Positions 1-64,000 of a stretch of DNA of 64,000 bases are shown here, piece after piece. Each line of letters begins with the position of its first letter. Position 1 is the first letter of the stretch. This stretch comes from Sinomonas notoginsengisoli (GTDB lineage Bacteria > Actinomycetota > Actinomycetes > Actinomycetales > Micrococcaceae), in the NCBI RefSeq assembly GCF_021554725.1, contig NZ_JAIZDP010000001.1, positions 124,001 through 188,000 on the forward strand, read 5' to 3'. The position numbers were made by a program, and so were the translations under genes. The notes below the pieces were generated by a model. That model searched no databases and was not told the DNA's origin. It saw only the letters and a program-made list of their open reading frames with translations.

Positions 1-1442
1 GCCATTGCCGTCACGGAGAGCGAAGAGGTGTTGGTGGCGAGGATGCATTCTGGCTTGACCACGGACTCGATCTCGGCGAAGACCTGCTTCTTGACCGAAA
101 GCTCCTCGAACACGGCCTCGATCACGAAGTCCGCGTCTGCGAACTCGGCCTTGGAGACGGAGCCGGTCACGAGGGCTTTGATGCGGTTCGCCGCGTCCGC
201 TGAGAGTCGCCCTTTGGAGAGAAGCTTCTCTACCTCGGCATGGACATGGCCCACGCCCTTGTCGACGCGGGCCTGGTCGATGTCCGTCATGACGACAGGG
301 ACCTTGAGCTGGCGCGCGAACACTAGCGCGAGTTGGCCTGCCATGAGGCCGGCGCCCACCACCCCGATCTTCGTGACAGGCCTCGCCAGCTTCGGATCCG
401 GCGCGCCTGCCGGCCGCTTCGCACGCTTCTGGACCAGGTCGAGGAAGGCATAGACCGTGTCCCTGAACTGTGGGGTCTGCATGAGTCCTGTGAGGGCAGC
501 GACTTCCAGCTCGGCCGACTCTGCCTGGCTGGCGGTGGCGCCGGCCTCGAACACGTCGAGTACCTTGCCCGGGGCGGGGGCGGCATTGGATGTCTTCGCG
601 GCGACGAACGCCCTCGCGGCAGCGGCGGCCGCTGCCCAGCGCTTCGTCACTGCTGGATCCTCGCGGGGCTCGACGGCGTGCGGCCGCTCTACCACGATCT
701 CCCCTGCGAGCACCGATGCGGCCCATCCGAGCGAGCGCTCGAGGAAGTCGGCAGGCTCGAACAGTGCATCGGCGATGCCGAGCGCGAAGGCCTCCTTGCC
801 GCCAATTGTTCGGTTGTTGTCCAGCGGGTTCTCGATCATGACCTTCAGCCCAGCCTCCGGGCCCGTGAGGCGAGGGAGACGCCAGACGCCGCCCCAGCCG
901 GGCACGAGGCCTATGAAGGCTTCTGGCAGACCGATGCCCTGCGCGGCGGCCGAAACAGTCCTGTACGTGCAGGCGAGCGCGATCTCAAGGCCTCCGCCGA
1001 GCGCCACACCGTTGATGAAGGCGAAGGTTGGCACTCCCAGGCCGCCGGCAAGCAGGTCGTAGGCGGCATGCCCGAGGCGAGCCATCTGCTCGCCCGCGGA
1101 CGGGTCACGCAGCGTCTTGACCGTCGAGAGATCGGCGCCGGCGACGAGGAAGTAGGGCTTCCCTGTCACGGCGACCGCATCGATCTCCCCGAGGATGGCC
1201 CGTTCGCGCAGGTTCTCGAGGGCCCGGCCGAGTTCGATCAGGGTATTGGGTCCGAGCGTGGTGGGCTTCGTGTGGTCGAGGCCGTTGTCTAGCGTGAGGA
1301 GGGCGATCTTCGTCGGCCGCGTGGAGCTGCGGCCGGCGGTGCCGGGGAGGACCACGTCCTTGACGAGGGAATGCGTGACGATCTCGTGCGGGACCTGCGC
1401 GGCAAGCGGGGCGAAGGCCTCGAAGAGGGAATCGGACGTCAT
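1..1442 (-). CDS. fadB: Multifunctional fatty-acid oxidation protein (enoyl-CoA hydratase / 3-hydroxyacyl-CoA dehydrogenase), C-terminus cut by window edge
   Basis: The frame is open from an ATG at 1442 to the left edge, so about 480 residues are visible and the C-terminus is missing. The first ~280 residues are an enoyl-CoA hydratase (crotonase) domain with AGADLS and GVALGGGLEIAL (CoA and oxyanion-hole regions) and LPEAFIGLVPGWGG. After a linker comes the NAD-binding start of a 3-hydroxyacyl-CoA dehydrogenase, KIGVVGAGLMAGQLAL. The family hydrates enoyl-CoA and oxidises the resulting 3-hydroxyacyl-CoA in the cytoplasm during beta-oxidation. The start lies 8 bases after the thiolase stop, so the two genes form a fadA-fadB operon. 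The family is clear; chain-length preference cannot be read from the sequence. Confidence 0.9.
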   Translation of the reverse strand, partial: MTSDSLFEAFAPLAAQVPHEIVTHSLVKDVVLPGTAGRSSTRPTKIALLTLDNGLDHTKPTTLGPNTLIELGRALENLRERAILGEIDAVAVTGKPYFLVAGADLSTVKTLRDPSAGEQMARLGHAAYDLLAGGLGVPTFAFINGVALGGGLEIALACTYRTVSAAAQGIGLPEAFIGLVPGWGGVWRLPRLTGPEAGLKVMIENPLDNNRTIGGKEAFALGIADALFEPADFLERSLGWAASVLAGEIVVERPHAVEPREDPAVTKRWAAAAAAARAFVAAKTSNAAPAPGKVLDVFEAGATASQAESAELEVAALTGLMQTPQFRDTVYAFLDLVQKRAKRPAGAPDPKLARPVTKIGVVGAGLMAGQLALVFARQLKVPVVMTDIDQARVDKGVGHVHAEVEKLLSKGRLSADAANRIKALVTGSVSKAEFADADFVIEAVFEELSVKKQVFAEIESVVKPECILATNTSSLSVTAM

Positions 1443-1450
1443 GGCGGCGT

Positions 1451-2665
1451 TCACTCGCCCTTTCCGTAGTCCGGGTGGTTGGGATTTTCCCAGATGACCG
1501 TGCCGCCCATGCCCAGGCCTATGCACATCGTGGTCATCCCGTACCGGACGGTCGAGTCCTCGGCGAACTGGTGCGCGAGCTGCGTCATGAGGCGCACGCC
1601 GGACGAGGCGAGCGGGTGTCCGACAGCGATCGCGCCGCCATAGCGGTTCACACGCGGGTCGTCGTCGGCGATCCCGAAGTGGTCCAGGAAGCTCAGGACC
1701 TGAACGGCGAATGCCTCGTTGATCTCGAAGAGCCCGATGTCCTCGATGGCCAGACCAGCCTTCGTGAGGGCCTTCTCGGTGGCAGGAACTGGCCCAATGC
1801 CCATGATCTCGGGCTCGACGCCGGCGAAGGCGAACGAGACGAGGCGCATCTTGGGGACGAGACCGAGTTCCTCGGCCGTCTCGGCCGAAGCGAGCAGGCA
1901 CGCGGTCGCGCCGTCGTTCAGACCCGCGGCGTTGCCAGCGCTCACGCGGCCGTGGGGGCGGAACGGCGTGCGCAGGCTCCCGAGGTCTTCCATCGTGGTG
2001 CCGCGCCGCGGAGGCTCGTCGACCGTCGCGAGGCCGAAGCCCTCGTCCGGCCGACGGGTCGCGACCGGGACGAGGTCCGGCTGGATCTTGCCGCCTTCAT
2101 AGGCGGCGGCGAGCTTCGCCTGGGACGCGACGGCGTAGGCGTCGGCACGCTCCTTCGTGATCGCGGGGAAGCGGTCGTGGAGGTTCTCGGCGGTGTTGCC
2201 CATGGTGAGGGCCGCGGGGTCGACGAGCCGCTCGGACATGAAGCGCGGGTTGGGGTCGGCGCCCTGGCCCATGGGATGGCTGCCCATGTGCTCGACACCG
2301 CCAGCGATCACGACGTCGTACGCACCCACGCCGATGCCGCTCGCCGTCGTCGTCACAGCGGTCATCGCGCCGGCGCACATGCGGTCGATCGCGAACCCGG
2401 GGACGCTGCGGGGGATGCCCGCGAGGAGAGCCGCGGTGCGTCCGATCGTGAGCCCCTGGTCGCCGGTCTGGGTCGTCGCGGCGATGGAGACCTCGTCGAC
2501 GCGCTCCGCAGGCAACGATGGATTGCGGCGTAGCAGCTCGCGGATGGTCTTGACGACGAGGTCATCGGCGCGGGTGCCGTGATAGATCCCCTTCTCGCCG
2601 GCCTTGCCGAAAGGGGTGCGGACGCCGTCGACGAAGACGGCGTCCCGGACATGCCTGCTGGACAT
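1451..2665 (-). CDS. fadA: Acetyl-CoA C-acyltransferase (thiolase)
   Basis: A 404-residue type II thiolase, normal length for the family. It cleaves 3-ketoacyl-CoA with CoA in the last step of beta-oxidation. The acyl-accepting cysteine is C97 in DRMCAGAMTA, the catalytic histidine is in AVGHPLASSG, and the second cysteine is in TTMCIGLGMGG near the C-terminus. The ATG at 2665 has a strong AAGGAG ribosome-binding site. The gene is first in an operon with the FadB-like gene, and a perfect palindrome lies 50-65 bases upstream. A biosynthetic acetyl-CoA acetyltransferase is possible, but the FadB partner favours degradation. Confidence 0.93.
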   Translation of the reverse strand: MSSRHVRDAVFVDGVRTPFGKAGEKGIYHGTRADDLVVKTIRELLRRNPSLPAERVDEVSIAATTQTGDQGLTIGRTAALLAGIPRSVPGFAIDRMCAGAMTAVTTTASGIGVGAYDVVIAGGVEHMGSHPMGQGADPNPRFMSERLVDPAALTMGNTAENLHDRFPAITKERADAYAVASQAKLAAAYEGGKIQPDLVPVATRRPDEGFGLATVDEPPRRGTTMEDLGSLRTPFRPHGRVSAGNAAGLNDGATACLLASAETAEELGLVPKMRLVSFAFAGVEPEIMGIGPVPATEKALTKAGLAIEDIGLFEINEAFAVQVLSFLDHFGIADDDPRVNRYGGAIAVGHPLASSGVRLMTQLAHQFAEDSTVRYGMTTMCIGLGMGGTVIWENPNHPDYGKGE

Positions 2666-2714
2666 GGGCAGCTCCTTGGAGGTCTATCGGGCGCTCACCG
2701 CCCTACAGCCTCAT

Positions 2715-2730
2715 GTTACTGGCGAGTAAC
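2715..2730. promoter_or_regulatory. Perfect palindromic operator upstream of the fadA-fadB operon
   Basis: GTTACT-GGCG-AGTAAC is a perfect 6-bp inverted repeat with a 4-bp centre in the short gap between fadA and the rnd stop codon. Its position fits a repressor site over the fadA promoter. The TTACT-n4-AGTAA form resembles sites of TetR-family regulators of fatty-acid genes in actinobacteria. Which protein binds is inference; no regulator gene is adjacent in this window. Confidence 0.6.
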
Positions 2731-2762
2731 TTGAAGTGCAACGGCTTCCAGGAACACGGTGT

Positions 2763-4151
2763 TCATTGATCCGCGGAAGCACTCCTGGGCTCCCTGACCT
2801 TGGCGGCGCCGGGATGCTGGAAGGCGTCGACAAGAGTGCTGACCACATGGCTGATCTGCCACTCGCGCGCTCCGAGGTCCCTCAGGGCGTCAGTCAAGGA
2901 GTCGTTCGTGACTGGCTCGGGCGGCCGCCAGGCAATCCGGCGCAGGTGGTCCGGAGTGAGCAGGTTCTCGGACGGCATGCCGAGCGAATCCGCCAGCGCC
3001 GCGATCCGCGGGCGGGCCGTCTTGAGGCGGGCCGCGGCGTCGGGATCGCGGTCGTCCCACACGCGAGGCGGAGGGGGGCCGGAGCTCGGTACATGGAGTG
3101 GGGGCAGCTCCTCGAGCCGGCGCGCCTCCGACACGGCTCGCAGCCACCGCGGCGCCTCGCGCTGTGCGGCGCGTCCATGGAATCCCTTGGTGGTGAGCAG
3201 CTGGGGGACCGTGCTCGGCATCGCGCGTGCGACGGCGACGAGCGCGGAGTCGGGGATGAGCTTGCCGGGCGCGATGTCCCGCTTCTGGGCGAGGGCGTCC
3301 CTCTCGAGCCAGAGTTCCCGCACGGCCGCGAGCTGGCGCCGGTCGCGGATCTGATGGACACCGGACGTACGGCGCCACGGCTCGGGTTTGGGAGCGGGCA
3401 CCCCCGCTGCAAGGATCGCCGCGAATTCCTCTTCCGCGAAGCCAAGCTTCCCCTGAGTACGGAGAAGGTCGGCCAGCTCGTCCCGGAGCTCGATGAGGAC
3501 CTCGACGTCGAGCGCCGCATAGCGCAGCCACGGCTCGGGCAATGGCCTTGTCGACCAGTCTGCGGCTGAGTGCTCCTTCGCGAGGCTGAAGCCGAGCAGT
3601 TGCTCGACGACGGCGGCCAGGCCCACGCGGGGAAGGCCTGCCAGACGTGCCGCAAGCTCCGTGTCGAAGAGCTTCTCAGGCCACATTCCAAGCTCGGCGA
3701 GGCAGGGCAGGTCCTGTGTTGAGGCGTGGATGACCCATTCGACGCCTGCGAGGGCATCGTTGACGACCTTCAGATTCTCGAAGGGCTCTGGGTCAATGAG
3801 CCATGTTCCGGAGCCTTCGCGTCGGATCTGGACGAGGAAGGCGCGCTGGCCGTAGCGGAATCCGGAAGCCCTTTCGGCGTCGACTCCAGCGGGTCCGGTG
3901 CCAGTGGCCAGCGCGGCGGCTGCCCGTGCGAGCCCCTCCTGAGTTGAGATGACGAGGGGGACCCCGTCGCGCGGCTCAGCGAGCTCGACAACGGTAGGAA
4001 CTGGACCGAAGCCCTCGACGACGATGCTGTCCGAGGTGGCGGCTGCCGTCGGCTCTGGGTCACCGGGTGGGAGGTCCGGTGTGGCGTCGGGGCCCTCCGT
4101 GGGTCCGCTGCCTGGTCCCTGTCCGTTGGCGTCGTGGGGCTCTGCGGTCAT
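2763..4151 (-). CDS. rnd: HRDC-domain ribonuclease D-like 3'-5' exonuclease
   Basis: A 462-residue protein with a DEDDy 3'-5' exonuclease domain at about residues 65-235. The acidic residues are visible: D91-A-E93, D147 in IHASTQDLPC, and Y211/D215 in WLRYAALDVEVL. An HRDC nucleic-acid-binding domain follows at about 260-340, then a further helical C-terminal region, as in actinobacterial RNase D-like proteins. The family trims the 3' ends of stable RNAs in the cytoplasm. The first ~50 residues are Pro/Gly/Ala-rich and probably disordered. A TAGACT -10 sits 9 bases before the ATG. The next gene upstream on the same strand is DUF3000. RNase D activity is a family inference. Confidence 0.88.
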   Translation of the reverse strand: MTAEPHDANGQGPGSGPTEGPDATPDLPPGDPEPTAAATSDSIVVEGFGPVPTVVELAEPRDGVPLVISTQEGLARAAAALATGTGPAGVDAERASGFRYGQRAFLVQIRREGSGTWLIDPEPFENLKVVNDALAGVEWVIHASTQDLPCLAELGMWPEKLFDTELAARLAGLPRVGLAAVVEQLLGFSLAKEHSAADWSTRPLPEPWLRYAALDVEVLIELRDELADLLRTQGKLGFAEEEFAAILAAGVPAPKPEPWRRTSGVHQIRDRRQLAAVRELWLERDALAQKRDIAPGKLIPDSALVAVARAMPSTVPQLLTTKGFHGRAAQREAPRWLRAVSEARRLEELPPLHVPSSGPPPPRVWDDRDPDAAARLKTARPRIAALADSLGMPSENLLTPDHLRRIAWRPPEPVTNDSLTDALRDLGAREWQISHVVSTLVDAFQHPGAAKVREPRSASADQ

Positions 4152-4189
4152 GATTTCGCCAGTCTATCGCCGCAGCAGCAGTCAGCCGT

Positions 4190-4780
4190 TCAGTGGGACT
4201 CTGCTCGGCGGCCATGGCGGGGGAGGGCCGAGACCCCATCAGGAAGCGGTGGCACTCCCGCGAAGGTCGAGACCATGTCGCACCAGGCCTCGAGGTGGTC
4301 GCGGAGCTCGGGGCCGCTCGGAGTCCACGAGGCACGGAGTTCGATGTCGATCGTGTCGTTGCGGTCCGCGAGCGTCCCATAGCTCTCTGACAGGACGCGC
4401 GTGGCCGTTCCGCCCGCCGCAGTGTACGGTGCGTGGTGCTTCTCGAGGGATTCGACGAGCCACGTCCAGGCAACCGAGCCGAGGAGGGCGTCGTTGCCCA
4501 TGTCCTGTTCGAGCTGTGCCCTGATATAGGTCACGACACGGAAGGTGCCCTGCCACACGGGCGGCGGCTCAGGGTCGTGCAGGAGGATGAAGCGTCCCGT
4601 CGCCAACTCTTCGTCCTCTTCTCGGACGTCAGCCTGCAGGGCCACGGCGTAGGGGGCCAGCCGTGCGGGTGCCGGGATCTCTTCGAGGCGTAGGCCCCCG
4701 GTTCGTCGCTCACCCGTGGCACTTCGCATCGAGCGGAGGGCTGTCAAGAAGTCCGCAGGCAGGTGTGCTAGTGCGGTCAC
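4190..4780 (-). CDS. DUF3000 family protein
   Basis: A 196-residue protein of the actinobacterial DUF3000 family, of unknown function. It is soluble and acidic, with no signal peptide or membrane segment. The GTG at 4780 was chosen because a TACGCT hexamer lies 6 bases before it (leaderless, with GGGAAG also able to act as a ribosome-binding site). Longer versions would run into the threonine aldolase-like gene, which ends at 4839. It sits just upstream of the rnd gene on the same strand; in many actinobacteria DUF3000 keeps that company, but this says little about its role. Confidence 0.82.
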   Translation of the reverse strand: MTALAHLPADFLTALRSMRSATGERRTGGLRLEEIPAPARLAPYAVALQADVREEDEELATGRFILLHDPEPPPVWQGTFRVVTYIRAQLEQDMGNDALLGSVAWTWLVESLEKHHAPYTAAGGTATRVLSESYGTLADRNDTIDIELRASWTPSGPELRDHLEAWCDMVSTFAGVPPLPDGVSALPRHGRRAESH

Positions 4781-4838
4781 CTTCCCAGCGTACGCTGGCG
4801 CCGTGCGCACGGCCGGAACGGCACGCCGCCGTGGCCTC

Positions 4839-5936
4839 CTAGCGGCCGAGCTCCTCGCGCAGTGCCGCCGCGAATGCGTCGACGTCATCCTCTGTCGTGT
4901 CGAAGGAGCACATCCAGCGCACTTCACGGCGTGCAGGATCCCAGTCGTAGAACCGGAATCGCTGGCGAAGGCGGTCCGCAACGCCCTCAGGCAGGATCGC
5001 GAAGACCCCGTTGGATTCGGTGGGCTGAGTCAGCTCGACGCCGTCCAGCCCCTCCACGGCCTCCCTCAGACGGGCAGCCATGGCGTTCGCGTGGGCGGCC
5101 GAGCGCAGCCAGAGGCCGTCCTCGAGCAGTGCCAGGAACTGCGCCGAGATGAAGCGCATCTTCGAGGCCAGCTGCATGTCCATTTTCCGCAGGTACCTCA
5201 GGGCGCCTGCGGCCTCCTGGTCGAGCGCCACGACCGTCTCCCCGAACATGAGGCCGTTCTTGGTACCGCCGAACGTGAGGATGTCGATCCCCGCGTCCGT
5301 GGTGAAGTCGCGCGGTGGGATCCCAAGCCCCGCTGCCGCATTGGCGAGGCGTGCGCCGTCCATGTGGGCCTTCATGCCGAGTGCGTGCGCGTGCTCCGTG
5401 ATGGCCTTCAGCTCGGCGACCGAGTACCGCGTGCCCAGCTCGGTGGTCTGTGTGATGGAGACGGCGAGCGGCTGTGCGCGGTGCTCGTCGCCCCACCCCC
5501 AGGCCTCGCGGTCGATGAGCTCCGGCGTGAGCTTGCCGTCCTCGGTGGGAACCGAGAGGAGCTTGAGGCCGCCGACCCGCTCGGGGGCGCCGTTCTCGTC
5601 GACGTTGATGTGGGCCGTGCTGGCGCAGATGACGGCGCCCCAGCGGGGCGCGAGCGACTGGAGGGAAACGACGTTCGCGCCGGTGCCGTTGAAGACGGGG
5701 AAGGACTCGGCTGCGTCGCCGAAGAGGGCCTTGATGGCCGAGGCGAGGCGGAGCGTGTACTCGTCCTCTCCGTAGGAGACCTGATGGCCTCCGTTCGCGG
5801 CGCTTAGTGCGGCGAGGACCTCCGAATGGACCCCCGAGTAGTTGTCGGACGCGAAGCCGCGCACCGAGCTGTCGTGGAGTGGCCAGCCAGCCGGGATTGC
5901 GGCGAAGGCGGCAGAGGGGGATGAAGTCACGGTCAC
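4839..5936 (-). CDS. Low-specificity L-threonine aldolase-like PLP enzyme
   Basis: A 365-residue fold-type I PLP enzyme of the beta-eliminating lyase/threonine aldolase family. The PLP lysine is K226 in TFGGTKNGLMFGE, the ring-nitrogen aspartate is D193 in HMDGARLANA, and the phosphate-binding loop is NGTGANV at about 83-89. Family members split L-threonine or other beta-hydroxy amino acids into glycine and an aldehyde. The GTG at 5936 is used because the frame continues far upstream into the SDR gene; GTG at 5930 is an alternative. It is last in an operon with an SDR and DUF6421, so its substrate may be a specialised beta-hydroxy amino acid rather than threonine. That is inference. Confidence 0.88.
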   Translation of the reverse strand: MTVTSSPSAAFAAIPAGWPLHDSSVRGFASDNYSGVHSEVLAALSAANGGHQVSYGEDEYTLRLASAIKALFGDAAESFPVFNGTGANVVSLQSLAPRWGAVICASTAHINVDENGAPERVGGLKLLSVPTEDGKLTPELIDREAWGWGDEHRAQPLAVSITQTTELGTRYSVAELKAITEHAHALGMKAHMDGARLANAAAGLGIPPRDFTTDAGIDILTFGGTKNGLMFGETVVALDQEAAGALRYLRKMDMQLASKMRFISAQFLALLEDGLWLRSAAHANAMAARLREAVEGLDGVELTQPTESNGVFAILPEGVADRLRQRFRFYDWDPARREVRWMCSFDTTEDDVDAFAAALREELGR

Positions 5937-5988
5937 AGTATTGCCTAAGGGGTCGGTCGGGTGGAGTGCGTGAGAGGTCAGGGGTGCC

Positions 5989-6777
5989 TCAGAGCGTGAG
6001 GTCGATGCGGGCGCCGTTGAGCTTGGCGGCGTCGTCGGCGAACAGCGCCACGGCACGCGCCGCGAGGACATCCACGTGCGTGTATCCGGGGAATTTCCGC
6101 TCGGGGTTCGCCGTCCGCATCGCGTCGTCGAGCAGGGATTTCACCGCGAGCACGACGGCGGCACTCGTCTGCGGGAGGGGACCCGCCTTGCGCGCGGACT
6201 GGCGCAGGGCCAGCCCCTGTGCCATCGATCGCGTCCATGCCTCCGCGGCGGCCTTGGCAGCCTGGTAGTTGGCGTTTGCCGCGCTCGGCTTGGCGAGCGT
6301 GGTCGAGGAGACCATGGCGAATCGCCCACGGGGCGAGGTGGCGACGTCCTCGAAGAACGCGCGCGAGGTGTTGCGGAGGGTTGTGATGACGCCGTGGGCG
6401 AGGAAGTCCCAGTCCTCGTCGCTCTGGTCACTGAACGTCCCACCACCACGCCATCCGCCGACGAGATGGATGACCCCGTCCACAGTCCCGAACGTCTCGC
6501 GCAGCTCGGTTGCGAGCGAGTGGACTGCGGCGAGGTCGGCGAGGTCGCACTCGCGCTGAGGCACGCCGTCGTCCTCTGCCGTGCTTTGCGCTGTGCCGTT
6601 CGACGCGGTGGCGGAGAAGGCCGACGCGAGCCGCTCCGCATTGGAGCCCACGGCGATGGCCGTAGCGCCGGAGGCGCGCAGCATGCGGATGGTCGCACGT
6701 CCGGAGGCGGAAGTGGCCCCTGCGACGACGACGACGGCGCCCCGCGCGCCTTGGCCGCGGACCGTGTCCGTGCTCAC
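5989..6777 (-). CDS. Short-chain dehydrogenase/reductase
   Basis: A 262-residue Rossmann-fold SDR. The cofactor-binding glycine motif is AGATSASG at residues 19-26, a variant of TGxxxGxG. The catalytic serine is in MVSSTTLA at about 157-158, and the YxxxK motif is Y171-QAA-K175. The classical NAG position reads HLVGGW (about 104-109), which is unusual. The family oxidises or reduces alcohols and ketones with NAD(P). Its start overlaps the DUF6421 stop by 4 bases, showing translational coupling, and the threonine aldolase-like gene follows about 50 bases on. Substrate unknown; it may act on the aldehyde or keto product of its neighbour. Confidence 0.87.
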   Translation of the reverse strand: MSTDTVRGQGARGAVVVVAGATSASGRATIRMLRASGATAIAVGSNAERLASAFSATASNGTAQSTAEDDGVPQRECDLADLAAVHSLATELRETFGTVDGVIHLVGGWRGGGTFSDQSDEDWDFLAHGVITTLRNTSRAFFEDVATSPRGRFAMVSSTTLAKPSAANANYQAAKAAAEAWTRSMAQGLALRQSARKAGPLPQTSAAVVLAVKSLLDDAMRTANPERKFPGYTHVDVLAARAVALFADDAAKLNGARIDLTL

Positions 6778-8180
6778 GCCGCGGTATCCGGCCGGTGGTT
6801 GAGAGCGGTCTCGCCCGTGATCCCGGCGGTGGACTGGATGACTGCTCGCATCTTCTTCTCCAGGGCCTCGTAGAACATCGACAGCGGGAACTCGTCGTCA
6901 AGCACCTGGTCTGTGACCTCGCGGGGAGTGCCGGCCAGGGGCAGGGCGTTGGGGCCCTTGGACCAGGCTGAGGCGGGGTGCGGCGTCACGGTGTTCGAGA
7001 CGAGCTCATATGCTGCGAGCCAGTGTGCCACCTTGGGACGGTCGATGGAACGCCAGTAGAGTTCGTCGATGGCGTCGCCGAGCGCGCTCACCACGTCGGG
7101 CACACGTGTCCAGTTGATCGTCAGCCTCGTGTCCGTCCAGTGCAGGACGTGGTGCTGGTGCATCCACGCGAAGAGGAGCTGGCCTCCCAGCCCGTCATAG
7201 TTGCGGACACGGCCGCCGGTGATGGCGAAGCGGAAGATCCGGTCGAAGACGACGGCGTACTGGACGAGTTTCGCGTGCCTGCGGGTCTCGGGGGTTGCCT
7301 TCGGGTCGGCCTCGATCTTCACGGACTCGCGGAACGCGGTCAGGTCACAGCGCAGCTCCTCGAGCGCGTAGAGGAAGAACGGCATGCGCTGCTTGATCAT
7401 GAAGGGGTCGAACGGCAGGTCTCCGCGCATGTGGGTGCGGTCGTGGATGAGGTCCCACATTACGAACGTTTCCTGGGCCAACTTCTGGTCCGCTGCGAGC
7501 TCCGCGGCGTCCGCGGGGAGCTCGAGGTTCGTGACCTTCGCTGCGGCGTCGAGCACCCGCCGGAAGCGTGCGGCCTCGCGGTCGGCGAAGATTGCGCCCC
7601 ACGTGAACGTGGGGATCTCGCGCATCGAGACGGTCTCGGGGAAGAGGACGGCCGAGTTGGTGGCGTACCCGGGGGTGAAGTCGAGGAAGCGGATCGGCAC
7701 GAACAGCCTGTTGCTGTACTCGCCGGCCTCGAGGTCGGCGACGAACTCGGGCCATACGACCTCGACGAGGACGGCTTCGACGAAGCGGTTGCGGCTGCCG
7801 TTCTGGGTGTACATCGGGAAGACAACGAGGTGCTGGAGCCCATCGGAGCGGTCGCGCTGGGGCTGGAAGGCAACGAGGGAGTCCAGGAAGTCCGGGACGC
7901 CGAATCCCGTGCCCGCCCATGCGTGGAAGTCGGCTTGGAGGAGGCGGAGGTACTCGGCGTCGTGCGGGAAGCGCGGGGCGAGCTCGGCGATCGCGGAGGT
8001 GATCGTCTCGGCCAGTGCTGAGGCGCGCTCCCGGTCCGCTGCCTCGGGCACGGAGCCATCCTGGGCCTGCAGGTCCTGGAGCTCGATCGCAGCCTCCTTG
8101 AGGGCGAGCCACGCAGGGTCGCTTGGGGCGGGCAGCTGCGGATCCGATGCGATGGGGGCCGCGACGGCGTTGGCGGACAT
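6774..8180 (-). CDS. DUF6421 family protein, candidate metal-dependent enzyme
   Basis: A 468-residue soluble protein I assign to the uncharacterised DUF6421 family. The ATG at 8180 has GAAAGCGAG upstream; an ATG/GTG 15 codons earlier (8225) is the alternative. The middle holds HDRTH (H246, H250) followed by EELRCDL (E274, E275, D279), and later a His cluster HQHHVLH (341-347). H-x3-H followed by EExRxDL recalls the zinc site of gluzincin peptidases such as dipeptidyl peptidase III, but the HExxH form is missing, so a metal site is only a suggestion. It is the first gene of the operon with the SDR (4-base overlap) and the threonine aldolase-like gene. Confidence 0.75.
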   Translation of the reverse strand: MSANAVAAPIASDPQLPAPSDPAWLALKEAAIELQDLQAQDGSVPEAADRERASALAETITSAIAELAPRFPHDAEYLRLLQADFHAWAGTGFGVPDFLDSLVAFQPQRDRSDGLQHLVVFPMYTQNGSRNRFVEAVLVEVVWPEFVADLEAGEYSNRLFVPIRFLDFTPGYATNSAVLFPETVSMREIPTFTWGAIFADREAARFRRVLDAAAKVTNLELPADAAELAADQKLAQETFVMWDLIHDRTHMRGDLPFDPFMIKQRMPFFLYALEELRCDLTAFRESVKIEADPKATPETRRHAKLVQYAVVFDRIFRFAITGGRVRNYDGLGGQLLFAWMHQHHVLHWTDTRLTINWTRVPDVVSALGDAIDELYWRSIDRPKVAHWLAAYELVSNTVTPHPASAWSKGPNALPLAGTPREVTDQVLDDEFPLSMFYEALEKKMRAVIQSTAGITGETALNHRPDTAA

Positions 8181-8281
8181 GTCACTCTCGCTTTCTTCTG
8201 GCGTGGGCCGCGCACGGGGGCTCACGGGGCGTCTGCTCCGAGAGTAGCGAGATAGGCAGACCTCTTCGCCTCAAAGGGTCC

Positions 8282-8304
8282 GAGCATCAGAAAGACTCAT
8301 GCTC
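8282..8304. promoter_or_regulatory. Inverted repeat upstream of the DUF6421-SDR-aldolase operon
   Basis: GAGCAT and ATGCTC form a 6-bp inverted repeat around an 11-bp centre that itself carries AG/CT symmetry. It lies about 100 bases before the DUF6421 start and 80 bases after the msrB stop. It could be an operator for the operon or a weak msrB terminator (no T-run is evident). Confidence 0.35.
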
Positions 8305-8384
8305 AAGCCGACGCACGAGGGCGGAGCCCGGCCGTGCACTGATCCTCGCCAGTGCGCGGCGCGCCTCCCTGAGAACCTGGGGCC

Positions 8385-8825
8385 TCAGTCCTCGTCTGGG
8401 ACGAGCGTGAGGGAGATCGAGTTGATGCAGTAGCGCTGGTCAGTGGGCGTGTCGTAGCCCTCGCCCTCGAACACGTGCCCGAGGTGCGAATCGCAGGCCG
8501 CGCAGCGGACCTCGATCCGTTCCATGCCGAGCGCCCGATCCCGCAGGTACACGACCGCGTCGTCCGCGAGCGGCGCCCAGAATGACGGCCACCCACAGTG
8601 GGAGTCGAACTTCTCCCGGCTCGTGAAGAGCTCCGCACCGCAGGCACGACACCTGTACGAGCCCTTGGTGTGTGTGTCCCAGTATTCGCCCGTGAAGGCC
8701 CGTTCGGTGCTGGCCTCGCGCAGCACCCGGTACTCGTCGGGGCTGAGCTGGTCGCGCCACTCGGCATCGGACCTGCGGACCTTCTCGCGGGCAGAGTCTG
8801 GGGTGGGGGTTGGTGTGGTGTCCAT
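8385..8825 (-). CDS. msrB: Peptide-methionine (R)-S-oxide reductase MsrB
   Basis: A 146-residue single-domain MsrB. Zinc-binding CxxC pairs are C59/C62 (CRAC) and C108/C111 (CAAC). The substrate loop is HCGWPSF at about 76-82, and the catalytic cysteine is C133 in RYCINS, preceded by GHVFEGEG. It reduces the R-epimer of methionine sulfoxide in oxidised proteins in the cytosol. The ATG at 8825 gives the normal family N-terminus; an upstream start would overlap the preceding gene. The USP-like gene ends 14 bases before it, so the two may be co-transcribed as an oxidative-stress pair. Confidence 0.95.
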   Translation of the reverse strand: MDTTPTPTPDSAREKVRRSDAEWRDQLSPDEYRVLREASTERAFTGEYWDTHTKGSYRCRACGAELFTSREKFDSHCGWPSFWAPLADDAVVYLRDRALGMERIEVRCAACDSHLGHVFEGEGYDTPTDQRYCINSISLTLVPDED

Positions 8826-8839
8826 ACTCAGTCCAACGC

Positions 8840-9331
8840 TCAGGAGTCCCCGATGAATCCCGTTCCCGCATACAGATGCAGCACCGGGATGCCGAGCTTG
8901 CGCTGGGCCTGATTCGCCCAATCAGTGTGGAAGGTGTCCTCGACGGCGTGGGGGAGCGTGACGACCACCGCCTGTTCGGCCCCTATTGAGGCCGCCCTGT
9001 CCGCGAGGGCCTGGACGGGATCGCCCTCCACAATGTTCCCGGTGACCTCTGCGCCGAGGCCTTCGAGTGCGGCAATCGAGGTGTTCAGCGCTGTCTGTGC
9101 GATCGAACGGGCAGCCTGCGGATCCGGGCCCTTGTCAGAAAGCCCCTCGACGGCTTTGCCGAACTCGAGCATCGAAAGGTGGTCGAGGAAGTCGATGACG
9201 AGGCGGCGCTTGCGGCCACTCGGCACGAGCACTTCGAGCTCCGGCCCCCCACCGCTCAACAGGCCCTCGACGGCCTTCCGCTCGCTCGGGCCAAGTGCGA
9301 CTTCGGTCAGGATGAGGATCGGCGCGCTCAT
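8840..9331 (-). CDS. Universal-stress-protein-like hypothetical protein
   Basis: About 163 residues. The N-terminal strand APILILTEVALG and the C-terminal region with VVVTLPHAVEDTFH and GIPVLHLYAG give an alternating alpha/beta pattern like the universal stress protein fold. The usual ATP-binding G-x2-G-x9-G(S/T) signature is not evident, so it is a divergent or non-ATP-binding member. The ATG at 9331 is preferred; a GTG two codons upstream (9337) is possible. It lies directly upstream of msrB. Function unknown. Confidence 0.7.
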   Translation of the reverse strand: MSAPILILTEVALGPSERKAVEGLLSGGGPELEVLVPSGRKRRLVIDFLDHLSMLEFGKAVEGLSDKGPDPQAARSIAQTALNTSIAALEGLGAEVTGNIVEGDPVQALADRAASIGAEQAVVVTLPHAVEDTFHTDWANQAQRKLGIPVLHLYAGTGFIGDS

Positions 9332-9434
9332 GAACACAGACTAGGCCAGCCCGCGCCCAGCGTGGGAGAGGAGCGTCCGGCGCGGGGCGCGAGCCGCGGG
9401 ACCGCTGCGACGACGTGTTTGCCACAATGGGTGC

Positions 9435-10697
9435 ATGCCCCACCGAGTGAGCCACGCGCCGTCGTCCGTACCGGTGCAGTCCGATCCGCAGCAGCCGTTG
9501 CCCCGCGCGGTCTGGGCCCTCGCCGGTGCCGGCGGAGCTCTCGCGCTGGCCTCGGCCGTCGCCGCCTCGAGCTCTGCCCTCGCGGCCTACTTCGCCCGCC
9601 GCATCGTCACGCCCGAGCGCGTGAAGGTCGAGGACCAGGAGGTGCTTGCCGTCCAGGGGGAAGGCAGCACGCGCCGGGTCATTCTCCGCGCCACCGAGGA
9701 GACGCGGGTCGACGGCGAATACAGCCTCTTCTTCAACCGCGGCGCGGGGCACGTGAGGCTCGGGCCGCTCGAGGACTATTCGCCCGAGGAAATGACCGTG
9801 ACCCGGCCGGTCCTCGCCGAGTACTCGGGAGACATGACGACGGCCGTGCGTGCCCGTTGGAGCGGCTTCGTCTACAGCACCCCGGCGGACCTGGGGCTCG
9901 GGTTCGAGGACGTCACCCTCGCCCTCGACGTGGGATCAGCGCCGGCCTGGTACGTGCCGGCCGGTGATCCCGGCGGCACATGGGCCATCATGGTCCACGG
10001 CCGCGGCGCCACCCGCGGTGAGGGGCTGCGGGCAGTCCCCACCGCACACGCGCTGGGGATGCCCTGCCTCCTCCTCTCGTACCGGAACGACGGCGAGGCA
10101 CCGGCAACTCCGGACGGTCGGTACGGGCTGGGGACAACCGAATGGCGCGACGTCGAGATCGCCATCCAGTATGCACTCGATTCCGGTGCGCGCGACGTCG
10201 TGCTCTTCGGCTGGTCCATGGGCGGCGCCATCAGCCTCAGGACCGCGGATTCCTCGACCTTGCGCGAGCATGTCCGCGCCCTTGTCCTCGATGCGCCCGT
10301 GGTGGACTGGGTCGATGTCCTCGCCTATCAGGCCCGTCTCAACCGCATCCCCTCCCGTGTCGGCCGACTGGGCCAGATGCTCCTCGCACATCCCTGGGGG
10401 CGGCGCCTCACCGGCCTCGCGGCCCCGCTCGACTTCCGAGCCATGGACTGGGTAACCCGCGCCGTCGAGCTGCGCACCCCAACACTCATCCTGCACAGCG
10501 TCGACGACGACTTCGTCCCGGTGGGGCCCTCCCTCGAACTCGCGCGGCGCAACCCCGAGATGGTCACCCTCGAGACGTTCCGGCATGCCCTGCACACCAA
10601 GGAGTGGAACGTCGATCCTGAACGGTGGGAGAGGACCGTGCGGTCCTGGCTCGCCGACGAGCTCGCTCCGCGCCGGGTGCCGCCCGGGACGGCCTGA
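9435..10697 (+). CDS. Membrane-anchored alpha/beta hydrolase
   Basis: A 420-residue protein with an N-terminal hydrophobic helix (about residues 26-53, Ala/Leu-rich), then an extracytoplasmic-type region and an alpha/beta hydrolase domain from about 180. The nucleophile is S261 in LFGWSMGGA; the acid is probably the Asp run in HSVDDDFVP and the histidine is in FRHALHTKEW. An HGRG oxyanion motif is at about 188-191. It resembles the serine aminopeptidase/lipase-like S33 hydrolases. A CACAAT -10 ends 6 bases before the ATG, suggesting a leaderless mRNA. Substrate unknown. It is convergent with ybaK. Confidence 0.85.
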   Translation: MPHRVSHAPSSVPVQSDPQQPLPRAVWALAGAGGALALASAVAASSSALAAYFARRIVTPERVKVEDQEVLAVQGEGSTRRVILRATEETRVDGEYSLFFNRGAGHVRLGPLEDYSPEEMTVTRPVLAEYSGDMTTAVRARWSGFVYSTPADLGLGFEDVTLALDVGSAPAWYVPAGDPGGTWAIMVHGRGATRGEGLRAVPTAHALGMPCLLLSYRNDGEAPATPDGRYGLGTTEWRDVEIAIQYALDSGARDVVLFGWSMGGAISLRTADSSTLREHVRALVLDAPVVDWVDVLAYQARLNRIPSRVGRLGQMLLAHPWGRRLTGLAAPLDFRAMDWVTRAVELRTPTLILHSVDDDFVPVGPSLELARRNPEMVTLETFRHALHTKEWNVDPERWERTVRSWLADELAPRRVPPGTA

Positions 10698-10749
10698 GCA
10701 GCGTCAGCCGCGCGGCTCGGGTCGGCGGTTGGACATCCGAAGGCGCGGC

Positions 10750-11277
10750 TCAGCCCACCGCGCGCAGCGGCGCAACGATGGCGTCCGTGAGCCGCACCAG
10801 GTCCTTGGGTGCGAGTTCGATGTCGAAGCCCCGGCGTCCGCCGGAGACAAGCACCGTCTCATGGTCGAGTGCCGAAATGTCGACCGCAGTGGGCGAGGGC
10901 AGGCGCTGCCCGAGCGGGGAGATCCCGCCCCTCACGTAACCGCTCCGGCGCTCGGCAGCCGCCAGATCCGCCATGGCCGCCTTCTTCACCCCGAATGCGG
11001 CGGCGGCGGCCTTCAGGTCCAGGCTTCCCGCGACAGGCACGACGGCGACGCACAGCTGGCTGCTCGCGCCCGCGGGGATCTCCACCATGAGCGTCTTGAA
11101 AACGCGCTCGGGGTCGACGCCGAGGGCCTGCGCTGCCTCCAGCCCATAGCTCGAAGACGAGGGGTCGTGCACGTACGCGCGAGCCGTGTAGGCGACACCG
11201 GCGGCGTCGAGGGCCGTGGTCGCTGGAGTACCGGGTCCGTGGGAGCCGACTCGGGCATCCTTGGACTTCTTGGCCAC
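10750..11277 (-). CDS. ybaK: Cys-tRNA(Pro) deacylase, YbaK/EbsC family
   Basis: A 175-residue YbaK/prolyl-tRNA-editing domain protein. The family hydrolyses Cys-tRNA(Pro) made by prolyl-tRNA synthetase, in trans in the cytoplasm. Family features are the core VFKTLMVE with its conserved lysine, the YVRGGISPLGQ loop and the C-terminal IELAPKDLVRLT. Its start is one base after the sufE stop, so it is the second gene of a sufE-ybaK operon. Both act on cysteine chemistry, but a shared pathway is not established. Confidence 0.92.
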   Translation of the reverse strand: MAKKSKDARVGSHGPGTPATTALDAAGVAYTARAYVHDPSSSSYGLEAAQALGVDPERVFKTLMVEIPAGASSQLCVAVVPVAGSLDLKAAAAAFGVKKAAMADLAAAERRSGYVRGGISPLGQRLPSPTAVDISALDHETVLVSGGRRGFDIELAPKDLVRLTDAIVAPLRAVG

Positions 11278-11278
11278 C

Positions 11279-11752
11279 TCAGGCGCCCAGCGGGCACTCT
11301 CCGCGGACCTTGCGCTTGATCCGCCCGAGCATCGCGCTCATGCCCCGCATGCGCAGAGGGCTCACGAGTCGGGTCAGGCCCAGCTCTTCGGGCATGTCAT
11401 CGGGAACCGCGAGGATCTCGGCGGCTGTCAGCCCGTCAAGGCCCTCGTGGAGCACCGACGCGAAGCCTCGCGTCGTGGGAGCCTCCGGCGGGGCCGAGAA
11501 GTACAGCCGCACCACTGGGCCAGCCGATGCCGGAGTTCCTTCGGGCGCCTGCTCCGTCTCGATGGTGATGAACAGCGGCGATTGGCACTCGACCACCTGC
11601 TCGAGCATCTCGGGGTGGTCCCGGTAGTGCTCGGGAAGCTCCGGCAGCGCCTGCGAGAACTCGAGCAGGAGCTGGAGCCGCTCGCGCTCTTCAACGGCAT
11701 GGAAGTCATCGACGATCTCCGCCAAGGCGGCGGGCATGGTGTTCGTGCTCAT
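11279..11752 (-). CDS. sufE: SufE family sulfur-acceptor protein
   Basis: A 157-residue SufE protein. It takes persulfide sulfur from a SufS-type cysteine desulfurase and passes it to Fe-S cluster assembly. The acceptor cysteine is C56 in VVECQSPLF, and the [12 protein letters not shown] region is typical. The C-terminus has the extra actinobacterial-type tail [10 protein letters not shown] with basic residues. A TACGCT hexamer followed by GGAGGGG sits directly before the ATG, so it has its own promoter downstream of the sseA terminator. No SufS gene is in this window. Confidence 0.93.
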
Positions 11753-11770
11753 CCCCTCCAGCGTACGCGC

Positions 11771-11813
11771 AAGGCCCTGCCCAGCGGCACGTGTTCGCCG
11801 TGGGCAGGACCTT
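11771..11813 (-). terminator. Terminator-like hairpin between sseA and sufE
   Basis: Arms at 11771-11783 and 11801-11813 form a 13-bp inverted repeat with one mismatch around a 17-base loop. On the minus strand it follows the rhodanese stop and precedes the sufE -10. There is no clear T-run, so it may only attenuate read-through. Confidence 0.6.
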
Positions 11814-11837
11814 GTGTGACTCCCGGTTGCGCTGACG

Positions 11838-12752
11838 TCAGCTCAGCGGCCACGTGCCGCGGTCTTCCCCCTTCACAATCGGCACCCGCACCGCGTTGCC
11901 CCACTCGGTCCATGAGCCGTCGTAGTTGCGGACGGTGTCGAAGCCGAGGAGGTACTTGAGGGCGAACCACGTGTGGCTCGACCGCTCGCCGATGCGGCAG
12001 TACGCCACGACGTCATCGCCCTTTTCCAGCCCGGCCTCGCCGAAGTAGAGGTCCTCGAGCTCCTGGCGGGACTTGTACGTGCCATCCTCGGCGGCGGCGC
12101 GCGCCCACGGGATCGACGCAGCGGTCGGGATGTGGCCCCCGCGGAGCGCACCTTCCTCGGGGTACGCCGGCATGTGCGTGCGCTTGCCCGAGTACTCCTC
12201 GGGGGAGCGGACGTCGATCAGGGGCTTGCCGAGGTGCGCGAGGACATCCTCCTTGAAGGCGCGGAAGGGGGTGTCATCACGCTCGACGACGGGGTACTCG
12301 CCCCGCGCAGGGGCCGGAACCTCTGTGGTCAGCTCGCGGCCTTCGGCGATCCACTTGTCGCGGCCACCGTCGAGGAGGCGGACGTCCTCGTGGCCGAACA
12401 GTGTGAAGACCCACAGGGCGTACGCGGCCCACCAGTTGGACTTGTCGCCGTAGATCACCACGGTGGTGTCCCGGGAAATCCCCTTGGACGCGACAAGCTC
12501 GGCGAACGCGGGTCCCTCGACGTAGTCACGCGTGACCTCGTCGTTCAGGTCCGTGTGCCAGTCGATCTTCACGGCGCCGGGAATGTGGCCGGTCTCGTAG
12601 AGAAGCACGTCCTCGTCGGATTCGACGACGGCGAGCTTTCCGCTCGCGAGGGCGCCGCTGGCGAGCTGCTCGGCGAGCCACTCGGTGGAGACGAGGCGCT
12701 CGGGGTGTGCATATGCGGCGAACTTCTCGCTGCTGTCGACTGGATAGCTCAT
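11838..12752 (-). CDS. sseA: Thiosulfate/3-mercaptopyruvate sulfurtransferase (two-domain rhodanese)
   Basis: 304 residues with two rhodanese domains: an inactive N-terminal one (about 20-140, YGDKSNWWA in place of the Cys loop) and a catalytic C-terminal one (about 170-290). The active cysteine is C252 in the loop CRIGERS, followed by [12 protein letters not shown], typical of actinobacterial thiosulfate sulfurtransferases. It moves sulfane sulfur to acceptors such as cyanide or thiols in the cytosol. The ATG at 12752 has GAAAGG upstream; a longer frame upstream lacks family similarity. The next gene downstream, SufE, also handles sulfane sulfur. Confidence 0.92.
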
Positions 12753-13007
12753 GGTGTGCCTTTCGCTCGGCTGAGCCAGGGCGCGCGGTCGCCGGACGGT
12801 GGGCGGACACCACGCTCCTGAGTGGTCCCTTCCAGCGTAGCCACGGGCGACGGCCTGTGGTGCGGACACCTCTGCGACGTGTCATGCAGCGCAACATGGC
12901 GCGCTTCTCATCCGGGTGTGCCGTTGGGCACAGATCCCTCCCCCACCAGCCGCGCCACGATATGCTGACAGACGGCCCTGCCGACCCCCTGACCCCGGAC
13001 GGAATCT

Positions 13008-14042
13008 TTGCCGACTGTCGAACACCTCACCACCCGCACGCCCAGAGTGTCCGTCGAGGAGCTCCTGACCGGCCTACACCCGTCGCCCCGCTTCGGTGCG
13101 GTCTCCTTCTCGAGCTACCGCCCGGACCCCGCACAGCCCAGCCAGGCGCACGCCGTCAAAGCCCTTGAGGCGTTCAGCGATGGGATCGGCGCATCCAGTG
13201 GCGGCCTTTTCTCCAAGCTCTTCGGGTCCAAGCCGAAATCCCGGGCGGGGGTGTACCTCGACGGCGGCTTCGGCGTCGGCAAGACCCACCTCCTGGCCTC
13301 CCTGTGGCATTCGGCCCCTGGCCCGAAGGCATTCGGCACCTTCGTCGAGTACACGAACCTGGTGGGCGCCCTCTCGTTCCGCAAGACGGTCGACGCGCTG
13401 AGCTCCTACAAGCTGGTGTGCATTGACGAGTTCGAGCTCGACGACCCTGGGGACACCGTCCTCATGTCCAGGCTCATGCGGGAACTGGCCGATGCAGGCG
13501 TGAAGCTGGCCGCCACATCCAACACCCTCCCGGGTTCGCTCGGCGAGGGCCGATTCGCGGCGGTTGACTTCCAGCGGGAAATCCAGGTCCTGGCCGATCA
13601 GTTCGATGTCATCCGCATCGACGGCGAAGACTACCGGCACCGCGGCCTGCCCGCAGCTCCGGCCCCACTCACCAACGCAGAGCTCGACGCCCGCATGAAT
13701 GCCGAGTTCGACGGCGGCCTCGTCGCCATCGACGACTTCGGAGCCCTCCTGAAACACCTCGCCGGGGTGCACCCAAGCCGCTACCGGCAGCTCATCCACG
13801 GCATTGACGGGATCGTGTGGAAGGATGTTCGCCCGATCGAGTCCCAGGCAACGGCCCTGCGCTTCGTGGTCCTAGCAGACCGGCTCTACGACAAGGATGT
13901 TCCGATTCTGGCCTCCGGCGTGCCGTTCGACTCGCTCTTCACCCCCGAGATGATGGCCGGCGGGTACATGAAGAAGTACTTCCGTGCCGTCTCACGCCTT
14001 ACAGCCCTGGCCCGCGAGGGCCAGAGCCACGAGCCTTCCTAA
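13008..14042 (+). CDS. zapE: Cell division protein ZapE (AFG1-like ATPase)
   Basis: 344 residues of the AFG1/ZapE P-loop ATPase family. Walker A is GGFGVGKTHLLA (K92), and the acidic Walker B is VCIDEFELDD (D140, E141). In E. coli ZapE binds FtsZ and modulates Z-ring stability. The TTG at 13008 restores the family N-terminus (VEHL...SVEELLTGLHPSPRFG); no better ATG or GTG exists. TATGCT at 12961 may be its -10. The gene is divergent from sseA. The 3' end is odd: the stop codon lies in the first unit of a 17-bp tandem repeat that continues downstream. Confidence 0.9.
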   Translation: MPTVEHLTTRTPRVSVEELLTGLHPSPRFGAVSFSSYRPDPAQPSQAHAVKALEAFSDGIGASSGGLFSKLFGSKPKSRAGVYLDGGFGVGKTHLLASLWHSAPGPKAFGTFVEYTNLVGALSFRKTVDALSSYKLVCIDEFELDDPGDTVLMSRLMRELADAGVKLAATSNTLPGSLGEGRFAAVDFQREIQVLADQFDVIRIDGEDYRHRGLPAAPAPLTNAELDARMNAEFDGGLVAIDDFGALLKHLAGVHPSRYRQLIHGIDGIVWKDVRPIESQATALRFVVLADRLYDKDVPILASGVPFDSLFTPEMMAGGYMKKYFRAVSRLTALAREGQSHEPS

Positions 14043-14115
14043 GCGCTGGCCTTCCTAAGCGCTGGCCTTCCTGAAGCGCTGGCCTTCCTGAAGCGCTGGC
14101 CTTCCTGAAGCGCTG
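14032..14115. repeat. Five tandem 16/17-bp repeats overlapping the zapE stop codon
   Basis: The unit GCCTTCCT(G)AAGCGCTG occurs five times in a row (about 14032-14048, 14049-14064, 14065-14081, 14082-14098, 14099-14115). The first two units lack one G and read CTAAG; the last three read CTGAAG. The zapE TAA at 14040-14042 is inside unit 1. Each unit carries the palindrome AGCGCT. It looks like a recent slippage-prone minisatellite. Confidence 0.92.
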
Positions 14116-14177
14116 ACGAGCTGCCCCTCACGGCACAGGGCTGTACGGCGACGCGGCGAATCCAGCAAACACACGCC

Positions 14178-14213
14178 GAGTGCCGGTCCCGCCTCGCGGC
14201 AGTACCGGCACTC
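14178..14213. terminator. Bidirectional terminator-like hairpin
   Basis: GAGTGCCGGT (14178-14187) and ACCGGCACTC (14204-14213) form a perfect 10-bp stem with a 16-base loop. It lies between zapE (+) and the small minus-strand gene ending at 14234, so it can terminate both. Confidence 0.65.
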
Positions 14214-14233
14214 AGTGACGATGCTCGGGTGGC

Positions 14234-14320
14234 TCAGGCTCCTTCGGCAGCGGCCCCTCTGGTGGAAGCGTTGCTCATGAGTTCCTCAGCCTTGCCCTTC
14301 TTGTCGTCTAGAAAAGACAC
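14234..14320 (-). CDS. 28-residue peptide of unknown function with its own promoter and strong RBS
   Basis: A GTG at 14320 opens a 28-codon frame that begins VSFLDDKKGKAEEL and ends GAAAEGA. The ribosome-binding site AAGGGAGGTG is nearly perfect and well spaced. A consensus-like promoter (14370-14399) and a hairpin beyond the stop (14178-14213) frame it, so all parts of a transcription unit are present. The first half is a charged, lysine/glutamate-rich amphipathic helix and the second half is small and flexible; there is no membrane segment. The beginning faintly resembles short antitoxin-like proteins starting SFLDK, but that is too little to name it. A small RNA with incidental coding is the alternative. 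Confidence 0.62.
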   Translation of the reverse strand: MSFLDDKKGKAEELMSNASTRGAAAEGA

Positions 14321-14369
14321 GGCCACCTCCCTTCACATCATCGGGGCCAGAGCGCCCCTTGTGTGGTCG

Positions 14370-14399
14370 ATACTAGCTATGCGCTGACGTCGATTCCAA
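14370..14399 (-). promoter_or_regulatory. Sigma-70-type promoter for the 28-residue peptide gene
   Basis: On the minus strand a -35 TTGGAA (14399-14394), an 18-base spacer and a -10 TAGTAT (14375-14370) predict a start near 14363. This leaves a ~43-base leader with a GGGGC/GCCCC mini-hairpin before the ribosome-binding site. It is one of the best-matching promoters in the window. Confidence 0.65.
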
Positions 14400-14476
14400 C
14401 CGTTTTGGCCGGCAGCGGATTGCGCTCTGAGCGGACGCCGAACGGTCGGCGGGGAATACGCGGGAAATTCTGCGGA

Positions 14477-14506
14477 GCGACAATGAACGCGGAGGCGACA
14501 ATGAAC
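14477..14506. repeat. 12-bp direct repeat
   Basis: GCGACAATGAAC occurs at 14477-14488 and again at 14495-14506, 18 bases apart, just outside the tRNA terminator. No function evident. Confidence 0.7.
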
Positions 14507-14527
14507 AAGGCGCCCCGAGGGGCGCCT
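14505..14527 (-). terminator. Terminator of the minus-strand tRNA cluster
   Basis: AGGCGCCC (14508-14515) and GGGCGCCT (14520-14527) form an 8-bp stem with loop CGAG. On the minus strand it is followed by TTGTTCATTGTC, a T-rich tail. It sits 5 bases past the last tRNA gene. Confidence 0.8.
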
Positions 14528-14532
14528 CGATG

Positions 14533-14604
14533 TGGGCGATACTGGGATCGAACCAGTGACCTCTTCCGTGTCAGGGAAGCGCGCTACCGCTGCGCCAATC
14601 GCCC
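14533..14604 (-). tRNA. tRNA-Val (anticodon GAC), copy 2
   Basis: A 72-base cloverleaf: acceptor GGGCGAT/ATCGCCC, anticodon stem CTTCC/GGAAG around CTGACAC (anticodon GAC), T-arm ACTGG-TTCGAAC-CCAGT. CCA is not encoded. It is identical to the copy at 14741-14812 and last in the five-gene minus-strand cluster. Confidence 0.96.
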
Positions 14605-14646
14605 GTGTTCAGTTGTTGCGCTGCCTGCGCGCCTCATAGAGGAGGG

Positions 14647-14719
<73 letters not shown>

Positions 14720-14740
14720 AGGGGGAGCATGGCTCCTCCG

Positions 14741-14812
14741 TGGGCGATACTGGGATCGAACCAGTGACCTCTTCCGTGTCAGGGAAGCGCGCTACCGCTG
14801 CGCCAATCGCCC
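14741..14812 (-). tRNA. tRNA-Val (anticodon GAC), copy 1
   Basis: Same 72-base sequence as 14533-14604, with loop CTGACAC (anticodon GAC). It is third in transcription order (Gly, Cys, Val, Gly, Val). Confidence 0.96.
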
Positions 14813-14842
14813 TCACTCCCGCCAGGGAGCAGGTGTCCACCG

Positions 14843-14913
14843 AGGTGGGGACGGGATTCGAACCCGCGTATACGGCTTTGCAGGCCGCTGCCTCGCCTCT
14901 CGGCCACCCCACC
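14843..14913 (-). tRNA. tRNA-Cys (anticodon GCA)
   Basis: A 71-base cloverleaf: acceptor GGTGGGG/CCCCACC, anticodon stem GCGGC/GCCGT around CTGCAAA (anticodon GCA), T-arm GCGGG-TTCGAAT-CCCGT. Second in the cluster and the only single-copy member. Confidence 0.96.
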
Positions 14914-14951
14914 GTGTTGGCATCCCGAGGATGCTTCGACAGTGTCCTGCG

Positions 14952-15024
<73 letters not shown>

Positions 15025-15112
15025 GGGGTGTTCCGCAGCACCCTAGCCGACCGAGCGATCCCATGACGGGTATCGCTTTGCGGCGCCGGGGCGCGCTTCA
15101 ACGAGTAACGAC

Positions 15113-15140
15113 TTTATAGGACCGGGGGGCAATGCACAAA
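15113..15140 (-). promoter_or_regulatory. Candidate promoter of the five-tRNA cluster
   Basis: On the minus strand TTTGTG (15140-15135), a 16-base spacer and TATAAA (15118-15113) form a plausible promoter. The AT-rich -10 stands out in this G+C-rich region. Transcription would begin near 15106. Confidence 0.5.
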
Positions 15141-15235
15141 TCCGGGATGCTGCCCGAAGTCGCCCCCTCCCGGGCCACGTTTGCCCCCTTGTGTCCGCGC
15201 TAGAACCCGCGCGCACGCGCACGCCCACACACGGG

Positions 15236-15289
15236 CACAGACACACCCACAGACAGGCCCACAGACACGCCCCAGACAGCCCACAGACT
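15236..15289. repeat. Imperfect 11-12-bp tandem repeats, CACAGACA core
   Basis: CACAGACA or a close variant recurs at 15236, 15248, 15260, 15271 and 15282, a spacing of 11-12 bp. The flank from about 15205 is also C/A-rich on the plus strand. It lies in the 380-bp gap between the minus-strand tRNA promoter and the tRNA-Val(CAC) promoter; I see no gene in that gap. Confidence 0.7.
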
Positions 15290-15335
15290 GGCTCGGGCAA
15301 GACGTGGAAGGGAGCGGCCACGGCGAGCTGGGGAT

Positions 15336-15365
15336 TTGGCGCTCGGCCGCCCTCTGGGCTAGAGT
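15336..15365 (+). promoter_or_regulatory. Promoter of tRNA-Val(CAC)
   Basis: TTGGCG (15336-15341), an 18-base spacer and TAGAGT (15360-15365) lie about 40 bases before the tRNA, a good sigma-70-type match. Confidence 0.6.
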
Positions 15366-15406
15366 CGTAGAGCGCTGCGGGCCGGAATATTGCCCGCGCG
15401 GCCCAG

Positions 15407-15478
15407 GGGCGATTGGCGCAGTGGTAGCGCGCTTCGTTCACACCGAAGAGGTCACTGGTTCGAACCCAGTATCGCCCA
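15407..15478 (+). tRNA. tRNA-Val (anticodon CAC)
   Basis: A 72-base cloverleaf: acceptor GGGCGAT/ATCGCCC, anticodon stem CTTCG/CGAAG around TTCACAC (anticodon CAC), T-arm identical to tRNA-Val(GAC). It differs from the GAC isoacceptor mainly in the anticodon arm, suggesting descent by duplication. It lies on the opposite strand from the cluster. Confidence 0.96.
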
Positions 15479-15484
15479 CAGTGA

Positions 15485-15512
15485 GGGCCCCCGGACTGTT
15501 GTCTGGGGGCCC
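15485..15512 (+). terminator. Terminator after tRNA-Val(CAC)
   Basis: Arms 15485-15496 and 15501-15512 form a 12-bp G+C-rich stem (one G-U pair) with loop TGTT, followed by TTGTCTGTTGT. It sits 7 bases past the tRNA. Confidence 0.85.
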
Positions 15513-15585
15513 TTGTCTGTTGTCCAACGCCAAAGCCAGACGCACGGGGCGCAGGAGTGTCGGACCGTCGTGAAAGGGTGGGCCC

Positions 15586-16461
15586 ATGACAGCCCCGGAA
15601 CTCGCAGTAGCATCGCCGGACGGGTTCGGACGCATGTACCGGCGTTCGTTCACCGAGCCGCCTTCCGTGCCGTCGATCACCACGGTCATCGCCCAGCAGC
15701 CCGTCGAGCTCGACGGGTGGCGGAGCTATATGGCCGCCAAGCACGTCGCGGACCATCCCGATCTGAGGGACGTGCTCGCAAGCCCCGCACAGATGCGCGA
15801 GCTCGTGCGGACGGCTGTGGACGCCTCAGAGACCTATGCACGCTCTGCCGCCGCGCGCGGAGACCGGGTCCACTCGTACGCGGAACACGTTGCCCGACGT
15901 GCACTCGGCGCCCCGCACCGACTCGAGGAGGCCCTTGAGTCGTTGAAGGAGAACGGCGAAGAGGCATTCGCCGTCAGTGTGGACCGCTGGTGGGAGACCT
16001 TCGGGGTCGAGCCCATCGCTGCCGAGCTCACGGTCTGGAACCACACGCTCGGCTACGCTGGCACCCTCGATCTCGTGGCCCGCATCAACGGTCGTGTCTG
16101 TCTCGTCGACTACAAGACCAAGGGAACGGCCCGCGACGGACGAGTCAAGGCGCTCGATAACAAGGTGGCCATGCAGCTCGTCGCCGGCATGAAGGCCGAG
16201 GAGAGCCTGATGGATGCCGAGTCGGGCACGTGGGAGCCGTGGGCATACGGCGAGGATCCCCTGCTCATTGCCGTTGCCGTGGGTGAAACTGAATACGCGG
16301 CCGTACGGGTCAATCCCGACGTCCGCCGCAACCACTGGCTCACGTTCTGCCAACTGAGGCGGGTCTGGGGCGCCAGGGTGGAGGCCGCTGCTGCAGGCCG
16401 CACTTTGCTGCCGTTGCCGCCGCCCCCGGGCCAGCAGGTCACAACGGCCGACCACGCCTAG
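15586..16461 (+). CDS. PD-(D/E)XK (RecB/Cas4-like) nuclease family protein
   Basis: A 291-residue stand-alone protein with a RecB-type PD-(D/E)XK signature. G92-x3-H96 (RGDRVH) matches the GxxxH motif, E147 lies in AAELTVW, D162 in YAGTLDLVA, and D175/K177 in CLVDYKTKG. Related domains cleave DNA in RecB, AddB and Cas4. No helicase or Fe-S cysteine cluster is present, so it is neither AddB nor Cas4 proper. The ATG at 15586 follows GAAAGG. It is upstream of def with its own promoter, and its TAG stop doubles as the start of a -10 hexamer. Biological role unknown. Confidence 0.82.
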   Translation: MTAPELAVASPDGFGRMYRRSFTEPPSVPSITTVIAQQPVELDGWRSYMAAKHVADHPDLRDVLASPAQMRELVRTAVDASETYARSAAARGDRVHSYAEHVARRALGAPHRLEEALESLKENGEEAFAVSVDRWWETFGVEPIAAELTVWNHTLGYAGTLDLVARINGRVCLVDYKTKGTARDGRVKALDNKVAMQLVAGMKAEESLMDAESGTWEPWAYGEDPLLIAVAVGETEYAAVRVNPDVRRNHWLTFCQLRRVWGARVEAAAAGRTLLPLPPPPGQQVTTADHA

Positions 16462-16542
16462 ACTTGAGGGGCACCTCTGAGCCCCGGCGCGGGGTCCCAA
16501 ACCCCCCGTCCTCCCCGTGAACCAGAGAGAAAGGCACCGAAC

Positions 16543-17136
16543 ATGGCCGTCTTGCCCATCAGGATCATCGGCGACCCTGTGTTGCGCACGGTCGCAGAAC
16601 CGGTGACGGACTTCGGTGCGGGGCTCACGCGCCTCGTGGAAGACATGCTCGAGACGATGGAAGACGTCGATGGCGCCGGACTCGCGGCGCCCCAAGTGGG
16701 CGTCGGGCAGCGGGTCTTCACGTACCAGATCGATGGAGAACGGGGCTACGTCGTCAACCCTGTCCTCGAGCTCTCCGAGGACTTCCAGGACGATGCGATC
16801 GAGGGCTGCCTCAGCATTCCCGGCGTCGCGTTCCCCGTCCGCCGCCGGGCGCGTGCGCGAGTGACCGGACTCGATGCCGACGGCAACCCGGTCGCGTTCG
16901 ACGCCGAGGGCCTCCTCGCGCGCATCGCCCAGCATGAGACCGATCATCTGGATGGGATCCTCTTCCCGGATCGCCTGGACGGCGAGGACCGCAGGGCGGC
17001 ACTGCGGGCGATCCGCGCGATCGACTATCACTCGCGCGTCGATGCCACGCTGAGCAAACGGTCGGCGCACATCGAGTCTGCCTTCGGCGGCGGCCACGCA
17101 GCGATAGGAAGCTTCGGGCAGGGCGTCCGCGCATGA
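16543..17136 (+). CDS. def: Peptide deformylase
   Basis: A 197-residue deformylase removing the N-formyl group from new proteins at the ribosome. All three motifs are present: GAGLAAPQVG (about 44-53), EGCLSIPG with metal ligand C89, and QHETDH with H131, E132 and H135. The C-terminus (about 50 residues past the HExxH helix) is long, as in some actinobacterial type 1 enzymes. The ribosome-binding site AGAAAGG precedes the ATG. The stop overlaps the fmt ATG by 4 bases; the pair adds and removes the formyl group. Confidence 0.96.
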   Translation: MAVLPIRIIGDPVLRTVAEPVTDFGAGLTRLVEDMLETMEDVDGAGLAAPQVGVGQRVFTYQIDGERGYVVNPVLELSEDFQDDAIEGCLSIPGVAFPVRRRARARVTGLDADGNPVAFDAEGLLARIAQHETDHLDGILFPDRLDGEDRRAALRAIRAIDYHSRVDATLSKRSAHIESAFGGGHAAIGSFGQGVRA

Positions 17137-18053
17137 AGGTCCTCTTCGCCGGAACCCCGCAGTTGGCAGTACCGTCCCTCGACCGGCTCGTCGAGGCAGG
17201 ATTCGAGCTCGTGGGGGTACTGACACGCCCGGACGCTCCTGTGGGCCGCAAGCGGGTGTTCGCGCCGTCGCCGGTCGCCGCCCGTGCGGAAGAGCTCGGG
17301 CTTCCAATCGTGAAGGCCAGCCGCATTACGGACGAGGTGGTGTCCCAGCTTGCGGACTGGGCTCCCGATGCGGCGGCCATCGTCGCCTACGGTGGCATCG
17401 TCCCGCCGAAGGCGCTAGACGTGCCGGTGCACGGCTGGATCAACCTGCACTTCTCGCTGCTGCCCGCGTGGCGCGGGGCGGCACCGCTGCAGTACTCCGT
17501 GATCCATGGCGACGACGTCATCGGAGCGTCGACGTTCCGCCTCGAAGAGGGTCTGGACACGGGACCCGTCTATGGCACGCTCACACTCGCTCCCGGGCCG
17601 GAAGCGACAAGCGGTGAACTCCTCGATGAGCTCTCCGTGAGCGGGGCGGAACTGCTGGCGCAGACTCTCACGGGCATGGCCGCAGGACGGCTCGAGCCCC
17701 GTCCGCAGGCCGGAGAGCCGACGTTCGCGCCGAAGCTCACGCTCGAGGACGGCCGACTCGACTGGTCGCTGCCCGCCGTCGCGCTCCACCGCCGTGCACG
17801 CGGTGTCACCCCGGAGCCCGGTGCATGGACCTTGCTCGGAGGGCAGCGACTCAAGCTGGAGCCCCCACGCCTGCGCCCGGACATTGAGGACATCCCAGCC
17901 GGGCATCTCGCCTGGGCCGGAAAGGCGGTCATGGTCGGCACGGGTACCCATGCACTCGAGCTCACGCGCGTCCAGCCCGCCGGCAAGAAGATGATGCCCG
18001 CTTCAGACTGGGCCAGAGGCGCCGGGAACATCGAAGGGACGGTGCTCGGATGA
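17133..18053 (+). CDS. fmt: Methionyl-tRNA formyltransferase
   Basis: A 306-residue enzyme that formylates initiator Met-tRNA with 10-formyl-tetrahydrofolate. The N-terminal catalytic domain has [17 protein letters not shown] with the SLLPxxRG signature, and FRLEEGLDTGPVY. The C-terminal OB-like tRNA-binding domain starts around residue 205. It overlaps def and rsmB by 4 bases each, so def-fmt-rsmB is translationally coupled. Confidence 0.97.
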   Translation: MKVLFAGTPQLAVPSLDRLVEAGFELVGVLTRPDAPVGRKRVFAPSPVAARAEELGLPIVKASRITDEVVSQLADWAPDAAAIVAYGGIVPPKALDVPVHGWINLHFSLLPAWRGAAPLQYSVIHGDDVIGASTFRLEEGLDTGPVYGTLTLAPGPEATSGELLDELSVSGAELLAQTLTGMAAGRLEPRPQAGEPTFAPKLTLEDGRLDWSLPAVALHRRARGVTPEPGAWTLLGGQRLKLEPPRLRPDIEDIPAGHLAWAGKAVMVGTGTHALELTRVQPAGKKMMPASDWARGAGNIEGTVLG

Positions 18054-19636
18054 GCGAGCGTGAGGGGTCCGGCCGCAGCAGCAGTTCCCGAGGCGACGGC
18101 GGGCGGCGTCGTGAGCCTCGGCGCGACGCCCAGGGCCGCGAGAGGAACCGCGGTGACCGGGCGTCACGCCACTTCAGCCAGCAGTCTCCGAGCCAGCGGT
18201 CGCGTGCCGCGGACCCGGCGCGGCTCGTCGCGTTCGAGGTGCTTCGGGCCGTGTCCCGCGACGACGCGTATGCAAACCTCGTGCTTCCTCAGCGCATTCG
18301 GCACCACCGTCTCGACCGGCGGGACGCGGCCTTCGCCACGGAGCTTGCCTACGGCACCCTGAGGTCGCAGGGAACCTATGACGCGGTCCTGGCGCTCAAT
18401 GTGGACCGCCCGCTGTCCCAGCTCGATCCCGCCATCCTCGACGCGCTGCGGCTCGGCGCGCACCAACTCCTGGCCATGCGGGTGCCGGCCCACGCCGCAC
18501 TCAATCAGACAGTGGCCCTCACGCGCGCCGTGGTCGGCGCCGGGCCCGCCTCCCTGGTGAACGCTGTACTGCGCCGCGTGAGCGAGAAGGGCATGGACGA
18601 GTGGCTTGCGGGACTCGTGGCCGCACAGCCCGACTCCACCGAGCGGGAGGCGCTCCGGTACGCCCATCCTGCATGGATCGTGCGGGCCCTGAGGCAGTCT
18701 CTCGTGACCCATGGACGCAGCGCCGACGAGATCAACGACCTGCTCGAGGCGGACAACGCCGCGCCCGTGGTCAACCTCGTCGCGCTGCCCGGTCTGGGGA
18801 AGCTGGACGAAGCCTTCGAAGCGGGCGCCCAGGCTGGCGAGCTCGTCGAAGGATCCGCGCTTTCGGGCGGCGGCGACCTCGGTCGCTGGTCCTCGGTGCG
18901 CGATGGGACCCTGCGCGTCCAGGACGTCGGCTCCCAGCTCGTGGCCCGGGCCGTCGCCGCGGTGCCACTGGCGCGTGCCGCACAGCCGCCCAGCGGACCC
19001 GGAAGGCCGGCTCGTGAGCGCTGGCTCGACCTGTGCGCGGGCCCGGGAGGAAAGGCTGCGCTCCTCGGTGCGCTCGCTGCCGAGCGTGCATCGACCCTGG
19101 TGGCCAATGAAGTCGCGCCGCACCGTACCGAGCTCGTGCGCAAGGCGCTCAAGCCCGTTCCCGACCGCATCTGGGAGGTCTGCACCGGGGATGGCCGCGC
19201 CATCGGGCGTGAGCATCCGGGCGAGTTCGACCGTGTCATCGCCGACGTCCCCTGCACTGGCCTCGGCGCGCTCCGTAGGCGCCCCGAATCCCGGTGGCGA
19301 AGGTCCGCCAACGACCTCGCCGAGCTGGGGCCGCTCCAGCGTGCCCTCCTGGACTCGGCGATCGACGCTACAGCCCCGGGCGGCGTGGTCGGATACATCA
19401 CGTGCTCCCCGCATCCCGCCGAGACGACTGTGGTGGTCGCGGACGCTCTGCGGCGCCGGGACGACGTTGAGCTCCTCGACGCGGGCGCCGCGCTCGACGC
19501 CGTGGCCCTCCGCCCGCTGGCCGCCGGCCACGACGGCACGGCGCAGCTGTGGCCGCACGTCCACTCGACGGACGCGATGTTCCTCGCCCTGTTCCGCAAG
19601 CTGCCCGCCGCCACGGCCTCGACGAAGGAGCCCTAA
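18050..19636 (+). CDS. rsmB: 16S rRNA (cytosine-967-C5) methyltransferase RsmB
   Basis: 528 residues. A basic, Arg/Ser/Gly-rich N-terminal extension of ~55 residues is followed by a NusB-like RNA-binding domain (about 60-200) and a SAM-dependent RNA m5C methyltransferase domain (about 315-520). The SAM loop is LDLCAGPGGKAALLG, and the two catalytic cysteine motifs are ADVPCTGLG and YITCSPHPAET. The family methylates C967 of 16S rRNA. The overlap with fmt and the immediate rpe start downstream make it part of a translation-centred operon. The disordered extension is longer than in E. coli RsmB. Confidence 0.94.
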   Translation: MSEREGSGRSSSSRGDGGRRREPRRDAQGRERNRGDRASRHFSQQSPSQRSRAADPARLVAFEVLRAVSRDDAYANLVLPQRIRHHRLDRRDAAFATELAYGTLRSQGTYDAVLALNVDRPLSQLDPAILDALRLGAHQLLAMRVPAHAALNQTVALTRAVVGAGPASLVNAVLRRVSEKGMDEWLAGLVAAQPDSTEREALRYAHPAWIVRALRQSLVTHGRSADEINDLLEADNAAPVVNLVALPGLGKLDEAFEAGAQAGELVEGSALSGGGDLGRWSSVRDGTLRVQDVGSQLVARAVAAVPLARAAQPPSGPGRPARERWLDLCAGPGGKAALLGALAAERASTLVANEVAPHRTELVRKALKPVPDRIWEVCTGDGRAIGREHPGEFDRVIADVPCTGLGALRRRPESRWRRSANDLAELGPLQRALLDSAIDATAPGGVVGYITCSPHPAETTVVVADALRRRDDVELLDAGAALDAVALRPLAAGHDGTAQLWPHVHSTDAMFLALFRKLPAATASTKEP

Positions 19637-20302
19637 GTGACCTGCCGCATCCATCCGAGCATCCTCTCCGCCGACTTCGTCAACCTCGAAGCCGAGCTAG
19701 CGCGGATCGGGAGCGCGGACGCCGTGCACGTCGACGTCATGGACAACCACTTCGTGCCCAATCTCACGCTCGGCCTGCCGGTGGTCGAGCGGATCCAGAC
19801 GGTCAGCCCCCTTCCCCTGGACGTTCACCTCATGATTGCCGACGCCGACCGCTGGGCGCCGCTGTACGCGGGTGCGGGACTCGCATCAGTCACCTTCCAC
19901 GCCGAGGCGGCGACTGCGCCGATCAAGCTCGCGCGTGAACTGCGCGCTCGGGGATCGAAGGCAGGCATGGCGCTGCGCCCAGTCACCCCGGTCGAGCCCT
20001 ACCTCGATATGCTCGGCGAGCTCGACATGCTCCTCCTCATGACCGTGGAGCCGGGGTTCGGGGGACAGGCGTTCCTCGATGTCACGCTGCCGAAGATCCG
20101 GCGCGCGCGCGCAGCTGTTGACCGAAGCGGCGCGCGAGTCGCCATTCAGGTGGACGGCGGCATTTCGGCCTCGACGATCGAGCGCGCAGCGGAGGCGGGA
20201 GCCGATGTCTTCGTCGCCGGTTCTGCGGTCTACGGGGCTCACGACCCAGAGGCTGCCGTCGAGCGGCTTCGGGCCTTGGCACAGGCGGCAACGCGGGTCT
20301 GA
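19637..20302 (+). CDS. rpe: Ribulose-phosphate 3-epimerase
   Basis: A 221-residue TIM-barrel enzyme that interconverts ribulose-5-phosphate and xylulose-5-phosphate in the pentose phosphate pathway. The N-terminal [26 protein letters not shown] with catalytic/metal Asp and His, [11 protein letters not shown], and QVDGGIS with the second catalytic Asp are all present. The GTG start is the next base after the rsmB stop, with GGAG upstream. Its product pathway also supplies ribulose-5-phosphate, the substrate of RibB in the next operon. Confidence 0.96.
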
Positions 20303-20458
20303 GGGGGACCTGTGCAGGGATTGTGACACTGCACCCCGGGAATGGTTGGCGGTGTGGCAGAATGGTCCCAGCGGTTTGGTTGAACCGTCATCAAACGTCT
20401 TTCCGGTACGAGAACGGGCGGACTTGACGGGACAGCCAAACGGCTGAATCAATGAACA

Positions 20459-20597
20459 ACGTGCTCCGGGGTCGGTGAAAGTCCGAACCGGCGGTGATAG
20501 TCCGCGACCCGGCCGCCCGCTCTACATGAGTGGGGGTGCTGGTTGAGCCGGTGAAATTCCGGCACCGACAGTCAAAGTCTGGATGGGAGAAGCACGT
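20459..20597 (+). ncRNA. FMN riboswitch (RFN element)
   Basis: The closing stem is ACGTGCT (from 20459) paired with AGCACGT (to 20597). Between them are the conserved RFN blocks GGTCGGTGAAAGTCCGAACC, GGCGGTGATAGTCCGCGACC, GAGCCGGTGAAATTCCGG, ACCGACAGTCAAAGTCTGGA and TGGGAGAAGCACG. It binds FMN and turns off the genes behind it. The expression platform lies between 20598 and the ribM start at 20682; sequestration of the ribosome-binding site or premature termination are both possible. About 150 bases of leader after rpe hold a short CGGTTT/GAACCG hairpin and no gene. Confidence 0.97.
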
Positions 20598-20681
20598 GCA
20601 GTCTGCGGTGTGCTGCGTCTGGCAGCGCATTGCATCTGTCGCAACCCCGGAGCCGCTGCGGTGAAGGGAAGGATGGTTGCG

Positions 20682-21443
20682 ATGGACTTCATGCAGTGGC
20701 TCTTGACGGCGCAGGTCCCCGTGGCGGGATCGGCGCTCCTTCTCCGCGAGGTGGTAGGCAATGCCTTCGGCCTCGCGAGCGCCCTCGGCGGGATGACCCG
20801 CCGCGTGTGGGCATGGCCCGCTGGAATCGCGGGCAATCTCATTCTCCTGACTGTCTTCGCCGGCGCCGCGGTAGGCCTCGCGCCGGAGTCCGGTGTCGGG
20901 TCAGTGACCCTGTACGGCCAGGCGGGACGGCAGATCATGTTCTTGGCTGTCTCCGGATATGGCTGGGTCCAGTGGCGGCGGGCTCGCAGTCAAGCGCTTG
21001 CGCACGACGCCGGGAGCTCGCCGTCCGCCGAGAGCGGCGCCATCGCGCCGAGGTGGGCTGGGGGACAGGCACGCCTCGGACTCGTCGTAGCCATGGCAGC
21101 GGGGACTGCGGCCCTCACACCACTCTTCTCGGTGCTGGGCTCCTACCCGCCCGTGTGGGCCGACGCATGGACCTTCATGGGCTCCCTGCTGGCTACCTAT
21201 GGCATGGCCCGCGGCTGGACGGAGTTCTGGCTCATCTGGGTCGCTGTTGACCTCGTGGGCGTGCCGCTCCTGTTCAGCGCCGGGTATGTCGCCAGCGCGG
21301 TGATGTACGCCTTCTACGGTGCCTTCACTCTTGCGGGCTTCTTCGTGTGGCTGCGTGCCCAACGCAGGGCCGCTGCCGGAATGACCCCCGCCGCGGAGGC
21401 CCTGACGAGCGGGGCTGGGACGAGCGGGGCTGTGGCGGGATGA
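20682..21443 (+). CDS. ribM: RibM/PnuX-type riboflavin transporter (PnuC family)
   Basis: About 253 residues with roughly seven hydrophobic segments of the PnuC family, including WPAGIAGNLILL, YGWVQWRR, WTEFWLIWVAVDLVGVPLL and MYAFYGAFTLAGFFVWL. PnuC members import nicotinamide riboside, but one directly behind an FMN riboswitch and ahead of ribD matches the PnuX/RibM riboflavin importers of Corynebacterium and Streptomyces. A central loop of ~40 polar residues (about 105-145) separates two halves. The ATG at 20682 has GGAAGG upstream; ATG 20673 is nearly as good. It overlaps ribD by 4 bases. Substrate is inferred from context. Confidence 0.85.
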   Translation: MDFMQWLLTAQVPVAGSALLLREVVGNAFGLASALGGMTRRVWAWPAGIAGNLILLTVFAGAAVGLAPESGVGSVTLYGQAGRQIMFLAVSGYGWVQWRRARSQALAHDAGSSPSAESGAIAPRWAGGQARLGLVVAMAAGTAALTPLFSVLGSYPPVWADAWTFMGSLLATYGMARGWTEFWLIWVAVDLVGVPLLFSAGYVASAVMYAFYGAFTLAGFFVWLRAQRRAAAGMTPAAEALTSGAGTSGAVAG

Positions 21444-22543
21444 CGGCGCAGAACACGAGGTCTGCCGTCTCGGCGTCGGATCTTGCCTTCATGGACGAGG
21501 CTTTGTCCCTCGCCCTTCGGGGCGTGCGAGGAGCCAACCCGCTGGTGGGAGCGCTCGCCGTGGGCCGGGACGGAACGGTGCTGGCCAAGGGCTGGCACCG
21601 GGGAGCCGGTACGGCGCATGCGGAGGCGGATGCGATAGCCAGCGCGACCCGCGAGGGGATCGACCTGACCGGGGCGACCATGTACGTCACCCTCGAGCCG
21701 TGCAACCACACCGGCCGTACCGGCCCCTGTGCCTTGGCGCTCATCGCCGCGGGGGTCTCGCGAGTCGTCTACGCGATCGACGATCCTCACGATGTCGCGA
21801 GCGGCGGCGCCACGAGGCTCCGCTCAGCTGGCGTCGCGGTCGAGTCGGGCGTACGAGCGGTGGAGGCAACCGAGCTCAATCGCAGGTGGCTCGCAGCCGT
21901 CGCGGACCGCCGCCCCTTCATCACCCTGCACATGGCCCAGACCCTCGACTCCCGGATCGCGGCCGAGGACGGGACAAGCCAGTGGATCACGTGCCCGGAG
22001 TCCCTCGAGGACAACCATGCAACCCGCTCGAGAATCGATGCCATCCTCGTCGGGAGCCAGACGGTCGCGATCGACGATCCCAGGCTCACCGCACGGGCTG
22101 CGGACGGCTCGCTCCTTGACCACCAGCCCGTGCGTGCCGTCATGGGCCTGCGCGACGTGCCCGAAGGAGCCGCCGTGCGCGGCGGCGACGGGCGCTTCGC
22201 GCACCTGCGGACCCAAGACCCGGCAGCGGCACTCGAGGAGCTCTTCGCCCTCGGCGTCCGCCACACCATGGTTGAGGGCGGCGCGCGCATCATCGCCGCG
22301 TTCCTCGCCGCCGGACTCGTCGACGAGCTCATCGTCTACCAGGCGCCGACGATTCTGGGATCCGGCAACAGCGCGGTCAGCGACCTCGGCATCCGCACCC
22401 TCGCGGATGCGCAGCACTGGGACTGGGACGAGTCGGACGGCGGCGCCGTTCGCAGGCTCGGAGCGGACCTCAGGCTCCATCTTCTTCCATCGTCAGCGGA
22501 CAGCCGGCCGGCTGCCTCCGCATCTTCCAAGGAGACCGACTGA
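21440..22543 (+). CDS. ribD: Bifunctional riboflavin deaminase/reductase RibD
   Basis: 367 residues. The N-terminal zinc deaminase has H60-A-E62 and the zinc cysteines C88 and C97 in PCNHTGRTGPC. The C-terminal half (from about 160) is the NADPH reductase domain with VEGGARIIAAFL. It performs the second and third steps from the GTP-derived pyrimidine. The ATG at 21440 overlaps the ribM stop as ATGA; a longer frame upstream is just the overlap with ribM. The last base of its stop is the first base of ribE. Confidence 0.96.
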   Translation: MTAQNTRSAVSASDLAFMDEALSLALRGVRGANPLVGALAVGRDGTVLAKGWHRGAGTAHAEADAIASATREGIDLTGATMYVTLEPCNHTGRTGPCALALIAAGVSRVVYAIDDPHDVASGGATRLRSAGVAVESGVRAVEATELNRRWLAAVADRRPFITLHMAQTLDSRIAAEDGTSQWITCPESLEDNHATRSRIDAILVGSQTVAIDDPRLTARAADGSLLDHQPVRAVMGLRDVPEGAAVRGGDGRFAHLRTQDPAAALEELFALGVRHTMVEGGARIIAAFLAAGLVDELIVYQAPTILGSGNSAVSDLGIRTLADAQHWDWDESDGGAVRRLGADLRLHLLPSSADSRPAASASSKETD

Positions 22544-23184
22544 TGTTCACTGGAATCATCGCCGAGCGCGGTACCGTCGAGGAGGTCCGCATGACGGGCG
22601 ACGCCGCGGTGCTGACCCTGGCGGCTCCAACGCTTGCGCGCGACCTGCCGCTCGGCGGCTCGATCGCAGTGGACGGCTGCTGCCTTACCGCCGTCACGAA
22701 TGACGGCGTACGGTTCACCGTCGACGTGATGGGCGAGTCCCTCGCGCGGACCACGATCGGCTTGCTCGCAGAGGGCGATCGGGTCAACCTCGAGCGGTGC
22801 GTGCCCGCGGGAGGCAGGCTCGACGGGCACGTCGTCCAAGGCCATGTGGACGGCGTGGGAACTCTGCTTGAGCGGGAGCCACTGTCGAACTGGAACCGTC
22901 TGTGCTTCTCGGTGCCGGCGGACCTCGCAAGGTACATCGCCGAGAAGGGCTCGATCGCGGTGGACGGCATCTCCCTGACGGTCACGGCCGTGAGCACCGC
23001 GGAGGCGTCTGAGCCGTGGTTCGAGGTAGCCCTCATCCCGGCGACGCTGGCGGAGACCGGCCTCGGGGCGAAGCCGGTGGGGGGAGCCGTCAACCTCGAG
23101 GTGGACGTGCTTGCGAAGTACACCGCGAGGCTGCTGTCCTTCGGCCCGCAGGCCGCCCTCGCGGGGCAGGAGGCCCAGCGGTGA
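22543..23184 (+). CDS. ribE: Riboflavin synthase alpha subunit
   Basis: A 213-residue protein with two lumazine-binding barrels (about 1-95 and 96-195). The N-terminal MFTGII and the repeats [12 protein letters not shown] and [10 protein letters not shown] are typical. It dismutates two 6,7-dimethyl-8-ribityllumazine molecules to riboflavin. The stop overlaps the GTG of ribB by 4 bases. Confidence 0.96.
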
Positions 23185-23822
23185 CCAGGACCCTGCATGT
23201 CATCCGGCTCGAGCCCGTCCAGGCTGCCGTCGACGCCTTGCGCGGCGGACGCCCCGTCCTCGTGGTCGATGACGAGGACCGCGAGAACGAGGGCGACATC
23301 ATCTTCGCGGCCCAGCACGCCACACCCGCTCTCATGGGCTGGACGATCCGATACTCTTCGGGGGTCATCTGCGTGCCGATGCCCGGCGAGGTCGCCGATC
23401 GTCTGGCTCTGCCGCCGATGGTCGAGGACAACCAGGACGCGAAGGGAACCGCCTACACCGTCTCATGCGACCTCCGCTCCGGCGTGACCACTGGTATCAG
23501 CGCGACCGACCGGGCGAAGACTGTCTCAGCTCTCGCCGACGCCTCCTCCGTTCCCGCAGACTTCACGCGCCCCGGGCATATCTTCCCGCTGCGCGCGGTC
23601 GAGGGGGGCGTGCGCGCGCGCCAGGGCCACACGGAGGCTGCCGTTGAGCTGTGCCGCCTCGCCGGCCTTGCCCCCGTGGGCGTCATTGCCGAGGTGGTGC
23701 ATGATGACGGAGAGATGATGCGGCTTCCCGGCCTGCGTGAGTTCGCGGACGAGCACGGGTGCCCGCTCATCTCGATCGAGGACCTCGCAGAGTACCTGGC
23801 GGCGCAAGGAGCAGACCGATGA
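23181..23822 (+). CDS. ribB: 3,4-dihydroxy-2-butanone 4-phosphate synthase
   Basis: A 213-residue RibB. The acidic active-site loop [12 protein letters not shown], the [19 protein letters not shown] region and a later RQGHTEAAV are family signatures. It makes the four-carbon unit from ribulose-5-phosphate. Many actinobacteria have RibB fused to RibA as RibBA; here the frame closes at 23822 and RibA starts in another frame at 23819. The GTG start at 23181 overlaps the ribE stop. Confidence 0.94.
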
Positions 23823-24502
23823 GCAAGAGTCCGTCCCGGGGCAGACCAGCACACACTGACCGGCCCCACGTCGTCTCCAGCGGCCCTGTCGTCAAGCTTC
23901 CTACGGCGTTCGGGGACTTCGTCGCACAGGCCTGGATCGACGAGGCGACCGGCGCCGAGCACCTCGCGGTGAGCTCGCCCGAGCCGTTGCCGCCCGACGT
24001 ACCGCCGCTCGTGCGTCTCCATTCGGAATGCCTCACGGGTGATGTGTTCGGCTCCTACCGATGTGACTGCGGCGAGCAGCTCGCCTATGCGCTAGCACTC
24101 ATCCGGGCGCAGGGCGGGACGCTGCTGTACCTTCGCGGACAGGAAGGCCGCGGGATCGGACTCGCGAACAAGATCCGGGCCTATTCGCTCCAGGAAGCCG
24201 GCTTCGACACGGTCGAGGCGAATGAGCAGCTCGGGCTTCCCGTGGACGCGCGCTCGTACACGGCGGCCGCGCAGATCCTGGCCGAGATGGGGCTGACGCA
24301 CATCCGGCTGCTCAGCAACAACCCCGACAAGAAGCGCCGGCTCGCGAAGTCCGGCGTGAACGTGGTCGAGATGGTGCCTACGGAGGTCCCGTCGCGTGCG
24401 GAGAACCTGCGGTACCTGCGGACCAAGAAGGAGCGCATGGAGCACCTCCTCCGACTCGACGCCCAGGAAGCGGGCCTGCGCATCATCGGCGAGTCCGACT
24501 GA
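23819..24502 (+). CDS. ribA: GTP cyclohydrolase II
   Basis: A 227-residue RibA that opens the imidazole ring of GTP in the first step of flavin synthesis. The zinc-binding cysteines are in [20 protein letters not shown], followed by [10 protein letters not shown] and the late [17 protein letters not shown]. The ATG at 23819 overlaps the ribB stop as ATGA. The first ~20 residues are basic and polar, like a linker, which would fit fission of a former RibBA fusion. About 55 bases separate it from ribH. Confidence 0.95.
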
Positions 24503-25030
<528 letters not shown>

Positions 25031-25043
25031 TAGTCTTGTGGGC

Positions 25044-25307
25044 GTGAAGGATTTCGAGACACTGTTCGCCGAGCTCAGCGAGAAGGCCGAGAAGCGCCCG
25101 GCCGGATCGCGTACCGTCGCCGAACTGGAGTCCGGAGTGCACGGAATCGGCAAGAAGATCGTCGAAGAGGCCGCCGAGGTATGGATGGCCGCCGAGTACG
25201 AGACGGACGAGGAAGCGGCTGAGGAGATCTCGCAGCTTCTCTACCATCTGCAGGTGCTCATGCTGGCCAAGGGGATCGCCCTCCAGGACGTCTACCGCCA
25301 TCTGTAG
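25044..25307 (+). CDS. hisE: Phosphoribosyl-ATP pyrophosphatase
   Basis: An 87-residue single-domain HisE (all-alpha MazG-like fold) that hydrolyses PR-ATP to PR-AMP, the second step of histidine synthesis. Conserved [14 protein letters not shown] and [14 protein letters not shown] carry the acidic Mg2+-binding residues. TAGTCT (25031-25036) ends 7 bases before the GTG at 25044, implying a leaderless start; GTG 25038 is less likely. hisG follows 83 bases on. Confidence 0.94.
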
Positions 25308-25390
25308 CCGCGGCATGCTCCACGTCCTCGGACCCCCGGCAGACCGCGGCGTCAGCCGCCCCCACACGTCCCCACGCCAGAAAGCCCACC

Positions 25391-26239
25391 ATGCTCCGTG
25401 TAGCCGTCCCCAACAAGGGATCCCTCTCCGAAGCCGCCTCGTCGATGCTGTCCGAGGCCGGATACCGCCAGCGCCGCGAAGGCGGCCGTGAACTCGTCAT
25501 GGTCGATCCCGACAACGACATCGAGTTCTTCTACCTGCGTCCACGGGACATCGCCGTCTACGTGAGCCGCGGCACCCTCGATGTCGGCATCACAGGTCGC
25601 GACCTCCTGCTCGACGCCGAGGTGGAGGCGGAGGAACTCCTCTCACTCGGCTTCGCGTCCTCTACCTTCCGCTTCGCCGGGCCCGTCGGGCAGTTCACCA
25701 AGCTCGAGGACCTCGAGGGCAAGCGCATCGCGACGAGCTATGACGGCCTCGTGCGCCGCTACCTCGGCGAGCGCGGCATCACGGCGTCTCGGGTGGTCCG
25801 GCTTGACGGCGCCGTGGAGTCCTCGGTGCGGCTCGGGGTAGCCGACGCGATTGCGGACGTGGTCGAGACGGGCAACACGCTCAAGGCCGCGGGCTTGGAG
25901 GTGTTCGGCGAGCCGCTGCTCAAGTCCGAGGCCGTCCTGATCGGGCGGACCGGACACAGCCTGGCAGCGATCGATGTCCTCATCCGGCGCCTCCAGGGCG
26001 TGCTCGTGGCCCGCCAGTACGTCCTCATGGACTACGACATCCGCAAGGACCTCGTGGAGCGAGCGGCTGCCCTCACCCCGGGACTCGAGTCCCCGACCGT
26101 GTCGCCGCTGCGCGATTCGGAGTGGGTCGCTGTGCGCTCGATGGTCCCCAAGCGCGAGACCAATCGGATCATGGACGAGCTGTACGACCTTGGCGCCCGC
26201 GCCATCCTGGTCAGCAGCATCCACGCGTGCCGTATCTAG
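25391..26239 (+). CDS. hisG: ATP phosphoribosyltransferase (long form)
   Basis: A 282-residue long-form HisG, catalysing the first committed and histidine-inhibited step of histidine synthesis. The N-terminal catalytic region has [32 protein letters not shown] carries the PRPP-binding signature. The C-terminal regulatory HisG_C domain (about 205-282) ends [15 protein letters not shown]. It does not need HisZ, in line with its length. Confidence 0.96.
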
Positions 26240-26252
26240 GACAGGAGCCAGC

Positions 26253-27026
26253 ATGTCCGTTGCTGTCCGTGTGATCCCCTGCCTCGACGTCGACGCAGGC
26301 CGCGTCGTCAAGGGTGTGAACTTCCTCAATCTGCGCGATGCCGGCGATCCCGTCGAGCTCGCGCACCGCTACGACGCGGCCGGCGCAGACGAGCTGACGT
26401 TCCTCGACGTCACCGCCTCCTCGTCGGACCGGCAGACGACCTTCGACGTCGTGCGCCGCACCGCCGAGGAGGTCTTCATCCCGCTCACCGTCGGCGGCGG
26501 CGTGAGGGGAGTGGACGACGTCGACCGCCTCCTCCGCGAGGGGGCCGACAAGGCCTCGATCAACACCGCCGCCATCGCCCGCCCAGACGTGATCGACGAG
26601 ATCACCCGCCACTTCGGATCGCAGGTCCTCGTCCTCTCACTCGATGCGCGGCGAGTGCAGGGCGGCACGACTACGCCGTCTGGCTTCGAGGTGACGACCC
26701 ATGGCGGCCGCAAGGGCACCGGAATCGATGCCGTCGCATGGGCCAAGGAGGCCGCGGATCGTGGAGTCGGCGAGATCCTGCTCAACTCCATCGACGCAGA
26801 CGGCACCAAGGAGGGGTTCGACCTTGAGCTCATCCGCCTCATCAGGGCCGCCGTGAAGGTGCCCATCATTGCCTCAGGCGGTGCGGGGGAGCCCAAGCAC
26901 TTCCCGTCTGCCATAGCGGCCGGCGCGGATGCCGTCCTCGCTGCGTCGATGTTCCACTTCGGCCCGGATGACATGATCGCGCGGGTCAAGGAGTCGATCC
27001 GCAAGGCCGGGTTCCCCGTCCGCTGA
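26253..27026 (+). CDS. hisF: Imidazole glycerol phosphate synthase subunit HisF
   Basis: A 257-residue TIM barrel, the cyclase half of IGP synthase working with HisH. The catalytic aspartates are in [13 protein letters not shown] and LNSIDADGT, and the phosphate loops GGGVRG and SGGAGEPKH are present. The ATG at 26253 has ACAGGAG upstream. hisH and hisA/priA are not in this window. Its stop lies inside a hairpin shared with the convergent gene. Confidence 0.97.
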
Positions 27027-27042
27027 GGCGCAGGCCTCAGCG
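27021..27042. terminator. Bidirectional hairpin spanning both stop codons of convergent genes
   Basis: CGCTGAGGC (27021-27029) and GCCTCAGCG (27034-27042) form a perfect 9-bp stem with loop GCAG. The hisF TGA (27024-27026) is in the left arm, and the TGA of the minus-strand gene (27039-27037) is in the right arm, so each pairs with the other. No T-run follows on either strand. Confidence 0.6.
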
Positions 27043-27501
27043 CGCGCTGACCTTCGCGGCTTCGGTCCACCCTTGGGCGAGGTAGGGGGGAATTGCGGCC
27101 GGATCCCCATCGATGACCGTGACGAGCCATTCGGCGCCCTCGAGGAAGGCCTCCTCGGCCAGTGCCGAGACGACCGCGGCACCGAGGCGACCGTCGGCGT
27201 CGTCGGCCGCGAAGCCGAAGCCACCGATCGCCGCCACACCGTCCCCGAAGGCGATGCGCCCCTGTGCCGCCGGCCGCCCCCAGATGGTGAGCTCGACGAC
27301 GTCGTACTCCTCGAGGGGGGCCTCCGAGATTCCCCCGCCTTCGGGCAGTTTTGGTGGCTGCGGGACATCTCCCGTGGGGATCGCGAGGACCGTCGCATCC
27401 GCGGACCCCGGACCCTCGTGCGGAGCGTAGGCGTGGTCCTCGCCGGAGATGGCTGCGAAGAGGGGAGTGATCATGTCCCAGCGGGGTTCGAAGTCAGTCA
27501 T
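27037..27501 (-). CDS. Hypothetical protein
   Basis: A 154-residue acidic protein with no recognised family. The second half has a GNAT-like pattern (LGAAVVSALAEEAFLEGAEW, then a strand and YLAQGWTEAAK near the C-terminus), hinting at a degenerate acetyltransferase fold, but no acetyl-CoA loop Q/RxxGxG/A is present. No signal or membrane segment. Convergent with hisF, with 54 bases between its start and the stop of the TIGR03085 gene. Confidence 0.7.
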   Translation of the reverse strand: MTDFEPRWDMITPLFAAISGEDHAYAPHEGPGSADATVLAIPTGDVPQPPKLPEGGGISEAPLEEYDVVELTIWGRPAAQGRIAFGDGVAAIGGFGFAADDADGRLGAAVVSALAEEAFLEGAEWLVTVIDGDPAAIPPYLAQGWTEAAKVSAR

Positions 27502-27555
27502 GGCTCCATCCTGCCACCGCCCAAGGTTGCATGGATGATCTGGCCCCGGGCGCCC

Positions 27556-28200
27556 CTAGTGTCCAATCTCGGCGCTGTCAAGGAGGGCGATGGCGTCGGG
27601 CTGGCCCTCGACGGTGACGAGCGCCTGGGCACGCCGGCCCGAGGCATGCAGGAGGAGCTCGCCCGGGTCACCCGCGATGGCCACGGACACCGGTGCACGC
27701 TTGGCGACGTGCCGCGGCCCGGACGTGTTCACTAGGACGATTCCGAGGTCCACCCCGCGGTAGAGGAACGCCGCCCGCTTGACGACCTCGTCCCACAGTG
27801 CGTCCGCATATGCAGTGTCGAGGGCGCGGGGGGCCCAGCGGTCCGTCGCGCGCCGGATGTCCTCGGTGTGCACGAAGAACTCCGCCAGGTTCGCTGCCTC
27901 GTCCAAGGCGCCGAGGCGCAGGGGCGAGAAGGCCGGCGGGCCGCCGCGGAATGATTCGACGAGCTCCGCATAGCCGTCACGGGACGTGTGCGAGGCGGCG
28001 AGGCGCTCCGTTGCCCGGTCGGAGATCTTCGCCCAGGACCTCACGAGCAGGCCGAGCCCCACGCGAGGGCTGTGCTCGCGGAGATAGAGGTGGGCCGCGA
28101 GGTGGCGCGTCTCCCACCCCTCGCACAAGGTGGGCGCGCCCGGCCCGGCCGCCAGCAGCGTCTCGGCCAGGACTTCACGCGACGGGTCTACGAAGTGCAT
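27556..28200 (-). CDS. TIGR03085 family metal-binding (DinB/mycothiol-isomerase-like) protein
   Basis: A 214-residue protein of the TIGR03085 family in the DinB/MDMPI superfamily. The N-terminal helix pair has LCEGWETRHLAAHLYLRE with the conserved histidines, and NLAEFFVHTEDIRR carries the third metal-ligand histidine. Superfamily members use mycothiol or related thiols in actinobacteria. The ATG at 28200 gives the family N-terminus (MHFVDPSREVLAETLLAAGP). Divergent from hisI. Exact reaction unknown. Confidence 0.85.
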   Translation of the reverse strand: MHFVDPSREVLAETLLAAGPGAPTLCEGWETRHLAAHLYLREHSPRVGLGLLVRSWAKISDRATERLAASHTSRDGYAELVESFRGGPPAFSPLRLGALDEAANLAEFFVHTEDIRRATDRWAPRALDTAYADALWDEVVKRAAFLYRGVDLGIVLVNTSGPRHVAKRAPVSVAIAGDPGELLLHASGRRAQALVTVEGQPDAIALLDSAEIGH

Positions 28201-28272
28201 CACTGGCGAACCTAGCACGCGCGCGCGCCCTCTGCGCGAGTCATCCGGCCCGCGGCATTCGTCCTTCGCGCA

Positions 28273-28296
28273 CCCCGGGCGGGAGGCCGCCCGGGG
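28273..28296. promoter_or_regulatory. Perfect 10-bp inverted repeat upstream of hisI
   Basis: CCCCGGGCGG (28273-28282) and CCGCCCGGGG (28287-28296) with a 4-base centre lie 6 bases before the hisI -10 (TAGACT, 28302-28307). It covers the -35 region between two divergent genes, so it could be an operator or an insulating hairpin. Confidence 0.55.
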
Positions 28297-28314
28297 CGGA
28301 CTAGACTTGAGGGG

Positions 28315-28710
28315 ATGTCTGAGCACAACTCCCCACCCGCGCAGCGGCAGGACAGCCCCCTGCCCGCCGACCTCGCCGCACGTCTGAAGAGGGACGACGC
28401 CGGCCTGGTCGCCGCCGTCGTGCAGCAGCACGACACGAACGAGGTCCTCATGGTGGGCTGGATGGACGACGAGGCCCTGAAGCGGACCCTCACGAGCGGA
28501 CGCGTGACGTTCTGGTCCCGCTCGCGGCAGGAGTACTGGCGCAAGGGGGACACCTCGGGCCACGTGCAGTGGGTCAAGTCCGTCGCCCTGGACTGCGACG
28601 GCGACGCACTCCTGGTGCGGGTCGACCAGATCGGGGCGGCCTGCCATACAGGCACTCGCACGTGCTTCGACGGGCGGCGCCTGGACGCCGTCGTCGGCCC
28701 AGCTGCCTGA
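28315..28710 (+). CDS. hisI: Phosphoribosyl-AMP cyclohydrolase
   Basis: A 131-residue HisI, the third step of histidine synthesis, opening the purine ring of PR-AMP. Zinc and magnesium residues are in [15 protein letters not shown] and [11 protein letters not shown], with [14 protein letters not shown] before them. A TAGACT -10 ends 7 bases before the ATG, which also has GAGGGG. It is separate from hisE-hisG-hisF by two minus-strand genes and leads into the trp genes 82 bases downstream. Confidence 0.96.
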
Positions 28711-28792
28711 GGTCCCGTCCTCACAACCGCTCGTCCAGCAGCCCCCCGAAAAAGCCGCAACCCCGCAGAGTCCGAAAGCGATCCCCCACCCC

Positions 28793-30376
28793 ATGAACGA
28801 CCTTGGAGTCATCAGCCCCACGCTCGGGGAGTTCCGCGCAGTGGCGGCGCACCGCCGCGTGGTCCCGGTCCACGTGCGTGTGCTCGCCGACGCCGAGACC
28901 CCCATCAGCCTCTACCGCAAGCTCGCGGACGCCCGGCCGGGGACGTTCCTGTTCGAGTCCGCCGCGGTGGGCGGGTCGTGGTCGCGCTACTCGTTCATCG
29001 GAGCGGCGTCGCGTGCGACGCTCACGAGCAGGGGCGGGGAGGCGCACTGGATCGGGGACCCGCCGGTGGGAGTGCCGACGGCGGGGAATCCGCTCGAAGC
29101 CCTTCGCGATACCGTCGCGGCTCTGCGCACCGAGCGGTTCGACGACCTTCCGCCGCTGACGTCCGGCATGGTCGGGTTTGTCGGCTGGGAGGCCGTGCGC
29201 CGCTGGGAGAAGCTCCTCACGCCTCCGGAGGACGATCTCGAGCTGCCCGAGCTGGCGATGAACCTCGTGACCGATCTGGCCGTCCACGACAATGTCGACG
29301 GCACGGTCACCCTCGTCGCGAACGCGATCAACTTCGACAACAGCGACGAGCGGGTCGACGAGGCCTGGCGGGACGCGGTGGAGCGCCTGCAGCGGATGCT
29401 CGCCGCACTCCTGCGGCCCGCGGACTCCGCCGTGGACATTCTGAGCGCCGTGGGCGACTACCAGGACAAGGTTGTCCACCAGTGGACCGAGAAGGGCTAC
29501 CGCGACGCCATAGCACGCGGCAAGAAGGCCATCTACGACGGGGAAGTCTTCCAAGTGGTCATCTCCCGCCGGTTCGAGCTCGAGTACGACGCGGTGCCGT
29601 TGGACGTGTACCGGGTCCTGCGCACGATGAACCCCAGCCCTTACATGTACCTCCTGACGCTCGAAGACGCGGAGGGCCGCGAGTACTCGATCGTCGGCTC
29701 GTCGCCCGAGGCGCTCGTGACGGTGACGGGGGAGCAGGTCGTGACGCATCCCATCGCCGGTTCCAGGCCCCGTGGAGCCACCGTCGAGGCCGACAAGGCC
29801 CTCGCTGACGAGCTGCTCGCCGATGAGAAGGAACGCGCCGAGCATCTCATGCTCGTCGACCTCGCCCGGAACGACCTCTCCAAGGTGTGCAGGCCGGGCA
29901 CCGTCGAGGTGAGCGAGTTCATGGAGGTCGAGCGGTTCAGCCACATCATGCACCTCGTCTCCACGGTTGACGGCAAGCTCCGTCCCGACGCGACGGCGTA
30001 CGACGTGCTGGCCGCGACCTTCCCCGCCGGTACGCTGTCCGGAGCCCCGAAACCCCGCGCGCTGCGCCTCCTCGATGAGGTCGAGCCGGTGCGCCGTGGC
30101 ACGTACGGCGGGGTGGTGGGCTACTTCGACTTCGCCGGCGACATGGACATGGCGATTGCGATCCGCACGGCGCTCCTGCGCGAAGGCCGGGCATTCGTGC
30201 AGTCCGGCGGTGGAATCGTCGCAGACTCCGACCCTGAGGCGGAGGCTCAGGAGTCTGTGAACAAGGCCGCCGCGCCGCTGAGGGCGGTCCACACCGCCTC
30301 CGCGCTCCGCCCGGCCGAGACGATCACGGGCCTCGGGCCGGCCGCGGGCATGGAGGCAGGGGTCGTCCATGCCTGA
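28793..30376 (+). CDS. trpE: Anthranilate synthase component I
   Basis: A 527-residue chorismate-binding enzyme that makes anthranilate with the glutaminase TrpG. The chorismate domain has SIVGSSPEALV, HPIAGSRPRG, LVDLARNDLSKVC, FPAGTLSGAPKPRAL and YGGVVGYFDFAGDMDMAIAI. The N-terminal domain (about 1-180) carries the tryptophan-feedback region with FESA at about residue 45. No attenuator peptide with Trp codons is visible in the 82-base leader. It overlaps the next gene by 8 bases. Confidence 0.96.
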   Translation: MNDLGVISPTLGEFRAVAAHRRVVPVHVRVLADAETPISLYRKLADARPGTFLFESAAVGGSWSRYSFIGAASRATLTSRGGEAHWIGDPPVGVPTAGNPLEALRDTVAALRTERFDDLPPLTSGMVGFVGWEAVRRWEKLLTPPEDDLELPELAMNLVTDLAVHDNVDGTVTLVANAINFDNSDERVDEAWRDAVERLQRMLAALLRPADSAVDILSAVGDYQDKVVHQWTEKGYRDAIARGKKAIYDGEVFQVVISRRFELEYDAVPLDVYRVLRTMNPSPYMYLLTLEDAEGREYSIVGSSPEALVTVTGEQVVTHPIAGSRPRGATVEADKALADELLADEKERAEHLMLVDLARNDLSKVCRPGTVEVSEFMEVERFSHIMHLVSTVDGKLRPDATAYDVLAATFPAGTLSGAPKPRALRLLDEVEPVRRGTYGGVVGYFDFAGDMDMAIAIRTALLREGRAFVQSGGGIVADSDPEAEAQESVNKAAAPLRAVHTASALRPAETITGLGPAAGMEAGVVHA

Positions 30377-31058
30377 GGGAGGGGCTCGGGAATCGCGCCC
30401 GGTGCCCACGTGGGCACGCAAGCCGATCGTCGTGGTCATCGCGATCGTGTTCGCACTGCTCGCCTTCGGCGCGACAACGCAGACGTGGGTTGACGCCGAG
30501 GTGCAGGGGTCGGCGGTACGTTCGGCGCACCTGAGCGTCCAGGGCAGCAAGGCCGCCACATCGGTCTCCGCGCTTGCGCTCGTGGGGCTCGCGGGCACTC
30601 TCGCCGCGGCAGTCGCGGGGCGGATCGGCCGCGCAGTGGCGGCGGTCGTCGTCGTGCTGGCCGGGGTCGGTGTCACCGCTGCGTGCGCTGCCGTGCTCGC
30701 CGACCCGAGGGCGGCCGCCGAAGGCTCCATCGCCCAGGCGACCGGCCTCGCGGGCTCTGACGCCACGACCACGCTCGCGCCCTACCCCCTCCTCGCAGCC
30801 GCGGCGGGCGTGCTCCTGGCCGTCTCTGGCGTGCTGCTCTTGGTGGCCTCCCGCTTCTGGCCCACCCGCACCAGGTACGACGCCGCCCAGCGGGCGGGGA
30901 AGGCACCGGAACTGTCCACTTCCCGTCCCTTTCGAACACCTCAGCGTCCGCAGGGAGGCCCGGACACCGCCCGAGGTGCCGCCCGCGACGACGCCGGTGC
31001 CGTCGACGGAATCGACGGCTGGGACCGGCTTTCGCGCGGCGAAGACCCCACTGACTGA
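30369..31058 (+). CDS. Trp-operon-associated membrane protein (TIGR02234)
   Basis: 229 residues with four hydrophobic segments (about 16-35, 60-80, 87-108 and 140-163) and a polar C-terminal tail. It matches the TIGR02234/Trp_oprn_chp family, found in actinobacterial tryptophan operons. Its start overlaps trpE by 8 bases, so it is co-translated. The function is unknown; transport or sensing of an aromatic intermediate is a guess from context. Confidence 0.85.
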   Translation: MPEGGARESRPVPTWARKPIVVVIAIVFALLAFGATTQTWVDAEVQGSAVRSAHLSVQGSKAATSVSALALVGLAGTLAAAVAGRIGRAVAAVVVVLAGVGVTAACAAVLADPRAAAEGSIAQATGLAGSDATTTLAPYPLLAAAAGVLLAVSGVLLLVASRFWPTRTRYDAAQRAGKAPELSTSRPFRTPQRPQGGPDTARGAARDDAGAVDGIDGWDRLSRGEDPTD

Positions 31059-31132
31059 GCCCATCCAGCGTTTCCTTCACATTGCGCCGGAGATGGCAGA
31101 ATGGCACTAGCAACGCAACGTCAGGAGAAGAG

Positions 31133-31396
31133 ATGAGCAACACGGGCAGTTCGCAGGCCAGCAGCAATGAGGTCCTGCACGGTGAGGACCTGGGCCACGG
31201 GAACAGCCCGGCCGCTTGGACGTGCGTCTTCATCATGATGATCGGCGCGATCGTATCCTGCATCGCCTTCGCACTCGCCAACGCGCCCATCTTCTGGGCC
31301 GGCCTTGTGGTGATCGCGATCGGTCTAGTCGTCGGCTGGGCCATGCGTCGGGCTGGCTACGGGGTTGGCGGCAGCAAGCTCAAGAACCAGCACTGA
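31133..31396 (+). CDS. HGxxPAAW family small membrane protein
   Basis: An 87-residue protein with the signature HGNSPAAW just before two transmembrane helices (about 38-57 and 61-78). The N-terminal ~30 residues are Ser/Gly-rich and polar. The ATG at 31133 has AGGAGAAG upstream. Its stop overlaps the trpC ATG by one base. Found in actinobacterial trp operons; function unknown. Confidence 0.85.
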
Positions 31397-32223
31397 TGCG
31401 GACGGTCCTCGACGACATCATTGCAGGCGTCCGCGAGGACCTCGCCGAGCGGATCCGTCTCGTCCCCGCCTCCGCGGTCAAGGCGGCTTCCGCCGAACGC
31501 CCGGCGGCTCTGGACGCGTGGGCAGCCCTCGGTGGTGGAGCGCCTGCGGGCGAGCTGAGAATCATCTCGGAGGTCAAGCGCAAGAGCCCCTCGAAGGGCG
31601 ACCTCGCCGAGATCACTGACCCTGCGTCCCTCGCTGCACAGTACGAGCGCGGTGGCGCCTCGGCCATCAGCGTGCTGACCGAGCAGCGGCGGTTCAGCGG
31701 CAGTCTGGCCGACCTCGACGCGGTGCGTGCCGCCGTCAGCATCCCCGTGCTGCGCAAGGACTTCACCGTCGAGGAGTACCAGGTCCACGAGGCCCGGGCG
31801 CACGGCGCTGATCTCGTCCTCCTCATCGTCGCCGCGCTCGACGACGCACGGCTGCGCGGACTGCTGGACCTCACCCATGAGCTCGGCATGAATGCCCTCG
31901 TGGAGACGCACACCGAGGAGGAGATCGACAGGGCGGCTGCTGTTGGGGCCAAGGTCGTGGGTGTGAACGTGCGGAACCTCAAGACGCTCGACGTCGACCG
32001 CACTGTGTTCGGCCGCCTCGCAGACCGGCTCCCTGCGGGGGCGGTCGCAGTGGCGGAATCGGGCGTCCGTGGGCCTGAGGACATCGCCTACTATGCGAGG
32101 CTCGGTGCCGGTGCCGTCCTCGTCGGCGAAGCCCTCGTGACGCACGGTGACCCGCTGACGTGTATCCATGATTTCAAGCGCGCCGGAGCGGCGGCGATCG
32201 CCGAACGCCTAGCAGCGCACTAG
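31396..32223 (+). CDS. trpC: Indole-3-glycerol phosphate synthase
   Basis: A 275-residue TIM barrel that closes the indole ring from CdRP. The N-terminal [50 protein letters not shown] and [12 protein letters not shown] are family blocks. The ATG at 31396 shares its first base with the upstream stop codon. No trpF is nearby; in actinobacteria the bifunctional PriA usually supplies that step (inference). Confidence 0.96.
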
Positions 32224-32274
32224 CGAGGATACGGCGCCGTACCAGGGGTGCGCGCCGCAAGGAAGGTAGGACCC

Positions 32275-33696
32275 GTGGACGAGACCACGCCAGCAGGCAG
32301 CCCGGGCAAACGGGACGAGACGATCCAGGGCGCGGGCGAGGCGGCGGATGCCTTCCTGTCCGGAAGCCTTCGCCACGCGACAGGGCCGTACTTCGGCGCC
32401 TACGGCGGCCGGTGGATGCCAGAATCGCTCATCGCAGCCTTGGACGAGGTCGAGGACACCTTCGAGAAGGCCAAGGCCGATCCCGAGTTCCTCGCCCAGA
32501 TCGCGGAGCTCAACCGCAACTACTCGGGCCGTCCTTCCCTCCTGACGGAGGCCAAGCGGTTCTCCGAGCACGCTGGCGGCGTGCGTGTCTTCCTCAAGCG
32601 TGAGGACCTGAACCACACGGGCTCCCACAAAATCAACAATGTGCTCGGTCAGGCACTACTGGCGCGCAGGATGGGCAAGACGAGGCTCATCGCGGAGACG
32701 GGCGCCGGCCAGCATGGTGTGGCGAGTGCCACTGCGGCGGCCCTCCTCGGCATGGAATGCGTCGTCTACATGGGGGCCGAGGACTGCCGGCGACAGGCCC
32801 TCAACGTGGCGAGGATGCAGCTCCTCGGCGCCGAGGTGGTGCCAGTGACGAACGGTTCGCAGACACTCAAGGACGCGATCAACGATGCGCTGCGTGATTG
32901 GGTCGCCAACGTCGATACCACGCACTACCTCCTCGGCACCGCGGCGGGCGCGCACCCGTTCCCCGCGATGGTCCGCTTCTTCCACGAAGTGATCGGAGAG
33001 GAGGCGCGAGAGCAGATCCTTGCACAGACCGGCCAGCTCCCTGACGCGGTCTGCGCATGCATCGGTGGCGGCTCCAACGCCATCGGCATCTTCCACGGCT
33101 TCCTGGACGACCCTTCCGTCAGGATCTACGGCTTCGAGGCCGGAGGCGAGGGCGTGGAGACGGACCACCACGCCGCGACGATCACCCTCGGGCGGCCCGG
33201 TGTGCTCCACGGGGCGCGTTCCTACCTCATGCAGGACGAAGACGGCCAGACCATTGAGTCGCACTCCATCTCGGCTGGACTCGACTACCCGGGCGTGGGG
33301 CCCGAGCACTCGTACCTGCACGACATCGGCCGCGTCACGTACGAGCCGATCACCGACGGGGAGGCTATGGACGCCTTCAAACTCCTGTGCCGCACCGAAG
33401 GCATCATTCCCGCGATCGAGTCCTCACATGCCTTGGCCGGCGCGATCAAGGTAGGCCAGCGCCTTGCTGCTGAGGGAGGAGACCCGCACGAGCGGATCAT
33501 CATCGTCAACCTCTCCGGTCGAGGCGATAAGGACGTCGAGACGGCGGCCGAGTGGTTCGGCCTGCTTGACGAGAACGGCCAGGTCAAGGGGACCACCCTG
33601 TCGACCCGCCGGCCCAAGGGAACCATTGCGCATGTTGGGGAAGACGCTGTCGGCGACTCCGCCGAGCAGGACGACACGCAGGAGGGCATCGCGTGA
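32275..33696 (+). CDS. trpB: Tryptophan synthase beta chain
   Basis: A 473-residue TrpB that joins indole to serine with PLP. The PLP lysine is K119 in [13 protein letters not shown], and the phosphate loop is [10 protein letters not shown]. The GTG at 32275 has GGAAGG; it yields a ~40-residue N-terminal extension before the core [13 protein letters not shown]. The ~50-residue tail after FGLLDENGQ is polar and probably disordered, longer than in E. coli. It overlaps trpA by 4 bases. Confidence 0.96.
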
Positions 33697-34502
33697 GCAA
33701 GGTCGCCGACGTCATTGAGAAGTCCAAGTCAGAGGGCCGTGCGGCCCTCGTCGGGTACCTGCCCGCGGGGTACCCGAGCGTCCAGGAGAGCATCGACGCC
33801 GCCATCGCGCTCGCGCGCAACGGTGCAGACATCATCGAGATCGGCATTCCGTACTCGGATCCCGTCATGGACGGCAGCGTCATCCAGGCGGCCACGACAG
33901 AGGCCCTGGCCAAAGGCTTCCGGGTGGCAAGTGCCTTCAATGTCGTCCGTGCGGTTACGGAGGCCACGGAGGACCTCGGAACGGCGGTTCTCGTCATGAC
34001 CTACTGGAACCCCGTGATGCGCATGGGCGTCGACGAGTTCTCGCGCCGCCTCGCGGAAGCCGGGGGAGCAGGGCTCATCACCCCCGACCTCATTCCGGAC
34101 GAGGCATCCGAGTGGTTCGAGGCCTCCGACAAGTACGGCCTCGATCGGGTTTTCCTTGTGGCGCCTTCGACCACCCCGGAGCGTATGGCCATGACCGTCG
34201 CGGCGACCCGAGGCTTCACCTATGCCGTCTCGCTCATGGGCGTGACGGGTGCCCGCACCGCGGTCGACGCTGCGGCACGCCACGTGGTCGACTCAGCCCG
34301 CGAGGCGGGCGCTCCGCGCGTGTGCGTGGGCCTCGGCGTCTCGAACGCCGAGCAAGTGCGTGAGATTGGGGCTTACGCAGACGGCGTGATCGTCGGCACG
34401 GCGCTCGTGAGCGCTCTCCGCGACGGTGGCCCGGAGGCCGTCGGCCGCCTGGCCGCAGAGCTCCGCATGGGCCTGAAGCGCACTACTGTGGCCGAGGCCT
34501 GA
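33693..34502 (+). CDS. trpA: Tryptophan synthase alpha chain
   Basis: A 269-residue TIM barrel that releases indole from indole-3-glycerol phosphate and channels it to TrpB. The catalytic Glu and Asp are in [26 protein letters not shown] and [12 protein letters not shown] follow. The GTG start overlaps the trpB stop. lgt begins 5 bases after its stop. Confidence 0.96.
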
Positions 34503-34507
34503 TCGGC

Positions 34508-35488
34508 ATGGGGGTAGTCACGGCGATCCCGAGCCCCGTATGGTCCGGGTTCGACGTCCCACTCTCTTGGGGCTGGCTGCGGATCCACGCCTACGCGCTC
34601 TGCATCCTGGCTGGCATTGTCGTCGCGCTGTGGCTGACTGCTCGGCGGTGGAAGTCTCGCGGGGGCAGCACGGACGCGATCTGGGATATCGCTGTCTGGG
34701 CCATTCCCGCGGGCATCATCGGCGGCCGGCTCTACCACGTTCTCACCTCACCGGACCGATACTTCGGCCCGGGGTACAACGGAACGGGTGATCTGAGTGC
34801 CATCCCCCGGATTTGGGAGGGTGGCCTCGGCATCTGGGGCGCGGTCGTGCTGGGTGCTGTTGGCGCCTGGATCGGATGCAGGCGCGCGGGCGTGCGCCTC
34901 ACCGCGTTCATGGATGCCGCTGCGCCGGGGCTGCTGCTTGCGCAGGCGATTGGGCGCTGGGGCAACTACTTCAACCAGGAACTCTTCGGAGGTCCTACCT
35001 CTCTGCCGTGGGGTCTTGAGGTGGACCGGGTGAGTCCCAACTTCCCCGCCGGATACGCCCCCGGGACACTCTTCCACCCGACGTTCCTCTACGAGTCGGT
35101 GTGGAACCTGGTCGGCGTAGTCATCCTGCTTCTGCTCGACCGTCGGTTCCGGTTCCGCGGGGGACGCCTGTTCTGGCTCTATGCCGCGTACTACACCCTT
35201 GGGCGTGTGTGGATAGAGGCCCTGCGGATCGACGACGCGCAGATGATTACCCTCGCGGGCATCACTGCGCGTCTGAACGTGTGGACGTCCGTCTTCGTCT
35301 TCGTCAGTGCCCTCGTCATCCTAGGTGCCCTCACGCTGGCGCGACGACAGGAGAGCGAGCGCGTGTGGCTGCCTGGACACGAGCCAGCAGCGGCGGCCGC
35401 GGATTCCGCCGCCGGCACCGGAACCAAGGAGGCGGAGAAGCGCGACTCGGCTCAGGCGGAGGAGGTGCAGGACCATCACAGGGGCTAG
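34508..35488 (+). CDS. lgt: Prolipoprotein diacylglyceryl transferase
   Basis: A 326-residue inner-membrane enzyme with about seven transmembrane helices that attaches diacylglycerol to the lipobox cysteine of prolipoproteins. The Lgt signature GRWGNYFNQELFGGPT is intact, and IPAGIIGGRLYHV precedes it. A ~50-residue charged C-terminal tail (Ala/Glu-rich) is typical of actinobacterial versions. It is in the same transcript as trpA by spacing. Confidence 0.95.
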   Translation: MGVVTAIPSPVWSGFDVPLSWGWLRIHAYALCILAGIVVALWLTARRWKSRGGSTDAIWDIAVWAIPAGIIGGRLYHVLTSPDRYFGPGYNGTGDLSAIPRIWEGGLGIWGAVVLGAVGAWIGCRRAGVRLTAFMDAAAPGLLLAQAIGRWGNYFNQELFGGPTSLPWGLEVDRVSPNFPAGYAPGTLFHPTFLYESVWNLVGVVILLLLDRRFRFRGGRLFWLYAAYYTLGRVWIEALRIDDAQMITLAGITARLNVWTSVFVFVSALVILGALTLARRQESERVWLPGHEPAAAAADSAAGTGTKEAEKRDSAQAEEVQDHHRG

Positions 35489-35932
35489 CCTTCCAGGATC
35501 CCAGAGGCCAGGGAGGCGTTGCCTCGGCGATCAGGCATGTCCGGCATACGGACGAGCCCATCTCGGCATGCGGGTTCGTGATAATCTGGCGCACAGTCGA
35601 GACGGCGCTCACACTCCGCGGCCCGCATCAAAGGCCGCGCCGGAGTCCTGAGCCGCTGACCGACCGGCAGGCAGGGGGAGCCGCGGTCGCTCCGTGCCCG
35701 GGCCACCGCCCGGGTGGCTCGTACCCCACAATGATGTGGACCTGAATACCCCTCCCGCACCAGTAGGGGAGGGCGCTAGTGTATTGCCACACAGCCGGCG
35801 GGCCGTCCAGCCCTGCACTGACGGGCCATACAATTCCAGTAAACAGCGCCTTGCTGTGCCTTCACGGCACCGGCATTGCGGGGCCAACGGCGTCCCCTGT
35901 CGCGAATCGACCAGGAGGAAGGACGTTACGTC
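35489..35932 (+). promoter_or_regulatory. Long structured leader upstream of gltB
   Basis: About 440 bases without a credible gene. From a possible -10 (GATAAT near 35579) the strand carries several hairpins. They are ACTCCGCGGCC with GGCCGCGCCGGAGT (35607-35647, 3-base bulge), GCCACC/GGTGGC around 35702-35718, CCACA/TGTGG at about 35727-35740, and CCCTCCC/GGGAGGG at about 35751-35774. A second -10-like TAGTGT follows near 35776. The AGGAGGA at about 35912 is 13 bases from the gltB ATG. It matches no riboswitch class I recognise. Attenuation is inference. Confidence 0.5.
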
Positions 35933-42005
<6,073 letters not shown>

Positions 42006-42016
42006 AACCGCTCGCC

Positions 42017-42043
42017 AGATGCGGGCCCCCACGGCCCGCATCT
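42017..42043 (+). terminator. Terminator after gltD
   Basis: AGATGCGGGC (42017-42026) and GCCCGCATCT (42034-42043) form a perfect 10-bp stem with a 7-base loop, 11 bases after the gltD stop. Confidence 0.8.
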
Positions 42044-42112
42044 CGCGTGTCTGCACCAGCTGTTCACCTTTCGAAGAAACGCACTCGACCACTTCAGACC
42101 TAGGGTAGGAAT

Positions 42113-43621
42113 ATGAGACGCGCGAAGATCGTGGCCACGTTCGGTCCGGCTATCTCCAGCTACGAGAACACGCTGGCTATCCTCGAGGCGGGCGTGGACG
42201 TAGCTCGCATGAACATGAGCCACGGCGACCACACGGTGCACGACAAGACGTACGAGAACGTGCGCAAGGCGGCGACTGAACTTGGCAAGGCTGTCGGCAT
42301 CATGGCAGACCTCCAGGGTCCGAAGATCCGTCTGGGCCGTTTTGCGGACGGGCCGCATGCGCTCGCGGTCGGGGATGTCTTCACCATCACCACCGAGGAT
42401 GTCCCAGGCACGAAGGACATCTGCTCAACGACGCTGAAGAGCCTGACCGAGGACGTCAAAGTGGGGGACTCCCTCCTCATCGACGATGGCAAGGTCGCGC
42501 TCCGGGCCACCGCCGTCGACGACGTCAAGGTCGTCACAGAGGTCACAGTCGCCGGCACGGTGTCCAACAACAAGGGCATCAACCTGCCCGGCGTCGCCGT
42601 CAACGTCCCCGCACTCAGCGACAAGGACGAGGTGGATCTGCGCTGGGCCCTCAAGCGGGGCGTGGACTTTGTGGCGCTCTCATTTGTGCGGGACGCGCGG
42701 GATGTCGAGCGCGTGCACGCCATCATGGACGAGGAGGGCCATCGGGTCCCGGTGATCGCCAAGATCGAGAAGCCCCAGGCCGTGGACCAGCTGCACGAGA
42801 TCATCGACGCCTTCGATGCGATCATGGTCGCGCGCGGCGATCTCGGAGTCGAGCTGCCGCTCGAGCAGGTCCCGCTCGTGCAGAAGCGCGCGATCGAGCT
42901 CGCGCGTCGATGGGCCAAGCCGGTCATCGTTGCCACTCAGGTCCTCGAGTCAATGATCGAGAACCCGAGGCCCACGCGCGCCGAAGCCTCGGACTGCGCG
43001 AACGCGGTGCTGGATGGTGCGGATGCGGTCATGCTCTCGGGCGAGACGAGCGTTGGTGCCTACCCCATCGTGACGGTGAAGACGATGGCCAAGATCATCG
43101 AGTCCACCGAGGACCATGGCCTCGAACGTGTCCCGCCGCTCGGGTCGCAGCCGAAGACGCGTGGCGGCGCCATCACGCGTGCAGCGGTGGCCATCGCGGA
43201 CCAGCTCGATGCGCGGTACATCTGCACCTTCACGCAGTCGGGTGACTCGGCCCGGCGCCTGAGCCGCCTCCGCCCCCAGAAGCCCGTCTTTGCGTTCACG
43301 CCTTTGATGTCGACCTTGAATATCCTGAGCCTGTGCTGGGGGATCCAGCCGCGGCTGGTCGAGTTCGCCGCGCACACGGACCAGATGATCGCACAGGTCG
43401 ACGAGTACCTGCTGCGCGCAGGCCTCGCGGCACCCAACGATCTCGTGGTCGTCGCGGCTGGCTCCCCGCCCGGGGTCGCAGGGTCGACCAACATGCTCCG
43501 CGTGCACAAGGTCGGCGACCTCGCTGACGCCGGCCAGGTGCTCGAGGGCGCGGCCACTCCGCGGCGGGAGCAGATCGGTCCGTGGCCGCTTCCCACGGAG
43601 CCTAGACGCCAGAAGCTCTAG
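42113..43621 (+). CDS. pyk: Pyruvate kinase
   Basis: A 502-residue pyruvate kinase that converts phosphoenolpyruvate and ADP to pyruvate and ATP. The N-terminal MRRAKIVATFGPA, the active-site IAKIEKPQAVDQ with its lysine and the MVARGDLGVELP metal loop are present. The C-terminal allosteric domain (about 350-475) is complete. A TAGGGT -10 ends 6 bases before the ATG, so it has its own promoter after the gltD terminator. Confidence 0.97.
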   Translation: MRRAKIVATFGPAISSYENTLAILEAGVDVARMNMSHGDHTVHDKTYENVRKAATELGKAVGIMADLQGPKIRLGRFADGPHALAVGDVFTITTEDVPGTKDICSTTLKSLTEDVKVGDSLLIDDGKVALRATAVDDVKVVTEVTVAGTVSNNKGINLPGVAVNVPALSDKDEVDLRWALKRGVDFVALSFVRDARDVERVHAIMDEEGHRVPVIAKIEKPQAVDQLHEIIDAFDAIMVARGDLGVELPLEQVPLVQKRAIELARRWAKPVIVATQVLESMIENPRPTRAEASDCANAVLDGADAVMLSGETSVGAYPIVTVKTMAKIIESTEDHGLERVPPLGSQPKTRGGAITRAAVAIADQLDARYICTFTQSGDSARRLSRLRPQKPVFAFTPLMSTLNILSLCWGIQPRLVEFAAHTDQMIAQVDEYLLRAGLAAPNDLVVVAAGSPPGVAGSTNMLRVHKVGDLADAGQVLEGAATPRREQIGPWPLPTEPRRQKL

Positions 43622-43634
43622 GCGAGGCCTACGG

Positions 43635-43666
43635 AAGGGCGGCACCCGCGAACGGGTGCGGCCCTT
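43635..43666 (+). terminator. Terminator after pyk
   Basis: AAGGGC-GGCACCC and GGGTGC-GGCCCTT pair across loop GCGAAC (43635-43666), followed by TC; also usable by the convergent ANTAR gene. Confidence 0.8.
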
Positions 43667-43719
43667 TCAGTATGTGTCGGGCTGTGCCGGCCGGCGGCCC
43701 GTTGGGGCCGGTCACTCGG

Positions 43720-44346
43720 CTAGGTCACCTGGTTGATGATCGTCTCGGCGACCTCGCGCATGCTCAGGCGGCGGTCCATTGACGTCTTCTGGATCCAGCG
43801 GAACGCCTCGGGCTCTGTCAGCCCCATCTTGGTGATGAGGAGGCTCTTGGCGCGCTCGACGAGCTTGCGGGTCGCGAACTGTTCCTTGAGATCGGTGACC
43901 TCGGATTCGAGCGCCTTGATCTCCTCATGGCGTGAAAGGGCGATCTCGAGCGCAGGGATCAGATCGTTGGGCGTGAAGGGCTTCACGACGTAGGCCATGG
44001 CGCCGGCGTCACGGGCACGCTCGACGAGCTCTTTCTGGCTGAAGGCGGTCAGGAGGACCACGGGGGCGATGCGGGCCTTCACGATCTTCTCGGCCGCTGT
44101 GATGCCGTCCATGACGGGCATCTTCACGTCCATCAGGACGAGGTCCGGCTTGTGCTCCTCGGCGAGTTCGACGGCGCGCTGCCCATTGTCCGCCTCGGCG
44201 ATGACGTCGTACCCCTCTCCGCGGAGGATTTCGATGATGTCGAGCCGGATGAGGGTCTCATCCTCGGCCACGACGACGCGCCGCGCCGGAGCCACAGTCT
44301 GCGCCTTTTCGTCGGCTTGCGTAGGCCGGGGAGTCTTGTCTGACAC
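43720..44346 (-). CDS. pdtaR: ANTAR-domain response regulator (PdtaR-like)
   Basis: A 208-residue two-domain regulator. The receiver domain (about 22-140) has the acidic pocket E28-D29-E30, the phospho-acceptor D73 in LVLMDVKMPVMDG, and K122 in VVKPFTPND. The ANTAR domain (about 145-205: LVERAKSLLITKMGLTEPEA) binds paired RNA hairpins and blocks transcription termination. In mycobacteria the homologue PdtaR pairs with the kinase PdtaS; no kinase lies here. Targets could include structured leaders in this window, which is untested. Confidence 0.92.
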   Translation of the reverse strand: MSDKTPRPTQADEKAQTVAPARRVVVAEDETLIRLDIIEILRGEGYDVIAEADNGQRAVELAEEHKPDLVLMDVKMPVMDGITAAEKIVKARIAPVVLLTAFSQKELVERARDAGAMAYVVKPFTPNDLIPALEIALSRHEEIKALESEVTDLKEQFATRKLVERAKSLLITKMGLTEPEAFRWIQKTSMDRRLSMREVAETIINQVT

Positions 44347-44433
44347 GCGGGCTCCTAGAGAGTCAGGCGGATGTTTCTGCCCCCGATCCTACCGGGTACA
44401 GTAGTCGCGGTGGCCAGGGCAACGTGGCCCTAG

Positions 44434-44515
44434 GCCCGAGTGGCGGAATTGGCAGACGCGCCGCACTCAAAATGCGGTATCGAAAGGTGTGTGGGTTCGA
44501 GTCCCACCTCGGGCA
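44434..44515 (+). tRNA. tRNA-Leu (anticodon CAA)
   Basis: A class II tRNA with a long variable arm: acceptor GCCCGAG/CTCGGGC, anticodon stem CCGCA/TGCGG around CTCAAAA (anticodon CAA), T-arm GTGGG-TTCGAGT-CCCAC. A possible promoter -10 TACAGT is at about 44396. A strong terminator follows 5 bases after the gene. Confidence 0.96.
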
Positions 44516-44519
44516 CACT

Positions 44520-44550
44520 GAAGGCGCCCCGGCATTGCGGGGGCGCCTTC
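44520..44550 (+). terminator. Terminator after tRNA-Leu
   Basis: GAAGGCGCCCC (44520-44530) and GGGGCGCCTTC (44540-44550) form a perfect 11-bp stem with a 9-base loop. No T-run follows. Confidence 0.85.
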
Positions 44551-44578
44551 ACTGTACTTCGGGCGATCCCCTGTGCGG

Positions 44579-44779
44579 TCAGGCGTCGTCCAGCCCGGAT
44601 CCCTCGGCGTCGGACTCTGAGGAGAACTCTTTGCGTTCGGGCTCCTGCTCCGTGTTGGCGGCGTCCATGTCGGCGTCGGCGGACGGCGCGGTCCCCGGAA
44701 CAGTCTCGTCCTCGGGTGTCGGGCTCCCGTAGCCCCCTTCGCGCGGGGTCTCGTTCTCTGATCGCTTCTCGGCATCCAT
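44579..44779 (-). CDS. Small acidic hypothetical protein
   Basis: A 66-residue protein starting MDAEKRSENE and ending SGLDDA. It is rich in Glu, Asp, Ser, Thr and Pro, has no hydrophobic segment and is probably disordered. The ATG at 44779 gives the shorter form; an upstream in-frame start at 44809 would add ten residues. It is convergent with tRNA-Leu. Similar low-complexity proteins occur in Arthrobacter-type genomes, but no function is known. Confidence 0.55.
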   Translation of the reverse strand: MDAEKRSENETPREGGYGSPTPEDETVPGTAPSADADMDAANTEQEPERKEFSSESDAEGSGLDDA

Positions 44780-44865
44780 GCGCCCGACGCTAGCGCCACG
44801 ACGGGGCAATGTCCACGTCTCCGGTGAAGCTGGGATTGCCTTCGGTGCATGGCTACGCTGGCGTC

Positions 44866-45408
44866 ATGTCTGACTTCGTGTACTTCGTGGGGAGCAGCCT
44901 CGATGGCTACATTGCGCAGGACGACGGCGGGCTCGCCTGGCTCGACAAGTTCGACGAGGTCGACGGACTGGGCGACTCGTACAAGGCTTTCGCGGACGGC
45001 GTCGGATGCGTGGTGATGGGCGGCGGTACGTACGAGTGGATCCGCAACCATCATCCGGGTGAGTGGCCCTACAAGGTGCCGTGCTGGGTGTTCACGCACC
45101 ACGAATTCGGTACGGACGACGGCGCGGACGTGGTCCTCGTGCGCGGCGACGTCGGAACGTTTGCCGGCGAGCTGCGCCGCGATGCGGGCGAGAAAGACGT
45201 GTACATCGTGGGCGGCGGTTCGCTTGCCGGTCAGTTCGTCGCTGCGGGGCTCATCGACAGGATTGTCCTGACGATCGTACCGGTGGCACTCGGTGGCGGC
45301 GTGCCGCTGCTCGGTGGAAGTCCGCTCGCCGTTCCCGCGGACTTCACGTTCGAGGGCCTCACGGAGCGTGCTGGCGCGGTGGAACTGCGGTACCGGAGGG
45401 CGGCCTAG
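44866..45408 (+). CDS. Dihydrofolate reductase-like (RibD C-terminal) family protein
   Basis: A 180-residue protein of the DHFR/RibD-C fold. It has YFVGSSLDGYIAQDDGGLAWL near the start, VVMGGGTYEW, and VYIVGGGSLAGQFVAAGLID, typical of stand-alone YwjB/YyaP-like reductases of unknown substrate. A TACGCT hexamer ends 6 bases before the ATG at 44866, so the mRNA is probably leaderless; an upstream GTG is not favoured. Convergent with the thioesterase gene. Confidence 0.86.
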   Translation: MSDFVYFVGSSLDGYIAQDDGGLAWLDKFDEVDGLGDSYKAFADGVGCVVMGGGTYEWIRNHHPGEWPYKVPCWVFTHHEFGTDDGADVVLVRGDVGTFAGELRRDAGEKDVYIVGGGSLAGQFVAAGLIDRIVLTIVPVALGGGVPLLGGSPLAVPADFTFEGLTERAGAVELRYRRAA

Positions 45409-45425
45409 GGGCCCGCGCGGAGCGT

Positions 45426-45980
45426 CTAGTGCCCCACGCCGGCGGGGTTGTCGCGAAGCAGGTTGGTGATGCGCGCTGTCGAGAGCCGGCGTCCGTCCTC
45501 GTCGGTGATGACGATCTCGTGGGTGGTGAGCGTCCGTCCCAGATGGACCGCGGTGCACGTGCCGCGCACGAGCCCCCGCACGGCAGGCCGGTGGTGGGTC
45601 GCATTGAGGTCGACGCCGACTGCATGCCGCCCCTCACCGGCCTGGAGCGACGCCGCGAATGAGCCGAGCGTCTCGGCGAGCACCGCGTGTGCGCCCCCGT
45701 GGAGGATGCCTGCCACCTGGGTGTTGCCGGCGACCGGCATCGTTGCTATCGCGAGCTGGGCCGTAAGCTCCTCGAAGACGATGCTCATCTTGGCCACGAG
45801 CGCCCCCACGCCCCGGCTCGCGAGCCAGGGGCGGAGGTGCTCGGGGATTCCTGCTGCCTCAAGCTCGGCCTCGATCGCGTGGGCGTGGAAACCTGCTGCC
45901 GATCCGTCGTTCGCCTGCCCCTCGATGGGGCTGAGGCCGGAGCCGGAGCGGGGATGAGGCTCGGTGAAATTGTCGTGCAT
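45426..45980 (-). CDS. Hotdog-fold (PaaI-type) thioesterase
   Basis: A 184-residue acyl-CoA thioesterase-like protein. The hotdog core is VAGILHGGAHAVLAETLGSFAA with the HGG loop, then GVDLNATHHRPAVRG and the C-terminal VITDEDGRRLSTARI. Family members hydrolyse aromatic or short acyl-CoA thioesters. The first ~50 residues are an extra polar segment. The ATG at 45980 is only 19 bases from the divergent polA start. Substrate unknown. Confidence 0.88.
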   Translation of the reverse strand: MHDNFTEPHPRSGSGLSPIEGQANDGSAAGFHAHAIEAELEAAGIPEHLRPWLASRGVGALVAKMSIVFEELTAQLAIATMPVAGNTQVAGILHGGAHAVLAETLGSFAASLQAGEGRHAVGVDLNATHHRPAVRGLVRGTCTAVHLGRTLTTHEIVITDEDGRRLSTARITNLLRDNPAGVGH

Positions 45981-45999
45981 GGCCACTAGGCTGGCACCC

Positions 46000-48786
46000 G
46001 TGACTGAAACCAGCAAAACGCTCGCCGCGCCCGCCCCTGTCCGATCAGGGGGGACAGTGCCCGAGGGAGCCGAGCCGGAGGGGGCCGCGTCCGGCGGAGC
46101 ACCTGACGGGCAGCGGCCAAGGCTGCTGGTGCTGGATGGCCACTCGATGGCCTTCCGAGCCTTCTTCGCGCTGCCGGCGGAGAGCTTCGTCAACGCGGCC
46201 GGGCAGCACACCAATGCGGTCCACGGTTTCACCTCGATGCTCATCAATTTGGTACGCGACCAGCAGCCGACGCACGTGGCCGTCGCCTTCGACGTGAGCG
46301 ACGAGACCACGCAGCGCAAGGCCGTCTACAGCGAGTACAAGGGCGGCCGGAATGCCACTCCGCCCGAGTTCGCGGGCCAGATCGACTACATCAAGAAGGT
46401 CATGACCGCTCTGGGCATCCGCACCATGGAGGCGCCGGGCCACGAGGCCGACGACATTTTGGCCACGCTCGCCGCCCAGGGCACGGCGGCAGGATTCGAG
46501 GTTCTTCTCGTCTCCGGTGACAGGGACACGTTCCAGCTCGTCAACGACAGCGTGTCCGTGCTGTACCCGCGCAAGGGCGTGAGCGACATTCCGCGCATGG
46601 ACGCGGAGGCAATCGAGGAGAAGTACCTCGTTTCGCCCGCGCGATACCCGGACCTCGCGGCGCTGGTCGGCGAGAGCGCGGACAACCTCCCAGGCGTCCC
46701 CGGTGTCGGGCCGAAGACGGCAGCGAAGTGGATTGCGCAGTACGACGGGCTCGAGGGAGTCCTCGCCCATGCCGGTGAGATCAAGGGGAGGGCGGGGGAG
46801 AACCTCCGCGACAACCTTGAGGCCGTTGAGCGGAACCGGCGGCTCAACCGACTCCTGACGGACCTCGAACTGCCCCTGGGCCTGGATGACCTCGCGGACC
46901 CCCGGCCGGAGCGTGCGGCGGTCGAGGCCCTGTTCGACGAACTGGAGTTCAAGGCGCTGCGCACTCGCGTCTACGAAATCTTCGGAACGGAGGGACCCGA
47001 GGGGGCGAAGGACTCCTTCCGTGTCCCGCCGCACACCGTCGTGACGGACGACGGCGCGCTGGCCGCCTCCCTTGCCGGTCTCACCGGAGGCGCCGGGTCA
47101 GCGCCGATCGCGGTCGCCGTCCGGACCGACGGTGCCGGGCCCCGTCCGGCGACGGATGCGATAGCCCTCGCGACGTCCGACGCTGCCGTTGTGGTGCCTC
47201 TCGAGGGAAGCGTTCCGGCCCCGCTGGTGGCATGGCTCGCGGACGGCTCGGTGTCCAAAGCCACTGCCGAGCTCAAGGAGGCGGCCAAGGCCCTGCGCGG
47301 TGTCGGCGCCGAGATCGCCGGAATTGTCGACGATGTCTCGGTCTCGGGCTACTTGGCAGAGCCGGACCGCCGTTCCTATGCCTTGGCGGGTCTCGCCCAG
47401 CACCATTTGGGCATCGAACTGGCCGCAGGCGGCGCGACCACGGGACAGCTCGCGTTCGACCTCGGGGGAGCGGAGGCTGCCTCTGCGGCGCTCGCCCGGC
47501 AGGCCGCCGTCGTGCACGCCCTGCACGAGGACCTCGCCCCGAAGCTCGAGGAGGTCGGGGCGAGTGGTCTGCTGCAGGACATGGAGCTGCCGCTCTCCCG
47601 GGTCCTCCTGGACATGGAGTGGGCTGGCATCGCGGTGGATGTGGCGCAGATCGAGGCCCTCATGAACGAGCTCGGCGCGGCGAGCGAGCAGGCTGCTGCC
47701 GCCGCCTACACGGCGATCGGGCATGAGGTGAACCTCGGCTCGCCCAAACAGCTCCAGACGGTCCTGTTCGAGGAGCTCGAGCTGCCCAAGACGAAGAAGA
47801 TCAAGACCGGCTATACGACCGACGCCGCGTCCCTCAAGGAACTCCTGGACAAGACGGGCCACCCCTTCCTGGCCTCGCTCATGGCGCACCGTGAATCGAG
47901 CAAGCTGCGCCAGATGGTCGAGACGCTCAAGAAGTCCGTCACGAAGGACGGCCGGATCCACACGACATACGCCCAGACGATCGCAGCAACCGGCCGGCTC
48001 TCCTCCAACAACCCCAATCTCCAGAACATCCCGATCCGCTCCGAGGAGGGGCGTCGGGTGCGCGACGTCTTCGTGGTGGGCGAGGGATACGAGTCCCTTC
48101 TCTCCGCTGACTACTCGCAGATCGAGATGCGCATCATGGCCCACCTCTCCGGCGACGAGGGGCTTATCGAGGCCTACCGGGAAGGCGAGGACCTGCACCG
48201 GTTCGTCGGCTCGCGGATCTTCCACGTCGAGCCCGCCGAGGTCACGTCCGAGATGCGGTCGAAGGTCAAGGCGATGTCCTACGGCCTGGCGTACGGACTG
48301 TCCTCATTCGGCCTGTCGAAGCAGCTCGAGATCTCCGTCGACGAGGCGCGGACCCTGATGAAGGACTACTTCGACCGGTTCGGCGCAGTGCGGGACTATC
48401 TCCGGGGCGTGGTCGAGCAGGCCCGGCAAGACGGCTACACACAGACCATCTTCGGCCGGCGCCGTTACCTCCCGGATCTCACGAGCCCGAACCGGGCACA
48501 CCGCGAGCTCGCGGAGAGAATTGCCCTGAACTCGCCAATCCAGGGCTCGGCGGCGGACATCATCAAACGCGCCATGATCGGCGTCGACGGCCAGCTGCAC
48601 GGGCGCGGTCTGGGATCGCGGCTCCTTCTCCAGATCCATGACGAGCTTGTGGTCGAGGTAGCGCCAGGTGAGGAGGCGACCGTGCGGGAGATTGTCGAGG
48701 CGGAGATGGGTTCCGCGGCCCAGCTGAGTGTTCCGCTCGACGTCCAGATCGGCGTCGGCCGCACATGGAATGAGGCGGGACACTGA
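46000..48786 (+). CDS. polA: DNA polymerase I
   Basis: A 928-residue family A polymerase for repair and Okazaki-fragment processing. The N-terminal 5'-3' exonuclease (about 45-340) begins LLVLDGHSMAFRAFFAL and has ESADNLPGVPGVGPKTA. The central 3'-5' domain (about 350-540) lacks the DxE metal motif (IAVAVRTDG instead), so proofreading is probably absent, as is usual in actinobacteria. The polymerase domain has motif A LLSADYSQIEMR, motif B RSKVKAMSYGLAYGL and motif C LLQIHDELVVEV. The GTG at 46000 follows a TAGGCT -10 by 8 bases. It overlaps the next gene by one base. Confidence 0.96.
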   Translation: MTETSKTLAAPAPVRSGGTVPEGAEPEGAASGGAPDGQRPRLLVLDGHSMAFRAFFALPAESFVNAAGQHTNAVHGFTSMLINLVRDQQPTHVAVAFDVSDETTQRKAVYSEYKGGRNATPPEFAGQIDYIKKVMTALGIRTMEAPGHEADDILATLAAQGTAAGFEVLLVSGDRDTFQLVNDSVSVLYPRKGVSDIPRMDAEAIEEKYLVSPARYPDLAALVGESADNLPGVPGVGPKTAAKWIAQYDGLEGVLAHAGEIKGRAGENLRDNLEAVERNRRLNRLLTDLELPLGLDDLADPRPERAAVEALFDELEFKALRTRVYEIFGTEGPEGAKDSFRVPPHTVVTDDGALAASLAGLTGGAGSAPIAVAVRTDGAGPRPATDAIALATSDAAVVVPLEGSVPAPLVAWLADGSVSKATAELKEAAKALRGVGAEIAGIVDDVSVSGYLAEPDRRSYALAGLAQHHLGIELAAGGATTGQLAFDLGGAEAASAALARQAAVVHALHEDLAPKLEEVGASGLLQDMELPLSRVLLDMEWAGIAVDVAQIEALMNELGAASEQAAAAAYTAIGHEVNLGSPKQLQTVLFEELELPKTKKIKTGYTTDAASLKELLDKTGHPFLASLMAHRESSKLRQMVETLKKSVTKDGRIHTTYAQTIAATGRLSSNNPNLQNIPIRSEEGRRVRDVFVVGEGYESLLSADYSQIEMRIMAHLSGDEGLIEAYREGEDLHRFVGSRIFHVEPAEVTSEMRSKVKAMSYGLAYGLSSFGLSKQLEISVDEARTLMKDYFDRFGAVRDYLRGVVEQARQDGYTQTIFGRRRYLPDLTSPNRAHRELAERIALNSPIQGSAADIIKRAMIGVDGQLHGRGLGSRLLLQIHDELVVEVAPGEEATVREIVEAEMGSAAQLSVPLDVQIGVGRTWNEAGH

Positions 48787-50102
48787 TGGATGAGCTGACG
48801 CCGGCGCGTTATGAGGTCCGCCGGTTCCGCGCCGCGCCTGCCTCGAGCCCGGACTTCGGGCACACCGAGGAGTGGATCCGCGCCGTCAACTACGGCTTCT
48901 ATGAGGTCTCGGTCGGCGGCGAGCACCTTTCCAAGATCGCGGACGCCTACATCGTGGACGACCGCGAGCTGACCGGCGTCTACGAGGCCAGCGACACGGA
49001 TGCCCCAGGATTCGGCAGCGCTCGGCCCGTCGCGACCTTCGCGACCCTGCGGAAGTCCCTGAACATCGGCTACGGGCGCCTCGTTCCCGCGCACCTCGTC
49101 ACCGCGGTCACGGTGCGCACCGACCATCGTCGCCGGGGCCTGCTCCGGCGGCTCATGGCCGAAGACCTCGCCCGCGCAAAGTCCAGCGGCGTGCCCATTG
49201 CCGCGCTCACTGCCTCGGAGGCATCGATCTACCGGCGCTTCGGATACGGCACGGCCACCTTCGAGCGGCGTGTCGCGGTCGAGACCGGCCCTCGGTTCAG
49301 GCTCGCCGTCCCGCCGAGCGGCAGGGTCGTGGCGGTGGACCCCGCTGCCATGCTCGAGCTCGCGCCGAAGATCTTCGCCCGTGCGCATGCGGCGGTCCCC
49401 GGTTCGATCGAGCGGCAGGAGCGCTACCGGCTGCGCGCTGGCGGCCAGTGGGCCGATGACACGGCCGGACCGGACAACGCTGCCCGAGTAGCAGTGCACC
49501 TCGATGAGTCGGGGGAGCCGGACGGCTACGCGGCCTACTCGTTCCGCGGCTGGAAGCACGAGCCGCCGACCATGGAGCTGCGGGATCTCGTCGCCGCCAC
49601 ACCAGAGGCATACCTCGGGCTGTGGGAGTTTCTCGGGTCCCTCGACCTCATCGAGAGGATTGTGTGGGATGAGGCTCCTGCCCAGGATCCGCTCGTGTGG
49701 GCCCTCGAGGACCAGCGCGCGGTGAAGGCCGAGGGCGCGCAGGACATGCTGTGGCTGCGCATTCTGGATGTTGAGGCGGCGCTCGGCGCCCGGGCCTTCG
49801 CGCACGACGGCGAGCTGGTCTTGCGCGTTGACGATCCTTTGGGCTTCACCACGGGCAGGTACCGGCTTGCAGCGTCAGCCGGGGCGGCCCGGATAGAGCG
49901 CCTGTCCGACGATGACTCGGTGGCCGACGACCTCACGATGAACATCGCGGAGCTCTCCTCCGTGTACGTCGGCGGCGTGAGCCCGGTGACTCTCGCAGAG
50001 GCCGGCAGGATCCGGGCCGGCGAGGGGGCCGCCGGCGCGGCGCTCACGCTCGAGCGGATGCTCGCGGTCGAACGGCCCGCACACTGCTTTACGCACTTCT
50101 GA
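48786..50102 (+). CDS. Eis-like GNAT N-acetyltransferase
   Basis: A 438-residue protein of the Eis type: an N-terminal GNAT domain with VTVRTDHRRRGLLRRLM (RxxGxx acetyl-CoA loop at about 116-120), a second degenerate GNAT region, and a C-terminal sterol-carrier-like domain ending PAHCFTHF. The terminal aromatic carboxylate serves as the base in Eis enzymes, which acetylate aminoglycosides and protein lysines. The ATG shares a base with the polA stop. Substrate not predictable. Confidence 0.9.
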   Translation: MDELTPARYEVRRFRAAPASSPDFGHTEEWIRAVNYGFYEVSVGGEHLSKIADAYIVDDRELTGVYEASDTDAPGFGSARPVATFATLRKSLNIGYGRLVPAHLVTAVTVRTDHRRRGLLRRLMAEDLARAKSSGVPIAALTASEASIYRRFGYGTATFERRVAVETGPRFRLAVPPSGRVVAVDPAAMLELAPKIFARAHAAVPGSIERQERYRLRAGGQWADDTAGPDNAARVAVHLDESGEPDGYAAYSFRGWKHEPPTMELRDLVAATPEAYLGLWEFLGSLDLIERIVWDEAPAQDPLVWALEDQRAVKAEGAQDMLWLRILDVEAALGARAFAHDGELVLRVDDPLGFTTGRYRLAASAGAARIERLSDDDSVADDLTMNIAELSSVYVGGVSPVTLAEAGRIRAGEGAAGAALTLERMLAVERPAHCFTHF

Positions 50103-50309
50103 GCAGCCCTCCCGGGGAGCTCCGGACGAGGGCCCACTGGGCCGGACGTTCGTCCCCTGTTTCCCGGACGTTTCCCGACCGCTGTAGGCTCATCTGTGGG
50201 CGTGCCGAACTCCCGCCGCAGCCTCCGGCACGTGATGACCAGAACCGCCCGTCCCGGCCAGAACCCGTCCACGCTGTCCCTCCCAGCACCATGTCGAACC
50301 GGAGCCCCC

Positions 50310-51215
50310 TTGCCCACGCGCCGCACTGTCCTCACAGCACTGTCGCTCCTCGCGGTGACCGCATGTGCAGATTCGCGACAGGACACCCCGCCGGCAGAAC
50401 AAGCGGCCGGTACTGCTGGGGCGGACCTCGCGGTGGCGGCCCCGCCCGCCCCGATGCCAGCCTCGCCGCAGCCGGTGCCTCCGGCCCCCGAGCCCCGGCT
50501 GCCCCGCCCCCCGCTGGAGACGATCCAGGCGCGGTTCGGCGGGAGGGCCCCGCACCAGTGGGGGCTCGAGGTGCCGGGCGTCGTGACCCGTTCAAGCTCG
50601 GACGCCGTCGCCCTGACGTTCGACGCGTGCGGTGGCCCCGGAGGGAGCGGCGTGGACGCGCGGCTTCTGGCCACCCTGCGCAAGCACGGCGTCCCGGCGA
50701 CCCTGTTCCTCAATGCCCGGTGGATCGCGGCCAACCCCGGAACGAGCGCCGAACTCGCCGCGGATCCGCTGTTCGAGCTTGCCGACCACGGGACGGCTCA
50801 CCGTCCCCTCTCGGTCTCCGGCCGCAGTGCGTACGGAATCCCCGGCACGGCCTCGCTCGCGGCGGTCTACGACGAACTGGTGTCCAATCGAGCCCATCTC
50901 GAGAATCTCGTGCGCGAGCCTGCCCCGTGGTACCGACCCGGAACCGCATACTTTGACGAGGTCGCCGCGGAGGTGACCCGCGCCGTCGGACTCGTTCCCG
51001 TCAACTTCTCTGTCAACGGCGACGGCGGTGCCACGTTCTCTGCCGCCCAGGTCGCCACCGCCCTGGCGGCCGCGGGTCCCGGCGACATCGTGATCAGCCA
51101 CATGAACCGGCCCGGCTCAGGAACGGCCCTCGGCTACGAAGGCGTCCTGCCCCGCATGCTTGCCCACGGAGTGAAGTTCACCACGCTCTCCAAGGCAGGT
51201 CTCTCGGCTGCCTGA
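50310..51215 (+). CDS. Secreted Tat-type lipoprotein, polysaccharide deacetylase (NodB) family
   Basis: About 301 residues. The N-terminus PTRRTVLTALSLLAVTAC has a twin-arginine motif and a lipobox (VTAC), so the protein is probably exported by Tat, lipid-modified by Lgt and held on the membrane's outer face. A Pro/Ala-rich linker follows. The NodB domain has ALTFDACGGPGG (a TFDACG variant of TFDDG), ELADHGTAHRPLS (H-x3-H metal ligands), YRPGTAYFDEV and DIVISHMNRPG. It probably trims acetyl groups from cell-wall sugars. The start is uncertain: TTG 50310 has GGAG; GTG 50196 follows a TAGGCT -10 by 6 bases and adds 38 residues; ATG 50235 is also in frame. Confidence 0.85.
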   Translation: MPTRRTVLTALSLLAVTACADSRQDTPPAEQAAGTAGADLAVAAPPAPMPASPQPVPPAPEPRLPRPPLETIQARFGGRAPHQWGLEVPGVVTRSSSDAVALTFDACGGPGGSGVDARLLATLRKHGVPATLFLNARWIAANPGTSAELAADPLFELADHGTAHRPLSVSGRSAYGIPGTASLAAVYDELVSNRAHLENLVREPAPWYRPGTAYFDEVAAEVTRAVGLVPVNFSVNGDGGATFSAAQVATALAAAGPGDIVISHMNRPGSGTALGYEGVLPRMLAHGVKFTTLSKAGLSAA

Positions 51216-51242
51216 GCGCTCGAGGCTCGTGAGCGCGCTTTT
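51216..51242 (+). terminator. Terminator of the deacetylase gene, running into the rpsA -35
   Basis: GCGCTC (51216-51221) and GAGCGC (51231-51236) form a 6-bp stem right after the stop, followed by GCTTTT. The last two T bases are also the first two of the -35 TTGACC of rpsA. Confidence 0.65.
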
Positions 51243-51270
51243 GACCGGCGTTAGGCCCGCCAACTAGACT
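51241..51270 (+). promoter_or_regulatory. rpsA promoter
   Basis: TTGACC (51241-51246), an 18-base spacer and TAGACT (51265-51270) make a very good sigma-70-type promoter. Transcription from about 51277 would give a ~155-base leader. Confidence 0.8.
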
Positions 51271-51354
51271 GGACGGGCGCGTACCGCGCGCGTGCGGCGG
51301 GTGCCGTGCCGGAGGATTCCGGCCGGGCGCGGCGCAGCAAGAACTGTCAACACT

Positions 51355-51399
51355 TCAGTCAGACTACCTCTCCGGCTCATGCCGTGCAGGTCTGACTGA
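51355..51399 (+). promoter_or_regulatory. Stacked hairpin in the rpsA leader
   Basis: TCAGTCAGAC (51355-51364) and GTCTGACTGA (51390-51399) form a perfect 10-bp stem enclosing a smaller CGGC/GCCG hairpin. It ends 33 bases before the rpsA ATG. No canonical ribosome-binding site is evident next to the ATG, which makes a regulatory or translation-enhancing structure plausible. Confidence 0.6.
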
Positions 51400-51432
51400 C
51401 CGACCAACTATCCACATCGGAGCCCCTACTAC

Positions 51433-52899
51433 ATGACCATCACCTCCACGACGTCCTCTACGCCGCAGGTCGCCATCAACGACATCGGCACGCCCGAGGA
51501 ATTCCTCGCCGCCGTCGACGCCACCATCAAGTACTTCAACGACGGCGATCTCGTTGAGGGCACCGTTGTCAAGGTTGACCGCGACGAGGTCCTGCTCGAC
51601 ATCGGCTACAAGACGGAGGGTGTCATTCCCTCCCGCGAGCTCTCCATCAAGCACGACGTCGATCCGAGCGACGTCGTCGCCGTCGGCGACCAGGTCGAGG
51701 CACTCGTTCTCACCAAGGAGGACAAGGAAGGCCGCCTGATCCTCTCCAAGAAGCGTGCGCAGTACGAGCGCGCCTGGGGCGACATCGAGAAGATCAAGGA
51801 GGAGGACGGCGTCGTCACGGGAACCGTCATCGAGGTGGTCAAGGGTGGCCTCATCCTCGACATCGGCCTCCGCGGCTTCCTCCCGGCGTCGCTCGTCGAG
51901 ATGCGCCGCGTCCGCGATCTCGCGCCGTACATCGGCCAGAAGATCGAGGCCAAGATCATCGAGCTCGACAAGAACCGCAACAACGTGGTCCTGTCCCGCC
52001 GCGCTTGGCTCGAGCAGACCCAGTCCGAGGTCCGCTCCTCCTTCCTCAACAAGCTCGAGAAGGGCCAGGTCCGGACCGGCGTCGTCTCCTCGATCGTCAA
52101 CTTCGGTGCGTTCGTGGACCTCGGCGGCGTCGACGGCCTCGTGCACGTCTCGGAGCTGTCCTGGAAGCACATCGACCACCCCTCCGAGGTTGTCGAGGTC
52201 GGCCAGGAGGTCACTGTCGAGGTCCTCGAGGTCGATCTCGACCGCGAGCGCGTCTCCCTCTCGCTCAAGGCGACGCAGGAGGATCCGTGGCAGACCTTCG
52301 CCCGCACGCATGCGCTGGGCCAGGTCGTTCCGGGCAAGGTCACCAAGCTCGTCCCGTTCGGTGCGTTCGTCCGCGTCGAGGACGGCATCGAGGGCCTCGT
52401 GCACATCTCCGAGCTGGCGGTCCGCCATGTGGACCTCGCCGAGCAGGTTGTGTCCGTGGGCGACGAGCTCTTCGTCAAGGTCATCGATATCGACCTTGAG
52501 CGTCGCCGTATCTCCCTGTCGCTCAAGCAGGCCAACGAGGGCGTGGACCCGGACTCGACCGAGTTCGACCCGGCGCTCTACGGCATGGCTGCCGAGTACG
52601 ACGAGGAGGGGAACTACAAGTATCCCGAGGGGTTCGATCCGGAGTCCAACGAGTGGCTCGAGGGCTACGAGACGCAGCGCGCCGCGTGGGAGCAGCAGTA
52701 CGCCGACGCCCAGACCCGCTGGGAGGCGCACAAGAAGCAGGTCGCGCAGCACCTCGCCGACGACGCCGCCGCGGTGTCCGGGCACGGCCACGAGTCGGCC
52801 CCGACCACCTACTCCTCCGAGGCGCCGGCGCCCGACCACGGCACGCTCGCCTCGGACGAGGCACTCGCCGCTCTGCGCGAGAAGCTGACCGGCAACTGA
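51433..52899 (+). CDS. rpsA: 30S ribosomal protein S1
   Basis: A 488-residue S1 with four S1/OB RNA-binding domains at about residues 37-108, 124-193, 210-281 and 296-366. This is fewer than the six of E. coli and normal for actinobacteria. Domains 3 and 4 carry the strong motifs FGAFVDLGGVDGLVHVSEL and FGAFVRVEDGIEGLVHISEL. A ~120-residue acidic, disordered-looking tail follows. It helps mRNA binding by the 30S subunit; high expression is supported by the strong promoter and terminator. Confidence 0.97.
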   Translation: MTITSTTSSTPQVAINDIGTPEEFLAAVDATIKYFNDGDLVEGTVVKVDRDEVLLDIGYKTEGVIPSRELSIKHDVDPSDVVAVGDQVEALVLTKEDKEGRLILSKKRAQYERAWGDIEKIKEEDGVVTGTVIEVVKGGLILDIGLRGFLPASLVEMRRVRDLAPYIGQKIEAKIIELDKNRNNVVLSRRAWLEQTQSEVRSSFLNKLEKGQVRTGVVSSIVNFGAFVDLGGVDGLVHVSELSWKHIDHPSEVVEVGQEVTVEVLEVDLDRERVSLSLKATQEDPWQTFARTHALGQVVPGKVTKLVPFGAFVRVEDGIEGLVHISELAVRHVDLAEQVVSVGDELFVKVIDIDLERRRISLSLKQANEGVDPDSTEFDPALYGMAAEYDEEGNYKYPEGFDPESNEWLEGYETQRAAWEQQYADAQTRWEAHKKQVAQHLADDAAAVSGHGHESAPTTYSSEAPAPDHGTLASDEALAALREKLTGN

Positions 52900-52945
52900 T
52901 CCACGCCACGGCCCGTCCGGGCCAACACTGATCTAGCACTGCCGC

Positions 52946-52980
52946 AAGGGGCGGGTCCTGCATCGCAGGACCCGCCCCTT
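52946..52980 (+). terminator. Strong terminator after rpsA
   Basis: AAGGGGCGGGTCCTG (52946-52960) and CAGGACCCGCCCCTT (52966-52980) form a perfect 15-bp stem with loop CATCG. Confidence 0.92.
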
Positions 52981-53102
52981 GCCTGTCCCCGCATGGTGTC
53001 TGAGTCCTTCGCCCCTCCACGCCGCAAGCGCGACCTCATAGGCTGGCCTGAGGGGGATCACAGCCACCTCGGCCCCTCTCACCGAGCCCTTGGAGGAAGG
53101 TC

Positions 53103-53537
53103 ATGGAAGCAGTTGTGGTCTACGCGTCGCAGTACGGCAACACTCGCCTCATCGCGGAGGCGATCGGGCGCGGCCTCGGACCTGAGGCCCGGGTTGTGGA
53201 GGCGGCCGGCTTCTCGCCGGCGCAGCTCGCCCCCGGATCCCTGCTCGTGGTGGGGAGCCCGATCGTGGGATGGAAGCCCCTTGAGGGGCTCGGCGTCTGG
53301 CTCGATGCGCTGGGCCCCGGGTCGCTCGCAGGAGTGCGGACGGCGGCGTTCGACACCCGGGTCAAGCTGTTCATCCACGGTGACGCGGCGAAGAAGATCG
53401 AGCGTGCACTGGAGACCGCTGGCGCCGAGCGGGCTGCCGAGCCCACGTGGTACTACGTCAAGGGCTCGGAAGGGCCTCTGCTGGACGGGGAAGTCGAGCG
53501 GGCAGAAGTCTGGGGCGCTGCGCTGGCTGCGGGCTGA
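53103..53537 (+). CDS. Flavodoxin-domain protein
   Basis: A 144-residue flavodoxin-like fold. The N-terminal YASQYGNTRLIAEAIGRGL is a typical FMN-phosphate loop (S/T-x-T/Y-GNT), and LLVVGSPIVGWKP is the second flavin loop. The family carries electrons or acts as a protoporphyrinogen-oxidase-like/menaquinone-dependent protein; partner unknown. The ATG has GGAGGAA upstream. A short GCCGCG/CGCGGC hairpin (53541-53563) separates it from convergent yigZ. Confidence 0.83.
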   Translation: MEAVVVYASQYGNTRLIAEAIGRGLGPEARVVEAAGFSPAQLAPGSLLVVGSPIVGWKPLEGLGVWLDALGPGSLAGVRTAAFDTRVKLFIHGDAAKKIERALETAGAERAAEPTWYYVKGSEGPLLDGEVERAEVWGAALAAG

Positions 53538-53607
53538 GGCGCCGCGTGATTGACCGTCGCGGCGAACTGCCCGGTGTGCCAATCCGCTCGCCCCGGGGCG
53601 CGGGCCG

Positions 53608-54282
53608 CTACCGGAGGTCGATCCACGAGGTCCCAAGAGGCAGGGCCACGCAGGTCCCGCCCGTGAGTCCGGCGAGCCGCCCAGCAAAGTCGGATGCCCG
53701 CGCCGCGGAGTCCTCGATGGCCACCCTGAGGGCTGCACAGCTCATGCCGTAATCCGCGCCGAGGACCACCACGCCGGCGCCGCGCAGGTCATTCTCGAGG
53801 CGCGGTGCGACAGCGTGGGGCACCTCGATCCCCAGGACGCGCAGGCGCTGGCGGCGCACCAGCGTCGCAGTGCCCAGGGCTGCCGCGACGGATTCTGAGT
53901 ATGCGCGGACGAGGCCCCCCGAGCCCAAGAGAATCCCGCCGAAGTACCTCACGACCACGGCGACGATGTCGCTCAGGTCCGCAGGGCCGTCGTGCGTTTC
54001 GCACTTGACGAGCGCCTCGAGCATCGGGAGGCCCGCGGTCCCCGAGGGCTCTCCGTCGTCGCTGCTGCGCTGGGTGGTGCGGTCGGGCCCGAGCACGAAG
54101 GCGCTGCAGTGGTGGCGCGCGTCGTGGAACTCCCGGCGGAGCGCCGCCACAAGGGCGCGGGCCTCGTCCTCACTGGCGGCCCTCCGCAGGACGGTGATGA
54201 ACCGGGACCGCTTGACCTCGAGCTCGTGGCGGTGCTCCCCGTCGATGGTCGTATAGGCCGTGGCGCGGCTGATCTCGCTCAC
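53608..54282 (-). CDS. YigZ/IMPACT family protein
   Basis: A 224-residue YigZ protein with the N-terminal UPF0029/IMPACT domain: KRSRFITVLRRA, ARHHCSAFVLGPDRTTQRSS, DDGEPSGTAGLPML and VVRYFGGILLGSGGLVRAYSE. A smaller C-terminal domain follows (from about 145). The family is linked to translation control in eukaryotes; its bacterial role is unclear. A TAGACT -10 ends 7 bases before the GTG at 54282, so the mRNA is likely leaderless. Its start is 39 bases from the divergent coaE. Confidence 0.88.
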   Translation of the reverse strand: MSEISRATAYTTIDGEHRHELEVKRSRFITVLRRAASEDEARALVAALRREFHDARHHCSAFVLGPDRTTQRSSDDGEPSGTAGLPMLEALVKCETHDGPADLSDIVAVVVRYFGGILLGSGGLVRAYSESVAAALGTATLVRRQRLRVLGIEVPHAVAPRLENDLRGAGVVVLGADYGMSCAALRVAIEDSAARASDFAGRLAGLTGGTCVALPLGTSWIDLR

Positions 54283-54321
54283 CGTCACCAGTCTAGGCGG
54301 CTGCTGGACTAGGCTGGGGCC

Positions 54322-54954
54322 GTGCTGAGAGTAGGGCTGACGGGCGGGATCGCCTCTGGCAAGTCGGCGGTGTCCCGACGTCTGGCTGAGCGCGGCGCGG
54401 TGATTGTTGACGCGGACCTGCTCGCCCGTGAGGCCGTCCAGCCCGGGTCCGATGGGCTCGCCGAGGTCGTCGAGGAATTCGGGCATGGCGTTTTGACGCC
54501 CGACGGCGCCCTCGACCGGGCGGCCCTCGGCGCCATCGTCTTCGCAGACCCGGCGCGACGCGGGGCGCTCAACAGCATCATCCATCCGCGGGTGCGGGCG
54601 CGCGCCGCCCAGATCGTCTCCGACGCCGTGGCCGCGGATCCGCACGCCGTGATCGTCCAGGACATCCCCTTGCTCGTGGAGACTGGGCAGGCGGGAAACT
54701 TCGACGTCGTCGTGGTGGTCGACGCCCCGGACGATGTCCGAGTGGCCCGGCTGCTCGCCCGCAACGGAATGGCCCCGGCAGAGGCGCGGTCCCGCATGGC
54801 GGCCCAGGCCACTCGCGAGCAGCGCCTTGCCGCAGCACACCACGTCATCGCGAATACCGGGACTCTGGACGACCTCCGGGAGGCTGTGGACAGGCTGTGG
54901 GAAGATGTCCTGGTCCCCGCTGCGGAGAACACCACCGCAGACCCCTCCGCTTAG
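54322..54954 (+). CDS. coaE: Dephospho-CoA kinase
   Basis: A 210-residue P-loop kinase that performs the last step of coenzyme A synthesis. GLTGGIASGKSAVSRRL (P-loop G8-S15), VDADLLAREAVQPG and VVVVDAPDDVRVARLLARNG are conserved. The GTG at 54322 follows a TAGGCT -10 by 6 bases, a leaderless arrangement. Confidence 0.95.
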   Translation: MLRVGLTGGIASGKSAVSRRLAERGAVIVDADLLAREAVQPGSDGLAEVVEEFGHGVLTPDGALDRAALGAIVFADPARRGALNSIIHPRVRARAAQIVSDAVAADPHAVIVQDIPLLVETGQAGNFDVVVVVDAPDDVRVARLLARNGMAPAEARSRMAAQATREQRLAAAHHVIANTGTLDDLREAVDRLWEDVLVPAAENTTADPSA

Positions 54955-54965
54955 CCCCCAGCGAA

Positions 54966-54986
54966 TGCGGACGTGCCCTGTCCGCA
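54966..54986. promoter_or_regulatory. Perfect 7-bp inverted repeat over the uvrB promoter
   Basis: TGCGGAC (54966-54972) and GTCCGCA (54980-54986) with a 7-base centre lie 8 bases before the uvrB -10 (TAGATT, 54995-55000), where a -35 would be. It is not a LexA box. Confidence 0.5.
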
Positions 54987-55006
54987 CCCCGGCGTAGATT
55001 TGGTCC

Positions 55007-57124
55007 ATGAGCCTTGCCCAGGAGATCAATCGCGTCGTCGCGCCGTTCGAGGTGGTCAGCGAGTACCAGCCGGCCGGGGACCAGCCGACCGCGATCGCCG
55101 AGATCGCGGAACGCATCCAGAACGGCGAGAAGGATGTCGTACTCCTCGGTGCGACCGGCACCGGCAAGAGCGCCACGACGGCCTGGGTCATCGAGAAGCT
55201 CCAGCGGCCCACGCTCGTCATGGTCCAGAACAAGACCCTCGCGGCCCAGCTCGCCAACGAATTCCGTGAGCTCCTGCCCAACAACGCGGTCGAGTACTTC
55301 GTCTCCTACTACGACTACTACCAGCCCGAGGCCTACGTTCCCCAGACGGATACCTTCATCGAGAAGGACTCCTCGATCAACGAAGAGGTCGAGCGGCTGC
55401 GGCACTCCGCGACCAACTCGCTCCTCACCCGGCGGGACGTCGTGGTGGTGGCGACGGTGTCCTGCATCTACGGCCTCGGCACTCCAGAGGAGTACGTGGC
55501 GGGCATGGTGACCCTGCGCCGCGGCATGGAGATGGACCGAGATGCCCTCCTGCGGAAGTTCGTGTCCATGCAGTACGTGCGCAACGACGTCGACTTCCAC
55601 CGCGGCACGTTCCGCGTCCGGGGCGACACGGTCGAGATCATCCCGATGTACGAGGAACAGGCCCTGAGGATCGAGTTCTTCGGGGACGAGGTCGAGTCGA
55701 TCCACACGCTCCACCCCCTGACCGGGGAGGTCATCCGGGAGGAGACCGAGATGTACGTCTTCCCCGCGAGCCACTACGTTGCAGGCCCTGAGCGGATGGC
55801 ACGCGCCATCAGAGGCATCGAGGATGAGCTCGCCGAGCGCCTCAAGCTCCTTGAATCGCAGAACAAGCTCGTCGAGGCGCAGCGGCTGCGCATGCGCACC
55901 ACCTACGATCTCGAGATGATGCAGCAGATGGGCTTCTGCAACGGGATCGAGAACTACTCCCGGCACATCGACGGCCGGGACGCAGGGACTGCGCCGCACT
56001 GCCTCCTCGACTACTTCCCCGAGGACTTCCTCCTCGTCATCGACGAGTCCCACGTGACCGTCCCGCAGATCGGGTCCATGTACGAGGGCGACATGTCCCG
56101 CAAGCGCACGCTCGTGGAGCACGGCTTCCGGCTGCCCTCGGCAACGGACAACCGGCCCCTCAAGTGGGACGAGTTCCTCGAGCGCATCGGCCAGACCATC
56201 TATCTCTCCGCAACGCCTGGCAAGTACGAGCTCGGAAAGTCCGACGGCGTGGTGCAGCAGATCATCCGGCCCACCGGACTCGTCGATCCCGAGGTGGTCG
56301 TCAAGCCGACGAAGGGCCAGATCGACGATCTTCTGGGCGAAATCCGGGACCGGGTCGAGCGGGACGAACGTGTGCTGGTCACGACACTCACCAAGCGCAT
56401 GGCGGAGGACCTCACGGAGTACCTCTTGGGGCATGGTGTCAAGGTGCAATACCTGCACTCCGACGTCGACACGCTCCGGAGGGTAGAGCTACTGAGGGAG
56501 CTGCGGCTGGGCACCTTCGACGTGCTTGTGGGCATCAACCTCCTGCGGGAAGGACTCGACCTACCCGAGGTCTCGCTCGTGAGCATCCTCGACGCGGACA
56601 AGGAAGGGTTCCTGCGCTCCGCGACCTCCCTGATCCAGACGATCGGCCGCGCTGCCCGCAACGTCTCAGGCCAAGTCCACATGTACGCGGACAGGATCAC
56701 CGACTCGATGGCGCAGGCCATCGACGAGACGAATCGGCGCCGAGAGATCCAGACGGCCTTCAACACGGAGCGGGGCATCGATCCCCAGCCCCTGCGCAAG
56801 CGCATCGCAGACATCACCGACCAGCTGGCACGTGAGGACCAGGACACCCGTGCGCTCATCGAGAGCAGCCGGGCAGGCAAAGGCGGCAAGCGCACCAAGG
56901 GCACCTCGGGCGCCGCGGCCCGTGAGCGTGCGGAGACAGAGCTCCGGCGTGACGGGGTGGCTGCCGCGCCGGCAGAGGACCTTCTGGGGCTCATCGAGCA
57001 GCTGACCGAGCAGATGCACGGGGCCGCCGCAGAGCTCCAGTTCGAGCTTGCCGCGCGCCTGAGGGATGAGGTCGCCGACCTCAAGAAGGAGCTGCGACAG
57101 ATGCAGGCCGCCGGACATGCCTGA
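55007..57124 (+). CDS. uvrB: Excinuclease ABC subunit B
   Basis: A 705-residue UvrB of nucleotide excision repair, loaded by UvrA and recruiting UvrC. Walker A is [13 protein letters not shown] (about 46-58), the damage-probing beta-hairpin is [19 protein letters not shown], and Walker B is [13 protein letters not shown]. Helicase motifs V/VI are [14 protein letters not shown] and [12 protein letters not shown]. The UVR motif at the C-terminus pairs with UvrC. A TAGATT -10 ends 6 bases before the ATG, suggesting a leaderless mRNA. Its stop overlaps the MFS start. Confidence 0.97.
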
Positions 57125-58589
57125 CCCGGACGACTCCGCCAGGTTTCCTGCTCCGGCCGTGGATGGTGCTGCCCCCGGGGACCCTGCAGGCCCGGCCGGC
57201 CTGCTGGCGTCATCCGCGCCCGCTGGGTCCGCCCTGAACGTGCCGAGGGCATTGGCTCACGACGACCCCACTCGCCGTGGGATTCAGAAGCGCACGGTGG
57301 GCGTCTTGGCCGGTGCGCAGCTCCTGAGCGGGCTCGGGAACGGCGCGACGCTTGCGATCGGCTCGCTCCTGGCCGTGCAGTACGGCGGGTCCGATGCTTG
57401 GGCTGGCTCCGTCACGACCATCCTGACGCTCACCGCGGCCGCGGCCGCGCTTCCCCTGAGCGGCCTGGCTGCCGCCAAGGGCAGACGGACCGCGCTCGTC
57501 ACGGGGCTCGGCATTGCGATGCTCGGGTCCGTGACCATCGTACTGTCCACCAGCGCCTCGTCGCTGGGGCTGCTGCTGCTGGGCGGGTCACTCCTCGGCG
57601 TCGGCACGGCGGTCAATCTGCAGTCTCGCTTCGCGGCTGTGGACCTTGCAGAAGCGGCGCACCGAGGCCGCGACCTCTCGCTCGTCGTCTGGTCCATCAC
57701 GGTGGGCGCCGTGGCTGGCCCCAATCTGATCAAGCCTGGTGCGGCCCTCGGGACGGCGCTGAACCTGCCCGAGACTGCCGGGCCGTTCGTCATCTCCGTG
57801 ACGGGGATGGCGCTCGGAGCCGCCATCCTGTGGTTCGGGCTCCGGCCCGACCCACTCCTCGAGGCGCGGAACCGGGCGCCCGGTGCGGAGGTATCGCCCG
57901 CGAGTCCGGCCTCGGGCAGATCTGGGCGGCAGCCTTGGAGTGCGGCGTTCAAGGGCGGATTCCACGCCATCTGGACATCTTCCGAAGCGGCCCTCGCCGT
58001 CGGCGGAGTCATCGCAGCGCACGCGGTCATGGTCTCGGTCATGGCGATGACCCCGCTGCACCTCCAGCAGGTGACAGTCGGCCCGATGGGCGGCATGGGC
58101 TCCGCGAACCACGTGAGCACTGACTCGTTCGCGCTCATCGGCTTCACGATCTCCCTGCACATCGCGGGAATGTATGCGCTCTCGCCCGTCCTGGGCTCAC
58201 TCGCAGACCGGTTTGGCCGGCGCCGCATGCTGGCTGCGGGGCACGGTGTGCTCATCCTCGCCGTTGCCCTCGCCGCGATCGGGGCGCCGAGTCCCGTGGC
58301 GGTCGCTGCAGCCCTTGTGCTGCTTGGACTCGGATGGTCCGCTGCGACGATCGCTGGCTCTGCTCTGCTGGCCGAGAGCATCGAGGAGGCGCGTCGGGTT
58401 CAGGCGCAGGGTGTGAGCGACACGGGCATGGGTTTGGCCGGGGCTGCGGGAGGGGCGCTCGCCGGCGTGGCGATGGCGCTCATTGGGTTTCAGGGCCTCG
58501 CGCTGACTGCCGGATTGCTCAGTGTCGTGGTGCTCATTGCCGCCGTGGCACCCGGCCTGGCGGGGCGCAGCACCGCGAATCGGGCGTGA
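57117..58589 (+). CDS. MFS transporter
   Basis: A 490-residue membrane protein with about twelve hydrophobic helices. The loop between helices 2 and 3 ([16 protein letters not shown]) and the mid-protein [16 protein letters not shown] match the MFS loop 2-3 and 8-9 motifs, showing two six-helix halves. The first ~60 residues are Pro/Ala-rich, polar and cytoplasmic. It overlaps uvrB by 8 bases, so it is co-translated with it; the reason is unknown. Substrate not predictable. Confidence 0.88.
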
Positions 58590-58728
58590 GGGCCGCCGCC
58601 TCTGGGGTCCAATCGCGCCGCTGAACCGGGGCGCGGGTCCGGAACAGGGGTCTGAGGCCGGGTGGCTGCCAAGCGGTCAGCCAACGCCATGCCGTCGCGC
58701 CGAGGCCACCACTCGGCGTCGTGCGCAC

Positions 58729-60108
58729 TCAACTGGGTGCAGGCGCGTCCGGCTCGGCCATGCCGAGGAGCCGGGCGAAGATGCCCTCACCGTCGTCGGA
58801 AATCCCATCATGATGGAAGTCCTCGGTCTCCCACACCTCCAGCCGGCGCACGCGGTCCGCGGTCTCGAGCGAGAGAGTCCGGTCTACGAAGATGTCGTCG
58901 TGGTAGACGGCCGCGGCCGCCGGCACGTCGTTGAGGGCGAGCCGGCCGGTATCGTACAGCGGCCCCCAATCGGACCTTCGGGCCAAAAGCTCGGCCGTCT
59001 GGGCAAGGGGAACGAGCGCGGGATCCTGCTCGAAATACCACGGCATGACCATCTCGCCCAGGAGGAGCGGCTCTGCCCCGTCGGGCCGGAACTCGGGGTG
59101 CTGCTCGAGTACGCGCCACGCCGCCCAATCGCTTGCCTCGCCCTGAGCATAGATCGCCTCATGCATCAACGCATAGAGCGGGTTTGGGGCCCGTGATACG
59201 AGCGACTGGACTTGGGCGAGGAAGCTGTCCGAGAGGCGTGGGCCGCCCACCGCGGAGGTGAATGCGTCCTCGAGCAGGTAGTGAAGCGTGTCCACCCGAG
59301 TGTTGCCACCGAGGAGGTTGCCGACCAGCTGGAAGCGTTCGGGCGTGAACCGCTCGCCCGACGGGAGCCGTTCATCGTGGTCACGCAGATGCTCGACGAC
59401 GGCACTCACCGTTGGGCGGTCATCCGGATACCACCCGAAATACTGTTCGTTCCGTGCAGCCACCCGCCCGTAGGTGGCCCGGTAGACCCGCTCGGCCGGC
59501 CCGTCGAGCGGCGCGAGCCCGCCGGTGATGAGGGCCCTGCGCATGCCCTGCGGCGCGAGCGAGAGGTACGTGAGCGTGCAGAATCCGCCGTAGCTCTGCC
59601 CAAAGACGGTCCACGGACCCGAGCCGAGCTCGTGGCGGATCGCCTCGCAGTCCATCACAATTGAATCGGCACGGAAGTGCGTGAGGTAGTCCGACTGCTC
59701 GGCGGGAGCACCCCTGAGCGGAAGGGTGCTCCGATCGGCGGGAGTGGACAGACCGGTGCCCCGCTGATCCAGCATGAGGATGCGGAAATCCGCTGCGGCG
59801 GCCTTCATCCAGCCCGAGAGGCTCGTCACGCGGTTCCCCCGACCGCCCGGGCCGCCCTGGAGGAAGAGGAGCCACGGGAGCTTCTCACTCGCCTCAGGCG
59901 GGTGCGCCGCGGAGACGTACTCCCGCGCGAAGACCTCGATGAGCTCGCCCTCGGGCCGTCCATGGTCGAGCGGCACAGCGAAGACGTGCTCGGCCGTCCG
60001 CAGCCCGCGGAACGCGTGCCGGCCCACGATGCGGTGGCCCGCTGCGCGCGCTGCGGACGACGCCGCCCGGCCGGTCCCGCTCGGGCGCCCACCCGCCGTC
60101 GTACTCAC
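58729..60108 (-). CDS. Alpha/beta hydrolase, proline iminopeptidase-like (S33)
   Basis: A 459-residue S33 hydrolase. The oxyanion loop is LLFLQGGPGGRG, a proline-iminopeptidase-type motif. LMLDQRGTGLSTP follows, and the nucleophile is in WTVFGQSYGGFCTL (GQSYGG). A large helical cap lies in the middle, and the catalytic His is probably in TEDFHHDGI near the end. The GTG at 60108 overlaps the GNAT stop as GTGA. It likely cleaves N-terminal residues from short peptides. Cytosolic; no signal peptide. Confidence 0.86.
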   Translation of the reverse strand: MSTTAGGRPSGTGRAASSAARAAGHRIVGRHAFRGLRTAEHVFAVPLDHGRPEGELIEVFAREYVSAAHPPEASEKLPWLLFLQGGPGGRGNRVTSLSGWMKAAAADFRILMLDQRGTGLSTPADRSTLPLRGAPAEQSDYLTHFRADSIVMDCEAIRHELGSGPWTVFGQSYGGFCTLTYLSLAPQGMRRALITGGLAPLDGPAERVYRATYGRVAARNEQYFGWYPDDRPTVSAVVEHLRDHDERLPSGERFTPERFQLVGNLLGGNTRVDTLHYLLEDAFTSAVGGPRLSDSFLAQVQSLVSRAPNPLYALMHEAIYAQGEASDWAAWRVLEQHPEFRPDGAEPLLLGEMVMPWYFEQDPALVPLAQTAELLARRSDWGPLYDTGRLALNDVPAAAAVYHDDIFVDRTLSLETADRVRRLEVWETEDFHHDGISDDGEGIFARLLGMAEPDAPAPS

Positions 60109-60629
60109 CCGGCTTCTCCGAGCGCTGCCGCACCGAAGCGCGCGAGCGCGTCTCCTGTGAGCCGGAAGGTGTCCCATTCCTCCAGGGGCACGGCGCCGAG
60201 GCTGCGGTAGAAGCCGATGGACGGTTCGTTCCACTTCAGGACCGCCCACTCGACCCGTGCATAGCCGCGCTCCACCGCGATCCGGGCCAGTTCCTCCAGG
60301 AGGGCCTTGCCGTAGCCGCGGCCCCGCGCTTCGGGGCGGACGTAGAGGTCCTCGAGGTAGATCCCGTGCGTGCCCTCCCACGTCGAATAGTTGAGGAACC
60401 AGAGGGCGAAGCCCATCACACGAGGGCTCCCGTCCGAACCCGCATCCTCGAGCACGTGGGCGAAGATCGCGGGGTGGTCGCCGAACAGCTGCCCGGTGAG
60501 GGACTCGACGGTGTTCTTGACAGCATCAGGCTCCCTCTCGTACGCCGCGAGTTCGTGGATGAGTTCGAGGATCGCGGGGACGTCGGAAGGATCGGCGTGC
60601 CGGAGCGTGGCGACGGAGGGAGAACTCAT
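60105..60629 (-). CDS. GNAT acetyltransferase, diamine/polyamine type
   Basis: A 174-residue GNAT like spermidine/spermine acetyltransferases. The acetyl-CoA loop is RPEARGRGYGKALLEEL, preceded by GIYLEDLYV and followed by NEPSIGFYRSLGA. The ATG at 60629 is used: a TAGGTT -10, whose TAG is the stop codon of the upstream helicase, ends 7 bases before it. Substrate unproven. The downstream peptidase overlaps by 4 bases. Confidence 0.88.
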   Translation of the reverse strand: MSSPSVATLRHADPSDVPAILELIHELAAYEREPDAVKNTVESLTGQLFGDHPAIFAHVLEDAGSDGSPRVMGFALWFLNYSTWEGTHGIYLEDLYVRPEARGRGYGKALLEELARIAVERGYARVEWAVLKWNEPSIGFYRSLGAVPLEEWDTFRLTGDALARFGAAALGEAG

Positions 60630-60639
60630 GCCTCCCAAC

Positions 60640-63201
60640 CTAGCCACCCAGCCGCCCCACCGACCTCAGGCGGATGACGGCGCTGCCTGTCGCATCGCAC
60701 TCAGCGAGGTCGACCTCCGCGGAGAACCCCCAGTCGTGGTTGCCCGCCGGGTCGTCGAAGATCTGGCGTACGTGCCACACGCCGGGCTGCTCGTCGATGA
60801 TCAGGAGCTGCGGACCGCGCGCGTCGGGGCCGGTGCCGATGTCCTCGTGCTCCTCGAAGTAGGCGTCGAGGGCGTCCTCCCATTCTCCGACCGCGAATCC
60901 CGCCTCCCCGTCCAAAGCCGCGAGGGCGTCCGAATCCTCGTCCGCGAACAGCTCGACTCGGCGGAACAGCTCATTGCGCACCATCACGCGGAACGCCCGC
61001 ACGTTCGCAGTGAGCGCCGGCGGGGGAGGGGGTGGGGCGTCGAACGCGTGCAGGTCCTTGCCGCTCGTGAGCTCCTCCCACTCGTCCAGCAGCGACGAGT
61101 CGACCTGCCGCACGAGCTCGCCGAGCCAGGCGATGAGGTCCTCGAGGTCTTCCCGCAGCGCGTCCTGCGGGACGGTCTGCCTCAGCGCCTTGAACGCGTC
61201 CGTGAGGTAGCGCAGGACAATCCCCTCGCTGCGTGCGAGTCCGTAGAACCGAACGAACTCGCCGAAGTCCATGGCCCGTTCGTACATGTCTCGGACCACG
61301 GACTTCGGCGCGAGCTCGAAGTCGCCCACCCATGGAGCATGCCGGCGATACGTCTCGAATGCGGCCTCAAGGAGCTCCTTGAGCGGTTCGGGGTACGTCA
61401 CGGCGTCCAGCGCGTTCATGCGCTCGGTGTACTCCATGCCCTCGGCCTTCATCGCGGCCAGTGCCTCTGTCTTGGCCCGCTTGAGCTGGGCGGAAAGGAT
61501 CTGCCGGGGCTTCTCGAGAGTGGCCTCGATGACTGAGACGACATCGAACGCATACGACGGCGAATCCGGATCGAGGAGGTCCAGGGCGGCGAGCGCGAAG
61601 GGGGAGAGCGGCTGGTTCAGCGCAAAGTTCTCCTGGAGGTCCACGGTCAGCCTGAGCGTGTGCCCGGTCGCGCGCTGCTCCGCGGTCAGCTCGTCGTCGG
61701 GGATGCGCTCGACGACGTCGGCCGCGATGAGCTCGCGGAGGATCCCGAGCGCACGGCGCATCAGGCGCAGCTGGACGGGCCGAGACTCGTGGTTTTCAGT
61801 CAGGAGCCGGTGCGCTGCGGCGAACGGGTTTCCGGGCCGGGCCATGAGGTTCAACAGCATCGCGTGGGTGACGGTGAAGCTCGAGGCCAACGGCTCGGGC
61901 GTGCCCTCGACGAGCTTCTCGAACGTCGGCCGCCCCCACGAGACGAAGCCCTCCGGCGGCTTCTTCTTCACCACTTGGCGCAGCTTGCGCTGATCGTCGC
62001 CGAACTTGGCCCGAGCCTTCTCCATGGCCCGGTTGTTCTCGACGACGTGCTCAGGGGCCTGCACGACGACGGTCCCCGCCGTGTCGTATCCGGCCCGCCC
62101 CGCTCGTCCGGCGATCTGGTGGAACTCGCGCGCGTTGAGGTGCCGCGTGCGGGTGCCGTCGAATTTGCTCAGGGCGGTGAGCAGGACGGTGCGGATCGGA
62201 ACGTTGATGCCCACGCCGAGCGTGTCCGTCCCGCAGATGACCTTGAGCAGTCCGGCCTGGGCGAGCTGCTCGACGAGACGGCGGTACTTGGGCAGCATCC
62301 CGGCATGGTGCACACCGATGCCGTGCCGTACGAGCCGGTTGAGCGTCTTGCCGAAGCCTGCGGCAAATCGGAAGCCCCCGATGAGCTCGGCGATGCGGTC
62401 CTTCTCCTCACGGGTGCACATATTCACGCTCATGAGCTGCTGCGCCCGCTCGATCGCCTCGAGTTGGCTGAAGTGGACCACGTAGACGGGGACCTGCTTG
62501 GTCCCGAGGAGCTCCTCGAGGGTCTCGTGGACCGGCTTCTCCTCGTAGTAGTAGTGCAGCGGAATGGGACGTTCAGCGTGGGCGACCGTCGTCGTCGTGC
62601 GCCCCGTGCGCTCGGTGAGCTCTCGCTCGAATCGGCTCACGTCCCCGAGCGTGGCGCTCATGAGCAGGAACTGCGCTTGGGGGAGCTCGAGGAGGGGCAC
62701 CTGCCAAGCCCATCCGCGCTGTGGGTCCGAGTAGAAATGGAACTCGTCCATGATCACCGGGCCGAGCTCCGCACCGGATCCCTCGCGGAGGGCGTGGTTC
62801 GCGAGGATCTCCGCCGTGCAGCAGATGATCGGCGCGTCCGGGTTGACGGACGAGTCGCCCGTGACCATGCCCACGTTCTCTGCCCCGAAGATGTCACAGA
62901 GCGCGAAGAACTTCTCCGACACGAGTGCCTTGATGGGGGCCGTGTAGTAGCTGCGCTGCCCGGTCGCGAGGCCGTGGAAGTGCGCGCCGACCGCCACGAG
63001 CGACTTTCCAGAGCCGGTCGGAGTCGCGAGGATCACGTTCGAGCCCGACACGAACTCGAGGATGGCCTCGTCCTGCGCCGGGTAGAGCGCCAGGCCCCTG
63101 CCCTCGGCCCACCCCACGAACGCGTCATACACGGCATCTGGCAGCGACCAGGCCGGGTCGGGCGGGGAGGTCGGCGTGGGGATCAGGGTATCGAGTCGCA
63201 T
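60640..63201 (-). CDS. DUF3516-containing DEAD/DEAH (Ski2-like) helicase
   Basis: An 853-residue superfamily 2 helicase. Motif I is ATPTGSGKSLVAVGA (59-73), motif II is DEFHFY (152-157), motif III LMSATLGD, and motif VI FHQIAGRAGRAGYD. From about 430 the protein carries the uncharacterised DUF3516 C-terminal region. Ski2-like members unwind RNA or DNA; this group is common in actinobacteria with no proven role. TAGTCT lies 9 bases before the ATG. It is divergent from tam with 34 bases between starts. Confidence 0.9.
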   Translation of the reverse strand: MRLDTLIPTPTSPPDPAWSLPDAVYDAFVGWAEGRGLALYPAQDEAILEFVSGSNVILATPTGSGKSLVAVGAHFHGLATGQRSYYTAPIKALVSEKFFALCDIFGAENVGMVTGDSSVNPDAPIICCTAEILANHALREGSGAELGPVIMDEFHFYSDPQRGWAWQVPLLELPQAQFLLMSATLGDVSRFERELTERTGRTTTTVAHAERPIPLHYYYEEKPVHETLEELLGTKQVPVYVVHFSQLEAIERAQQLMSVNMCTREEKDRIAELIGGFRFAAGFGKTLNRLVRHGIGVHHAGMLPKYRRLVEQLAQAGLLKVICGTDTLGVGINVPIRTVLLTALSKFDGTRTRHLNAREFHQIAGRAGRAGYDTAGTVVVQAPEHVVENNRAMEKARAKFGDDQRKLRQVVKKKPPEGFVSWGRPTFEKLVEGTPEPLASSFTVTHAMLLNLMARPGNPFAAAHRLLTENHESRPVQLRLMRRALGILRELIAADVVERIPDDELTAEQRATGHTLRLTVDLQENFALNQPLSPFALAALDLLDPDSPSYAFDVVSVIEATLEKPRQILSAQLKRAKTEALAAMKAEGMEYTERMNALDAVTYPEPLKELLEAAFETYRRHAPWVGDFELAPKSVVRDMYERAMDFGEFVRFYGLARSEGIVLRYLTDAFKALRQTVPQDALREDLEDLIAWLGELVRQVDSSLLDEWEELTSGKDLHAFDAPPPPPPALTANVRAFRVMVRNELFRRVELFADEDSDALAALDGEAGFAVGEWEDALDAYFEEHEDIGTGPDARGPQLLIIDEQPGVWHVRQIFDDPAGNHDWGFSAEVDLAECDATGSAVIRLRSVGRLGG

Positions 63202-63235
63202 GGCGCCCTCAGACTATCCGGATTAGCGTTGACCC

Positions 63236-64000
63236 ATGAGCTCTCCCACGTGGGATCCAGCCGTCTACACCGCATTCGGCAACTACCGCTCGCGGCCGTT
63301 CTACGACCTCACGGGACGGATCGCTGCCGAGGCGCCGCGCCACGTCGTCGACCTCGGGTGCGGTACCGGCGAGCTCACCGCCGCGCTGGCCGACCGCTGG
63401 CCAGAGGCGGTCGTCGAGGGGGTGGACAGCTCCCAGACGATGCTCGATGTTGCACGCTCGCGGATTGCGGGCACGGACCGCCTGGCGTTCACGCACGGTG
63501 ACATCGTGCACTGGGAGCCAGCCGACGACGTCGACGTGGTCGTCTCGAACGCGGCACTCCAATGGGTGCCTGGTCATCAGGGCCTCATGGGCCGTTGGCT
63601 CGAGCAGCTCGCCTCGGGGGCCTGGCTCGCTGTCCAAGTGCCGGGCAATTTCGCCGCTCCCTCGCACGCGCTCATGCGCGAGCTCGCCGATTCCCTGCAG
63701 TGGGAGCATCGGCTCCGTGGAGTGCTGCGCCATTCGGACACTGTCTCTGATCCCCGGCACTACCTTGAGCTGATGCTCGACGCCGGTTGGGAGGCGGACG
63801 TGTGGGAGACCACCTACTGCCACGTGCTCATCGGAGAGGACGCGGTGCTCACGTGGGTGCGCGGGACCGGCCTGCGCCCCGTGCTGGACGCGCTCTCCGT
63901 GGAGGAGGCGGCCCAGTTCGAGGAGCAGTACAACCAGCTCCTCTACGATGCCTACCCTGCGGTGGAACGCGACGGCGTCATGACGACTGTGTACCCTTTC
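63236..64000 (+). CDS. tam: Trans-aconitate 2-methyltransferase, C-terminus cut by window edge
   Basis: 255 codons are visible and the frame is open at the right edge; the family is ~255-265 residues, so little is missing. The SAM-binding motif VVDLGCGTGELTAAL (38-52) and the C-terminal half with NAALQWVPGH and AVQVPGNFAAPSH match Tam, which esterifies trans-aconitate to remove an inhibitor of aconitase. TAGCGT ends 6 bases before the ATG. A general SAM methyltransferase is the alternative. Confidence 0.85.
   Translation, partial: MSSPTWDPAVYTAFGNYRSRPFYDLTGRIAAEAPRHVVDLGCGTGELTAALADRWPEAVVEGVDSSQTMLDVARSRIAGTDRLAFTHGDIVHWEPADDVDVVVSNAALQWVPGHQGLMGRWLEQLASGAWLAVQVPGNFAAPSHALMRELADSLQWEHRLRGVLRHSDTVSDPRHYLELMLDAGWEADVWETTYCHVLIGEDAVLTWVRGTGLRPVLDALSVEEAAQFEEQYNQLLYDAYPAVERDGVMTTVYPF

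Follow-up and report, generated by a model that had tools for sequence, protein, structure and literature searches.

Do three adjacent genes for a DUF6421 protein, an SDR-family reductase and an L-threonine-aldolase-type enzyme encode a single pathway and, if so, what chemistry would it carry out? We addressed this question for a locus at positions 8180-4839 of the window (i.e. the whole 64,000-nucleotide stretch of DNA that was analyzed), where the three genes were confirmed on the minus strand in the order DUF6421, SDR, aldolase. An earlier note on this DNA had described a tight gene order, and this is seen in the sequence: the SDR start codon is a GTG that shares four bases (GTGA) with the DUF6421 stop codon, and a gap of 52 bases separates the SDR gene from the aldolase gene. 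The neighbors of the trio in the window are msrB, DUF3000 and RNase D. The features referred to below are:

6774-8180, minus strand: DUF6421 protein, 468 aa (PF19985; resembles PolE in sequence and fold); predicted amino-acid oxidase or hydroxylase that depends on Fe(II) and pterin
7431-7445, minus strand: HDRTH, residues 246-250, metal-site motif H[D/E]xxH of the DUF6421 protein (alignment of members)
7359-7361, minus strand: Glu274, predicted third metal ligand of HDxxHx23E in the DUF6421 protein (invariant; spacing of 23 residues)
6774-6777, minus strand: GTGA, overlap of DUF6421 stop and SDR start (sequence)
5989-6777, minus strand: NAD(P)H-dependent reductase of the SDR family, 262 aa, candidate partner for pterin recycling (adh_short; AF2 model)
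6445-6465, minus strand: LVGGWRG, SDR motif standing where classical SDRs have NNAG (alignment)
6253-6267, minus strand: YQAAK, YxxxK active-site motif of the SDR (Y171 and K175 invariant)
4839-5936, minus strand: L-threonine-aldolase-type PLP enzyme, 365 aa (PF01212; PDB 5vye)
5259-5261, minus strand: Lys226, predicted PLP Schiff-base lysine (GGTKNG) of the aldolase (alignment with 5vye)

Conservation of the trio

We compared the neighborhoods of 80 related loci, all of them on other contigs. The SDR adjoined DUF6421 in 77 of the 80, with an in-frame four-base overlap in 51 of the 77 adjacent pairs, and the aldolase lay within 1.7 kb in 55 of the 80. Because of these counts the gene order of the trio far exceeds chance; the operon claimed earlier is borne out as a conserved one, found in many soil actinobacteria, and the idea that the three genes are rarely neighbors elsewhere fails. 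The genes also occur together across genomes. Among 396 genomes of the phylum (27 with and 369 without DUF6421), an aldolase homologue was present in 27/27 DUF6421-positive versus 34/369 negative genomes (Fisher p ∼3e-25, kinship ignored), and the SDR in 25/27 versus 4/369 (p ∼3e-33, kinship likewise ignored).

The SDR is tied to DUF6421 and not to the aldolase, being adjacent in 18 of the 20 DUF6421 loci that have no full-length aldolase nearby; paralogous DUF6421-SDR pairs of this kind exist. Departures from the pattern are few, i.e. the SDR is absent from one DUF6421 locus (L131) and from two DUF6421-positive genomes (G328 and G378), and it is present without DUF6421 in four genomes. In two DUF6421 genomes the aldolase is not adjacent, yet it shares the contig, at a distance of 17-26 kb. 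The trio travels as a unit on plasmids, one of which carries it in a different gene order. Its chromosomal site is shared by several Micrococcaceae, with msrB on one side and DUF3000/RNase D on the other, and it was present in 15/15 sampled genomes of one genus with genomes of 6-10 Mb. The trio appears to be the form in which the DUF6421 family commonly occurs on chromosomes of Micrococcaceae, Microbacteriaceae and this one large-genome genus of the same class.

The DUF6421 protein is related to PolE

The window protein matches Pfam family PF19985 with 804 bits against a cut-off of 25, over profile positions 1-436 of 437, and its best sequence relatives in the PDB are SnPolE and SmPolE (E down to 3.5e-10). 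The six best PDB matches of its AF2 model (pLDDT 82.8) in Foldseek were all PolE entries, with E ∼1e-12 and TM scores of 0.58-0.62 (query) and 0.72-0.76 (target). PolE is itself a DUF6421 protein, described in 2025 as an Fe/tetrahydrobiopterin-dependent L-isoleucine desaturase that strictly needs Fe2+, O2 and BH4 to convert L-Ile to 3,4-dehydro-Ile; its activity was raised 2-3 fold by QDPR, which was added in the published assays (PMC12614342). The same study defined an H[E/D]xxHx(21-23)E motif for the DUF6421 family, proposed the entire family as Fe/pterin enzymes and left ∼10,000 homologues of unassigned role, the family being known from one member of an antibiotic pathway (PMC12614342). The window protein fits this motif (H246, D247, H250, then 23 residues and E274). 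Alignments of 17 diverse members, one of them a PolE-like protein with 22% identity, and of 37 further members show H246, H250 and Glu274 to be invariant. Judged from sequence and model, the window protein very probably has Fe/pterin chemistry.

The description "protein of unknown function" in the earlier note has thus been overtaken, since DUF6421 is homologous to an Fe/pterin-dependent amino-acid oxidase. Of the "small pathway with one unknown step" that it proposed, the pathway remains plausible, and the homology to PolE gives the step in question a likely chemistry. We also considered whether the window protein is a PolE orthologue, i.e. an isoleucine desaturase, and rejected this on its 22% identity to the PolE-like protein L047 and on its neighbors (msrB, SDR, aldolase, DUF3000 and RNase D).

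The SDR as a candidate pterin reductase

The second gene encodes a protein with a Pfam adh_short match (76.5 bits) and a predicted SDR fold (AF2 model, pLDDT 92.7). It has Ser158, Tyr171 and Lys175, the latter two being invariant in the aligned members. By whole sequence and by fold it is nearest to classical SDRs, FabG-like ones among them. However, where these have NNAG it carries LVGGWRG; at that position GGWRG was found in 91/94 trio SDRs and in 0/29 SDR loci elsewhere in the same genome, and it falls at the same aligned position as the GGWAGG of quinonoid dihydropteridine reductase (VAGGWAGG). The residue at Tyr-13, where the canonical catalytic Ser stands, is Ser in 59/88 trio SDRs, including the window protein, and Ala or Gln in 29/88; by alignment, human QDPR (reference sequence identical to PDB 1hdr) has Ala there. 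Against a profile of three QDPRs the trio SDRs scored a median of 19.1 bits, versus 6.6 for SDR loci elsewhere in the same genome. A like-for-like single-sequence hhalign counts against a QDPR assignment, as it set trio SDRs and other SDRs only weakly apart (median 47 versus 37, p 0.03, with overlapping ranges).

Membership of the QDPR family itself was unsupported in whole-profile PDB, fold, C-terminal-profile, motif-region and short-motif searches. QDPR was not among the 60 matches listed in the whole-profile PDB search or the 50 listed in the fold search, a profile of the motif region found QDPR entries at E 0.2-0.6 among 26 matches (best E 0.2), and a very short motif profile gave 0 matches. 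Because LVGGWRG resembles the dihydropteridine reductase motif and the SDR is tied to DUF6421, we see an even chance that the SDR is a pterin recycler, i.e. a candidate dihydropteridine-reductase-like enzyme. The trio offers a candidate native pterin reductase for the DUF6421 family, a partner that PolE did not have in the published assays.

The aldolase

The third gene product matches Beta_elim_lyase (PF01212) with 167 bits, and its best PDB match is the L-threonine aldolase 5vye (E 1.4e-84, aligned over residues 26-361), with the PLP lysine K226 and the catalytic-type histidines H109 and H152 kept. Its scores fell short of the NCBIfam thresholds for GntG (74 bits versus 230) and for the E. 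coli-type low-specificity aldolase. The view that this is not a house-keeping threonine aldolase could not be substantiated, as it is the sole clear L-threonine-aldolase homologue in the genome and retains the PLP lysine and these histidines. The aldolase probably acts on the DUF6421-derived product, and its substrate preference should then reveal the hydroxylated product of DUF6421.

Genomic context

Divergent Lrp/AsnC regulators lie beside copies of the trio in three distant families. Paralogous copies adjoin an amino-acid permease (LysP-like) or an amino-acid ABC transporter with a family-3 binding protein, and one, on a plasmid, adjoins an agmatinase-type hydrolase, hinting at basic amino acids as substrates of the paralogous copies, a hint that we do not extend to the window copy. 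The window genome encodes pterin carbinolamine dehydratase and GTP cyclohydrolase I, and an aromatic amino-acid hydroxylase (Biopterin_H) was not found in it. Carbinolamine dehydratase was present in 25/27 DUF6421-positive and 197/369 negative genomes, but kinship confounds this difference, since the enzyme is common to most genomes sampled from the same class. Reading the neighborhoods of the SDR copies in DUF6421-negative genomes, we recognized no second pterin enzyme near them; in one such genome 1.6 kb separate the SDR from a carbinolamine dehydratase, which is suggestive at most.

Other kinds of function or origin were rejected: anti-phage defense (0/3 trio genes with a PADLOC match), an RNA element (over the first 20 kb of the window, tRNAs were the only Rfam matches) and phage origin (0 matches in 50,697 phage records). 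Sigma-70-like promoters and intrinsic terminators were not found in the region, about as many being expected by chance.

A proposed pathway and its alternatives

Our main reading, to which we give a probability of about 45%, is that the trio forms a small aerobic amino-acid-oxidizing pathway, with oxidation by DUF6421, pterin recycling by the SDR and cleavage by the aldolase. The DUF6421 protein would bind Fe(II) via His246, His250 and Glu274 and, using O2 and a tetrahydropterin, would oxidize a free L-amino acid at C-beta or an adjacent position, in the way that PolE acts on isoleucine, the most likely product being a beta-hydroxy amino acid. The SDR would use NAD(P)H to return the quinonoid dihydropterin to the tetrahydro form, in the manner of a dihydropteridine reductase, and the PLP aldolase would split the beta-hydroxy amino acid into glycine and an aldehyde. 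The analysis shows that the trio is conserved, that DUF6421 has the Fe/pterin fold and motif, and to which family the aldolase belongs. From this we infer the class of substrate, hydroxylation over desaturation, the part of the SDR in recycling pterin and the direction in which the aldolase runs; a counterpoint to hydroxylation is that PolE, the sole assayed member of the family (∼22% identical, judged by the PolE-like L047), desaturates.

The role of the SDR is where the closest alternative arises. SDRs that oxidize beta-hydroxy amino acids are known, e.g. E. coli YdfG, and the window SDR could likewise be a classical alcohol or carbonyl dehydrogenase; its substrate would be either the DUF6421 product, in this case an unsaturated or beta-hydroxy amino acid, or the aldehyde that the aldolase sets free, and the pterin would be recycled by another enzyme or non-enzymatically. 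The classical SDRs that are nearest in sequence and fold, and the Ser-Tyr-Lys set of the window protein, favor this. We nevertheless consider it less likely than our main reading, as roughly one trio SDR in three lacks the Ser at Tyr-13 and LVGGWRG is unusual for classical SDRs (see the same-genome comparison above); action after the aldolase is in addition improbable because the SDR stays by DUF6421 when the aldolase is lost.

Two further alternatives, both of which we rate as improbable, concern the aldolase. PLP threonine aldolases are reversible, so the enzyme could run in the synthetic direction from glycine and an aldehyde, or the trio could make an unusual amino acid for a specialized metabolite, as PolE does for polyoxin. 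A biosynthetic role of this kind sits poorly with the fixed chromosomal site in several Micrococcaceae, with the presence of the trio in every sampled genome of one genus and with its neighbors, among which peptide-synthetase or nucleoside clusters were not found where examined; the amino-acid importers and Lrp-type regulators beside some copies fit uptake and breakdown. Alternatively, the aldolase might be an ordinary threonine/allo-threonine aldolase that is merely co-located, the real unit being DUF6421 and the SDR, as its status as sole clear homologue in the genome and the paralogous pairs without a full-length aldolase nearby would suggest. Mere co-location is, however, opposed by the finding of this aldolase type in all DUF6421-positive genomes versus 9% of the others, usually adjacent and in two non-adjacent cases still on the same contig, and by the joint movement of the trio on plasmids.

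If the oxidizing pathway of our main reading is correct, it might, more tentatively, represent an undescribed and widespread actinobacterial pathway, in which oxidation at C-beta by a non-classical Fe/pterin enzyme is followed by release of glycine and an aldehyde, with the LVGGWRG SDRs as a new lineage of dihydropteridine reductases.

Comparison with known systems

The aldolase aligns over its full length with the low-specificity L-threonine aldolase 5vye, sharing its family, PLP lysine and histidine positions, and differs from it in operon context. The guanitoxin route, which uses a different oxygenase, offers a parallel for the proposed order of steps. GntG, the PLP retro-aldol step of guanitoxin biosynthesis (PMC10367076), is used downstream of amino-acid oxidation, as we propose here, although the window aldolase is a distant relative by the score given above. 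With human QDPR (1hdr), the window SDR shares the SDR fold, YxxxK and GGWxG at the same aligned position, but overall it is closer to classical SDRs and it keeps Ser at Tyr-13.

With PolE, the window protein has in common the Pfam family, the HD/ExxHx21-23E metal motif and the fold found by Foldseek. It differs in its identity of ∼22% to the PolE-like L047, in its length (468 aa, PolE being ∼370 aa) and in its partners, i.e. an SDR and an aldolase in place of PolF in the polyoxin antibiotic cluster. Most of what is known of pterin-dependent amino-acid oxidation comes from the aromatic amino-acid hydroxylases. It was not until 2025 that DUF6421 was recognized as a second Fe/pterin family, one unrelated to these (PMC12614342). 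Compared with the aromatic systems (Biopterin_H, carbinolamine dehydratase and QDPR), the genome has no Biopterin_H, the predicted oxygenase of the window has an unrelated, PolE/DPP III-like fold and its reductase is not QDPR by whole sequence or fold; the proposed logic of an Fe/tetrahydropterin oxygenase paired with a pterin-recycling reductase would nevertheless be the same.

Conservation of the DUF6421-SDR-aldolase operon

Three tightly ordered genes had been described at 4839-8180 in the earlier note, and all are present there on the minus strand, with msrB upstream and a DUF3000 gene and an RNase D-like gene downstream:

8180-6774, minus strand: DUF6421 gene (Pfam PF19985, 804 bits)
6777-5989, minus strand: SDR gene (Pfam adh_short, 76.5 bits)
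5936-4839, minus strand: PLP aldolase gene (Pfam Beta_elim_lyase, 167 bits)
4190-4981: DUF3000 gene, after the trio
2763-4151: RNase D-like gene, after the trio

The DUF6421 and SDR genes overlap by GTGA, and the gap between the SDR and aldolase genes is 52 bases. Proteins that resemble the DUF3000 and RNase D-like products in their N-termini also follow the trio at L091, L094 and L112 (loci of Arthrobacter and Glutamicibacter), so the trio site is fixed in Micrococcaceae chromosomes. The window also contains a cluster of six tRNA genes (14533-15478; five minus-strand, one plus-strand).

We ran the neighbourhood check proposed in the earlier note, and the trio proved to be conserved. A search in named genomes yielded 80 related loci (nearest relative, Sinomonas sp. 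ASV322, 84%); the SDR adjoins DUF6421 in 77 of these, with a 4-base overlap in 51, and a full-length aldolase occurs in 60, lying within 1.7 kb in 55. Gene order and strand were kept in most of the 28 neighbourhoods examined. Of the 396 genomes searched in the phylum, which represent 242 genera, 27 (in 11 genera) carry PF19985, among them every one of the 15 sampled from a genus with 6-10 Mb genomes. When the same 396 genomes were searched for the partners, an aldolase homologue was present in 27/27 DUF6421-positive versus 34/369 DUF6421-negative genomes, and the SDR (profile score >165 bits) in 25/27 versus 4/369 (Fisher p ~3e-25 and ~3e-33 respectively, genomes uncorrected for kinship); at genus level the aldolase value was 9e-11, likewise uncorrected. 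Plasmids of Paenarthrobacter and Tsukamurella carry the trio too. In Paenarthrobacter the genes are annotated as DUF6421, SDR and low-specificity L-threonine aldolase; the Tsukamurella trio has a 4-base overlap at each of the two junctions, and its aldolase and SDR share 57% and 40% identity, respectively, with the window proteins. Conserved adjacency, co-occurrence and plasmid-borne copies together indicate that the three genes form a unit; the trio is a real, widely conserved operon.

Predicted chemistry of DUF6421

The earlier note regarded DUF6421 as a protein of unknown function, a description superseded by its placement, through PolE sequence, fold and motif, in a recently recognised Fe/pterin family. 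PolE converts L-isoleucine to 3,4-dehydro-isoleucine, requires Fe2+, O2 and tetrahydrobiopterin, and loses activity on mutation of its H[E/D]xxHx(n)E motif; the entire DUF6421 family has been proposed to be Fe/pterin enzymes, and many members adjoin amino-acid-modifying enzymes (PMC12614342). The PDB sequence relatives of the window protein are SnPolE and SmPolE (E-values as low as 3.5e-10). The top fold matches of an AlphaFold model made from a 37-member family alignment (pLDDT 82.8) are six PolE entries (E ~1e-12, TM 0.58-0.62 by query length), with DPP III ranking next. The window protein has the PolE metal-site motif as H246-D247-x-x-H250-x23-E274, and these residues are invariant in family alignments, including a PolE-like protein at 22% identity. 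Given these relatives and the retained motif, the window DUF6421 likely acts on an amino acid by Fe/pterin chemistry, a prediction from homology to PolE.

The family varies in architecture. In L042-L046, loci from distant families of the phylum (e.g. L044:4595-6835), DUF6421 has an extra ~300-aa N-terminal region matching GIFT/DUF4350 glutamine-amidotransferase-like domains, and the Tsukamurella plasmid protein is likewise long (~707 aa). The DUF6421 of L228, on a Nocardia sp. NBC_00511 plasmid, is 34% identical to that of the window, has neither SDR nor aldolase, lies two genes from a tryptophan 2,3-dioxygenase, and is possibly another branch of the family.

Possible roles of the SDR and aldolase

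The pterin of an Fe/pterin enzyme must be re-reduced. At the NNAG position of classical SDRs, 91 of 94 trio SDRs carry LVGGWRG, which occupies that position in 0/29 other SDR loci of the window's genome; quinonoid dihydropteridine reductase (QDPR), an SDR-fold pterin recycler, has GGWAGG at the aligned position. Median scores with a three-sequence QDPR profile were 19.1 bits for trio SDRs and 6.6 for the remaining SDR loci. Of 88 trio SDRs, 29 have Ala or Gln in place of the classical catalytic Ser. Where no full-length aldolase lies nearby (20 loci), the SDR still accompanies DUF6421 in 18, which links it to DUF6421. However, membership of the QDPR family was not borne out by whole-profile and fold searches, in which FabG-type SDRs ranked first and no QDPR was among the matches listed, and single-sequence hhalign separated trio SDRs only weakly from other SDRs (p 0.03). 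We give about even odds to the hypothesis that the trio SDR works like QDPR, addition of which raises PolE activity 2-3 fold (PMC12614342). The window's genome encodes carbinolamine dehydratase and GTP cyclohydrolase I, and a search of it for an aromatic amino-acid hydroxylase found none. At L131 (Salinibacterium) and L044 the aldolase directly follows DUF6421, with no SDR between them.

The window aldolase aligns over its length with the L-threonine aldolase 5vye, retains the PLP lysine (K226) and two histidines (H109 and H152), and is the sole clear threonine-aldolase homologue in its genome. PolE dehydrogenates the C3/C4 region; were a C3 hydroxyl introduced instead, the product would be of the type cleaved by the threonine-aldolase family, and we infer that the aldolase may cleave such a C3-hydroxylated DUF6421 product.

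Genomic context

Lrp/AsnC regulators lie divergently beside three loci (L031, L044 and L046) and adjoin a fourth (L224), and paralogous Arthrobacter DUF6421-SDR pairs adjoin an amino-acid permease or an amino-acid ABC transporter. The same ABC transporter accompanies the Paenarthrobacter plasmid trio (permease and ATPase ~80% identical). These regulators and transporters are consistent with a role in importing and oxidising an amino acid. The second Arthrobacter copies beside amino-acid transporters (L067, L092, L093, L080, L036 and L111) lack a full-length aldolase, L111 having a 127-aa remnant (66% identity over 119 aa). L226, on a conjugative plasmid of Paenarthrobacter sp. OM7, combines the trio with an agmatinase-type hydrolase, the amino-acid ABC transporter, a permease and a LysR regulator; these neighbours hint that the plasmid copy acts on a guanidino or basic amino acid.

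Comparison with known systems

No description of the trio was found in the literature searched, a scope that left most subscription journals outside; within it, PMC12614342 was the single paper to turn up on DUF6421. The DUF6421 family and one biosynthetic member, PolE, are already published as Fe/pterin enzymes; the pathway proposed for the trio is common and, within that literature, undescribed, and each of its steps can be tested directly.
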